Below are positions 1 through 64,000 of a stretch of 64,000 nt of DNA, piece after piece (position 1 is the first letter of the stretch; every line of letters begins with the position of its first letter). Both the position numbers and the translations under genes were made by a program. The stretch is from positions 17,733,106 through 17,797,105 of the forward strand of contig OX424560.1 in assembly GCA_949152475.1 (NCBI GenBank). Reading direction: 5' to 3'. This stretch comes from Terebella lapidaria. Its lineage: Eukaryota; Annelida; Polychaeta; Terebellida; Terebellidae. The notes beneath the pieces are model-generated. The model was given only the letters and a program-made list of their open reading frames with translations. It did no database searches and was not told where the DNA came from.

Positions 1-1884
1 CCCCGGCACCTTGCAGCCCTAAAGATACATGTATGGCATTGAATCTAGAAGAAATGACAAATGGTATAGTTTCTGATCTAGGCGATGGGATCGAGACTGA
101 TTTTTCACCAAGTTGTACCAATAAGAGGTACTAAACGAAACTCTTAGATTCTGAGAGCGTATTCTGTCTACTCTGAAGGCCAAGGATGACATTTGAGGCT
201 AAATTTTTGCTTCCAACGATGTCTTTCAAAATGTGATAGTTTAGTGACCAAAGTTTTAAATTTGAAGACAATTGACCGTTTGGTTCATGGAATATTATAT
301 TTTGAAATGACATAGTGAAATATGACCAGATTGTCGGACATTTTTCAACGAAGTTTCCAACCCACTGCTGGATCTTGAAAATAAATGTGAATATGTTGCT
401 GGAGTCGTGTATGCCTTGTATTTCTTTCCTATTTGAATAAAAAATAAGTTATCAGCTAGCATCAAATGTATTATGAAGATATCAGTTCCAAATGTCATCG
501 TAATGCACCCCCACAGACTTGAACTTTCGAGTAATATGTACTCATTACTGCAAAAATGATTTATTTTTGTATAAAAAATGATCGGTTCGAAGAAATCATC
601 CAGAACTTTTATAGTCACTAAAACTTACAATGCTGAACAAATAGCAAAGATTCGCAAATATTCTCCGACCCATTTATTCGTAATAGCCTCGAAAACAACC
701 TGACCCTCCGTTTTTAAGCGTTAATTGTTGGATTAGACACCACATATTTCCGTATAAAAACTGTTCTCAGTCGAACATTTTGCAATAAATCCCCTCAAAA
801 ATCGGTCAATTACATGGAATATCATATGTAATTGAAACAATTTTATTTGGTGTTGATCGGATGGTTTCTGACAGAATGCCGTTTGAAAAACCCCACCCCT
901 ATAATTTGTGCGCTCTTCAATCATTGGTTTCAACACCACGCTATTCCATGAACACTGTCGTCAGACAGGGATTTTTTCAAAACGGCTATTGTTATTCGTT
1001 TTTTTTATAACCAGTGCACTAATAAACGGCATGACAAGTGATGACATGACATATAATTAAGAAACATTCAATACATAGACCACAAACGGTTGTTTGCACA
1101 ATTTACTCACTAGGGGCGCCACTCATTCGACAAGCTTGGCCTTAAGGACTGTTTGAGGTATTGTGTAGCTTATAGTTTTTCATGAAAAATTTGCTCAACA
1201 AAATGACTACCTTATGTAAAATAAATGTGTCATTCTCGGAGATTTTGCAAATGGATCAAAATTATGATAAAACCGAATAATATTTTTCTGTTTGTCTTAA
1301 AATAACACATATTATTATATACTACTAAGAATCCCCACGTTGTCATTGGTTGAAAACTGGTCACGTGTCTACGCATAAAAGTGCATATTCACCTAACCAT
1401 TCAAGTTTTTGGTAAAGTTTTTTTAATAGTTTGAATATTATAACATCCATGTCATACATAAACATTGCTTCAGTATTCGCATGAACTGCCAACCTTCTCA
1501 CATGTATTACTAGTATATAATAAAACAAACATTGAATTTCGGTGGTTTCGGTGAATACGTAAAAATATGTACCTCTCGCAAAAGACATATTTATCTCGCA
1601 ATCTCGGTGAATATGTCTTTTTCTGCACCTCAATGCTATCCACAAACAGTTCTTCCATCATGTTTGATCCAGTACGATGACTGACTCGAAACTATCATGT
1701 GAAATGTGTGATCATGTTTTGCATTTTAGTTTGATGCACGAAAACCAAACAACTTATACATTGATGTTGGTTACATTGATGTGTTATTGTTGGTGTTGTT
1801 CATGTTTTTTGTATGTACCATTCTTGGTCATCTTGTGGACATGGTTTATCTTGACAAACCTGATGTGCATGTGGTTGTGGTGAA
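1..1884. other. Gene-free AT-rich stretch
   Basis: I see no supported gene here. Short open frames on the minus strand (about 131-618 and 733-939) have no recognisable motif, no splice context and ordinary intergenic composition, so I treat them as chance. No tandem repeat or inverted repeat of note was seen. Confidence 0.5.
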
Positions 1885-4262
1885 AATTAGCCCAAAGGCT
1901 AAGATAGGTTGCCGACTTTGGCCCAACGATTCATCCAACCATTTGACAACGTCTAACCAAAGTTGGACCAACGCTCATTCATAAATGCATATTAGTCGGG
2001 CATGTACCACAAACACAGATAAAGGATTCCCTTTGCACCCCCCCCCCCCATGATCCTCCAAAACCAACTTTTTTCTCAAGGTTTTTTAATACTAATAAAC
2101 ATTACATATGTCTCCGGTTGCGCATCCATTGCAAAAATTGGTTTTTGGGCCATTTTTCAAAATGGCCGCCCCGCGAAATCTCGAATTTTGAGATTACTTC
2201 ACTTTAAGCTGCATAGGTCTACAAAATAAAATGTTTGTTACCTTTTGCTGCTCATTGTAGGGGCCTTATACATTGTACATGAGAAAACAGTGGTTAAATA
2301 AACATTTATAATATGAATATGTCCATAAATCCAAGATGGCCGCCAAATTTAGATAATTTTTCACTAAAATGTCCATAACTTCGGATGTTCCTAGACCTAG
2401 GATGTTCATTTTGGGGTCTATACCTAGGTTTTCATATACAGGGAATCCATTTAGACCAAAATAAATACAATCAAGCTATTTCTTTTGATGCATGCATCCA
2501 AGATGGCCGCCAAATTTAGATAAGTTTTCACTAAAATGTCCATAACTTCGGACTGAGTCAACCTAGGATGTTCATTTTGGGGTTTATTCCTAGGTTTTCA
2601 TATACAGGGAATTCATTCAGACCAAAATAAATACAATCAAGCTATTTCATTTGATGCATGTACACCTGCACACATGGTACACGCTACACATTCATTTAGA
2701 TATCTCTCGAAAATAGACCCCTTGACACCCCTATGGTCTCAATTGTGGATCTTGCTTGAATATTTCTGATAGAGACTTTTACTGATTTGCAATCCCAATA
2801 AATCCTTGAACAAATAGAGCTAGATTTGATTAGTTTTGTTAATTAACAGAAATCCAAGATGCCTGCTAAACACACCCCGAAAATTCAAGTTCGTAACTAA
2901 TTGTGCTATAAAGATGTGTGATACTTGCTTTCAAGGGTATTTTGGTATGTAGATTCCATTTTTGGTGTTATTCTAGCTATATAATATCAATTTAAAATGA
3001 TAACAGCATCTCATTGAGATGGAAAGCAAATAAAAACATATTGTTATTTGAATTTATTCATACACTCATGCATTACGCATTACTCACCAACATGTTTGGG
3101 ATACTTTTTATATCACAAACAGAGAACAATAATGTAGAATATCTTCATTGGCTATCTTAACACATGAACATGATGGAACATGGTACTATGATATTGGTAC
3201 TGCTATATTGGCTGAATTGACATATTAACTGATGATGTCTTCACCATTGACCTGCATTCTCTTGCAGTACAACAACGTTGTCTTGAGCTGAAATAGCTTG
3301 ATTGTATTTATTTTGGTCTGAATGGATTCCCTGTATATGAAAACCTAGATATAGACCCCAAAATGAACATCCTAGGTTGACTCAGTCCGAAGTTATGGAC
3401 ATTTTAGTGAAAACTTATCTAAATTTGGCGGCCATCTTGGATGCATGCATCAAAAGAAATAGCTTGATTGTATTTATTTTGGTCTAAATGGATTCCCTGT
3501 ATATGAAACCCTAGGTATAGACCCCAAAATGAACATCCTAGGTTGACTCAGTCCGAAGTTATGGACATTTTAGTGAAAAATTATCTAAATTTGGCGGCCA
3601 TCTTGGATTTATATACATATTCATATTATAAATGTTTATTTAACCACTGTTTTCTCATGTACAATGTATAAGGCCCCTACAATGAGCAGCAAAAGGTAAC
3701 AAACATTTTTATTTTGTAGACCTATGCAGCTTAAAGTGAAGCAATCTCAAAATTTGAGATTTCGCGGGGCGGCCATTTTGAAAAATGGCCCGAAAACCAA
3801 TTTTTGCAATGGATGCGCAACCGGAGACATATGTAATGTTTATTAGTATTAAAAAACCTTGAGAAAAAGTTGGTTTTGGAGGATCATGGGGGGGGGGGGT
3901 GCAAAGGGACCCCCCGTACATGCCCGACTATATGTTATGTTGGTCAAACATTTGCTCATCGGCCTAAGGTTGGCTTCAAAATGTGTGCAATGTTATCATC
4001 ACTCATTTCCTCTGCGAAAGAAGCAAATCCAACACGGCGGCCATTTGGTCATTTAGCAACATTGCCCCAACGTTGGTCGAACGTTAGTCAAATAGGCTCG
4101 ATTCATTCTCCCAACGTTGATTAGATATCACCTTCTTGTTGTGAATTGAGTGTAGTACTGCGGGTTTCTTTGATGTTGGTCAAAACGTTGACCAACATTG
4201 TTAGGCCAACGGCGACCCCGCCAACTTAATGCTACCATTGGCCCAACGTGTGCATGTTATCT
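1885..4262. repeat. GTTGG/CCAAC-rich repeat interrupted by a TIR element
   Basis: Both sides of the palindromic element at 1993-3930 are dense in GTTGG/CCAAC words, including CCAACGTTGG, at about 1885-1980 and 3940-4262. This looks like one older repeat with internal clusters of this palindromic word, split by a later insertion. Outer ends and family are not resolved. No coding sequence is visible in it. Confidence 0.4.
1993..3930. mobile_element. 1.9-kb non-autonomous DNA transposon with about 650-bp inverted arms
   Basis: The left end TAGTCGGGCATGTAC (1993) is matched by its reverse complement ending at 3930, and the inversion continues for about 650 bp on each side (1993-2652 and 3289-3930). 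Shared landmarks are a C/G run of 10-13 bases, CCTTGAGAAAAAGTTGG and AATCCAAGATGGCCGCC. Each arm is itself built from two direct sub-repeats of about 165 bp (near 2330-2490 and 2497-2660 on the left), so there are four sub-repeats in head-to-head pairs. The spacer 2660-3288 has no open frame of note. TAT lies on both sides and may be the target duplication. No transposase is present, so it must have been moved in trans. The superfamily is not assigned. Confidence 0.8.
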
Positions 4263-5573
4263 GGGAAACGACACAATATAACAAACGACACAATATCACA
4301 ATACAAGCTTAATTTCACCCATTAGTGATACTCTACCGCTCTGCAAAGTTTCGTGCTTGTAACACAATGTGAACAATTCCTAAGGATGCGCCAAATGATG
4401 AGCTATGAAGTTGCACTATTACGGAGTTCATTTCCAGTTTCTGGTGAACACCGTTTGAATATGATGACATTACTGTCATTCTGGGTGTTTATATTTTTCG
4501 ACGCATTTTCAGCTATAATATTAGCATCTGTTTGACAAGTATTGATATATCCAATTAATTCACCATAATTCGTTTTCAACCATTTGTTTTTCAGTCAAAA
4601 GGAATAGGCTACGTGTTGTCGATGTGGGAGAGATAGCTACTTCTTCACAGTGGCAACACATTTCAGATATTTCAAAATGAATGAATGACAAGGTCCAAGC
4701 TGTGAGTGATCATATTGTAACTCATATCGCCGATATCGGAAATTTAGAAATGTTGATGTCACTTTGCCACGGACACATTATGATGTGTCGATGAGAATCA
4801 TAATGTATTTTCTCACATGACAGATTGAACTTCTGTTGATGGCATATATATACTTTTTACCATTTCATCATATATATCCGTATGTGTGTCATCGTGTCAA
4901 TGTATAGCGCGAGACAATTGCTAATTTTATTGAATAATCCAGTTGGAAAGAATATTATCTTATCTCGTTTTTGTCTGCATAAAGCGTGCCCCAAATTGCA
5001 CTATATAATCAGCAACCAATGACGATCGAATCATAGTAACTGTATCATAGTATGAAAACTTATAATCATACGATTCGGACATAGTTTCACAGGTGAAATT
5101 TCGGTTGGGCAGTGGTGAATAGTAAATAACAGCTTCGAACTGATTTCAAGTGATTCCATCGAACATGTCCCAAGACAGGACAAACACACTAAAAGTGGCG
5201 TCATCATGATGTTGAAATATTCGTTGTACTTGAAACTACAGGATTCAACAGTCCCAATATATTCTCACAATTTGGATACATGGACTGCCACCTCGAGACA
5301 CGCTAGATCAACTATATCGGTTCATCTGTTCATGGTCCATCCTCCTTCACTGTCTGGGGGTAAATATCTTCAGAAACAGGGTGTTCTTCGTCCAGTTGGC
5401 ATCTTACCAAGGTTAGTTCATCATCAGTAGAAACAATCGTGGTTCGGACTCGAACGAGCAGTGGAAATTATGGAATTTTGAGAATTATTGATGCTGACCA
5501 GTTCAAGCAGGACATATTTGCAAACGTGGACTGCTCATATTGCACCATCCATTGTATGGTGAAATTCTACATA
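4263..5573. other. Gene-free stretch
   Basis: No supported gene, RNA or repeat was seen. Short frames (4353-4535 and 5206-5430, plus strand) show no family motif and no coding-like splice context. Confidence 0.4.
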
Positions 5574-6589
5574 TAGTGCAGCGGATATGTGCCAAATATG
5601 AGAAGGATTGTGGGTTTGGTGGTAAGAGCACCAAAATTGGTACAATTCAGGCTAAGTACATATCGATTTTAGCTACAATACCAAGACAGATTTTGCCCTA
5701 ATTTAGGAATATGGCAAAAAATCCAAGATGGCCGCCATCGTTCATGTAAAAATGGCTATAACTTCCGTAACATTTAACATATCAATACAAATAAGGTGTC
5801 TACACCTATGTTTTCTTACCTGGGGAAGCAAACTAGACCATTAGATTTCGCAATCACTAAGACTAGGACTCGGAGTCAGCAGTCAAAACTGATCAAATGG
5901 ATATAATCCAGGTGTTCTACTTGAAATTACACTTGTAACAGATTTTTTTTCTGGATACACTCTCTCTCTTTTAATAGTATCTTGTGAAAACCATGTTATA
6001 CACCTCATTTGCATAATAAAAAAATTACCTATTTCAAATTGTGCCTATTTTTTGGGGCCAAATTTAAAAATTCACTGATTAAAAATGTCAAAATCATACT
6101 TTTAGCACTGCTAGTTCATCAGAAAAAAACTTCGAAATAAATATATAAAATTACTCATTACATCAATCCAACATGGCTGCCTAAATGATCCACAATAATG
6201 AGCCACAATAAAACAAAATTAAAATAAAATGCAGTGTAATTAAAATGGACAGGTTTTCTTTGGAACAATATGTTTGAATCGAAAGGAAGAAATTGATATG
6301 GTGTGTGTTTTGCTGCCACAGACATAAAATTATCGTTTCATACCCGATGAGTGAGAATAAACATATGCAAGAACCAGTTGAAAGAGTTCAGGTCATATGT
6401 GATCATGATCACCAAGTGACAAGTCAACACTTCTAAGCTGGTAAAGCTTACACTATGTCACTATCTGCATAACTCTGTGTAGCACAGGCTATTTTTCCTG
6501 TACACCTCTTTGACTTCAGTCTTCCTGCAGTCAAATGAGATGATGTCCATTAGATTTGACGTGTAATTCCTAACGGTTGGTCTCTAATT

Positions 6590-6950
6590 GAAGACATTTC
6601 CATTGATGAAATGTCATCCTCGGTCGCTTCGGTTGGCAGTTAACAGTATGGTACTCGGCTGTGATGTTGCAACACTAGGCAGTACAAATGTAGTATTTGT
6701 AATTCTGATGCAGAAGTGCTCTCTGCGACTTTGTCACAAAACCGCCGGTATTTCAAGCTGCCAATCTCCCAATCTTCAGTACTTCCGAACAATGATACCA
6801 ATGCTTTCTCCCCAGTGTCTTTTTGTGTCTGGATCAGAGTGGTGAATATTTTCGCTTGCTCACAGAAGATGCTATGGTGTTCTTTGTTCCTTGACTGCCA
6901 AAACCTTCTTTATCCAAAACGGTGGTAGGTTGTTGATTGATTGATTGAAC
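6590..6950 (-). pseudogene. Decayed copy of the GCDTT-type transposon gene, left arm
   Basis: Read on the minus strand, this segment encodes stretches such as EKALVSLFGSTED and KYRRFCDKVAESTSAS that align with GDEALVSLYAGAED and HQQRFCEKVAKNSSAS in the right arm. Stops and frame changes interrupt it, so it is a relic. The family is the long uncharacterised invertebrate/fish protein type that I recall as having a TGCDTTS..FG.GK motif followed by an L(Y/F)-G segment. Its biochemical role is not known to me. Confidence 0.6.
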
Positions 6951-7235
6951 GGATGAACAGCAAATGGTCGCTTACATGTTGTTCGGCCCAGCAACTCTCG
7001 AGACTTTTCCATGGAACGGAGTCGTTTCTTCTCTGCTGACTACTTGGGTTCTGGTATCATGAGATCATCTGCGTCCCTTTCAGGATGACGACGAACAAGA
7101 ACCAGTCAGTGTAAACATTACTGTGTTCCTTTAAGCTTTTGGTTGATCTATTAATGTATATCTGCATCGTGACAGTCATACAGCAACCAAATCTCTGCTA
7201 TTGTATAAAGCGTAGCTGGTTGCATGGATCTTTCA

Positions 7236-7237
<2 letters not shown>

Positions 7238-7268
<31 letters not shown>

Positions 7269-7269
7269 T
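7238..7269. repeat. (TAA)n microsatellite, LINE tail
   Basis: About ten TAA units in a row. This is the 3'-terminal trinucleotide tail of the adjoining minus-strand LINE rather than an independent microsatellite. Confidence 0.85.
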
Positions 7270-7423
7270 TATTCTTCTATAGCGCAAATAAATATTGAAC
7301 ATATCTCATTGCACTTTACAGATAAAACAATATGAAAAAATAAGATACGAGTAATAAAACAAAGATGTAAATCATGAGAATAAGACCAAATTTGACTAGA
7401 ACAACATCGGAAAAATTACATGG

Positions 7424-9180
7424 TTACACGTTAATGAAGGCTTGTTTAAAAAGATGCGTTTTTAGTTTATGGTGGTGGCTTGCTTGAGGTCACTGGGCAA
7501 TTGGTTCCATAGAGTAGGTCCAGCAATTGAGAATGCCCCATCTCCATAGCTGCGAGTCCTAGACATAGGCACAGTCAGCATAACTGTAGAATTTGATCGG
7601 AGGGATCGGGTTGGCATCTTGATGTTGAGAAGGGATGTTATGTAGTCCGGCGCAAGATTGTGTAGGGCCTTGTACACGAGCAACAGGACTTTGTACGAAA
7701 TACGCTGGGTGACAGGCAGCCAGTGAAGTGTGCACAAGATGGGCGTGATGTGTTCACTCCTAGCTCCGGTCACTAACCTGGCTGCGATGTTTTGGACCCT
7801 CTGGATTTTGTTGATTTTGTCGAGTGGTAGTACAAACAATACACTATTGCAGTAATCCAGTTTGGACAGGATGAATGCATGAACGAGTTTTTCGATCGAT
7901 GGGCGGTCCAGATATTTCCTCACATGAGCAATATACCGCACGCTAGCAATTGCCGAGCGGATGAGTCTGTTCACGTGCTCATCCATTGTGAGTTGTCGGT
8001 CCAGTATAACACCAAGATCACGGACACTATTGCCTGGAGCGACAGAGGAGTTTCCGACAGAGATGTTGGAGATGAGGGCTACGGACCGATGACGTGAAGA
8101 TAGATGCATCACTTCGGTCTTGCTGGTGTTCAGCTTCAATTTGTTGTGGAGCATCCACTGATTGACATGGGTGAGACAGTCTTCTAACAGTTGAACGTTG
8201 GTAGAGTTGCCATGCTGAAGGCTCACGTACAGTTGGGTGTCGTCTGCATAACAGATGTAGTTGATGTTATATTTACGTATGACGTCACCCAGGGGAGCCA
8301 TGTACATGGTAAAGAGCAGAGGTCCAAGTACAGACCCTTGTGGCACACCCCAAGCCAGTGGTTGAGATTTGGATGTGCCAGAGGGGAGTCTCACAGCCTG
8401 GGAGCGCCCAGCGAGGTAGGATTTAATCCAGGTCAGCGTGTTGCCCGAGATGTCATATATGTGTTCCAGTCTATCAAGTAGGATAGCATGGTCGATCGTG
8501 TCGAAGGCAGCACTGAGATCTAGCATCACCAGCGCTGCCTGTTCGCCTCGATCCAGATTCAGGAGATCATTGGTCACTCTGACAAGGGCAGTCTCGGTTG
8601 AGTGTGAGCGGCGGTAGGCTGATTGAAACTGATCCAGCAGTTGATGTTGGCTTAGGTAGGTGTTGAGCTGCGTTACTACAACTCGCTCCAGACACTTGGA
8701 GATGAAGGGCAACGCTGACACAGGTCGATAGTTGGAGAGTGTCTCACAGCATAGTCCCGGCTTCTTCAACAATGGTGATATCAGAGCGTGCTTGAAAGGG
8801 GCAGGAACGATGGATGATGAGAGCGATTGGTTGATGATATCGGTGATGACTGGGAGCAGATCTTCTATACACAGTTTGAACAGCCAAGCAGGGATCGGAT
8901 CACAAGCTGATGATTTACATGGGGATTGTTCAATGATCCGCTTGACATTTGACTGGGTTACAGTGACCCAGTCACACAGAGAAGGTCTGAACTCTTTCTG
9001 GGGCCCCTCAACAGGCTGCCACTCGGTACTGGTGTCGAGATTGGCTTGTTCATCGAGATCCTTGCGAATTGAGCTAATTTTCAGGACAAAGTATTCGCTG
9101 AAGGCTCGTGATGGCGTTGTTATGAGGTATGCCTCATTTCTCGACTGGTTGATTATTCCTTCATCAAAATGCCCTGACAC
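7424..9180 (-). pseudogene. LINE reverse transcriptase, partial ORF2
   Basis: An open frame of 572 codons (9180-7462) encodes the polymerase of a CR1/L2-group LINE, which copies its own RNA at a nicked target. Visible motifs in order are SNYRPVSALPFISKCLE, FQSAYRRSHSTETAL, LDLSAAFDTIDH (first catalytic Asp), WGVPQGSVLGPLLF, CYADDTQLYV (catalytic YADD), then the thumb and a C-terminal HWLPVTQRISYKVLLLVYKA segment typical of the group. The upstream endonuclease domain is missing. Near 7460 the frame ends early. The usual C-terminus (KTHLFKQAFINV) is seen in another frame, ending at 7424, so there is one frameshift close to the end. Otherwise the frame is open, implying a fairly young copy. A cellular gene is unlikely. 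Confidence 0.9.
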
Positions 9181-9759
9181 GGCAGCAAATGAGAATCAGC
9201 TTTAGTTGTTGATATTGAATTCAAATGTGGAACCTCGAGGCCTGGGTAAACGACGGAGTACAACACCTTTTAGTTCGGTTCACCGATTCAATAATCATAG
9301 GTCCCGATCAGTGTAAAGAGCTCTGCTGTCGGATTTAAGTCAGGTGTAAGACCCAACACTTACTCTGAGTTTAAACGTTATGTTCAAGTCAGATTGTGTA
9401 ACCATCCATTCAGTCAGTTCAGCAGTAACCATTAGAAACTAGTGATCAAGCAACAAGCTCAGGCAACAAGCAGTGCTTCATATTATATCCCCTGAGTAGC
9501 ACATGGGTAGCTGGTTGTATTCCACGATGCAAGTACACTGATAACTGAAACAGTAATGTCTTCAGCTCCAGGGAATAGTAGGAAACAGCACTGACAAGGG
9601 AATGCACCAACTTGTTGATCCCCCTGATCCATTATGCTGAACTATGCTTGAAATAGACTTGATGATATTGTACATGACTTATTCATGGCACCAAAACCCA
9701 ACAAGCCAACACAGAAGGGATAATTTAATATATTGTCGAGAGTTGCCGGGCCAAATGTA

Positions 9760-10140
9760 TGCGACCATCTGTGTTCATCCTTTCAATACAAGGATGTGAC
9801 ACAACCTGCCCTCTCTTTGGATCGGGAGGAGACTAGAAGCCAAGAAACCAAAAACCTATGACAGTTTCTGTGAGCAAGTGAAGATATTCACCACCTTGGA
9901 CCGAACAAAGCAAGCCATAACAATTACAGGAGATGAAGCTTTGGTATCATTGTACGCAGGTGCTGAAGATGAAGGGATTGATAACTTCGGACACCAGCAA
10001 AGGTTTTGTGAAAAGGTAGCGAAGAACAGCTCTGCATCGGGACCACAAATGCCACATCTGTGTGTACCACAGCTTTCGTGTTCACTATCAGGTAATGCAA
10101 AGGGCAGGAACTTGCAACAACGTGAGGCCCGCTGACTGTG
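9760..10140 (+). pseudogene. Decayed GCDTT-type transposon gene, right arm
   Basis: On the plus strand, frames around 9770-10130 carry in order LSIQGCDTTCPLFGSGGD, then KIFTTLDRTKQAITITGDEALVSLY... (9878 onward), FCEKVAKNSSAS, and in a shifted frame VYHSFRVHYQVMQRAG. The order GCDTT..LFG, an ALVSLY segment, an FC.KVA segment and YHS.RV.YQV matches a family I know only as large uncharacterised proteins scattered in invertebrate and fish genomes. Frame changes and stops show that it is dead. The longest open piece is 85 codons (9878-10135). It mirrors the minus-strand relic in the left arm. Confidence 0.65.
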
Positions 10141-10906
10141 GGTGATATATCATCAACGTCTCCAAATATAGATTGACCTTCCAGCAGGCCCATCAAATCC
10201 ACTGGATGTCATCTTGTGTGACTGCAAAAAAGACTGCAGTCCGAGGAGGTGGACCCACAGGAAATATCATATACCATGCAGTGCATAGATGTGTTCAAAG
10301 CTTGACATGCTACGAGCTTTACCAACTTCAAAGTGCCAGACTTGTCACTTGAGGATGACGACATATAAGCGGAACCCTGTGACCTGTCAACTGTTTGGTT
10401 GCAGGTGTTCATTCTCACTGGTTGGTTCTTGAACGATATTTTCGTATATATGTGGCATTAAAAAGATTTATCTCATCAATTTATTCCTTTGCTGCAAACA
10501 TGTTGTTTGGATAGAGTGTCGGCTTTAATTTTACGGCACACATATAGGTTGAGTTATGAATTCTGAAGTTAAACTTCTGTGTTTTGGTGGGTCATATGGG
10601 GAATTGGCACCGTGTGGGTCACTGTATGTAGAATCTGAGTATCTAGTTGGCTTCCCCATGTCACAAAACATAAGAATGGACACCTTATTTGTCTTTGTAT
10701 GTCAAATATTAAAAAGTTATGACCATTTCCATATTTTGATACGAGCGATGGCGGCCATTTTGGATTTTTGGCCATATTTCTGGGTTCGGGCAAAATCTGG
10801 CTTGGTATTGTAGCTAAAATCAATATATATGTACATAGCCTGATTTGTACCAATTTTGGTGCTTTGACCACCAAACCCACAATTATTCTACATATCTGCT
10901 GCACTA

Positions 10907-11660
10907 ATAAGCCCACTGGCACCGCTGGTTTTCGCACAGGCTCCACTCCTGACCAGGACAGTCACATTATTTACAATTCTACACATGACGTGTAAAATGC
11001 GTTTGAATGCTTGCAGTGGAGTGCGCGAAAATACTGTCTCGGAAATGGATTGGGAATTCACCGCCAGCTCTCTTAACAGAAACTTATGTTGTGAATTGTA
11101 TATAGGCCAACACAAAGCTGAAATAATATTATCAGATGAAGATACTGGAGTATTTCCATGACCAAAAAGAAATTCACAAGAACAGTGATCAACTGTACCT
11201 CCTTGGGAAAAATCAATTGGATACATTTCGGGAACATGAGTCTGTTCCAGAGCTTGCAAGTGAGTTCAGAGCGCTTCCATGAGAAGACTGCTACCGTCTG
11301 GGGGGTAATCTGGGGCCATGTACCAAAGAGGTGGTTATCAGTCTTGCAGTGTCAATCAACGTATACGGCGAGTCTGCAGTCGAAGTAACTGACTGTTTTT
11401 GTACCAGACACTGAATATGAGATTCACGTAAGGGAGATTGTTAAGGAATCGCCGACTCATGCAACATAAACCCGATTCAAACGTTGTTGTTGAATTCCTG
11501 CATTGACCAGCATCTGCCATTTATCACGAAGATTGTCAAGCCATATCATACCTAGGGTGCGGTAGCAGCCTCTTTCAAGAAGGCTAGCTTAGTATTATTC
11601 GACCTCTGCTGACAAAATTAGGACTGCATGAAAAATTCTTTGTTCAACTGAGCTATCTTT
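10907..11660. other. Gene-free stretch
   Basis: Two overlapping frames (minus 10888-11259, 123 codons; plus 11158-11388) lack recognisable motifs and are probably chance. Nothing else was seen. Confidence 0.35.
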
Positions 11661-11930
11661 CCAAAATGTTGGAAATGGTAGTTGTTCACCACCCAGATAT
11701 ATCAAACTTCGAGGACCACCTAGATCCGAACAAACTATGACCATTTGTATATAACCATCTTAATTCAATGGTAGCCCAGTCAACATCACGTCAACCAAAA
11801 TGTTGGAAATGGTAGTTGTTCACCACCCAGATATATCAAACTTCGAGGACCACCTAGATCCGAACAAACTATGACCATTTGTATATAACCATCTTAATTC
11901 AATGGTAGCCCAGTCAACATCACGACTAGG
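11661..11930. repeat. 135-bp tandem duplication
   Basis: Two essentially identical 135-bp units (11661-11795 and 11796-11930), each starting CCAAAATGTTGGAAATGG and containing TTCGAGGACCACCTAGATCC. A third, partial copy starts at 12952 as part of the larger 1.13-kb duplication. Confidence 0.9.
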
Positions 11931-14083
11931 TTACTGCAATACACTTTTGAACGGAATCACAACAACCGTTTGCATCAGTCCAAAATTTGCCAACAAATTA
12001 GCAACACGCTCTCCTCTTTATGACACTATTTCTCGTCATCCTATACTGGCCTGACTGTCAGTTAGGAGACGATAGAGTACAAGATGCCCTTTCATATATA
12101 TACACCATGTGGTGCAATCTATATACTTGATGATATATTACAGTGATATATTCAGGCCAGATCATTCAGTCACATGGACTGATTAGTGTGATTACCGTAT
12201 ATTATTAGGGAAATAACAATGTGAATAGTGCATATTTGTAATCCACTGGAATCGTAATCACCTTGTAATCCCAGGTCATAGGTTCGCGCTGAACTGCTGT
12301 AGCTTTTATTAACTATTGCTCTTTAGGCAACCAAAATAAGACCCAAATGGGCCAGTTGTTACTGATAGAGTAATAGCGTATGCCTTCGTGTTGTGTTTTT
12401 AGTCTGAAAGAGCGCCGTATCAAATGTATTTACTGTAAAGTTTTATACTCTGATTTCTTAAACTCGTTTACACCGCTTCAAGTTTGCATAGCACCAAAGG
12501 ATGTTGTAGCTTAACGGCAAACATACTACATGTATTGAGCTATAATACTGAAAGTAGTCGAAGGTCAAGTTCAAGGTCAACTACCATATATGGTTCACTA
12601 TATGCCCGTAAAACAACCATAACATATGTCATCATTTTGTCTGCAGAGTCCAGTTAACACATTTCAGATCAGGTGTCATCTTCGGATATACTGCTCAAGA
12701 TCATCTGAGGTGAACCCCAAGGTCACTAAAGATGCACTATATATGACGTCCCATATGTGTATGTTCATAATGCAATCCTAAGCTCTATGTGCCAGTGTTT
12801 TAGCCCCAAAGAATGTTTTAGTAAATTTTCAGAATAATTAATCAAGGCATAAATAAGGTATTTGCTGGATGGACGGCAAAATGGACGACATATGAAAAAC
12901 CACGATAATAGGTCATCTGCCCATACTAAAAACGGTGTGAACGAGTTCAACACCCAGATATATCAAACTTCGAGGACCACCTAGATCCGAACAAACTATG
13001 ACTATCCATTTGTATATAACCATCTTAATTCAATGGTAGCCCAGTCAACATCACGACTAGGTTACTGCAATACACTTTTGAACGGAATCACAACAACCGT
13101 TTGCATCAGTCCAAAATTTGCCAACAAATTAGCAACACGCTCTCCTCTTTATGACACTATTTCTCGTCATCCTATACTGGCCTGACTGTCAGTTAGGAGA
13201 CGATAGAGTGCAAGATGCCCTTTCATATATATACACCATGTGGTGCAATCTATATACTTGATGATATATTACAGTGATATATTCAGGCCAGATCATTCAG
13301 TCACATGGACTGATTAGTGTGATTACCATATATTAATAGGGAAATACCAATGTGAATAGTGCATATTTGTAATCCACTGGAATCGTAATCACCTTGTAAT
13401 CCCAATTTAGTCATAGGTTCGCGCTGAACTGCTGTAGCTTTTATTAACTATTGCTCTTTAGGCAACCAAAATAAGACTCAAATGGGCCAGTTGTTACTGA
13501 TAGAGTAATAGCGTATGCCTTCGTGTTGTGTTTTTAGTCTGAAAGAGCGCCGTATCAAATGTATTTACTGTAAAGTTTTATACTCTGATTTCTTAAACTC
13601 GTTTACACCGCTTCAAGTTTGCATAGCACCAAAGGATGTTGTAGCTTAACGGCAAACATACTACATGTATTGAGCTATAATACTGAAAGTAGTCGAAGGT
13701 CAAGTTCAAGGTCAACTACCATATATGGTTCACTATATGCCCGTAAAACAACCATAACATATGTCATCATTTTGTCTGCAGCGTCCAGTTAACACATTTC
13801 AGATCAGGTGTCATCTTCGGATATACTGCTCAAGATCATCTGAGGTCAACCTCAAGGTCACTAAAAGATGCACTATATATGACGTCCCATATGTATACGT
13901 TCATAATGCAATCCTAAGCTCTATGTGCCAGTGTTTTAGCCCCAAAGAATGTTTTAGTAAATTTTCAGAATAATTCATCAAGGCAAAAATAAGTTATTTG
14001 CTGGATGGACGGTAAAATGGACGACATATGAAAAACCACGATAATAGGTAATCTGCCCATACTAAAAACGGTGTGAACGAGTT
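11825..14083. repeat. 1.13-kb tandem duplication
   Basis: Copy A 11825-12950 and copy B 12952-14083 are in direct tandem with an offset of 1127 bp. They differ by only a few substitutions and short indels (for example TCCCAGGTCATAGG against TCCCAATTTAGTCATAGG), so the duplication is recent. No gene is seen in the unit. Each unit holds three AAGGTCA words (near 12561, 12575 and 12718 in A; 13695, 13709 and 13853 in B). Confidence 0.95.
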
Positions 14084-14324
14084 TCAAAAATCAGAGTATA
14101 GCCTAATCGAGAACTAAACACTCTGGATCATATGGAAATACACGTGCGTGATCATGATTTGTGATAACCTGACCACGTCCATCACTCATAGTAGGCTATG
14201 GTGGGAATTCGCTAATTGTTTGGTTTTTTGCTAATTGATGTTTGTTGATTGCTTTTTGCTGATCATCAAATAGGGATATCTCGATCATCCAACCAACGGG
14301 TGGCACTAATACATAGGTGTCGAA

Positions 14325-14590
14325 ACTCTATGTTACCTGTATGTAATAAATCTAACGATACCCTCCAGAACAAATGCAAACTTTGTAATTCAGAAAAGTT
14401 TCATATTTATTCCAATGTAAAGAGCTAGACAAAGTTAGAAAACAGTACTTACCGAGATACCACAGGCAGAACCCCAATACTCATAAAATGCAGCAGCTAT
14501 TTTGTTCTACGAATTGAAACATTCTGAGAAACGTTGTTAAATTTATGAAGGATAATATTTTGTCACAATTTGTCTTATATTAATACCTAT
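14325..14590 (+). pseudogene. Decayed LINE 3' end, copy 1
   Basis: Broken frames resemble the C-terminus of the LINE ORF2 in the following copy: CKLCNSE, then FHIYSN, then a YLPRYH-like block and a KMQQLF block. Several stops and frame changes are present. It lies in direct orientation just upstream of the better preserved copy. Confidence 0.55.
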
Positions 14591-14594
14591 TGTT

Positions 14595-15050
14595 TTTAGT
14601 AGATTCCGATGTCGCAATTCTAATCTCCCTGTTGTAACCAGAACTTATGACTTGCAAATTCCTGTAAATTGTCAACTATGTAACTTCAACGAAATCGGAG
14701 ATGAATTCCATTATCTTTTTAACTGTCCTGCATTTACTGAATATAGAAAAAGTTATTTGCCTAAGTACTATAGATGTTACCCAAATACCAAAAAAATGCA
14801 AGCCTTGTTGACATGTAACAAACGACGTATACTCAGAAATCTTGTACGTTTCATATCAGTGATCTGTGAGAAACTAGACTCGTGAATGTATTTAATGTGA
14901 ATCATCCATCTTCATGTTCTCATCCATTAATACTGTATGTTGTTGTTGGTAATATCTGTTGTTGTTTTACTGTTGTTTTTCTTGATTTCTGTCTCCAATG
15001 CCCCAGACCAGGGGTTACATGAGAAAAATAAATATCATATCATACCTCAA
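14595..15050 (+). mobile_element. LINE 3' fragment, copy 2
   Basis: The open frame 14652-14885 encodes CQLCNFNEIGDEFHYLFNCP (a CxxC...H...C zinc-knuckle-like end) then YLPKYYRCYPNTKKMQALL, which is the C-terminus of a non-LTR retrotransposon ORF2 of a type abundant in marine invertebrates. It is followed by a 3' tail running to AAAAATAAATATCATATCAT at about 15050, where the fragment ends. Only the last 80 or so codons and the 3' untranslated part remain, so this is a severely 5'-truncated copy. Confidence 0.7.
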
Positions 15051-15612
15051 CCTGTCTAATGGCGAAATCAACAATTCACCATAATAGGGGTGAACATATA
15101 TTATAACATATTGCTGGTTTTGGAGATGTCTTAGTGTGCCTTGGCTTTACCACTCCAACCCATTTACTCTGTTAAATGCACTTGTTACCAGGTATGTTTT
15201 GTTTTATCAAGTACCCCATCATAGAAATATGCCTGGGGTGTTGTTGCCGATTACAGCGTTGTTGTTGTAGGTGTTCATATCGCGTGTATTAATACCTGTT
15301 TTTTTCTCCATGAAGGGGTGGCTTGAGAAATGAAGATTATTGCATAGGTCTAACGTTACTGGTCTATTGAATTATATTTGGCTGGGATTTTTCATCAGAC
15401 AAAATTATCAGATCTAATGGCGGAGAGTGTATAGTGCTAGACCGTCTAGGCCTAAACTCTTTCGAGCATCAACGATGTCCTCGATGCTAGATAGGCCTAA
15501 ATAGCAATTAGCAAAAACAATTAGCAAATTAAAGGCAATTAGCATGTCCGTGTGAGGCTGGTGCGCGGGACCTGACTATTTCGCAGTTCGCGTTTCTCCA
15601 AAATACTTGAAA
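15051..15612. other. Upstream region of the 15.6-kb gene
   Basis: No gene seen. The last 80 bases before the start codon are GC-richer and may hold the promoter and 5' untranslated region, but no clear TATA or initiator element was recognised. Confidence 0.35.
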
Positions 15613-18600
15613 ATGGCGAAGGAAGTTCAGTACAAGAAGCTCGCTGACGCGAAAAAGCCTTGTTGTACATTTAGAATTGTATGTTTGTCCATTCTTATTG
15701 CAGTATTAGCAATCGCCGCATCCGGATTTCTGTTTGTGGGGATTGGTGGATCCTGTTGTTTCCCCTTGCACGCCTCATGTCATGCTGAATGGTGAGAATC
15801 CTCTAATATCGCTCTTTGTTATGTAAGGGCGTTGACATGTGCCCCTCTGGGACAGGTCGCGCCGCTGATTACAATCTGCGGGTTGGTCGATTCTTACTTT
15901 ATCTCCTCAAAATATCGCTGATTAAGGTGTATAATTCTATACCTCTGACATTTATGTTGCTGTATGACATGTACTCTAAATGTCTCTTCGAAACATAACT
16001 GCAATACAACATCATTTATTCAAATCAAAGAAAATTCGAACAGCGCGCGGCCATTTTGCCTGTGTGGGTCGCACTAATAACCGTCCGAAACCGTCCTGGA
16101 CCTTCCAGGGGGCAAATACCACTGTCCGGGACCCGAGAAAACCGCCTAGGAGTGTTTTCTATATTTTTATTCAGATCTCTCATATGATTCCGAACTATAC
16201 ATAAAAACGAGTTAGTCACAAGACATTGCAAGAAATATTTCAATGGTAAAAATTTTATAACATCTATAGGGAAATAATGTATAATAACTGATGGGGTTTT
16301 AACACCACAGTCCTTGACTCCTTTGACATTAATAATATTTATTTGTCTCCAAGGCACGGAGAGAACACAGTAAACATACTTTTAACTGGTGCATGAAACA
16401 TTTCAAGTGGTGCATTCCACTGGTGTGTTTCTTTGCGTGCAATTGCAATCACTACTGTTCAAACTTCAAAGGGTGCCGATTGAAATATCAGCAAATTATT
16501 AACTTGGCTGTGATAGTGTGATCTATGAAATTATTTGAGACCGGCTTTGAGCGGTCTCCGAAACGAAAATAAGTGGCATGACATTGATGCCATGTTATTT
16601 ATTTTTATTTATTTTTTGTTTGTTTTCTTTTTTGATTGTCAGACCTATACTCTGATTTTTCATACTTGTTACATTGTTTCTTTGCTGATTATCTTGCGAT
16701 TCCAAATGGTATCATTCTATAACTTGGCATACTTGGACTGGGAGTCAAACAGCAATTTCCTACCAAATTTCAAACTCGTATCGCGAAAATCTACTTGGCA
16801 ATCTACTAGTAACTCCTTGTTAGATTGGCCCCATCATGGACTTTCTGGGTCCGCACAGGAATTTGCGTATTTGCTCGGTTGTCTTCCGGAATCAACATGT
16901 ATACAAAAAGGCGAAAGATAAAGCAGAATATATCGGTGAGACGTTAGCAACATATTTAAATCAATCTGGTAATTAGAGTCATAAAACTGTAGAAGCTGTC
17001 TTGTGCTGTTCACCGTGGCTTCATCTACAGGACATTTCTCCAAAGTCTTACACACTTGATTGAATTAGGAGTCATCTCTGATACACTTGACTAGATTAAA
17101 CTCATATTCACGGCAGACCTCCAGAGGCAGAGATTGAAATAAAAGATTGAAGATCGAATAAATGTCTATCAGCAGATTTTCCTGATAAAATCGAACTTCA
17201 CATATAGGAATGAAATCAAATACTTGTTGATGAGCTACATAAGGCAGTTTTGAGAAGTTGTGGCAGGTAAGTCGAAGACGATACCTTCAAAATGCAGTAA
17301 GCGTCTATATTTTCTTTTTGAAAGCATTTCAGAATAGAGGCATCGATGGGTATCTAAGCTGAATTTTTGTCCAAAACCGGCCATTAAGCTATTTCAAAAT
17401 TCTGAATTCTTGATCTGCCCCTGACATGTACATGTATAGTGTATATTATGTGGCAGTGGAAAATCATCACACTTTTTTAAGTGTTGTTTAATATGCAGTA
17501 TGTTTTTTTTTCATTTTGATGATGTTGAGTTCAAAGTATAGGGTTTTAAATGAAAAGACTGGTTGATACGGTATCACCAACACATCTCCAAGTTCCCAGA
17601 GCCCCAGAATTCACCGGATAACATCTGCACGTAGAGGTCGTCTAGAGGTATTCGAACCAACTGCGCCACCTTTTTGCCAACGTTCTGTATCCACCCATGT
17701 GATCTGCTGAAGCTTGACGAGTATTCAACTCACTTTTGAGATAAAAAACATGATAACCAATTGCTGGTAAGTCGATTTTCTCATTGCCAGTATGTTCATG
17801 AAATGCTGATGTTCTGGTTAGTTCAATAACAAATCTCGAACTGCATTGAAATCTGTAATCATTATGTAATTGGGACTATATTTACCGGTATGTGGAAGAA
17901 TAAAATTTTGCTCCTGTTTTTTCTTGCTTCAGCATTCTTTTTTGCTTCGGTATTTTTGTTTTTTCAATGTAGATTATCCATAAAAGTCGAATTGAGGGAA
18001 GTTTGGTTATTCATTAATAGTTTAATATTTTACTTTATATTATGATATTTTATTCATTTTTATGGTAAGTTTTAGTACTTTCGATTGTGGTTTTATTTCT
18101 ATGCTTCTGACTAATTTATTTTATTTTGATGGTACTATTATCAGTATCACATTCATATCTGAGTCAGAAAACATCTTGTCAATATTCAAATTAGTTCTTT
18201 AGTAATGTCTGTGATGAACAATGAACGCATTTCTCCTGTGGTTTTATGTTTGTATATCCACACATTATTAGTTATTAGCACAATGACATCACCCAAAAAG
18301 TTTTTCTATACAATACTGATTTTCAAACATTGATTATTACGTGCTCGTCGAGGCTGGCAATACAATCCAGTTCCCGGGTGGTTTTCTCGGGTCCCGGACA
18401 GTGTTATTTGTTCCCTGGTAGGTCCAGGACGGTTCCGGACGGTTTTTAGTGCGACCCGCACAGGCAAAATGGCCGCGCGCTGTTCGAATTTTCTTTGATT
18501 TGAATAAATGATGTTGTATTGCAGTTATGTTTCGAAGAGACATTTAGAGTACATGTCATACAGCAACATAAATGTCAGAGGTATAGAATTATACACCTAA

Positions 18601-20518
18601 ATCAGCGATATTTTGAGGAGATAAAGTAAGAATCGACCAACCCGCAGATTGTAATCAGCGGCGCGACCTGTCCCAGAGGGGCACATGTCAAGTAAGGGCG
18701 GAGAAGTCACATGACGCAGGGAGTTTTACAAACAAATATAGAACACCTTTTTTGTATACCGTAGATGTACCTAGAGTACGAATGTTTCAGGTCATGAATG
18801 TTTCAGGCCATGTGATCAAATCGTAACATAGTCATAGAGCAGCCCGAGCGACGCGGAGCGCGCATCGCTCAGGCTGAATCATAGAGTAGGTTCTAAGAGC
18901 AAGACTCTAGTATGATTTTATTGCCACAGTCTCCTCCATCCCCAACCATCAGCCTGGAGTATGTCGGTACTCAGGCTGCTCTATGACTATGTTATGATCT
19001 AGTCACATGGCCTGAAACATTCATGTTCATTTGTATACCGTGACAACCCATGTTGTCAATATAAAAACATCGATATAAAGCAGACAAGCAATTATTAGAT
19101 CATATTGGTTGTCAATATAAAAACATTGATATAAATCAGACAAGCAATTATTAGGTCATATTTTAAGGCTACCAATCACCACCATCACAGTCCAACTGAC
19201 GCAAGCTTGCCAATCTGCCACCCTTTACTTTTTTCCCAAGATATAGAAATTGGATCTGAATATTGAAGAGTATTTTACCTAAATGAGCCTCATCATGGAC
19301 CTATTTCATGAGAATATCTGTATTCAAACATAACATGTGCAAATTTTTATTCAAACATCCACAAGACTTGCACCATGTTATGGCATATCAACATCTCAGC
19401 TCTGCAACAATTCGGCCATATTCTGATCTTGTGAGCTGATGTCACTTAATATACAATTTCTTGTAGTGTTATAATGAAAGCACATAGTTCTAGCGTAATT
19501 GGATTTGGGATAGAAATTTTTTTTTATTTATTTATTCATTATATGTTTATAATGCAGGACCTTCCAGAAGCCTTGTAAAGAGGTTGAGTCAGCCCTAGTG
19601 AACCAGATCAAGAAATGGGAAACAGCCGACAACTGCGCGAATGGAGGTGAAAAATGTCTGTATAAGGTGAGTTATAGTGATCGTACTGTCCAGACATCGC
19701 AATGGAATATTTGCACATCAAAAAAACTAAAATGTTTCTGTGCTGCTATTTCAAAATGGTTAATTTTGCGTGATTGTCATCACAATATTCTGTTTATCCA
19801 AAAAATTAGTAATGCTTAAAATAAAAAGTTAAATTTTTAAATCGTTTTTTTCTGCAGGTAATTAGCCAGACTGTGGATGAGCTGAAGGCAACCCATGAGA
19901 CTCCAAAGAAGCATTACGTCGATAACATGACGTTCACGTTCAAGCAGAATGGGGTGACATGTGACGTCAAGGCGAGTATCCATATTATGTAGCTTCTTGA
20001 AATATTGTTTGTATTATTCATATTCCAAATTCGTTGATATTCCTGTATATCTATGTCTTATTTTTGTTGTCGTTCCACAGGGTTACTCCACTTCACAAAC
20101 GTGGTATGCTGTTCTGGATTTTGGAACGAACTACTGTAATCTACATAACCTTGTGACTGGTATGTATGTTTACCAGAAATATGTCGCATGGATATTGATT
20201 CTGAATGTTACATGTGTACAGTTATGTATATGTGAAACCATATCATACCGGTCTGATCGTTTTTTATGTAATTTAGAAGGAAATTTTTTACATTGCTATT
20301 TTCCCATGTAATTGCCATATCTGATAAACGCTACTGTTTACTCGTTGCCTACTACATACAATTTCAATCGTTCTCACTCGGAATCATGATATATTCACTC
20401 AATCCAATCTATACCTTTGTACTCAGGTGCTGGCCTGGATAAAGTCCCAGGATATACTGAGACCGCCAACGATAAAACCTGTACGCAGTATTCCTCCGCA
20501 GACTGTGAGGTGTATTAG
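15613..20518 (+). CDS. Conserved membrane-anchored cysteine-rich protein of unknown function
   Basis: Five exons: 15613-15791, 19558-19666, 19858-19971, 20081-20159 and 20427-20518. They sum to 573 nt and 190 residues in frame. The start (MAKEVQYKKLADAKKPCC) is followed by one hydrophobic segment at about residues 22-48, so the protein is likely a type II single-pass membrane protein, or is secreted after cleavage. The remaining 140 residues are polar, with about ten cysteines and motifs such as QIKKWETADNC, THETPKKHYVDNMTFTF and TWYAVLDFGTNYCNLHNL. I recall similar uncharacterised proteins with a YSTSxTWYAVLDxGTNYCNLHNL-like core in fish and invertebrates, but no function. Intron 3 uses a GC donor (AAG|GCGAGT at 19972). 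Intron 1 is inflated by a 2.86-kb transposon. A poly(A) signal AATAAA at 21862 would give a 1.3-kb 3' untranslated region. The gene converges with Ral. Confidence 0.85.
15832..18691. mobile_element. 2.86-kb Mutator-like non-autonomous transposon
   Basis: Inverted ends of about 320 bp (15832-16150 and 18373-18691) begin TTGACATGTGCCCCTCTGGG and are about 95% identical by eye. The element is flanked by a perfect 9-bp direct repeat, GTAAGGGCG (15823-15831 and 18692-18700). A 9-bp target duplication together with very long terminal inverted repeats is the hallmark of Mutator-like (MULE) elements, so I infer that superfamily. The 2.2-kb interior has only a 128-codon frame (16535-16921) with no transposase motif, so it cannot move itself. 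It sits in intron 1 of the 15.6-kb gene, 40 bp after the donor. Confidence 0.85.
18793..19025. mobile_element. 233-bp MITE
   Basis: Inverted ends of about 50 bp: CATGAATGTTTCAGGCCATG at 18793 is mirrored by CATGGCCTGAAACATTCATG ending at 19025, and the match continues through CATAGTCATAGAGCAGCC. The loop includes a GC-rich GAGCGACGCGGAGCGCGC stretch related to GAGCAACGCGGAGGC near 29080. It has no coding capacity. It lies in intron 1 of the 15.6-kb gene. Confidence 0.8.
19052..19165. repeat. Tandem duplication of about 57 bp
   Basis: Two direct copies of a unit containing TTGTCAATATAAAAACAT, GATATAAA and CAGACAAGCAATTATTAG, with a few substitutions. Intronic. Confidence 0.85.
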
Positions 20519-22150
20519 GCCGTGGTGCTCACGCTCAACTAGACAATGAACAGCAAAGACAACTGCAATGTTTATGGATTATGATTAACACATCCTACAT
20601 TTGTATATAAGTATGCGCATTATGTTTAACATATCTACTGGATGTAAATCTACGCCCTATTGATATTCCAATACGGGAAAAAAACTAATGATGTATCATG
20701 TCAGTAATATACGAGTAGACCGGCTGTGTGTATTTTTTTTATCACTGCTATAAATGGTAAAATGGGATTTTTTTTCTGACTCCATAAAATTGTGTCATGG
20801 TGCCATCAATGATCGTAAAATTACATGTATCTGTAATCAAGAAAAATCATGTATGCAAAAGTAAACATCAGTGTATAATTTTGTGAAAAAATTTGATAGA
20901 AATTGTTCGACCGTCATGTGATGAATCTATGTGTCAATATATGGGTATGTTTGGGGGTGTTTTCTGTGCATGTCTACCAAGTAGTACCCTCAGATATTTC
21001 ATTCAAAAGTATATATCCAATGTAGTGAGTACTGTGTTGAACACCACCCCATGGTGAAAAATCATGTTAGCCTGCGTGGTCCCAAATGGTCGTTTGTTAC
21101 ATTAATGGGACATTCATGAGTGACCGTTTTGATATCCTTCGGGTGGTATTTAAGACAGAATTCTTCGCACTCGTATAGTGCACATTACTTATATGTCATT
21201 TATCTACATATATGATGTATTAAATTTTATTTAGCATGTCAATTGTCAAATGCACCAGTATTATGTAAGCTGCCTGACTGTACTCATAATACCCTCAGTT
21301 CTCTGAATGCTTGAGCAAACAAGGTGCTGGTTTGATTCATTTTTCAAAAGTTTTCCATTCACCATTTGAGATTCGTATGCACAGCTGCACAACTGCATTA
21401 ACTTAATTTCCTGATAAATTTGTGTACCATCTTCCTAACGAAACTCACTCCAAAGAAACCAGTATTTAGTCAACAGCTACCATAGAAGATGTACAAGCAA
21501 AACGAAAATGGACAACATTTATTTAGCAGGACAAATGTGTACATACAAAAAAAAACATATCTTTATGGTCCGTTTGTGCTGAAAAATGGTACCGGTACTT
21601 GCATTGAAATCAAATTTCAGTGCGAAATTTCATTGTGATACCCAGCATTGTGTAGTATTGTAAACAAAGTGTAAATGTTCACATTGGACATGAAATGTTG
21701 ATGTCCCTAAAATTTAAGTGTGTAAATGTTAATATTCAAGGTCTGTGTCAGTACATGATGTTTGTTTCCGTCGTATCACACAGCTTGTGACAATTATTTA
21801 GGAAGGTCGGTATTTTTCAGGATTGTGAAGAACAACCTCGGGTTGACAATTGAACTAACATAATAAAGATGAATATTCTTGTGTTTTCTTATTTGTGTAG
21901 TCTAATGTTTCCTTATTTAGTTATTTGTGTAACTTACAGGCATTTACAATTTCACTTACACGAACGAACAAAAGATATTATATATGATGTTATTTTCCAA
22001 AACTTCTGTGCTGAATGGAAGCAAGAGGGGGGTGGGATATAATAATTATATGTTGAGTAAAAAAAATCCCATTTTATCCATTGGATAGCACTTTCACTCG
22101 ATGTAAACAAAGACTCATGCAACAAATTTGACTCTTCAATGTGCACAAAA
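20519..22150 (+). other. Probable 3' untranslated region and intergenic DNA
   Basis: There is no further coding after the stop at 20516-20518. The best poly(A) signal for the upstream plus-strand gene is AATAAA at 21862-21867, so the transcript probably ends near 21885. Minus-strand signals for Ral (TTTATT at 22153 and others to 22256) follow closely. Confidence 0.45.
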
Positions 22151-24710
22151 CATTTATTCCGCAACATTCCTGGCTTCATCATCATTTGCAATAGCTCTGC
22201 ATCAGATAATCCTCGTGAATCTCATAGTTTTATTTTCCACAACATGATTTTATTTACAAGTAAAACAGCACGACAATTTTATCCCTGTACATTCACTAGC
22301 ATACAGAGGACATGAATTTAAATGCACTAATACGATAACAAGGAAGTTTGACAGGTCACCTTGAATGTACACGGAGTAGTGTGACAGGGTCTGTTATTTA
22401 TCAATGAACAGATCTAGCCCATCACCATGATCACACAAGTATTCTAGGTATTGGAATCACCTCAGATAATAATTATTACTTTGTGAAGAAGATTTATGTT
22501 GGAGTTGAGATTGCCAGTTTTTTTTTCCCCACAATTGGAACTGCAAATGAGATTGAAATATTCATGAACGATGATTCTTGGCAAGTTATGGAAACATTGC
22601 CACAGCTCTTTACTTCGATTGCCAAGATGTTTATTTACATACCATACAGTAAACCAGGACTGTGTATATTTAGACACTATTCACTCAAGGAACACAACGT
22701 TTGCAGTGAACCTTTAACTGATGACACATAGATATATAATATATATAGGTATGACGATTCACTCTTAAAACTCTACCAAGGCAACATCAGCGAACATGAT
22801 CACAAACAATATAATTATCACATCAGCGGGGTCTAGCGTGCAAAGGATTACCAGTAAACAAAATGATATCATATGCCCAAGTATGCAAAAATGTTGGTGC
22901 ATTAGTCAACGCGTACAATACCCTATGATATAATTGTGTAGTGAGTCGGTTGTTGGTTAGTCGATTGAAAATAATAAATGGAAAATTGTTTTTGGAATCC
23001 TTGAAGTTCCTTTGTAGAATATTTACAAAGAATGTACACATTCAAAACTTAATTACTCAATTGTCAATGGGTGATACATAAACAAACAAAGCCATACACA
23101 TTTATAAGATAACAAAATTAAAGGTCACTGAAAACAAAGTGATTTGAAGTACGAGTTTCTCATCTCTATCAGGTATGATGACGTCATGCAACATTTTTAA
23201 ACACAGAAAGGTCAGGATTTCAAGGTTATAAACAAACCGAGACTTCCAAGGACCTTTTAACATGTTTAACCTTGATTACTCCATTAATATTTATATTGTA
23301 CATGCATATGTATGTGAAAATGACAGTAAGAACTTATGAGATGATATGATATTCAATGTAGATACAACACTACTACATAATATTGGTGCATACAGTATAC
23401 ATGAACAATATAGCTTGCACATAGAAAAAAATATAATATATAATATAATGGCAATAACTTATGCTAGCACTTTGCGTTTAATACTACAACTCGACATGCA
23501 AGCAGCTACTATTACATCTAGGTGCAAGGCTGTACAAAAGTGCATAACTACAATACCAGAACATGCTGAATTGGTTTTAAAGTCAAGTTCAGCTGTCAGT
23601 AAAACACGCTTTTTGGCCGTATTTTTGTTTTGGATAATCGAATCAACTTGAAATTTTGTGTGTCTTAATTTGGTATCATGCCGTAATTTTTCACTGAAGT
23701 TCCGAATTTTATCTCAAGAAATGAAAAAGTTGGCAATCTACCTCAATGTTAAATTTCAGTCCAAAATGGGATCAGATAAATTCCAACAAATTCTGCGCTT
23801 TTATCATGTTTATGCCAGTACAGGATGAATTTATTGCGTTGCTTTGAAGTCGGATGTCTTAATCGCGGTGTATATTAAGGAAACATGTTTATTGTGAAGC
23901 AATATATAACTCAGACATCAAATAAAAGTCGTTTTTGTGTGCAGACCCTGAAATTTCATGTTGGGGCTGAATTTTAACATTGGGTAGATTACCAACTTTT
24001 TCAATGTTTGAGATAGAATTCTGAAATTCGGTGAAAAATTACGGCATGATACCCAATTGAGACATACAAAATTTCAAGTTGATTTGATCATACAAAACAA
24101 AACTATGGCCAAAAAGCTTGTTCCACTGACAGATGAACTTTAGTATAGTTTACACGCTTCGATGACGGACATATTTATATAGGTCCAGCACATTGGAAGC
24201 CACATTAATTTGTCATGTATTGGCAGAATAGCATCATTCAACTGACAATGCACTGTTAAATGGCACACTTATTTTCATTTCCATAAGCAGCATTTGGCAA
24301 GTAGCGAAGAAAAGTTACTTGATTTTTCCCCAGGTGCTTTGAGGCAGCAGCGAAGAGGGAGAAAAGTACAAAGTTTGGACAAGTGGGAACATGGTTAGTT
24401 CTTGCGATTTAATAACACAAAACAGTCGAACATAATGCGGTGGTTTGAAACTGATGAAGGTCAGTTTGCAAATGCTGCCATCATACATGGCATTTATACA
24501 TGTAATTATTGACAGAATTGTGCTTTATGAAAGAGCTTCCCTAGTGAATTTTCCTGTTATCCTTCTGGCACACTCCATAAAGCTTAAACAAGTTCAAAGC
24601 AAAAATCCAAAACAACTTTCCCAGGTGCGCTGATTTTCATCACCAACATAATTGTCATAATTGTAAAAGAGAGTACATAAAATATTGTCTAATAACTTGG
24701 TACAAGCGAT
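22150..24710 (-). other. Candidate Ral 3' untranslated region with a palindromic repeat
   Basis: No coding exon is seen in this 2.5 kb downstream of the Ral stop codon. Candidate minus-strand AATAAA signals (plus-strand TTTATT) occur at about 22153, 22231 and 22251. The transcript end is not determinable. A fold-back element lies at 23580-24144. Confidence 0.35.
23580..24144. mobile_element. Palindromic MITE/fold-back element, about 565 bp
   Basis: Left arm 23580-23770 and right arm 23935-24144 are inverted copies. AAGTTCAGCTGTCAGT pairs with ACTGACAGATGAACTT. The match continues through TCAACTTGAAATTTTGT, CATGCCGTAATTTTTCACTG and AACTTTTTC/GAAAAAGTTGG. Divergence between arms is visible, so it is not very young. 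No target duplication was resolved and there is no coding capacity. Confidence 0.75.
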
Positions 24711-26167
<1,457 letters not shown>

Positions 26168-26737
26168 CCTGCTCTACTGCTACCAGCTGCTATCTGCAAC
26201 AAGAATTTCCAAATTTTTCAATATTTCCAAATTGTTTGCATGTTTTTTATTTTAAAAATAAATTTCACAGTTATATCATTTTGGTTATACTTATAGTTTA
26301 TAATATGCCTCATATGATATATTTGAGGAAGTTCCGACTATTGAACATTCTAGAGTCGATGCACACAACAATTCCCGACAAATTTAGGTGAATGATTTCG
26401 CAAGAATCATCAATGATCACAGCGAGAACTCACTCTCGAGACACTATAATTCTACCCGTGTTACTCATGCATTGCGGCTTGTTGGACAGTTAACTTGAAT
26501 TTAGGTATCTTATCCAATCATGTCCATATTAAATGTATTATCATTATCTGATTATTGCAGTATAACTGTCGAAAAAAGTTATCGTCATGCAACATATTTA
26601 TCCTGTATCACATCATCAGGATTATTAGCACCATGCAGAATCTCTTACAAATAATATACTGTTATTACACCCTTCTAAGTAAGGGGTGTTGTTTCATTTA
26701 AGTTACTTGTAGTTAATTAAAGTTGCCATGCACAATG

Positions 26738-26803
26738 CATGTATATATCATGTATATATCATGTATATATCATGTATATATCATGTATATATCATGTATA
26801 TGT
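26738..26803. repeat. 11-bp minisatellite, about 6 units
   Basis: Tandem copies of ATGTATATATC, perfect except at the last unit, which runs into CATGTATATGTG. Confidence 0.95.
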
Positions 26804-27334
26804 GCACCACCTAGTGTGTGGCTGGGCCAATACATAATTACATTTGGCACACGGTCAATTGTCGCCTGATCTTCAGTCACACATTCATGATAGAATCTAG
26901 CGAATTAACCGCTGACTGGAATATTTATCACACCAATTCAACAGATTAATCAGGTTAACATGGCTAATATCGACACAAATTCAGGTATGAGTGTAAATTA
27001 CATGAGAACCGCCATACTCATACATATTCCTTAACCCACTATCATATTTACCAAATGTACTTGAGCATGTTGAGATGTGACTGTTATGTGGTTAAGGCTT
27101 ATGCTACAAAACACTTCTTTTCTATGCCTGTTTGCGGCAATAATCTAGTGGTCACTATGGTTACAAGGCCCAGGAAATGTTGACTTCGCATACACGACAC
27201 GTGGAGGTCACAGATAAGGAAATATAACTCCAAATATATCTTCTTTAATTGGATACACAACAGTTTTGTGTACAAGATGTGATAAGCCCTGCAGTAAAAC
27301 AGGAGTAACTATCAGAAAATGTCCCACCGGTCAA

Positions 27335-27540
27335 ACCAGTACATGCAGTGCAGCCATACCATCATGCATTTATATGGCACATGACATATTGTTTTACTAA
27401 TTACTATATCATTTCAAAGCATATGTATTCGATATGCTTTGAAATGATATATATATATATATATAATTAGTAAGACAACTCATATGCAGATGTCATGTGT
27501 CATGTGCCATATACATGCATGACGGTATTGCTGCACTATA
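27335..27540. mobile_element. Palindromic MITE with (AT)n
   Basis: TGCAGCCATACCATCATGCAT on the left mirrors ATGCATGACGGTATTGCTGCA on the right. Inner blocks TATGGCACATGACAT and ATTTCAAAGCATATG are also mirrored, with a short (AT)n stretch at about 27448-27464. It is about 200 bp with no coding capacity. Confidence 0.7.
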
Positions 27541-28554
27541 TTCATATCAATGTTCAAATGTTGACTTGCATCAATTCATCAACATGATCAATAGCTCAGA
27601 CCATCGTACACATAGTTATAACTCGAAGATTGACCTGTGTATTAGTCATAACCCATGGTCTATTCTATACTTATTCATGTTATTCAGGACACAATAGTAC
27701 TCGAGATTCGAGTGAATGGCCCCAATTACCACATGTAAACTATTGAAACTCTTATCCTATCTGTTCGAGTTTGCCTTAAACATGTTAAAAAAAGTGTGAT
27801 GTAATACATGTAACTACATTTATATGACTTATCTCATTAAAAAATCACACATATAATGCATCCCAATGTATCCTCGACTCACAGCTACCTTGTCATGAAA
27901 TTTGACGAAAAGTATATTGAACATAAATCATTGTATATAGACACCAGTCAGGAAGCAATCGTGAGCAATCAATCAATTTAATCCAGCAGGTTTTTTTTGC
28001 TTCAAATACACTGTATAGATGGCAGTTTGCAAATGCTCAAAATGAAATAAATATCAAAATCTTGTTATATAACCACTAACCAGGTAACTACTTCAAGTTC
28101 TTCAAGTAAGAACATGATTCATATATCATGTACATGTGTTTAGGCCTAACAAAATAATAAGTATGTTTCCGATTTCATGGCAGAATAACTCAGGTCAGCC
28201 GGGAACTTCTTTTTCGTTACCAATTAATTTCGTTGACGATTGCACAGGCAAATTCGTCCACTACAATCTGAAATTTCAATGTATTTGACCTGCGATAAGT
28301 CTCCAGCAGGCATATAGAAGCTGCTGTTTGAATTTTATGCTAGTACTAAAGCTGTACATTCAACAGTGCCTGTTCCTTCCTCATACTAGTAAGGCCTACA
28401 CATCTGTGAACAGGACACATGTATACAAAATGTAGTATGATCACTGATGATTGCAGGTTCCTGCTTCATCTTTTATTTACACATGTATAAATGCAAGAGC
28501 TATCCATTTCTCAGCCTGGATCTTCAGTGTGAACAAAGAATAACTCATTTCAGT

Positions 28555-29008
28555 AGGGCTTCAATGAGTACAAAATTTTGTGACCGGTTACTCGTTAGCT
28601 TGTAACCGAACTGTATTATTGTAACCAGTTACTCGTCCAGAAATGTAGAGCTAAATATTGTCCAAAAGTAACACAAATTTTTTTCGCAGATTGCAGTTTA
28701 GCAATTCTCCATGTAAGAAACGGGTCAAAATCTCTTCTAAAACTCGACATTAGATTTAGACGTCACTTTCACATGGAAAAATGCTATATAATATCATGAA
28801 TAAACACTTTATTTGCATGATTTGGATCAGAGAGTGATAAATCACTTCAATTCTGCGCGTTTATGCGGAAATTTGACTGATGTGAGGAGTTTTAGCCTGA
28901 ATTACGAGGTTGCAAAATATGTTCACGATTAACCAGTCACAAAATCTGTAACCGCTTACATTGTGTAACCGAACCATAACCGGTTAACCGAGTACTTGTT
29001 GAAGCCCT
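28555..29008. mobile_element. 454-bp hAT-like MITE
   Basis: The ends AGGGCTTCAA...TTGAAGCCCT are followed inward by imperfect inverted matches such as GAGTAC, TTTTGTGACCGGTTACTCG and GGTTAACCGAGTACT. The insert is flanked by a perfect direct repeat TCATTTCAGT (28545-28554 and 29009-29018). The GGCTTCAA..GAGTACTCGGTTA end sequence resembles hAT elements, which normally make 8-bp duplications, so part of the 10-bp repeat may be chance. Confidence 0.75.
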
Positions 29009-29163
29009 TCATTTCAGTCTTAACACACAAACTTGGATTTTATTGTTTTAGTAATGAAATCTAGTTCGTCTCAGCCTGAGCAACGCGGAGGCTGGTTCCT
29101 GTTACTATGCTTACAGGTTCCATGGGGCTAATATGCTAGATATAATAGTCTAGGTAGTAGGTC

Positions 29164-29386
29164 TACAGGTAGGGGACCAAATGTCGGACAGCACCATATG
29201 TCAAACAATATTCTTGCTCACAGAGCCTGAAATTAAATTAAAATTTCATGAGTAAGGTTTGTTCACATCTTGATCTAATATTTTTGTACGCTCATGACAG
29301 TGAGTTTAAATTTATGTTCATGCTTTTCTGAACACTGATGAAATTCAGGATTGTGCTCGACATTTGGTTTCCCACCTGTAACTCTA
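29164..29386. mobile_element. Short MITE, about 220 bp
   Basis: Inverted ends of about 25 bp: ACAGGTAGGGGACCAAATGT on the left and ACATTTGGTTTCCCACCTGT on the right, with two mismatches. There is no coding content. Confidence 0.65.
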
Positions 29387-29671
29387 GAAAAGTAACCGAA
29401 TTTCTCCTTCAACGAGAAGTTTCAATACACTAAACAGCCCTCGAACAGTTTTAGTCTGTAGGTGTGTGTGCCGACTGTATCACCACTGACTGGTCACCAA
29501 CCTGGTCACTGTGTTTCTGACAGTTGCAAACTTCACATTCACTGTGTCTGTGAGCAGTGAGAGTGACAAGTCAATGTGTGTGTGTGTTGTACAGTAACTG
29601 TTGACACTGTGACTGTCTGTGCGTGACCAGTGACTGGTGACAGTGAGTGGTGTTGTGTGTTGTTTCGTTCT

Positions 29672-30179
29672 CACCTGCTGAGTCTAGTGAGATGATGCCG
29701 GCGTTACGATTTCAGGATTGCACCGCGACTGATTGATGCCGCAAACTAATCAATATGTCTCGTCGATATCTGATATATTTCCAAATCAATCCGATTTCTC
29801 CTACAGAAATATTTGTGTCAACGCCTAGTTTTCTCTGTGAATCATGTTTTTGTCCAAAAATGGCGGAAGTCGGCAAAGCGGACGTGACCTAGTTACCTTT
29901 GACCCAATTCTAGGTCAGAATTTTGTGACCTTTGACCTAATTAACATGAACATTCATTTTGACATTTGATCGTTTCAGCTGATAAGCTGTAAATCGCAAA
30001 GAATATGAAATCAATGAAGTTGTTATACACAATTTGGGAATAAATAACGATATATCTGGTCATTTGCAAAGATTAGATGTAGATTTTAGCCATTTTCTGA
30101 CAAGCGACGAAGAAATATTTCGTTGTCGAGGTCACCGATAGGGGGCCGCAGGTGCTCGCTTGTATTTTCCAGACCCAAA
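29672..30179. promoter_or_regulatory. Candidate bidirectional promoter of Ral and MED1
   Basis: The interval separates a minus-strand donor at about 29672 (likely Ral 5' non-coding exon) from the MED1 start codon at 30180. It contains AAAATGGCGGAAGTC near 29858, which combines a YY1-like ATGGCGG with an ETS-like CGGAAGT, plus another ATGG (CAAAATGGCTGAC) at the MED1 ATG. No TATA box was seen. Head-to-head spacing below 1 kb supports a shared promoter. This is inferred from motifs only. Confidence 0.5.
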
Positions 30180-33100
30180 ATGGCTGACAGAGAAGGGGTT
30201 CGCAATAGTGATTCAGTTTCCCAGGCTGGAAGCGACGGTAAGACCCGATATTTGGAAATACGAAGCCGTCAGTAGCACGCATAAGATATTACTCCGTTGC
30301 ATTAACATCTGTGCGAATCACCAAGTGATAATTTTACGGGATTTTTTCAACGGTTTTATCATTGTTTTTGTTTGTTCACCATTCGATTTTTCTGTTCATC
30401 ATCTGCCCAAAATGTCCAGTGAATCCGCCTTATTTTACATCACAAATTGATCGAAGCGCAATCATTAATTGTTTTATGGTTGTGATTGAATGTTTTGTGT
30501 TCATTATGTCATTCTGGGACAGTCTGGGAATAAATTAAAAGCCTCTGGAGCTTATCTGAGGAATAAACAGCCCAATACACATGAGCATGTCTAACCTGAA
30601 AAATCTAGATCAGAAGTTGATCAGTTATTTTGGTGAGTGATGTTGAATGTGTTCTCACTTTGGGTTAGAGTGTGTTTTCTAGACTTCAGCAATAATTTCT
30701 AGACAATTGATAACTAGATCTAATAAATATTCTTTGGATCAGATTGCTGAATGATGTGAATGTGATCTGTTTTTGTAAAACCTACAGTGTTCAGATCTAT
30801 AGTATGACACTGACAGTTCGAGTAAGGTGCGGTATTCGACTTTCACCATGGTGATCTAACCCCCCTCATTGGCTAGATAGGCCCCTAGCACCAACTCAAA
30901 TATACCATAGCTCACTAATGTGCTCATAGCGCACCTTAAACGACAGTGCAGAATAACGCTACAATTTCATCTGTTGGTACGCTATAGATCTGATCGCTTG
31001 TGTTAATTATGAATAGTCAAATAAGACATTTATGATATATCATTGTTCGAGAACGGCTGACATTATATTATAACGAGAATTTAGCAGGCAGCAGGAAGCT
31101 CCAATTTTAGAAGTCATACAGTGTGATGTGGCTGACGTTTCGGCCTTGTACATGCTACATATCTTTTTCACTCTAGATATTTCTCTCTTTGGAATTGAAG
31201 TTGTGTACAATGTGAAATCATAATAAATAGGTCATGTTCATTGTGACAGCCTAACAGCAGTCCTATTGTCACCTTGAATATAAATTACTGTTAACTCTAT
31301 TGTATATAGTCTAAACAGTACTGTTTTGATTGTCCTACACACTGGACCGACCATACATATATCTTATCATTGCCCCTTACTGTGATCATCAATATCATTA
31401 GTCATACTTGAGTGAACCCAGTTGTCCTTCACTACATTTTGAATACAATTGGGCCCAATGCAAAAGTAGCTACACAAACACTTATTGTTTAGTTTCATGC
31501 CATGAAGTAGCTTCACTATTGAATAGCAATTCAGCTCTTGATTGGTCAGAAGATACTATCATTACATAATCACTGTTTAATAGCTGTTGCATGAAATGGT
31601 GGTTATATGATTACAATTTGCATCCAACTGAAAACAGAAAAAAAGAATAGCAATTAAGCATTTGATTCTTTACCTCTGAACCATACTTCATGCTTTAATT
31701 GAAAACAGTTTGCGTATGCATCATGTTCTCTTTGGTGAACCATTTTAAGAATAAATAAGTAAATTGAAGATTTTTCCTGTTAACAAGTATGCCTCGTCAG
31801 ACAATAATCAATCATGAAATTAGAATAATGTGCTTTCCGTATGTTAATGAATGTAGATTAGTTTCACAGCAAAATTTGTAGTACAACCTGAAATTCCACC
31901 AAACTTCACTACACTGATGAAACCTACACCCATGAAACCTATTTGAAATATCACATCATGCAGGGTGTTCAGTGTATAATAATTTGATTGTTCTTCATGT
32001 TTCATCAATCCCAAACATAGAATAATGACGACTTTTGCGCCTTTTCTAACTTAAATATTTTCACGTTTTGCAGAAGAGGAGGAGGAGGTGAAAAAGTTGT
32101 CGTGTTTGATGGACCGCCTCCGACATAAGGAGAGAACCGGTCACTACAAATCCTGGCAGGATGCCAGCAAGTCCCTCAAACACTCGGTCCTGGTGCGTAT
32201 CGCCACGAATCAAATTTATACGATGTTCACACTGGCACTGAATTTCAATATTGTATCTGTATCGCAGATATCGTTAGGGTTTTGTATGTCCTTTCAATTT
32301 TGTTATGCAAAGCTTATTACAACTATGATTCTTAATCCACCATCATTGCGTATTGACAAAAATTATAGGGTAATAAACTGCATGTGAAAGGGGATGATTT
32401 CAAATTGTCAGGGTTTGAATTTCGCCAATTTGGGTGAGTGACCATTTTGTGGGCTTTTATTTTCATGAATTTAGCCCAACAGCAATATCATATCAATACC
32501 AGCAAAATATTCACATGGTTTTATTTTTGCGTACTCTGGAAGCTCAAAAATGAATTGCACAAAATAATCCCCCTTTTATATAGCAGTGCGGTTCACCTAC
32601 ATATCGAACAAGGATGCTGTACAGGCATATACTAGCACATGTAACAGAACTATTGTATTGTTGTATACTTGGGTTAAATAGTTTGTGAGCCACAGCTGTC
32701 CTATCATAAATATCTTGGTGTGCATTGGCCTTTTATTCACATGGTTTACATGGTTTATCTGAAAAATCTCGTTTGCATGTAATAACTTCCAGGTAGTTCA
32801 TGAACGATAATTACTGGTAGATTTATGCTAAAATTGTGAGACGATAATCACGATCACGGAAATATCTGAATGTCACACATATAGTACCATAAAATGTGAC
32901 AAAAGTCCAGTGGGAGTTTCAAGTAATTATTGAAATTGATCACTGCTGATAGGATCAGATAGCACTGATGATAACCTTGATGAAATGTATGGTTTTCTTT
33001 TAAGAATAATCAGGAAATGATTGAGCACTGTATAGAAGATATGGAATGTATCTTTAGAATTGAAATACAAGCAGATAACAATTTGTTGATAAGAGTTGTT

Positions 33101-36100
33101 GGTAGCCTGGTAGCCTAACTACAAATATGACAATATCAGCGTTCATTAGCAGGAAGAAATAATGTTTTTACTTGCTAGGACAAGCATCAGAGTTCTGATC
33201 CTGATGAGAAATCGGCCCTGCAGAGGGAGCTGTCGACACTGACCAAAATTGTCAAAGGTATGTAACCATTTAAATGGCATGTTGATTCCACCAATGATAA
33301 AGAATGATATCACGTCGAAAATTTGTAGTCATCAGGATATTATCATTTCATCGCAGTCCTATATATATGTTATATATACATGATATAGTAGTTATATCAT
33401 ATATCATATACATTACAGCGAAAACGTGCACAATCAGCATGCACCCGTATAATAACCCCATTCCTGAATGGCTGTATTTCAGCATTAACCCTTTATTCCC
33501 CCCATACTTCCAGTGAACAATGTGAGCAGTCTAGTTCTCCAGCTGGATCAGTGCAGCAAGCAGGTCGGACTAAATCTCCTCTCGCTGAGCGGATCTAACA
33601 GAGTCGTTCTCAAGTCAGACATGTTTGAGGTACACGTTACCATGGAAACTAACGGCAAGGTCAAGGACGTCAACATCAACCACGAAGGCGTCGGCAACAG
33701 CCGTGACTCCCAGGTTAGTTCTCTCGTTTTAAATATTGATAACCAAGCCAGACCTTCATGCAATATTTTTTCTCCTCGATGCATCTTGTAATTACGATTG
33801 TGGGGTGGCTACTAGCTATATTCCATTTTTGAGCGTAATCAGTTGTAGTAAAGTGTTATTGATTTTATATTCTTTTCGCCCAAGTGCTCTTTTTTATACC
33901 CCTCAGCATGCCCAGTATTGATTTTTCACATGGGTACATGTGGCGAAACTTAGTACTCTATAGTCAGAAAACACCAGCTGCGTATGATCTGGTGTATGTA
34001 AAATGGTGAAAAAATTCCCAATTTGAGTGAAAAAAAAATTTATAACCAGATAATTCGCTTGCGTTTGAAATATGTTTAGTATAATTTGAGTAAAAAAGAT
34101 GATACTGTGTCAGGTGAATTAAACACAGCTGTGCACTGTCCCGGTTTCAAGCTAACTTTTCATTGCCTCTGCGAAATCGGAATATCATAAAGCTTTGGAG
34201 CATATGCAAATGATTATTATAGTACTTTGATCAGGTTTTCTTTGATGCTGTTTTTCTAAAAAAAAACAACAAAACAACCAATTTGTAGTTGCCTTTATGG
34301 TAATGATGGATGGTAATCAGTTTGCATGGTTAGCGGCACTCAACTTTAATCATGTTAATCTGTGGCCTCAGTTGAGTTGTTGCTGATTTACATTGGCTTT
34401 TACAGTATTTATGAGCAGTTTATTAAAAGGTCATTTAAATTATCTACCAGTAGAATGCCAGGATACCATTGGAAATCCTGTTTTAATTGTTGCCAATATC
34501 TCTGTTTTACAAAATAGTTATAAACATATAATGTATGCCACCTAAATCATGTAAATCAGAAACCGATAGGAAATTATGGGTTTTTGCATGTACATGTACT
34601 GGAAGACATTTGCATATTGCATGTAATTATGCAAAATTTGTGAAGGCAGATAACCATGTACATCTACTATGCATATATGGAACTGATCCATAATCTGATA
34701 ATGATAATGATTTAGTAATGCCTTGTTGACGATTCATAAAGCAAATGGGTTCCTGATGGTGAAGAAAAATGTTTTTTTTTTTTGGTTCTCATAAGCTCTG
34801 AGTACCAATAAATAGAACACAACCCTTCATGGTGCACCTATTGAACCCCTACGACTGTTGTGCAAAGACTTGGAGTTTAGAAAAACAAATCCTCAAATCA
34901 GTGAGAGAAAGACTGGCGTGGAAAGAATCATTTCGTTGTTTGACTGGGAGGCATGCTACTACTGCAGTCTTGAACTTGTTGCTTTGATTCGTAACTTCCC
35001 AATTGCAAATGTAAACAGAGCGAGAATGTATTGATTTTCCGCTGTAGGCTGTTACATGTACATGTCAGTCGAGCCGGGAAGACTTTGACGTACAAAAGCC
35101 CACATCCTTTACTTCTGAATGTAGGGATGGCTTGATGTATCTGTGCATAGAAATATCAGGTTTATTGATCAATATTCCAAATGCAAAAAACATATTCAGC
35201 GAGATGGACTGTCAGAATATTTCAATACTTTTTTTGCATCTATATAAGCTCTTTCTTGAAGCTTACACCTTTTTACATTGGAATTGTTTTTGATCATATT
35301 GTTGTCATCCTAGTTTATGTTGTTAAATTATTAGTATACTGTATGCAATTCTGCTTTCAATAAAATAAATATTGTTCAAATGACTTCTTTGTAATTTTCT
35401 TGAAAAAAACGAGGTGAATCTTTACATCAATATTACATAATATGTATAATTTTGATCAATGATCATTCATCCTAATCATCAGATCATACAGCAAACTCAT
35501 TTTAATAGACTCAAATGTTCTTGATGACATCTAACGTTTTCAAGTCTACTAACATTCTTTCTCCCTACAACGTACGTTTCAGATCTACGAAGAATCGTCA
35601 AGACGAGAACTAACCAAATTACTGTGGTAAGTGCTTAGATAATTGGTAAACATCGTAGCGTATTGATTATTCCGGGTGGGTAACTTGAGGCGTTGAATGC
35701 CAAACAGGGGCGAATCTTTAGTCCGTTCTTTATTCAGTAGGAAGGTTCTAATGAGTTTTCAAGGACCACACATCACATTCTCAGATATTTTTACTGGGGA
35801 AAAAAAATTAGTACATGATATATACCGGTATGTAAATAATGAATTAGGTTCAATAAGCATGATAAGAAATGAATTTCAATATGTAAATAATCATGATAAT
35901 GAAGTTGTAAGGTAATGAAATATTCGGAATGACCTGTTTGTGTACGCTTAGTTTTCCCTTTTTCAATCATGTTCATGTTTTTATTCCAGTGACAACAATT
36001 TTGGGGAGTTCACACGACATTTGGAAGGTCTTGCCTCAGTTTTCTCGATACCGGGAGATAAGTAAGTATACAATATGTTTGTAATGAGAACGCTATTCTA

Positions 36101-36970
36101 TTGGGAGATACACTTGTATTCATAATTTGAAATTGTTTGTTGTTCTTTCTGGACCAGTATTTTCAAAAATGAACAGGTCAGGTGATGTTTTGATTTCTTT
36201 GAGTTTGAGGATAATCATTTTCCTCGAGGATAATTCAATAATTATCATAATATATTATTCTATTTTAATTCTAGGACTCAGCGAATAAAGGCTTTCAATG
36301 CACTGCAGTTCCTGGAAACAGATCTGAACATGTTGTCAAAGATGCAAAGGTGAAACATAGAATCATAAGTATTTTCTAATAACTATAAAAAAAACCATAT
36401 TATGTAGTATTTTGGTTTTATTTGATATACATTGTATGCAAAGTTTAGCGCTGTAGTACTTGTAGCTCTGTGGTAGGGAGTTGGGCTGCAGACAAACAGG
36501 TCATGGGTTCGAATCCTGGGTTCGTTTCATATCATCTGTCCTCTCATTTTCCCAGGTGGTTCCTTGGAGCGATTTAACCTATTATATGTGCAGAGGTGCC
36601 CCATAATACCATTCATTATTATATTTATATGAATGCTATGTTTCTTGATTTTCAGCACAATAACATGTGTGGCAAACTACATACACAAGTCCCCACTTGG
36701 CATATTACAACCAAGGATAGGAGGTGAGTTAAATCATAATTGGATATACTAGATATTGATACGAACTTCCTATTTCAGAAAGGAGAATTCATCTTTTAGT
36801 GAAAGTAGCTAAACAGATAAGTCATACCACCTATTGTCGTTCACACAAACTTGGTGGCAATAAATTGATGGATATAATATCATAACTTAATGTCAGTGAC
36901 TTATCACTGTACATGTTTTAATTGTATCCCCCGAACAAAGTTCGGCGGATACTATGGATTTACGATCGTC

Positions 36971-37001
<31 letters not shown>

Positions 37002-40000
37002 GTCCGCAGACACTTTCTTGTGAACGCGCTGCAGGTTGCAAATATGAACCGATTTTGATAATATTTTATATGGACATGTCTTATGGTGAGATCTGGACAC
37101 CTATCGATTTTGGTTGCCATAGCAACCAAAATAGCCGATTGGCGTAACATTTTGTGCTCAAATTAGCCTGTTTAACACACATGGGTTGTGAACGCTCTAT
37201 GGGTGGGAGTTTTCAATGAATGATGATGAAATCGCACAGGCTCAATGAGAAAGACCATCACACGAAACCTATTGTTTTTCAGAATGATCGAATAAATATT
37301 AATAAGTTTGAGAGGTTAACTTATTACGACAATTAAAATACCTACTTTGACATGTGTGATCACTCCAATAACCTGTACTATGAAAGCAAATTGCACTGGA
37401 TTCTTGTTCAGAATACAGAACTGATGTTTTTGGTGAAAAAAGAACAATATTACTGAATAAGTTAACATTGGTTTTACTAGTTAAGTCTATTATTGACCAC
37501 AATAAAAATAGTTAAGACGAGAAACATTTATTATTGAGCTCAACAAGGTAAAGGTTTTGTCCAGTAGAGACTTCACAGGTGTAACCGAATAAGTTAACAT
37601 TATTTTTACTAGTTAAGTCTATTATTGGCCACAATAAAAATAGTTAAGACAAGAAACATTTATTATTGGGCTCAACAAGGTAAAACTTCTGTGCAGTAGA
37701 GATTTCATGGCTGTAGCCGAATAAGTTAACATCAGTTTTACTAGTTAAGTCTATTATTGACCTCAAGAAAAATAGTTAAGACAAGAAACATTTATTATTG
37801 AACTCAACAATTTAAAAGTTTTGTCCAGTAGAGATTTCATGGGTGTAACCGGATAAGTTAACATTATTTTTACCAGTAAAGTCAATTTTTACTTCGAATT
37901 TCAACTTGGAACCAAGTTTGGCACATATTATGAATTAAAATATAATTTATGGTGAAAAGATCGATCTGGCTCCAATTTCGTCATCTTGAAATGCAGTTTT
38001 GGTAAACTTTTACTTGAATTTCAGCTTGAAACCAAGTTTGGCACATATTATGAATTAAAATTTAAATTATGGTGAAAAGTTGATCTGGCTCCAATTTCGT
38101 CATCTTGAAATGTAGTTTTGGTCAACTTTTACTTTGAATTTCAACTTGGAACATAGTATGAGTTGTTTGGCACATAGTATGAGTTGAAATATAACTTACA
38201 GTGAAAAGTTCGATCTGGCTCCAATTTAGTCATCTCGCAACTTAGTTGCGAACCAAGTTTGTCAAATATTCTGAGTTGAAATATAGCTTTAGGTGAAAAC
38301 TTTTATCTGGCTGTAATTTCGTTATTTTTGTTCGAACATGTCGAAATGGAAATTCGAATGCAGTGATTTTAGTGGTGATCTTGAATTCGACCTTCAATAA
38401 GTCTGAAAGGTTTCACACTCACAATGTACATCAGCGATATATTTGGGGCAACAGGGATGATAGGGCTACGGGGGATACACCCAAGCGGTCGTAGGCGACC
38501 GGAAGCGTCTAGTTAACCTATCGCCGAACCAGTTTGTCCGAGTTTTTTTTATGGCACTTTCGACGCATTCTGAAAAACGTCATGATTGGCAAGAGAGAAG
38601 TTTGCCGACGTAATGTGTGCAACTTGGACAACTTTTAGGGGCTTTGGCGATAGGTTAATTCTCATGCAAGTGTGAACTAAACAATGATCACAAATTTTCA
38701 GGTATGCCGATGCAGATGACCTACTTCGTTGGCCCGTATGACCTGTTGTGCCCACAGAGTGTCTCATGCTGTCCAATGACAGTGGAAGGTCTGTCAGCTG
38801 ATTAAACAATTTTGCATATTATGAATGTACATCCCATGCTTCACCATTATATTGATAATGGTGAAATTTTTCCATTTAGTGGTGAAATTTGTCCATTTAG
38901 TCTTGTAACCATGTTTCCATATGTGCATTCCATAATGAGCTACAATTTCTTTGCAATAAAATTTGTAGCATGACATTGTCTTGACGCACACAAGTTCTAG
39001 ATGTGTGTCGATAATATATTTCCCAAACTTTTCGTTCATTGACAGCTATCTTGGAGAAGAAGCTCGGATATCGAGTCAGTGTGGGAATCATACCTTCAAA
39101 CATGCGACCTTTGCAGACCATGCCCCTGATCATGGATGGCAAGAGGTAATGTCATGAACATTGGTGGACGATATTTTGCAGTACATGTAGTCTTGATATA
39201 ATCTGAAATTTATGCAGTATTTCTCATGTTTTTTCGTATGTTTGACAACTGGAAATGATTGAATCTGTGTTATGTATTTCTGATCAGTCTTTGTTTAGGT
39301 GGAAATATTTATCATCAAATTTTTATAGGCAAATCTTTGAAATGATATTTCATTCTTCTTCAGCATTCCGTCGTTTTCCGCGATGAATAAGGTCAATAGC
39401 TGTACACTGCCGGCAGTTTTCGTGCTACGTCTGCACGAACAAATGCCCATGGCTTGGAGTCTCATCCAAAAAATCGCCAGCGCCACAGGCAAGAATTCCA
39501 AAATAGTTTTTCATTTTGGTCCTGCATGTAAATGCATATACTTGTAATACAAATTTGGAAAAAGGTATAGAATAAATGTATTGCTCAATCTTATCAGTGT
39601 AACCTGGATTTTGTGATTGGTAAGTTTTTCATCTGGTAAATGAATCGACCAGCATCATATTTTTTACACCCCTAAAGGAGTGGATTTTGTCGACAAAAAG
39701 AAGTTAAAATCTTTAATGTCCCTCCTCATACAACACGTGCGGAAAAAAGACTTACTAGACGGGGCGAAAAACAACGGCCTTCATGTGGTCAGTATTAGTC
39801 TAGTTGATCAGAAATAAGATAGATGCAGTGGTACAGTAATACAGACAGGAGTGTATTTGTGTGAAGGGTAAATACCATGTTCAGTTGTTCCTCACTTGAT
39901 GGATAAATATGCAACGATTTTGCAATTGCATGATATATTTTTGTTTCTTGCATAAATGAAGATTGCCACGATACTGGAAAACCTGTAAATTGTAATAAAT

Positions 40001-43000
40001 ATGTAATAAAATACATTTATAGCTATCAATAAATACTTTTAATTTTTCAGCACCTGCCCGATCAACGACACAGTTACTTTCTGCACCCGTGGCCAGGGGG
40101 CAGTGACCTGGAAGGCGTCATGGTTCGGGAAATCCCCTTCACGCACCCGACGCACGTAGCAGCGATCATCAACTGCCTTAGACAGCAAGTGCTGTTCAAC
40201 ACCATCATCTCCAGCTGTGTTCGCAATGCCACTCCTCATAGTAATTAATGCAGCTCTGTTTTTCCTTATGTACCTGTACCATATGTACAGTGTATTTATT
40301 TGAGCCTGGGAGGTAGATATTGTGTACATGTATATAAAGAAATATAGTCATATTGCAAAGAATACATCTTATTGTGATTCCAGTGTTGAATATGCAGAAA
40401 TTTATGGATATATTTTGCAATATTTAGAAATAAAGACACTTTCTACCACTGGTCGTCCAGTGATTTTCTAAATAACTTTTTCAAAAATATTGCTATAGCA
40501 TACGTGTCAATAATCGTGCATCTTTTCTTTGTATCTCCACTCACCACAGATGGGGAGAGTTGCTGGACATTTGAGCTGATTCACGGGTCACTAACCTCTC
40601 TCACTGTATCATTTGAACACCCCTATAGTGACAGCATTGCTGCAGGTAGGCTTAAATTATTCTACATGTACTATGCTTATGGTATTTTTCGTTGTGAACA
40701 TCTGTGGCACAGGTTAAAAAAAACAATAAGCAACTACTGATTTGCATACTTTAAAGCTATGAAATTTTTCGCATTTTAAAAAGGTTTAAATTGTTTTGTA
40801 CATGTGCATAACGAACAATTCACAAGGAACTCATTTTCTTCCAGTGGAAATCGACTTGACAGATGTCACTGGTGTCAAGTGTCACATCATTGCTGACACA
40901 TCTGTTTCCGACTCACAACAAGAAGCTTTCTGCACGGATGAATCTGCAACAAAAGTCCTTCAGAGGTTAGTCCACATAGAAATTTGTTGGTTTTGTACAT
41001 GACCACATGGTTATAAACTTCTCTTTGTGCGAACGTCTCACAAGTATCGCACCATTGCATCTACATTTGTCAGTCTAAGCACTATATTGCACCCGTTCTA
41101 TCTTGCAGGTGTCTGTCTCTGCCAGTGACACTGCGCTGGATACTGCACCAAGCCCTTGCTCACCTCCAGAATAGGCTCTCTCCACCGTCCCCTGCCCAAG
41201 GCAGTGACCTCGGAACCTCGCATTCGCAACAGACAACATTGAGTGACCTCGTGTCAAGATCAGCAATGTCCTCCATTGGGCAGGAACGACGACAAGCTTT
41301 CATCGATGCCCATCTACGCAACCAGTTGCCATGGAAGCACATGAACAACAATATGCTGCGGATATACTCGCTTGGGGCGTCGGCATCATCCATTTGTAGG
41401 AACTCTCCGGCCGATCAGTTAGCGACGGCTGCAAATGTCTCTACCCCACCTCAAGTTATTCCAGTCGACATCTCCCCACCGGAGCCAGTTCCACCCACCC
41501 AAGAACCATCATTCGATCACTTCATTCAAGCTGCTCCAATGGAGGTAGACGAAGTGGACAAGGTCTCACGGAATCCAATGCTCGCAAGCTTACTCGGTCA
41601 GGATAACAAAAGTCCTGCATCATCTCCAAACGGTCAAGAAGACAATATCTCGCCACTTGGGAGTAGTGGCCTAAATCCACCGCACCAGTCCATGTTGTCC
41701 GCACTTCTTGGAGATTCAGGATCACCGCCGATAACTAAACAGTCACAGTACCAGTCCCCACAAGACCACCAACTACAATACCAGCAACATCGGAGCTCTC
41801 AACAACACCAACAGCTGCAGAACCAACAGCACCAGGCACAGGGGTTACAGCAGCACCAAGTCAGCCAGCACCAGCAGACTCCACTACAACAACAGCTGTC
41901 AGCTTCCTCCAGTCCCCAACTCAGTCACCTCCACACCTCCCCACACCTCCAGAGGCAGCTCTCATCCCAGCCCCTCCAAGGCCAAGGTCAGCACCAGTCA
42001 CCCCTCCAACAAGCAGCTAACCAGGCCCCAATGAACCATGGACTTCAGGGTGGCCAGTCCCAGTTACCACAGAGTGCAGGTGCAAACCAAGCAGGGCCAC
42101 ACTTGGGCCAGTCACACCACAGTGGTATGCAGCACCATCAACCGTCAAGCTCGAACCAGTCACAGTTGTTGCATCAGCAGCACTCATCACATTTCCAACC
42201 GCCGCCACCATCACAGACACAAGCTCAGTACCAGCAGCCTTTTCCGCCTAACGCCCGGAAAGCCAGGAAACGTCGGAGTATCGGTGACCAATCAGGAGAA
42301 GGTCCAAAGCTCGGCCGCCCTCCAAAACGTAAGGCCAGCGAAGAGGACATGCGCAGAGACTTGGCCATGATCAATGTGGATGGAAGTTCCTCCACATGCA
42401 ATTCCATGGAAACCATGGCGACAGTCAAGCCTGTTAGTCAGTGTGCCCCTTTGACAGCGAGTGGCTCTGTGCTTTGTTCGGACGGTTTGACTCTCAAATC
42501 CTCGATGACTCCAAATTTACCGTCGTCATCTCCATCCTCGGCGTCGACTTGTTCCAGTGGTTCCTGTGTCAGTGTGCGGTCGACAAGTGAGTCGCATGTA
42601 AATAGACTTGCCTCGACCATGGAGAGTATTATCAAACAAGAGGCTCGGACTCCAGTGTCCAGTGTCGCTGGACAGCTCTCTGTTGGATCAGCAGAATCGC
42701 TCAGCTCCCTTCTGTCAAAGGATAGTAAACGGTTCAAGTCTGAGAGTGATACAAGCATAGCGAAGCAAGGTTCTGAGGACTTGCAACCCAGTGCCTCTGG
42801 GAAAGGTTTGAGATGTTTCTCGGAATCCGACGGGGCGTTTGCTAACAGCAAACTCGGCTTGAAAACTGTTCCAAAAACTGAAAAGCCTGACCCGTTTGAT
42901 TTCGCTGCTTCTGTGCCATCATCAAAGGATGTGCTTCCTGATGGTGCAGGAGGAAAAGTACTGAAAGTTGAACCTAAGATGGATGTTTTTCAAAATGACT

Positions 43001-45990
43001 TGGGTTTGAGGGATAAAAATGACCATGAGAAATCAATGATGACTTTTGACAAAGCAGCTTTGGACTCAATCAAAACTGAAGGACAAATTAAGTCCAAAGA
43101 TCGAAAAAAGGAAAAACGTGACACGAAAGAAATTTTATCATTTGATGATCGTGCTGTGGACAAAGAGAAGCCTCCTGCGATAACGGTCAAATTGAACACT
43201 CGTGAATTAACAGCACGGACGATCATCAAGGAATCTCCCGTGCACAATTCCTCATCACAGGATGGGTGTGAGACTTCTTGGAAAGACAAGCCAATGAAGG
43301 ACAAAGTTCGCACCACTTCCAGTGCGGATACAGGCACGATAGATCTGACATCAGAGCTAGAATCCGACAAAAGCAGTTCATCGTCGACCCCGTCTCACGG
43401 CCGCATGACGCCCGGATCAACGCCCAATGCCTCGCCTCGAATTCTCCAGGTCAGTTCTCTCAAGCGTGAGAACAAGGAAAAGTCACGGGGTGAGAAAAGG
43501 AGACGCAGCTCCAAGCACAATATCATGGGAGATACGGAGAGAAAACACAAAAAACACAATGACGAAATGCGCAAAGAACAGCTGAGCAAACGAATCTATG
43601 ACTTCGAGCCAGACGCCAATGAAACTGATAATTATCGGGTGGAGAAACTGTCATCACGCCCCCCGACAACAATAAAGATACGTGCAAATAAGATTTCTTC
43701 GAAAAACTCACCAATATCTCCCATGGGTGGCCGATCTCCCAGTTTGTCAAAACTCGGTGGCGGCACAGCTCCACTCAAAATCTCCAAAAGCATCGGGGAG
43801 AACAGCAAACTGTCTGTGAGTTCCTTAGCTAAACAGAAGTCCAATGTTCAGCGATCTTACGCAAGATCAAAATCAGACTCTTCCGGTAATGCTGGCGCAG
43901 GCAGTGGCCAAAACAGTTCATCAGAGAAAGTTGATTCCAAGCTCAACAGGATAGCAACTATCAAGCTGAAACCATTGAACATGGCCACAAGTTCAACGGT
44001 GACAGTGACGCCGACCACCGCCTCTGGGGCGAAGACCACACAGAGCCCCAGTTCCGCGCCTGTGACGACAGGTACAAAGGCCAGTGCTGGTGTGAGCTCC
44101 ACGTCTGGAGGGGCCTCAAACACGGGCAGCGCACCTCCAAAGTCTACAAAAACGGTACAATCAAAGAAGCTGCTAGCTGTCATCGACAAGCTGAAAAAGC
44201 AGCAGACTACTTCCCCGTTGGGAGTCGCTGATGGGCGGGATTCAGATACACCTTCTGCCAAAAACTGGGACGCTATTCGACTTCAAATCATCCGTGAAGG
44301 GAACAAACCCAGTACACCAACCAAGGAGATTCTCTCAACCACTTTGAAATCTAGTCACAGTAAGAAGGATTCCAGCAGTAAATCCGACTCGTTCAAGAAG
44401 TCTGATTTCAGCAAGAGTGGTGCTATGCCAAGTGTTAACACCTCATCGCTAGGTACAATACCAAAAACCTCATCTAGTCAAAATGCACGCCACAACAGCA
44501 GCAACATCAACAGCAGTACAACAAGTTCAAGCACGAGTACAACGCCAAAACATACCACTAGTACCATGAGTACATCAAGCACCCCAACTTTAACGACCAA
44601 TAGCAAACCACCATTGACACACAGTACACCGACAACTCATAAAGTCTGCAACTCAGTGCCATTAACAGAAGCAAACACCAAGTTCCAGCCAGACGGTTCC
44701 AACAACAAGAAAGATCCGGTCAGTATCATCGCCGCGAAAGACCCTCGAACTGCCGCCCATCTAAACAATAAACTGCCAATGACGAGCAACGCCAGCACCC
44801 CCACAGTCAATGTTGTAACTAAGGAAACGACTCCACCCATTGCCTCCAGCAGAGTTCAACCCCCGCCCAGTGCAGTACCAAGCAATAAAAAGTCTGGCAA
44901 GTTGGACGACATTTCTGAAAGACTGCAGAAAAATCCAACTAGACACTTCCTAGATGCTGTCAAGCTACCTGTGAATGGCTCTCCAGGTCAAGGTCATGAG
45001 GGGGAGGAACAAAGTCATGAGAATGACACTCAAATTCACGGCAATGGACAAGACGTCATTGAACCCTCAAAGCCAGAGCATCCCAACCATGAGATTTTCA
45101 CGGAAAATCCCTCGTCACCAACCGATGACATAGGCGATGAGCTGGCAAGTACTCGGATCCCACCAGTGGTCGGGTATGTGGCTGATTCTCGGAACACCCC
45201 TCCTCCGGAACTCGCAACGGTCATGAATGACACAACTTCTGCGATATCTGGAGGGGAGAATACGAGGAATCACAGCAATGAAGTGTCGAGAAACAACTCA
45301 GAGCAGAAATCAAATCTGAACCCCAACAGTAGAGATCTGAAAATTGAGGGCATAGCAACTGCAAACCAAAACTCCCGGAGCAAACATGCTGATGGTTCTG
45401 GACAAGACACATCAGACAGTATTAGAGATGCACCTGCATCACTGCACAACTCTTCCAAGCCGTCCATCCTCAAAAACTCAACAACAGCTCACGCGAAGTC
45501 CTCACCCACACCAAGACCAGCAACTCCAGTGACAGTCAATAACATCACTGACAAGGCCAAACTTGACTCCCCATCGGTACCAACTGCTCGGCCGACCGGG
45601 ACCTCCAGCAAGACCTCGAACGCCCCTCAGTCAATGCTAAACATTTCCTGTAGCCCAGTGAGCAGTCCCGAAGATGGACTAATCATTGATGATGGACTCG
45701 GATCACCAAAGTCACCACGGCCGACAAGAATTGACTCGTCGCTTAGAAACCACACCCCTAGTCCATCAACGTGCGGGATTCGTCCGATCCAGTCGCCGGA
45801 CCTTAGAGATCCATCGCCGGCAGTCCTCGATAAAGTGTCACCGCAGCGTAGAATGACGCCGACAAGCATCGGAAGTGGCCAGAGAACGCTACACAGTCGC
45901 AGTTCTGCAAGTTCCGGGAGTCCAGGGGGCTTCCATGACAGTCCCATGGGCATCGATGATGACCTCATGAATGAGGCATTGATGATGTGA
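30180..45990 (+). CDS. MED1: Mediator complex subunit MED1
   Basis: MED1 is the Mediator subunit that bridges nuclear receptors to RNA polymerase II. Sixteen exons: 30180-30237, 32074-32192, 33179-33257, 33514-33713, 35583-35626, 35990-36061, 36275-36349, 36656-36723, 38702-38788, 39046-39145, 39364-39488, 39678-39787, 40051-40240, 40550-40645, 40845-40965 and 41109-45990. They sum to 6426 nt, or 2141 residues, against 1581 in human. The N-terminal fold is encoded by exons 2-15 with blocks matching human MED1: CLMDRLRHK, DMFEVHVTME, FTRHLEGL...IPGDK, LNMLSKM, HLPDQRHSYFLHPWPGG, CWTFEL and VLQRCLSLPVTLR. The ATG at 30180 is chosen because AAAATGG fits Kozak, the exon ends in a strong GTAAGA donor of the right phase, and it gives an acidic leader. 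An alternative first exon is listed separately. Intron 11 has a GC donor (39489), and the exon 13 donor (A|GTAATT) is weak. Confidence 0.93.
30581..30632 (+). CDS. MED1: Possible alternative first exon of MED1
   Basis: ATG at 30581 (or 30587) opens a frame reading MSMSNLKNLDQKLISYF, with an in-frame stop upstream. It ends at TTTTG|GTGAGTG in the same phase as the exon at 30180, so it would also splice in frame to exon 2 at 32074. It lacks the acidic leader and is either an alternative promoter exon or a coincidence. Confidence 0.3.
30823..30938. mobile_element. Possible 116-bp MITE
   Basis: TAAGGTGCG at the left is mirrored by CGCACCTTA at the right. Only 9 bp match and no target duplication is clear, so the call is tentative. 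It lies in MED1 intron 1. Confidence 0.35.
36448..36620 (+). repeat. tRNA-Cys-like SINE
   Basis: Pol III-type promoter boxes: an A box TAGCTCTGTGGT at 36463 and a B box GGTTCGAATCC at 36506-36516, about 33 bp apart as in tRNAs. Between them a CTGCAGA anticodon-loop-like sequence (GCA, Cys) is visible, but the acceptor stem is lost and non-tRNA sequence follows, so this is a tRNA-derived SINE rather than a tRNA gene. It lies in MED1 intron 7. Confidence 0.7.
36974..37000. repeat. (GCC)n trinucleotide repeat
   Basis: About nine perfect GCC/CCG units inside the composite repeat of MED1 intron 8. On either strand it reads through as a run of proline or arginine codons, which explains chance open frames here. 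Confidence 0.9.
37455..37884. repeat. 132-bp satellite, 3.2 units
   Basis: GAATAAGTTAACAT recurs at 37455, 37587, 37719 and (as GGATAAGTTAACAT) 37851, exactly 132 bp apart. Units share TTACTAGTTAAGTCTATTAT, CATTTATTATTG and a CAGTAGAGA block. Confidence 0.95.
37885..38330. repeat. 120-bp satellite, about 3.7 units
   Basis: A different unit follows directly. ACCAAGTTTGGCACATATTA occurs at 37911 and 38031, and degenerate copies follow to 38330, with shared TCTGGCTCCAATTTCGTCAT and GGTGAAAAG. The last units are more diverged and contain a small internal duplication. Confidence 0.9.
38513..38662. mobile_element. 150-bp MITE with TTAA target duplications
   Basis: TTAACCTATCGCC on the left is mirrored by GGCGATAGGTTAA on the right, so the element is CCTATCGCC...GGCGATAGG with TTAA on both sides. 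TTAA duplications are made by piggyBac and Kolobok transposases. It ends about 40 bp before MED1 exon 9. Confidence 0.8.
41109..45990 (+). CDS. MED1: MED1 last exon: nuclear-receptor boxes and disordered tail
   Basis: A single 4.9-kb exon encodes residues 515-2141. Two LxxLL nuclear-receptor boxes are present, NPMLASLLGQ (about 673-677) and SMLSALLGDS (about 711-715), spaced 38 residues apart (human spacing is 41). Next come a Q/H/S-rich segment (about 720-890) and a basic patch RKARKRRS...GRPPKRKASEEDMRRDL (about 897-933), matching the human KKKKSSRLPPEKP...FQRELF region. Long S/T/P/K-rich low-complexity sequence contains KKLLAVIDKLKKQQ (about 1535; human TAVIDKLK). The C-terminus is SPMGIDDDLMNEALMM, equivalent to human MIGEEDDDLMDVALIGN. 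The tail is about 500 residues longer than in human. Confidence 0.93.
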
Positions 45991-48900
45991 CAGTGGCAGA
46001 GTCGTGTACAGCTCGGTAGTTGTTGTTGTCGTTGTTTTAAATTTTGTCGCTATGGCAATAGCTACAATTCTGGAGATCTGAGTAATTTTAGAAAAAACAT
46101 ATGAAATTTTAGGTTATGTGTTTGTGATTTTGGTACGTAATTATTTGGTAGCAGGTCTAGCAAACAATATCACAATTTATTTTCTGACGGGCTCTTCATA
46201 ATCATCATTTATACTGGAGCATTCCACAGTGTAGAAAATACATAGTATATGTCAAAGATAGTCGGATGTTATGAACACTCCCCTTCTGTCTTACCATGTT
46301 AGTGTATGAAACATCAAGTTTTGAACTGCAATCCTACTCAACTAACTGCTTGAATATGTCTTAGGATACCATTTTTATTACCAACAAGCACAACTTGATT
46401 GCAAAGAAATTTCAAGAAATACTTCAATTGTTGAATTGACATATACATATGAGTCATGTATTTATTCATTATATGTATTACTTAGAACCACCCTAATTTT
46501 GTGCTAAACATCAGACATACGGCTCATGATTGGAGAAATCAGATTGAAAAATTATGTTCATCCGTTGAGTACAATTTTACATTGATTCAAAACTGAAAAA
46601 TATTTTATTCTACACCAATATGTGGTTTTGGTTTTCAGTATGTGGTGGTCAATGTATTTGATAATGTTTAATGATGAATGCCATAGAAAGGTGCTTACTA
46701 ATATTTTATGTCATGCGATGTCCTAAGTTTTTACATATTTTCTACATCCGGTACATCAATTGTATTGTAATTTGAGTCATTTTCTCTGATTGCTATCAGC
46801 AGTTTAAATTGATGTACAAAATCTTTGTGAACCTTTAAATGAGTATATCTATGGAACTTGTTATGTACTGAACTTATTGCGTTTTATATTGTAATACTGG
46901 TAAATTGCATAGTACACATATTTTCCAACAAATTTAGAGTGACATGTTCTATGGTTATAGAACACTAGTATCATCATAAGCATTGCCCATCGTCAGTTCT
47001 AGCTGAACATGAAGAATTAATTAATTTTATTAACAAAATTTTTTTTGAAAATCACACTGTTGATAGTGAAGATTTGAGGTATGTTAGCATCCATTTTTTT
47101 TTTTTGCGAAATTATGACAATCAAATCTTTACTTGTCCAGAGAGTTTTGTCTTTCAGTCTTTGGGTAAAGTGGAAAGACAAGGTCATGAATATTCATGTA
47201 TTCATTACGAATAGGGAAATTATGTTTATATATTGGATGTTCTTCCTGGTGATATTAGGCAATGACTGATTTGTCTGGAAGGAAATGATTTACACCCGTT
47301 CATAGTTAGTTGTACATGTACCGTAGCTGATTTGTTCTTCAAATAGCATATTTTCAAAAGATGGAGGGAAAAAATGCCACCAAACATGTCCTCAATTCCA
47401 GCCTATTGATTATTGGAAGTTTTGTTTTTGAACTGTGGAACAGATTGAAATTAACACGGAAAAATTATTCATACATGTACTTTCATTGTGGTCATTTGCT
47501 AGCTATCTTGTTATACGAAAACATAAAAATAACTCAGGGTTTGTTTGTTGTTGATTATTGTGAAAATGTTCCTTGAATGTCGGCTTCTACTATTGCATGT
47601 AGGTTTATTACAGTGATAAATCGTATACATCAGACATTACAGTTAGTATTTCTGAGCGCGTTTATCGTGATCATGAGAATGCATCCTTTGTTTTTTGCTT
47701 CACCTTGCAAAATTCATCGACAATGCCAAAATATTTATGTTGACATTCAAGACTGAATGAAAGCTACCACATTATATTAAAAACCAGTTTGGTATCAACA
47801 GAAATGACCTCAATCGCCTATTCATTTGCAGAACCTGGATTGTTGTATTGTTGTTGTTTTTGTTATTGCGGTGTGAATGAACAATTGCTGAGTGAAATAT
47901 TAATATATACTGCATGGTCTCACCAAGTTGTTAAATATTACCACAAAATGTTTGATATTCCAGTACTTTTCTTTGATTGAATGTATAATTTCCGCTGAGC
48001 ATGTTAATTAAATATACTTTATTGAACCAATATATGCTGTCACACAACTAGGGCATTATTGAAACTGTTATTTTGTCCTTAAGTATAATGACATGCCTAA
48101 AATGGTGCAAGTTATGTTAACACATAATCATAAAATGGTATAATGCCAAATTTTGTTTCTGTAATCGAGGCAGCATTTTCTGAAAAACGCATTTCCTTTA
48201 TTTATTGGTACACTCAATGTTATGTTCTGATGGTAATTTGCATGTGCCATACTGTGGTTAGCATGAGCATGATCATAGACTCTGAGAGTTCAAGTATGCA
48301 ACAACCAGCATGTGGTTGTTAGGTATATATTTAATTAAAACTTCCGTTTAGGAGTGCCATGTAGGTGAGTCTGCACGTGTTGGATCGACATTATCTGTAT
48401 GGTTTTGTTTTTGAGGGGGAAATAGGTTCGCCCATTGCATTTTATATCGACATGAAACCCCACATGCATTTATCTGTTGGAAGATGCATGTAAACATAGC
48501 AGATGTGTAGGAGCAATTCCCCAAAACATGTACATGAATAGGTGCATGCTGAAAGTATTCGACAAGTGATTTTGTTTCAAAATTTTGTTTATTTAACTGG
48601 TATTATGGTATATAAATCAGGAAACATATTGTAATGTACATGTAATTGCATAACTCAGTGTTCGTATCTTGTCTAAATTTTTTTCTTTTTCCTGTGATAC
48701 TTATGGCCGATTAAAATGTTACTAGCTGCTGTATTGTGTCATATATTTAATTGTGCTGCACATAAGCCTTGACAGACTGTCAAAAACAGTGACACTAGAC
48801 ATTCATGGACCTACCCGTACGGTGCAAGTGTTCCCTGCACTGGAGATTTATAGGTTCGGTGTTGTCGATTTCGTTTAGAAGCTCGGTCTTGAAAAGTAAC

Positions 48901-49400
48901 AGCTCTACATTATGTCTGGAAATCCATGGAAACCGGCAAATGATATATGCCAAAAAGGGTACGAAATATCACCAATTTAATTATTGTGTTCATGAAATGA
49001 TGCAAACATTGCTTAGAATTTTGTACATAAATGATAATGCATTTGCATATCAGTGTGACTGTCGTTGTGTATTTGTAAAACCGAAACCAAAAGGCCTGGC
49101 TGTTTGTTTATTAATAATATATAATTGTAAATATGGGTTCATACGGACAGAACCAGTGCATTGATTGTGACAGATTTTGTCTATTTTAATCCAGAATGTT
49201 ATAATTTATAATTTGTACAGCTGTTTCTGTGACTATGTAAACGTGTATAATCTCGATGGAGGAACTGTTGTAACATAACCAAGTGGCAATGTGTGGTGCC
49301 TGACAGCTCGAGTTGGGCTGTTGGACACCTACTCTCGGCAGTGTTTTTGTGAGCTGAGAACATCGCCAGAATAAATACAGTTATCAAAACCAGTCGTTGA
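45991..49400 (+). other. Probable MED1 3' untranslated region
   Basis: No coding or repeat structure is seen in this AT-rich 3.4 kb. A poly(A) signal AATAAA at 49370-49375 is a plausible transcript end. Earlier ends cannot be excluded. A 119-codon frame at 48805-49164 lacks any recognisable feature and is treated as chance. Confidence 0.45.
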
Positions 49401-50166
49401 TTTAACATATAGCATTGTCAGATTGTTGTTCTGAAGTTTTCTTTTGAAAAATTATCAATAATAACCTTGAGAGTAATATATCGAGAATCTTGAATATCGT
49501 TATAATTCACTTTTGAAAGAATTTACGCAAGTTCGGATAGAGCTAAGACAACATGTCTTTGACCCTATATGAGCAAGTACTAGTATACATGTAAAATGAA
49601 AAATAGAATAGAGATTTAACACCAGCAGAAACACACCATCAGAAACTACAGGGTACATGAAATGTCAGTTTAATTTTCTGGTGGATATTTTTTTAGAAAG
49701 TTAATTTGAGAACAAATGATTATATGATAATGCATGAATACTGTGGAATTTAGGGATTTGTATGAACCCTGGAATTGCTGCAACCAATGGAGTTTTTTTT
49801 AGCCATTATCCCTAGAAACCTCTAGAAAAGCTTGATTTGCCCCTGGTAAACACACAAGGTAAATATCTCTAGGACTGGTAACCATAGCAACAGTACAGTT
49901 TGTGTCGATATCGACTATCTATGGTAGACTACAATATAGTATGCACTGATCAGATCATCAGAACCTTCAATTATATAAGAATCAGAAAAGCTTGAAATAT
50001 CTGAATTAATATTTGTTCTCATCATGACATAATGAATTCTCATCTAGTTTGCATATTAATGAATTGCTAAAACATACAAACACTTATGACATATTGTTAA
50101 GACCATATTTTGTTCAACTTATTGAGATCTATCATATCAGTTAACATAATGTCTGTGCTTCACTAG

Positions 50167-50349
50167 TACAGTGGATCCTGTGTTTTAAGACCACCCAAGG
50201 GACCCCAAAAAAGGTGGTCTTAAATGACAGGTGGTTTCTCATGACAGGTTCATTTACATGATAAAAGGCCACTTGGGACCAAGTGGAGCGGTCTCAAAAC
50301 ACAGGGTGGTCTCTCAAACCAGGTGGTCTTTAACACAGGATCCACTGTA
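50167..50349. mobile_element. Pogo/Tc1-mariner-type MITE, about 180 bp
   Basis: TACAGTGGATCCTGTGTT is mirrored by AACACAGGATCCACTGTA, i.e. CAGTGGATCC ends flanked by the TA target. The interior has GACCACC/GGTGGTC repeats typical of pogo/Tigger-derived MITEs. No coding content. Confidence 0.85.
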
Positions 50350-50784
50350 CTTTAATGGATGTTTATATTTTTTTAAACAGATCTTTATTATTTTCAAATG
50401 AAATCCAATGGAGATGTCATTTTGCAATATTCACATAAACGCAGATCTTTATCGGTTGTTTTTTTTCCAAATAATGTGAAAAGGAACAATAAATGTACAA
50501 CATATTTTATTTTTCATTTCATCAGAATTTCAGCATATATCGTTTCAGTTCATGGTAATATGTCTATTGTCTTGGTAGGCCTATTCTTTGGTATAACATC
50601 AACTTTAATTTAATTAATTGTATCTTACTATAATAAAACCTAATGTTGACTGGTTTAATTGCGCTTGACTATTGAATAATATGGGAAGCACGCGAGAATC
50701 TTGTTTAAGTAATGCAACGAAGCATTATGATGACAAACAGGGGGAGGGATTTGATTAGAAAATGTAGTCGGTGTTCCGTATCTT

Positions 50785-50999
50785 TATTTCCCACAATGCC
50801 GTGCGCTACTTCCTAGCAACACACGACAAGATGGCGGTTGTTTTGGTTCAATTAGTCAGTTTGTGGTAGAAAAAATCCGTATAATCCGGTTCTTGCTTTT
50901 TGATTTCTTGTGAAACCAAACAGACAGTCTCATGAACAACATTACTCGTGTTTGAACCCCTTCAACGAGTGGATTTGAGTCAAAGACAGAGAAACCGAC
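50785..50999 (+). promoter_or_regulatory. CFAP69 promoter and 5' untranslated region
   Basis: Within 60 bp lie TTCCCACAATGCC (50788-50800, ZNF143/THAP11-like), CCTAGCAAC (50812-50820, an RFX half-site typical of cilia genes) and AAGATGGCGG (50828-50837, YY1). The CFAP69 ATG follows at 51000. No TATA box is seen. The motif names rest on remembered vertebrate consensus sequences. Confidence 0.6.
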
Positions 51000-53900
51000 A
51001 TGGAAACTTTGACGTCCACGCAACCTGCTGCCGCGGGCCCTGCGATGACGGAAACTCGCACATTTCAAGCCATCGAGCCAGATGAATCCCGCGTTCCTCT
51101 GGTGGGACATATCATAACTGACGAGGATGTCGGGGCGCTGCAGGTATACTTGAAATCACTGTTGTCAGTGTTGATAAATTTGCCATAGTCTTATCGACTG
51201 TCGATGTCATTGACAATGTGGCAATCTCGTGAAATAGGTCCCGCTACATTACTAGATCTAGTATGACAAGGCTTATTCAGTTAAATCATAACACTAAAAT
51301 CAGTTGAATCATAACACTAAAATCATAACACACTAAAATCATAACACACTAAAATCATAACGTACCAAATAAGCGGGACCTATTTCACGATAAGGCCGGA
51401 AATGTGCTGAAATGCTGATGTGACCATGGTCCATGCATGATTGAATCACCATCATAAATGATTCTTTGCATCAAATTGAATTGATCAATTTGATATTGAT
51501 GCCTGAAGTGTCGGCCGACAAATCTTGGAAATCCCCTTGAAATTAAGACATTCCAATATAGTGTCCGTTTAATAGGTTGCCAACCAAGCTGTATATAGCG
51601 ACGCCAAGGCAAATTTTTTTAATTGGGATATGGACCAAATGATGTGTGATCCTTCTAGAGCTATATTATAGTATGAAAATAAAAAAAAAATTGGAAAGAT
51701 TGGACAAAAATTGAGGTCAGGGGAGTCAAGTTAACATGGCCAAAATAAGGGCTGCTGTTACCCGTTTTTTGGTGAAAACCATGAAAAAGTGACCCGGCCT
51801 GGTATTCATCAGGGAATGCATCAAAAAAAGTGTCTGGTGAATCAAGATATCAATACTTCATTAAAATTAACTGAAAGTTACAAAATATTTAATGTTTTTA
51901 TGGACTTACAGCAATGTTGAAGTAAGAAGTAATATATATATATCCCACCCACATATATTATACATAATTCATATCATATCTAATCCCGACCACTTAAATG
52001 TTCCAATATTTTAACTCTGATTTTATATTCAATCACCAAAAAACAAAAATTTAAATAGCATTCTGCCATCAACCCATCACTCTTAATTATACATTTTTTC
52101 CATGCGAATAATTCGTCTATATTTAACCACGCAATCTGCATACTTGCATGGGGAGATAATATTTAGGAACTTTTTTTTGCAAAAATACGAGCAATATCAT
52201 TATGAAAATATATATCAATTGAACAACAAACATATTTCTATAAAACCAAATTCCAATGACTTTCATACAGTTGACAGTGACACTGATGCGAACGGATGCG
52301 TATCTGTTCGCTTGGAAACGCTCACATCAAAATCCGCCATTGTCAAGCTCGTGAGCGATAATAGGAGTAAATTCCCACAATGGGAGTTACTGAAGTGGAC
52401 CCCCGTCCACTTCGAGGACAAATTTCAACACTGATACGCCGTTGTTCACCTTATTTATTGTTCTAAATAGACACAGCAATCATTATTTGTCTTTAATCGA
52501 ACCTTTATAGGCGCGAACTATTCCGTAATCCGATAATAATCATTCGATGAAAACTTCAAGCAGCTTCAATTTCGACTTTTCTGGGTCAGTTCGCCCCAAT
52601 CTTCTAGTTCACGAAGCTTGTTCATTTTTCACTCACTCTATCATGTTAAACCTGTTCTAATTGGCTCTGTAAGTGTGTCATGACCCGTAACACTAACCTA
52701 CCCCGGTCGGGTCAGATTTCAGGAAGCCATTTTTTTGGTCGACTGACGCGCCACCTAGCCGCATTGGCATCGCTACTGTATATATAATGGAGAGTCCAGA
52801 ATTACAATTGGTTATGACATTACATGTAATTACATGTATATATCATTTCGTAAACTCATCATCGATTATCACATGGAAACAAAACCAACCACACAGTGAC
52901 ACAGTGATTATCAGGACTGTAAAAATTCTAAATATTCATGAATTGGACTTCAATTTGAAGGGCAGTGTACAGTAATTCGCTCAGCCAATCAGCGAGCGTT
53001 CACCTCACTTAGGCAATTTAAAGGGAAACTGTTGTTAAACATCGCCTCATATATTTTTTAGGCCAGACTTCCGGACGAGTGTATATTCACCTGAAAGAAC
53101 GCAGTGCTGGGATATAATGACCCGGTTTTCAAGGCAGTATCTTGTTGGCGTTCTTCTCAGGAGCTGGGGAATCAAAGGGGTTTTGCATGGGCATCAGTAC
53201 CCATAATTTTGGGTATTTTCACCCCGGGTCCATTCAAGGCAGAATAGCGAAAAATCCCATGTGTCGTCAAATATATTCATGCTTACCACGCGATGCCCAA
53301 TACGTTGAGGGATAAAACTAGCATACTGGTTAGGCTGGGATTTTTTTTTAGGAAGGTGTTATGGACCGTCAAAGTAAGATCATTTAACATTGAGTTGAAT
53401 GGCCAATATAATTAATATACAGTAGCCTTAACTGATTACACAATTTTCACTCTGCGTGGCCTGGGAGCGCAAAAAATGTCATAATTTGTTTGACTAGGTA
53501 ACAGTTGAAGATTCTGACCTAATTCAATGTTCATTTGCCGTGTTTTGTGTGGTTAAGGAGAAAATTGTGGAATACACATAAATCACATGGTCGGTCGGCA
53601 TACAAAAATGTTCTAACTATCCTCAGCGGCTAAATTATGACTTGAATTACAATTTGTTTGCACAATATTAATGATACTGATGCATTTCAATAGCTCAGCC
53701 TTCTACAGGTGTCAGGGACTAGGAAATTTTGACCACCGGACCAAATCACAAGAATTGAGGTCGGCCCTATGCCGAGCTCACGCTTATCATAAGCAGCCCC
53801 CTGACCCTGACATCATTCTAGAGACACAAGGTTGCATGCAAATAATAACCCCTTGATATTCTTGACTTTCTAAATAAATTATTAGTGGTTTGTTACGTTT

Positions 53901-56900
53901 CACATGGGTTCTATAGATAATTTTCCGTTTTTAGTGTGATAAATTCACGGTTTTCTTTAATCTTACTTTACTAAATAATCCAAACTGCCATTGAATTATA
54001 CCAACGATTGGGTCTTGATGCTAATTGCACTTATATTCTATACTCATCCTGAAATTTTCAAGGCTTTTGCATGAAAACTCAATGAGTTTTCAACAATTTC
54101 AATTCTAAGAATTTGGCAGACTGGCAAATCCCAGCACATGTAGCATATGTATTAAATGGACTGAAACAGAGAATTGAATCGGGATATCAGGTTTATATTT
54201 CGTTTCACAATTACATACATATAAGACTACCTACTGACAAAATATAATTCATATATCTCAGAAACGCCTATATATTAAGGGCAGTGTACAGTAATTCGCT
54301 CAGCCAATCAGCGAGCGTTCACCTCACTTAGGCAATTTAAAGGGAAACTGTTGTTAAACATCGCCTCATATATTTTTTAGGCCAGACTTCCGGACGAGTG
54401 TATATTCACCTGAAAGAACGCAGTGCTGGGATATAATGACCCGGTTTTCAAGGCAGTATCTTGTTGGCGTTCTTCTCAGGAGCTGGGGAATCAAAGGGGT
54501 TTTGCATGGGCATCAGTACCCATAATTTTGGGTATTTTCACCCCGGGTCCATTCAAGGCAGAATAGCGAAAAATCCCATGTGTCGTCAAATATATTCATG
54601 CTTACCACGCGATGCCCGATACGTTGAGGGATAAAACTAGCATACTGGTTAGGCTGGGATTTTTTTTTAGGAAGGTGTTATGGACCGTCAAAGTAAGATC
54701 ATTTAACATTGAGTTGAATGGCCAATATAATTAATATACAGTAGCCTTAAATGTGATTGTATCTTCCTGGACCTATTTCAGGGCGCGAAGATACAACCAA
54801 TCAACTTGAACAAAGTCGTCAAACTTTTGACAGATCCTCACTCAGTAAGTTATATTGACAATATATAGCTATAGTATCTGTTTTTTTCTTGTAAGTGACA
54901 TACTCTTCCCATTAAATTTTTGATACATTATCACAATTTTGTTTCAGTCCATGCTGTATGACCGACACATCCATGCACTTGGGAAAGTCATCAAGAGTTA
55001 CCAGAATGGATTTGTATCCTTATGTCTGCCCTCCATGTGTTCGCTCGATAATGTAGTACATAACATACCTGTACAAACAATCTCGTCATTAGTAGTGTGA
55101 CTGTTGTATGCATGCACAGGTGCTAAAAACAGCCATTTTACAATGATGTGAAATGTTGAATGCTTTCTATTTCATCTGCTATTTTAAGTACGAATGAACT
55201 TTTTTATACGAGTTTGGTTCCCTGACCACCGACACCAGATAATGAAGGATCTGGTCTCCGTCTTCAAAATCCTCAATGTTTGTGCTGACCGGGTTCAAGA
55301 GCAGCCGATGTACATTGCTCCAATGATGGACATCCTTGCTTTGTGTCGACTCCCGTTCCTCAAGGAAAAGTCCTCCGATGAAATGTCATACAAGCAGATA
55401 GCAGTGGAGTCACTGGCACAACTTGGTGAGTTTAATGTGTTCTCCATATGATCAACGAAATTGATCGAATAATATAATGTTGGAAATACATTTATGGATA
55501 ATAACTCTACCGTATATTATAATTAATTAACATGTTGTTTCATTGCTGTGTGTATCATTTGACTTCTTTTATGTCCAAGTCCTGAGCATATCTATGAGTA
55601 CTGTTTAGTAATGTTTTTGAGCTGTTCCCTTTAGCAATCGTGCAGTCATTGGTAACCCTAGTAACTATGAATTACTTCATGTTTAGGTTACTTGATGAGA
55701 GTTCCGTGTAACGAGATTCGACACCAGATCTGTCAGTCGCTCATCAAGTTCTACTGTGAGGCACCGAAAGATCAAGCAGTACAAAGTGAGTCTATAAGAC
55801 TGATCATTTCAGGTCAAATTCTGTTACACATAAAGGTTCATCACATGATTGCCAGAGATAAATGTGGATTTTACGATGTTCATTATAATAACTAATTTAT
55901 GTTTGAACTGAATTGAATATTTGAATATATAGTTGATATTTATTATGCTGAAGAAGTTATATGTTTTCCATGATTCTGTTATTTTTTCTCAGGACACAAA
56001 CCAAACACACTTCAGTTTAACCGAGCAGTTGTCGAAGAAAGCGATGTGGCAGAAACACTAATCAAGGTTTGTTTGAATAAGAAACTAAATGTTGACATTA
56101 TTGTTGCAAGGCAAAATTTTGTATCATCAAATTGTGATGTCTTCGAAGTATTTGTTGCATCAACAAAAACATTGGACTATCTTCAACAGTAGTTTCTCGC
56201 GGAAGATATCTGTTTGAAGCACTTCCTTTTCTATATGTGTAAAAGTTGTTCTTTGTTGTTGAGTGATATCTTTATCATTTTAAGATGTATCATTGTTTTG
56301 TAATTTCCAGTCCCTGGCATTATTAGAAAATGACCTTGATGTCAAGATCAAAGTCTTAGATGTTCTACAGAGGTTGTCAAAAAATTCAGGTGAGGTTTAC
56401 TTGTAACTTTCTGTCTGAATCACTTTACTGCTAAAATAATACTCATTGTGTACTATTCAAGTCCTATTGTATACAAATGTATTCAGCTAAACGGTATCTC
56501 TCATAATGGATATTACTGAACATGCTTTACAAAGTCTTCAGTGGGTTCAAGGCTCTTCTCTTTGCATTTAAAATGAGACCTCATCTTTGGCAAGTTGAAC
56601 TACATGTGTATTATATTTTTCCTGCTCTGAACACCTTCATTCAAACACCCACAGAAACCAACTGCCAAATGATATTGAATGTTGAGGGAGCGTTTCGTCT
56701 TTGCTCTCGACTGATGGACTACGACCCCAGTCAGCAATTGATGTTTCGATCCGTCGACATCATCTGGAACCTTCTAGAAAACTCTGCCAATGAAAGCGTA
56801 CTCGCCCAGTTGAACAACATTGAATGTATCAGGTTCGTACTCGTGTTGAAGAAAAATGCATCAATTATCAAGGTCGATTTATTTTCCAAGAATATAACTC

Positions 56901-57913
56901 AATATCTCAACATTTTGCCTGCTTGTTTTTCTTACGGTTTATCGTCAAAAATATATTTTTGCAGCCAATTGAGAGATGCCTTCATACATCAGTTGACACA
57001 AGGGTACAGCCATTTTGACCAGCAGTTGCGCAATGACCTACTCGTTATTGCATTACTAATTGCATCTGGCAGTTCAGAGGCGCCTTTTGTTGAGACCAGT
57101 TTCGCCAAACAACTTGTTCTCTTCGCAACTTTCCAAGAAGGTTTGTGTTTAGATTTTCACAGATGTAGATACGTGTTTCATCAGCAAGAAAGGTGTAAAT
57201 TTATATGACGACTCTGAAAGCTTCATTGATATGATTTTGTGAATATAATCATTTTTACGTAATTTCCCATACTATGACATACAAGCAATGAATTTTGTTT
57301 TCCTTGTAGTGAAATCACACAATGCCCTAGTGAAACATCTCAAGTTGATGTCGAATCATGAAGACTTTGAATTGAAGAAGTTGTTGATCAACATTCTCGT
57401 ATATCTCAGCAAAGACGCAGCCATTATTCCAGTGAGAAACAAAATTTTGTCTGTAGAAAATTTGTATGCCGTACTGTCAATTTACTCAAATACGTACATG
57501 TATAAAATGACAGCAAGTATTATTATACAGTTATAACTTATGTAATTTGGCAAAACTGATTTCCTGCTGCTTATCATCGAGAACAAAATTCTTGGGAAAA
57601 AAAATGTAAAAATCTCGAAATGGTCAGACTAAAAGAAATCCATCTATAGTAATAATGTATAACTTGTCACAATAAATCTCTTCCTGGCTTCAGATCCTGT
57701 CGGAAGGTAAGCTGCTCCTCGCTCTGTTCTCCTTCGTAAAAGCCAACGAGAAGACGTCCGCCCCCCGTGACTGGACGGTGGCACAGTTTGAAGAACTACA
57801 GCTGCTCGCTCTGTCGTCTCTCTGTACCCTCGCCCCACTGATGATCGAGGACTACATGACATGTCAGGGCAGCACTAGGCTGCTTCTCTTGCTGGAGTGG
57901 TGCGTAGGAGCGG
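51000..57913 (+). CDS. CFAP69: CFAP69, cilia and flagella associated protein, N-terminal half
   Basis: CFAP69 is an armadillo-type axonemal protein needed for sperm flagella and olfactory cilia in mammals. Eleven exons are seen: 51000-51143, 54782-54844, 54948-55013, 55239-55425, 55687-55785, 55993-56066, 56311-56389, 56655-56832, 56965-57140, 57310-57431 and 57694-57913 (1408 nt, 469 residues). The human protein has 941 residues, so the second half is beyond the window. Blocks that match the human protein are LNKVVKLLTDPHS, KSYQNGF, KDLVSVFKILNVCADR, GYLMRVP, LMFRSVDIIWNLLENS, FDQQLRNDLLVIALLIA, HEDFELKKLLINILVYLSKD, and EELQLLALSSL..APLMIEDYMTCQG. Exon 11 ends at G|GTAAGT. The next intron holds a DIRS-like element. 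Every junction keeps frame. Confidence 0.93.
51226..51391. repeat. Fold-back with a 16-bp minisatellite loop
   Basis: CGTGAAATAGGTCCCGCT (51229-51246) is mirrored by AGCGGGACCTATTTCACG (51372-51389). Between them CATAACACACTAAAAT-like units repeat about four times (51283-51362). This is probably a MITE with an expanded interior. It lies in CFAP69 intron 1, about 85 bp after exon 1. Confidence 0.75.
52102..52434 (+). other. Unassigned 110-codon open frame in CFAP69 intron 1
   Basis: The second half (from about 52260: DFHTVDSDTDANGCVSVRL, then KSAIVKLVSDNRSKFPQWEL and KWTPVHFEDKFQH) has more gene-like codon use than the AT-rich first half. I recognise no family. It could be a relic of a mobile-element gene, an alternative exon, or chance. 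Confidence 0.2.
52958..53431. mobile_element. TTAA-type MITE, copy A
   Basis: A 474-bp repeat, nearly identical to the copy at 54277-54750. Ends are imperfect inverted repeats, AAGGGCAGTGTACAGTAATT against AAGGCTACTGTATATTAATT. The right edge is TTAA and the left edge is TTGAA. It shares CCGGACGAGTGTATATTCAC and AGGAGCTGGGGAATCAAAGG with copy B. No coding content. Confidence 0.85.
54277..54750. mobile_element. TTAA-type MITE, copy B, next to CFAP69 exon 2
   Basis: The same 474-bp element in direct orientation, with TTAA at both edges, as made by Kolobok or piggyBac transposases. It ends 31 bp before the exon 2 acceptor, so the branch point region of intron 1 lies at or inside the element edge. 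I count only one or two differences from copy A. Confidence 0.88.
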
Positions 57914-57999
57914 GTAAGTGTCTTATTATTTATGTCCACACTTTGACCTCTATAATAAACACTTTTGGGTAATCTTACCTGGCTTTCAAATAAGAGGGA

Positions 58000-60900
58000 A
58001 ATTAATGCCAATAAAAAAATTATTGGCACATTCTCTTAAACTGGTCGTTCTATGCCCCTCAGACTCGGTCGTTCATAAGGGTTTCTTGACGAAACCTGAG
58101 CGAGTCAGTGGTCACTGAGAAATCTTTCCTGACGAAACTGTTCCCCCAGAACCGCCATTACGTTTGTCCCTGCTTTGTTGGAAGGACAAGCTTCTTACTC
58201 CTTGGCTTTCAATTGGAGTTTTCTCATCACTTTCTCGGATCTTTGGATCTCAGGATTATTTTACTGCTTTATTGTACTGTTTACAGTAGTTTAGAGTAGT
58301 GTAGTTTAGTGTTTTTGGGAGGAACTGGTAAATCCTCTTAGGTTACTGTTTCTTCCCCTATTATCGCCCATCGCACATTGGTTTGTGCTCTCTTTCCAGA
58401 TGAAGTGCGCTGGGTGCCAGCAGTTTCTCCCCAAGTGGGAACTACATCATAATTGCTGGATGTGTAGAGAGTTGTGCCGACCTACTGCCTGTTGCGGGAT
58501 GTGCGCTTCGTGGGGAGTAGACGATTGGTCAGATTATCTCAACGGTCTGCGCCAGGTGCAACTAGAACGGTTGGCTAAACCTATCCCCCCTCTCAGTCCC
58601 TCAGCTACTTCTAGTAAAAAGTCGAGGTACAAGCAGAGCGCGCAGAGGCGCGAGGAGCAGGATTTACGTCTACTACGTACCATCTCTGCTGTAAGTTTAG
58701 ACATGTTTTTGTCTTTCAGCTTGCCGTTTTCGCGGTTCCCGGGACCCGGTTTGCCGGTTCCCGGGAACCAGGGTTGTACTGTTAGTACCGTGAGTTTTTT
58801 ACATCAGCCACCGGGTTTGATGTCGTCTTCCTTTAGCCCTGTTCCGCCATTGGTTTCCAAGGTCTCACGCTGCAACATGCCTCTGATTCCTCGGTTTCCG
58901 GCTTTGAGCTCCGTTCGGATGCGGCTCCCGGGGTCCTTTAACCGGGAGTTCAACTCTGTTAACGTCTCAAATTGTGAACAGCTGCCTTCCGATGCCACAG
59001 GCTCCGAGGACCCTGTGGATCGTGCAGGTGGCACGGGTATGGGCTTTTCGGCTCCTGGGTTTCCGTCAGCCTTTTCCTTTGGGGTTCTGACGGTTCCCGG
59101 GAACCGTGGGCCGGTTTCCGGGAACCAATTGTCGGTTCCCGGGACCCGTTTTCCGGTTCCTGGGAGCCCTCCAGTGCTTGCTGGAACCCGGGATTCGCAG
59201 CCCGTACGGAGTTCAAAGTTGGGAGTGGGATCAGGGCCACGCTATCCTTTATCTCCTACTGTTATTGTGAAACAACCGTTTCCTGGTGGCTTGTCAAAAA
59301 CTGACGGCACTTCTTCAGAATCTGTTTCATGGAAGAAGTCTGTTTCATTTTCCTTAACGCCTACCTTTTTTCCGCAGGTTGCGGAGGATTTTGAGCAGGG
59401 CGAAGTCCCGGCGGACCCCGGCCTCATTTTTGACTCCTTGCCTACGTCTTCGAGTGCGGGTTCGGTTGCTCCGACGATTTCCAAGCCTCCGCCGTTGCCT
59501 ACGGTTTCCAAGCCTCCGCCGGCACCAGTCTCTAAGCCTTCTCCGGCTTCCACAGTGTACCATTCTGTAGCTGAATCCCCACCTTCGTATATCTCTAAGG
59601 AGGAGTTCAGGACGGAGATGGCTACTATGCGGGAGGACTTCTTGGGCAGGCTGGAGAGCCTTTTGTCACGGCCTCCTAGGGTCCCAGAGGTTCAGCGTTG
59701 TCAGCCGCCAGCTTTTGCTACGTCTTCTCCTTCGGAGGGTTCTGAGGTGGTTCCCGTTTCGGTGCAGCAGGATGGCATTGTTCCTTTACAGGGACCTCAG
59801 CCGAGCACTTCTCGTTTACTGGTACCTAAGCGCCAGCGCGAGGAAGACTCGCAGTCGGCGGATGAGGAGGATCCTACTAATCCCTTCAAGCGCCCATGGG
59901 CCGACAAGTTGGATTTTGTGCGTCGGTTGTCTGGAGAGGAGTGGCCTCAACCACGTTCTGATTCCCCTCCTCCAGCGAAGAAGGCGAAGTCCTTCACTGA
60001 GCGGGACCTACAGCAGCCCAGGGTTCCTAGAGATGCCCTTAGGTTTCCCCTGGCTCCTGGGGTTCGGAACTCGTTTTCTTCGCGGATCGAGGACACGGTT
60101 AAGAAGAACCGCACACATGTCGGCGCGTATCCCTCAAGGCCCAGAGTGACGGATTTCTACACTTCCTCTTTGCTTGATGTCGAGCCTTCGCGGCTTCAGG
60201 AGCAGGATGTGTTCGCTGTCCCGAAGTCGATTTCCCTTCCGTGGGCGCAGATTTCGGATCTGCAGGCGTCGCTGCGTTTGGGAGTTGCCGTAGACTCAGC
60301 TATGGATTGGCTGGTGCATGGCTCTACGTTGGCCCTCACGGCCTGTCATGACCAGGTATTGAACAATGAACAGCTGGATAGGTCCGACCTCGCTGAGGCC
60401 CTCCATGGATCTATCAGCCTCATTCAATCGATAGGCCGAGCCGTGGCTGACAAGGTGGCTCTCGATACCCACATGTGGTGGGTCTCCGAGTTATGGCGCA
60501 GAGATGCCATTTTGCAGAAGGCGGACTTCAAGATCTCGGACCAGTTGGTTCAGTCCCTGAGACTCCATCCTGTACTTCCGCCGGAAGGGCCTGCTTCTCC
60601 CTTCCTCTTTCCGGAGGGGGTCCATCGGGAGTTGGAGGAAGTCAAGACTCGGCAGGAGGATAGGGCGCGAGCGAAGGCCTCCTCTGATGCTTCGGTCCGT
60701 CAATCCCAGGCACTGGAGCGTTGGGCGCGTATGCTTGCGCAGCAGCAGCAACGGAAACCCGCCCAGCAGCAGCAACCATCTCACCAGAGTCGTGGGGCTT
60801 CCTCGGCAGGTCGTGGCCGGGGTAAGGCTCTGGGGCAGCCCTTTCGTGGGGCCCCTGCAGGCGCGCAGCGAGGGGGGCAACGTGGTCGGGGTGGCCGAGG

Positions 60901-63900
60901 TCGAGGCCGTCCCTCCAGCCCAGCCAAGCCGGCAGGGGAGAAGAAATCAGGTAGGTGCCTCGCTGTTGTCTCCGGACCTTCCACGCATGGTCGGGTCACC
61001 AGGCGCGATAGGCTCAGTAAATATCGTGAGTACGGACGAGCCTGTAGGCGCGCGTCTCAGCAATTTCTGGCTTCGTTGGCGAGATCTGGGAGCCAGCCCC
61101 TGGATAGTCACGACCTTGCGTCGGGGGTTCGGCCTCAAGTTTGTTCAGTTTCCCCCATTGACGCTTTCTCCAAGGGTTTTTTCCCTTCCGCACGATCCCG
61201 AAAGGCGTCAAGCGCTCGTCAGCGAAATTTCCGCCATGATAGACAAAAGAGCGGTAGAACCGGTGTCAGATCATTCCCCCGGATTTTACAGTCTTCTGTT
61301 TGTGGTACCCAAAGCTTCCGGCGGTTGGAGGCCGGTGATCGACCTTTCGGCCCTCAACCGTTACCTTCACATACCCACCTTCACGATGGAGACACCCGAG
61401 GTTGTTCGCTCGGCGATGCCCCTCAATGCGTGGGTGGTAACTATAGATCTGAAGGATGCGTACTTCCATGTTCCGATGAGGCGGTCCATTCGGAGGTACC
61501 TCAGATTCTTCTATCGGGGCCAAGTTTGGCAGTTTCGGGCGTTGCCTTTCGGTCTGTCCACGGCCCCTTGGATTTTCACCATGTGCGTGAGGGAGCTTCA
61601 GGTACTAGCTCATCGCAATGGTATCGTCCTGTATCAGTATCTGGACGATTGGCTAATCAGGCATCACTGCCCTCGGACTCTTGTTCGGCAGGCTCAGTGG
61701 GTGGTCGATCTTTGCCATTCCATGGGTTTCAAAATCAACCCCAAAAAGTCCGACTTATCTCCTCGGCAAGACTTCGTCTTTCTGGGCTATCGATTTCGGA
61801 CTATCTCCGGATCTGTTATCCCGACCGAGGAGCGTCGGTTAAAGTTATCAGAGCAGTGCCGCGGGTTTTTGGATCGGGTCCCTCAGCCAGCGTCTCGGTG
61901 GCAGTCCCTGATAGGCACCCTGGCTTCAACCGAGAAAATGGTGCCATTAGGGCGCCTACACATGAGGTCTCTTCAGCACCAGTTGCATTCTCAATGGTCC
62001 CAGGCGACCGGGGACATGTCTCAGTTGGTCCCGGTGTCGGCGGAAGTGGTTCGAGATTTGCGTTGGTGGCTGGATCCAGTCAACCTGTTCCGAGGGGCGC
62101 CGTTCCGCCAGCCGCCTCCATCCAGGCATCTCTTTACGGATGCCAGTTCGGAGGGCTGGGGGGCGCACTGGGACTCTCACGAGGTCTCAGGTCTGTGGTC
62201 TCGTTCGCAGCAGGACGAGCATATCAATATCCTCGAGTTAAAAGCTGTCTTTCTGGCGCTACAGCATTGGGAACGTCAGTTTTCTCAGCAAGTTGTGCTG
62301 TTGGCCACCGACAATTCCACAGTCGTGGCCTACATAAACAAGCAAGGGGGTACAAAGTCGGTTTCTCTGTGCCGGCTCGCAATAGACCTCCTTCTCTGGT
62401 GTCACGAGCGTCGAATTCTGCTCAGGGCTCGTCACATTCCAGGCCATATGAATGTTCTAGCCGATCGCTTGTCCAGGAGGGGACAGGTGCAGCCAACAGA
62501 ATGGTCCCTGTCTCCAGTGGTGTTTCGGGCCTTGTGCGACCTCTGGGGTTCGCCTACGGTCGATCTGTTTGCCACGAGGTGGAACACAAAGCTTCCAATG
62601 TTTGTTTCCCCCATCCCCGACGAGCGGTGTCTCGAGGTGGATGCTCTGTCGGCGGATTGGGACGCCATGTTCGCGTATGCGTACCCTCCGGCAGTGCTCC
62701 TGGAGAAGGTTCTGGCCAAGTTCCGATCGCATTGCGCCAGAATGATCCTGATTGCCCCGCTGCTTCCCCAGAAGCCGTGGTTCCCGGACCTTCTGGAGTT
62801 GTTAGCAGCCGACCCAGTTCCGTTGCCGGACCGTTGGGATCTACTCAAGCAGCCTCGGTCCGACATCTTCCATCAAGCTCCGAGCACGCTGAAACTTCAC
62901 GCGTGGCTCTTGTCGAGCGATGTTTTCGAAAGAAGGGCTTTTCTAGAGAAGTGTCCGCGAGGATCGCCAGAACAAATAGACGATCTTCTTTGGCAGTCTA
63001 CGAATCCAAGTGGACGCGATTCTGTGCTTGGTGTCGTGGCAGGAAGGTTAGTCCTTTCAAGGCCACTGCCCCTCTGATCTCGGAGTTCCTCCTGGAAAAG
63101 TTCAATGAGGGAAGGGCTCCGTCCACTCTTGCTGGGTACCGGACCGCTATCGCGAAGACCCTTAAGCCTAAAACGGGGGTCGATTTCGGTCAGGATGCGA
63201 GTTTGTCCGCGTTATTAAACAGTTTTGCTGTCGACAGACCTAGAACGCGAAATCCAGTCCCGGACTGGGATTTATCGCTAGTCTTGAATTGCTTACTTTC
63301 CGAACCTTTCGAACCGTTGGAGAAAGCGTCGTTGAAGTTTTTGACCTTTAAAACGGTCTTCCTCCTGGCCCTTGCTTCAGGGAAGAGGCGAAGTGAGCTG
63401 CATGCTCTCGACTTTTCCAAAGTGCACTGGAAGGAGGATGGCTCCGCGGTTAAGCTCGGGGTCATCCCTTCCTTTTTGGCTAAAACTCAGCTAGCCCAGA
63501 CCCCGTCTATGACTTTTACCATCCCTTCCCTTACCTCTTCCCTAGGCCCGGGTTTGGAGGAGGATGCTAAATTGTGTCCCGTCAGAGCTCTGCGCATCTA
63601 CGTCAATCGCACGAGGGAGCTTCATGTTGGGAAACGGTTACTTTTCGTTGCGTTCAAGAAGGGGTTTCAGAAAGATATCAGGGCTGCAACGATCTCTTCC
63701 TGGGTAAAGAAATGTGTTTTGTTCTGTTACGACAGATCCAACACCAGAACTTCGGGCTCCTTTCGAGTGAAGGCGCATGATGTGCGAGCTCTGGCGTCAT
63801 CACTCGCGTTCATGAATAATGTTGCCCTTGCCGATGTCATGAAGGCCTGTACATGGGCCTCTAACAATACTTTCGTCTCTTTCTATTGTAGGGAATTGAC

Positions 63901-64000
63901 GTGGTTTGACGGCGACCACTACCACCTCGGACCCGTGGTAGCGGCGCAAAGCAAGGTCCGCCTGTAGATACTGTTCGATTGGGGAGCACATGTACATACG
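58000..64000 (+). mobile_element. DIRS-like tyrosine-recombinase retroelement, right end outside the window
   Basis: A virus-like retroelement of the DIRS group, lying in a CFAP69 intron in the same orientation as the gene. The left boundary is somewhere between about 57970 and 58090, and the right terminal and internal complementary regions lie past the window. Parts in order are a gag-like region with an N-terminal cysteine-rich segment and low-complexity tail (about 58400-60950), reverse transcriptase (about 61190-61800), RNase H (about 62125-62480), and a tyrosine recombinase (about 62940-63969). DIRS elements normally use overlapping reading frames, as seen here. The visible coding part looks whole, with no breaks noticed, and GC content is clearly above that of the flanks. 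It is probably young, but I cannot date it. Confidence 0.88.

Follow-up and report, generated by a model that had tools for sequence, protein, structure and literature searches.

The window, the 64,000-nucleotide stretch of Terebella lapidaria DNA analysed here, contains a complete copy of a palindromic, non-autonomous transposon (Table 1). Its termini, TAGTGCAGC from position 5574 and GCTGCACTA up to position 10906, lie where a preliminary description of the sequence had placed them, and each is flanked by ATA. The middle of the element (1.9 kb) matches RVT_1 with an E-value of 2.1e-36 and is missing from the compared copy L028; we infer that this inserted reverse-transcriptase fragment is of the non-LTR type. 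Minus the insertion, the window copy measures approximately 3.4 kb.

Table 1. Features of the palindromic element (positions are those of the window)
Feature	Position	Strand	Evidence
Palindromic non-autonomous transposon copy, complete, TAGTGCAGC...GCTGCACTA	5574..10906	.	Ends, arm alignment, copy comparison
Target-site duplication ATA, left	5571..5573	+	Copy comparison
Target-site duplication ATA, right	10907..10909	+	Copy comparison
Outer stretch of left terminal inverted repeat (better conserved)	5574..5847	+	79% to right end over 5593-5847; repeated genome-wide
Outer stretch of right terminal inverted repeat (better conserved)	10632..10906	-	Arm alignment; genome-wide matches
Left-arm gene-tail relic	6658..7105	-	tblastn match to L025 protein residues 538-690
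Reverse-transcriptase fragment insertion, TAA-repeat at one end	7240..9124 (about)	-	RVT_1; breaks L028 alignment
Right-arm relic, same gene tail, GCDTT from ~9792	9673..10282	+	tblastn match to L025 protein residues 550-762
~315 bp present in copy L028, missing from window copy	10538..10539	.	Comparison with L028

Inverted arms and gene relics

The outer parts of the two arms are 79% identical (5593-5847 against 10898-10632; 268 columns, E = 2e-58), and the inner parts 65% identical (6230-7062 against 10538-9683; 885 columns, E = 1e-77). The inner alignment spans the gene relics, so the similarity between the arms does not stop short of them. Protein matches to L025, a homologue with long open frames, show that both relics read from the centre outwards. 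The earlier account of opposing GCDTT-type relics in both arms holds insofar as the same gene lies in each, in opposite directions, but the GCDTT motif itself is kept in the right arm only (in ILSIQGCDTTCPLFGSG); the left-arm stretch aligned to this region reads FIRSI-NQSTTYHRFG and has lost GCD.

Matches between the arm relics and the 789-residue C-terminal open reading frame of L025 are confined to residues 527-787 (tblastn, E up to 1e-3). The part represented is no more than the last third of what is a large gene, so each arm resembles the 3′ terminus of an element carrying such a gene, and the window element is best read as an inverted 3′-end duplication of a larger one. The suggestion that the element arose as an inverted dimer of a smaller gene unit is thus kept in altered form: a dimer of whole gene units is rejected, as the gene tail alone was detected in the arms at that cut-off, whereas inverted duplication limited to the 3′ end is the reading we favour.

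In a protein-guided alignment the arms diverge from each other by 0.41/0.33/0.46 at codon positions 1/2/3, compared with 0.37/0.24/0.61 in an example gene pair with open frames. Between the arms the pattern is not flat but intermediate.

The palindrome family and its relatives with open genes

All 16 of the other copies fetched from the genome (L027-L042) have inverted arms; these were picked because both arms gave nearby matches, and the copies are not independent. Fourteen of the 15 measured among these other copies are 3.7-4.4 kb long, the remaining one (L040) being 6.2 kb. Exact target duplications flank 14 of the 16 copies examined (3 bp in 12, 4 bp in one, and ambiguous within a G run in one); L032 and L039 are without matching duplications. 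Genome-wide, the palindrome end motif gave 172 matches (89 + 83, with up to 3 mismatches) and the reversed control pattern none. Among the 100 end-motif matches listed of these 172, 60 form 30 facing pairs, with the ends of 21 pairs 3.4-4.4 kb apart.

GCDTT genes are multi-copy and very numerous in this genome; no relatives of the encoded proteins were found in viral or prokaryote contigs. The proposal that the gene belongs to a mobile element was borne out in one of three cases, the one resolved at both ends, with terminal inverted repeats (TIRs) and 3-bp duplications. This 8.4-kb element (C1:48175184-48183595) carries open frames of 468 and 949 residues, and a second copy on C5 is 99% identical to it. 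Its 0.57-kb inverted repeats (556 bp aligned, 96.6% identity; one element, in two copies) have TAGT ends, and the target duplications flanking the two copies are 3 bp long (GTA for one copy, TTG for the other). At its 5′ end the element reads TAGTCTGG, not TAGTNCAG. In the two near-identical gene pairs C11/C13 and L025/L026 a TAGTNCAG-type terminus was seen at the 3′ end only. The expectation that homologues would sit between similar inverted ends applies to the 8.4-kb element, and to the other two pairs for the 3′ terminus alone.

No element combining the palindrome's own TAGTGCAGCGG ends with an open gene was established when the 100 listed of 172 ends were set against 192 listed gene places. 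Four pairings of end motif and GCDTT gene place fall within 20 kb among the matches listed, three of which (C2:19.02 Mb, C15:0.89 Mb) proved to be copies of the palindrome. In the fourth, an end motif at C9:17652550 lies approximately 4.6 kb away from a GCDTT gene at C9:17646807-17647919, on its 5′ side; that gene is not among the matches listed in the relic search.

The GCDTT domain and the search for a transposase

A profile of the GCDTT domain (A1) matched Exonuclease 1 structures in the PDB, which we take to be of the human enzyme, with an E-value of 2.1e-4; the reversed A1 profile, used as a control, gave no matches. The alignment covers approximately 200 residues (44-243 of Exonuclease 1) and keeps the order of the motifs VFDG...K, xxAD, DxDLL and GCD...GIG, with GCDTT..GIGK of the transposon proteins falling on GCDYLSSLRGIG of Exonuclease 1. 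Single-sequence searches detected no nuclease in the GCDTT proteins. The Pfam XPG_I family (PF00867) was matched 12 times across the genome, at none of the listed GCDTT places, and it is for this reason that we describe the domain as '-like', a distant relative of XPG/FEN1/EXO1. Judged from this remote sequence similarity, an XPG/FEN1/EXO1-like nuclease is the probable identity of the GCDTT domain.

Scans of GCDTT proteins against Pfam, NCBIfam and PHROG returned no family at cut-off or with a convincing E-value in the proteins scanned. No DDE domain was detected in these proteins, and such matches as appeared were sub-threshold: CPV_RdRP_N (E = 0.012) is plainly noise, and DUF659 (E = 0.037) appeared in one protein and in none of the others. 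The central region (A2) contains conserved D-rich motifs; its profile gave no matches in the PDB.

Origin of the palindrome and comparison with known transposons

We consider it likely that the window element descends from an AcademX-like transposon, AcademX being compared here by description only, and that it is an old, non-autonomous derivative formed by inverted duplication. In outline, a larger transposon would have had its 3′ end, comprising the gene tail, a 3′ untranslated stretch and the terminal repeat, duplicated in inverted orientation, with everything upstream of that end lost as the palindrome formed. The parent protein would have consisted, from N- to C-terminus, of a cysteine-containing region, a central region that may be a DDE-type transposase, the XPG/FEN1/EXO1-like nuclease with GCDTT, and a cysteine-rich CXC-like segment. 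Encoding no working protein, the palindrome is presumed to have been moved in trans by a parent-type enzyme acting on its ends, which would yield target duplications of 3 (rarely 4) bp. A probable role for the nuclease is to cut or trim the DNA of the transposon ends as the element is excised or integrated.

A different history, in which two already diverged relatives were joined head to head and the divergence of the arms reflects two parent families, appears unlikely to us. It would accommodate the 65% identity of the inner arms, when copies of one arm share on average 88-92% identity with each other, and the mild third-position excess between the arms; but the outer ends are more alike than the insides (79%, and up to 83% between the arms of other copies), and at the protein level the arms share more identity with each other (46%) than the relics share with the closest protein that has a long open frame (about 28-37%). 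Third-position divergence between the arms also falls below the value of approximately 0.61 in gene pairs that diverge to a similar degree at the first and second positions, a flatter profile that is expected if most of the divergence postdates the loss of coding. We give very little credence to a Pack-type origin, by which a TIR transposon took up unrelated host-gene fragments twice, in opposite orientations. Gene fragments do lie in both arms of a TIR element, but the same gene end occupies the same place in each, and the gene is present in many copies which, where resolved, lie in transposons that share the duplication length and have a similar end motif; capture of a host gene is rejected on these grounds.

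An alternative that bears on classification only, and whose probability is not to be added to that of the head-to-head joining, would make the GCDTT transposons a superfamily of their own, resembling AcademX only in duplication length and in the XPG/EXO1-like nuclease, with the palindrome as its non-autonomous derivative. The lack of a convincing family match in the proteins scanned, the remoteness of the EXO1 similarity and the descriptive nature of the comparison with AcademX all speak for this view, which we nonetheless think improbable. Against it, a nuclease together with target duplications of 3 or 4 bp is the combination reported for AcademX DNA transposons, a lineage of the Academ superfamily attributed to Kojima 2020, in PMC10045372, and Academ elements are reported in PMC10294476 to be long and numerous in bivalves. 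As the GCDTT domain is probably a nuclease, and a nuclease with such duplications is what is reported for AcademX, the notion of an undescribed system is not supported. Somewhat more doubtful again is a fuller version of the separate grouping: an unnamed animal superfamily with TAGTN ends and 3-bp duplications, in which a transposase-fused EXO1/FEN1-like nuclease performs an essential cutting step and inverted-duplicated 3′-end derivatives are long-lived. The anatomy of the palindrome family fits AcademX membership, and the window palindrome, though unusual in its shape, most likely derives from a group of transposons that is already known.

On the preferred reading, an AcademX-like origin, the GCDTT proteins, a family without a Pfam match, are tied to a transposon group with a candidate activity, structure-specific DNA cutting, and annotators could cease to count them as host genes. 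One may then also ask what a transposon that moves by cut and paste would need an EXO1-like enzyme for. The palindrome family, for its part, is an oddity of transposon decay.

The nuclease of AcademX is of the XPG type. The elements described here share with AcademX the 3-4-bp target duplications, an encoded nuclease (XPG/EXO1-like, at profile level) and TIRs around the gene (in one element, two copies); the window element differs in being non-autonomous and palindromic, and is likened to AcademX by description, not by Academ protein sequences. With the XPG/FEN1/EXO1 enzymes the GCDTT domain shares ordered catalytic motifs, aligned with solved Exonuclease 1, but it lies within a large transposon protein and is followed by a CXC-like cysteine segment. 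EnSpm/CACTA transposons make 2-3-bp target duplications and have a 5′ end that starts CACTA; this assignment is rejected, as the palindrome has TAGTG at its 5′ end and CACTA at its 3′ end, the reverse arrangement. Foldback-type and long-TIR Mutator-like elements are non-autonomous, with a spacer between inverted arms of great length, and the window element is alike in these respects. Its arms, however, hold the tail of a gene from another transposon group, in decayed form, and the duplications of its family are mostly 3 bp, whereas those of long-TIR Mutator-like elements are approximately 9 bp.

Structure of the window element and its gene relics

Features of the palindromic element in the window
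Feature	Window position	Strand	Details
Whole element	5574–10906		starts TAGTGCAGC, finishes GCTGCACTA; flanked ATA/ATA
Left-arm gene relic	7105–6658	minus	protein match; reads from centre outwards
Right-arm gene relic	9673–10282	plus	protein match; reads from centre outwards
Reverse-transcriptase fragment	~7240–9124		middle of element; RVT_1, E 2.1e-36

The two arms of the element are mutually inverted, with 79% identity over the outer 255–267 bp and 65% over the inner 833–856 bp. The same protein region is matched on opposite strands in the two arms, which bears out the preliminary description of opposed relics of one gene. The right-arm relic translates as ILSIQGCDTTCPLFGSG (GCDTT from approximately 9792); in the left arm the equivalent spot reads FIRSI-NQSTTYHRFG. 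Alignment of the window copy with L028, the one palindrome copy used for this comparison, is broken by the reverse-transcriptase segment, which is therefore most likely a later insertion. At window 11661–11924, immediately downstream of the palindrome, are two identical 130-bp tandem copies with a period of 134.

Of the loci fetched from the genome that have long open frames, the closest relative is the gene locus L025 (C1), of which L026 (C16) is a 95% identical copy. The arm relics match residues 527–787 of the 789-residue C-terminal ORF of L025, with no match upstream of these residues at E up to 1e-3 in the window and 16 further copies. Counting the window, 17 copies were searched with L025: nine gave matches in both arms and eight in one arm. 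A permissive search with the right-arm relic (E up to 1) yielded codons from both arms in 16/16 elements, only 24 coming from L036. GCDTT-type genes are numerous in the genome, with at least 127 matches in one search (127 of 722 candidates scored) and at least 110 in a second (105 of 949 candidates scored), a few of which are palindrome copies themselves.

The palindrome family and the origin of its arms

Searches of the 762 Mb genome, window included, gave at least 72 matches to the left arm and at least 91 to the right (40 candidates scored per search). Of the 20 regions fetched, two are gene loci, two are other relatives and 16 are element copies, picked because hits to the left and right arms were close together. 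Inverted arms are present in all 16 copies (approximately 60–67% identity inside, up to 83% at the ends). Lengths range from 3,725 to 6,225 bp in 15 copies and the window copy, the multimer L042 being excluded; exact target duplications flank 14 of these 16 (3 bp in 12, 4 bp in one, ambiguous within a G run in one) and were not found for L032, where two bases only match, or for L039, where none do. In the genome, 172 places match a 26-base end motif at up to 3 mismatches (reversed control, 0); among the 100 places listed, 60 form 30 facing pairs, of which 21 are spaced 3.4–4.4 kb and 9 are not.

L042 (C7:11018400-11028300, continuing to C7:11049371) is a head-to-tail multimer of the palindromic element with units of ~4.3 kb and a fused end junction near L042 5294–5454; matches reappear ~17.3 kb beyond this, in the manner of a segmental duplication. 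L044 carries tandem relics of a related arm at 1661–5647, spaced ~1.8 kb.

Each arm is equivalent to a gene tail together with the 3′ end of a transposon of the GCDTT-gene type. Between the end of the gene and the terminus lie 1,127 bp in L055, a locus of the 8.4-kb transposon described below, and a computed ~855 bp in palindrome copies L030 and L040. This arrangement would be explained simply if the 3′ end of a larger element had been duplicated in inverted orientation and the rest lost. Across 120 pairs of copies each, mean identity is 88.0% (75.8–97.8) for left arms and 91.5% (84.2–99.4) for right arms, and the two arms had therefore already diverged by the time the present copies spread.

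Between-arm divergence by codon position in a protein-guided alignment is 0.413, 0.325 and 0.457 (1,120 codons pooled from 16 related elements), a pattern that is not flat, whilst open-frame gene pairs have a larger third-position excess (for example 0.372, 0.244, 0.608). Between copies, this excess is mild for the right arm (0.060, 0.054, 0.086) and almost nil for the left (0.148, 0.156, 0.168). Coding constraint therefore seems to have been absent during most of the divergence between the arms; ends recognised by the enzyme would have been kept more alike than dead insides.

Gene-bearing transposons and the search for a parent

Two loci (L055/L056 and L057/L058), 99% identical and sharply bounded, contain an element of 8,412 bp (8,417 bp in the C5 copy) with ends TAGTCTGGAGGCC... 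on the 5′ side and ...GGCCTCTGAACTA on the 3′ side, TIRs of 556 aligned bp at 96.6%, and target duplications GTA/GTA on C1 and TTG/TTG on C5. One open frame has 949 residues and another, truncated at the edge of the locus, 468 or more, and there is none of 80 residues or more in the first 2.7 kb of the element; a 393-residue stretch of its protein also occurs on C13 and C14 at 100% identity. In this, the one gene pair with both ends defined, the GCDTT gene is transposon-borne. The 3′ ends of the C11/C13 (97–99% identical) and L025/L026 pairs, read inwards, are TAGTCCAG and (T)AGTACAG, and resemble TAGTGCAG in the palindrome and TAGTTCAG at the 3′ end of the 8.4-kb element. Of the three pairs, one hence fully bears out the proposal that intact genes sit between such inverted ends, and two do so for the 3′ end only.

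Comparison of listed end-motif places with listed gene places established no parent with the palindrome's own ends and gave one lead only: a GCDTT gene at C9:17646807-17647919 (minus strand) with a palindrome-family end motif ~4.6 kb 5′ of it. The span C9:17646807-17652575 is a possible candidate for a full-length relative with these ends; the gene is absent from the matches listed in the relic search of the genome.

Directly after the 3′ target duplication of the 8.4-kb element, repeats spaced ~157 bp begin at L055 5799. In L047 (C11), short degenerate in-frame repeats (SLDGAEDRTTD-like) at ~3240–3776 lie within the transposon protein and give many off-register matches to the near-identical C13 copy.

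Predicted nuclease and comparison with AcademX

A profile of the GCDTT region built from four sequences (A1) matched Exonuclease 1, presumably the human protein, in the PDB (E 2.1e-4; five of six listed hits, the sixth being unrelated at E 0.99), and the reversed profile gave 0 hits. The motifs are collinear, with GCDTT..GIGK aligned on GCDYLSSLRGIG. Searches with single GCDTT sequences did not find Exonuclease 1, and chance matches to designed repeat proteins reached E 0.011 in one search; Pfam XPG_I gave 12 matches in the genome, 0 of them at places listed for GCDTT. The profile alignment suggests that the GCDTT region is probably an Exonuclease 1-like nuclease. The central region of the protein has conserved acidic motifs, and neither domain scans of the proteins nor a profile search of the PDB demonstrated a transposase domain there; the C-terminal cysteine pattern looks like a CXC segment.

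The nuclease of AcademX, a lineage of the Academ DNA-transposon superfamily, is of XPG type. Literature searches covering open-licence papers listed no title or abstract on the present palindromic family. In bivalves, Academ elements are reported to be numerous and long, with a mean of 5,565 bp (PMC10294476). Another account gives target duplications of 3 or 4 bp for AcademX and 9 or 10 bp for AcademH, and ties these lengths to the encoded nuclease and helicase (PMC10045372). The combination of target-duplication length and nuclease found here fits AcademX, and we class the window element as non-autonomous, a palindrome derived from an AcademX-like transposon.
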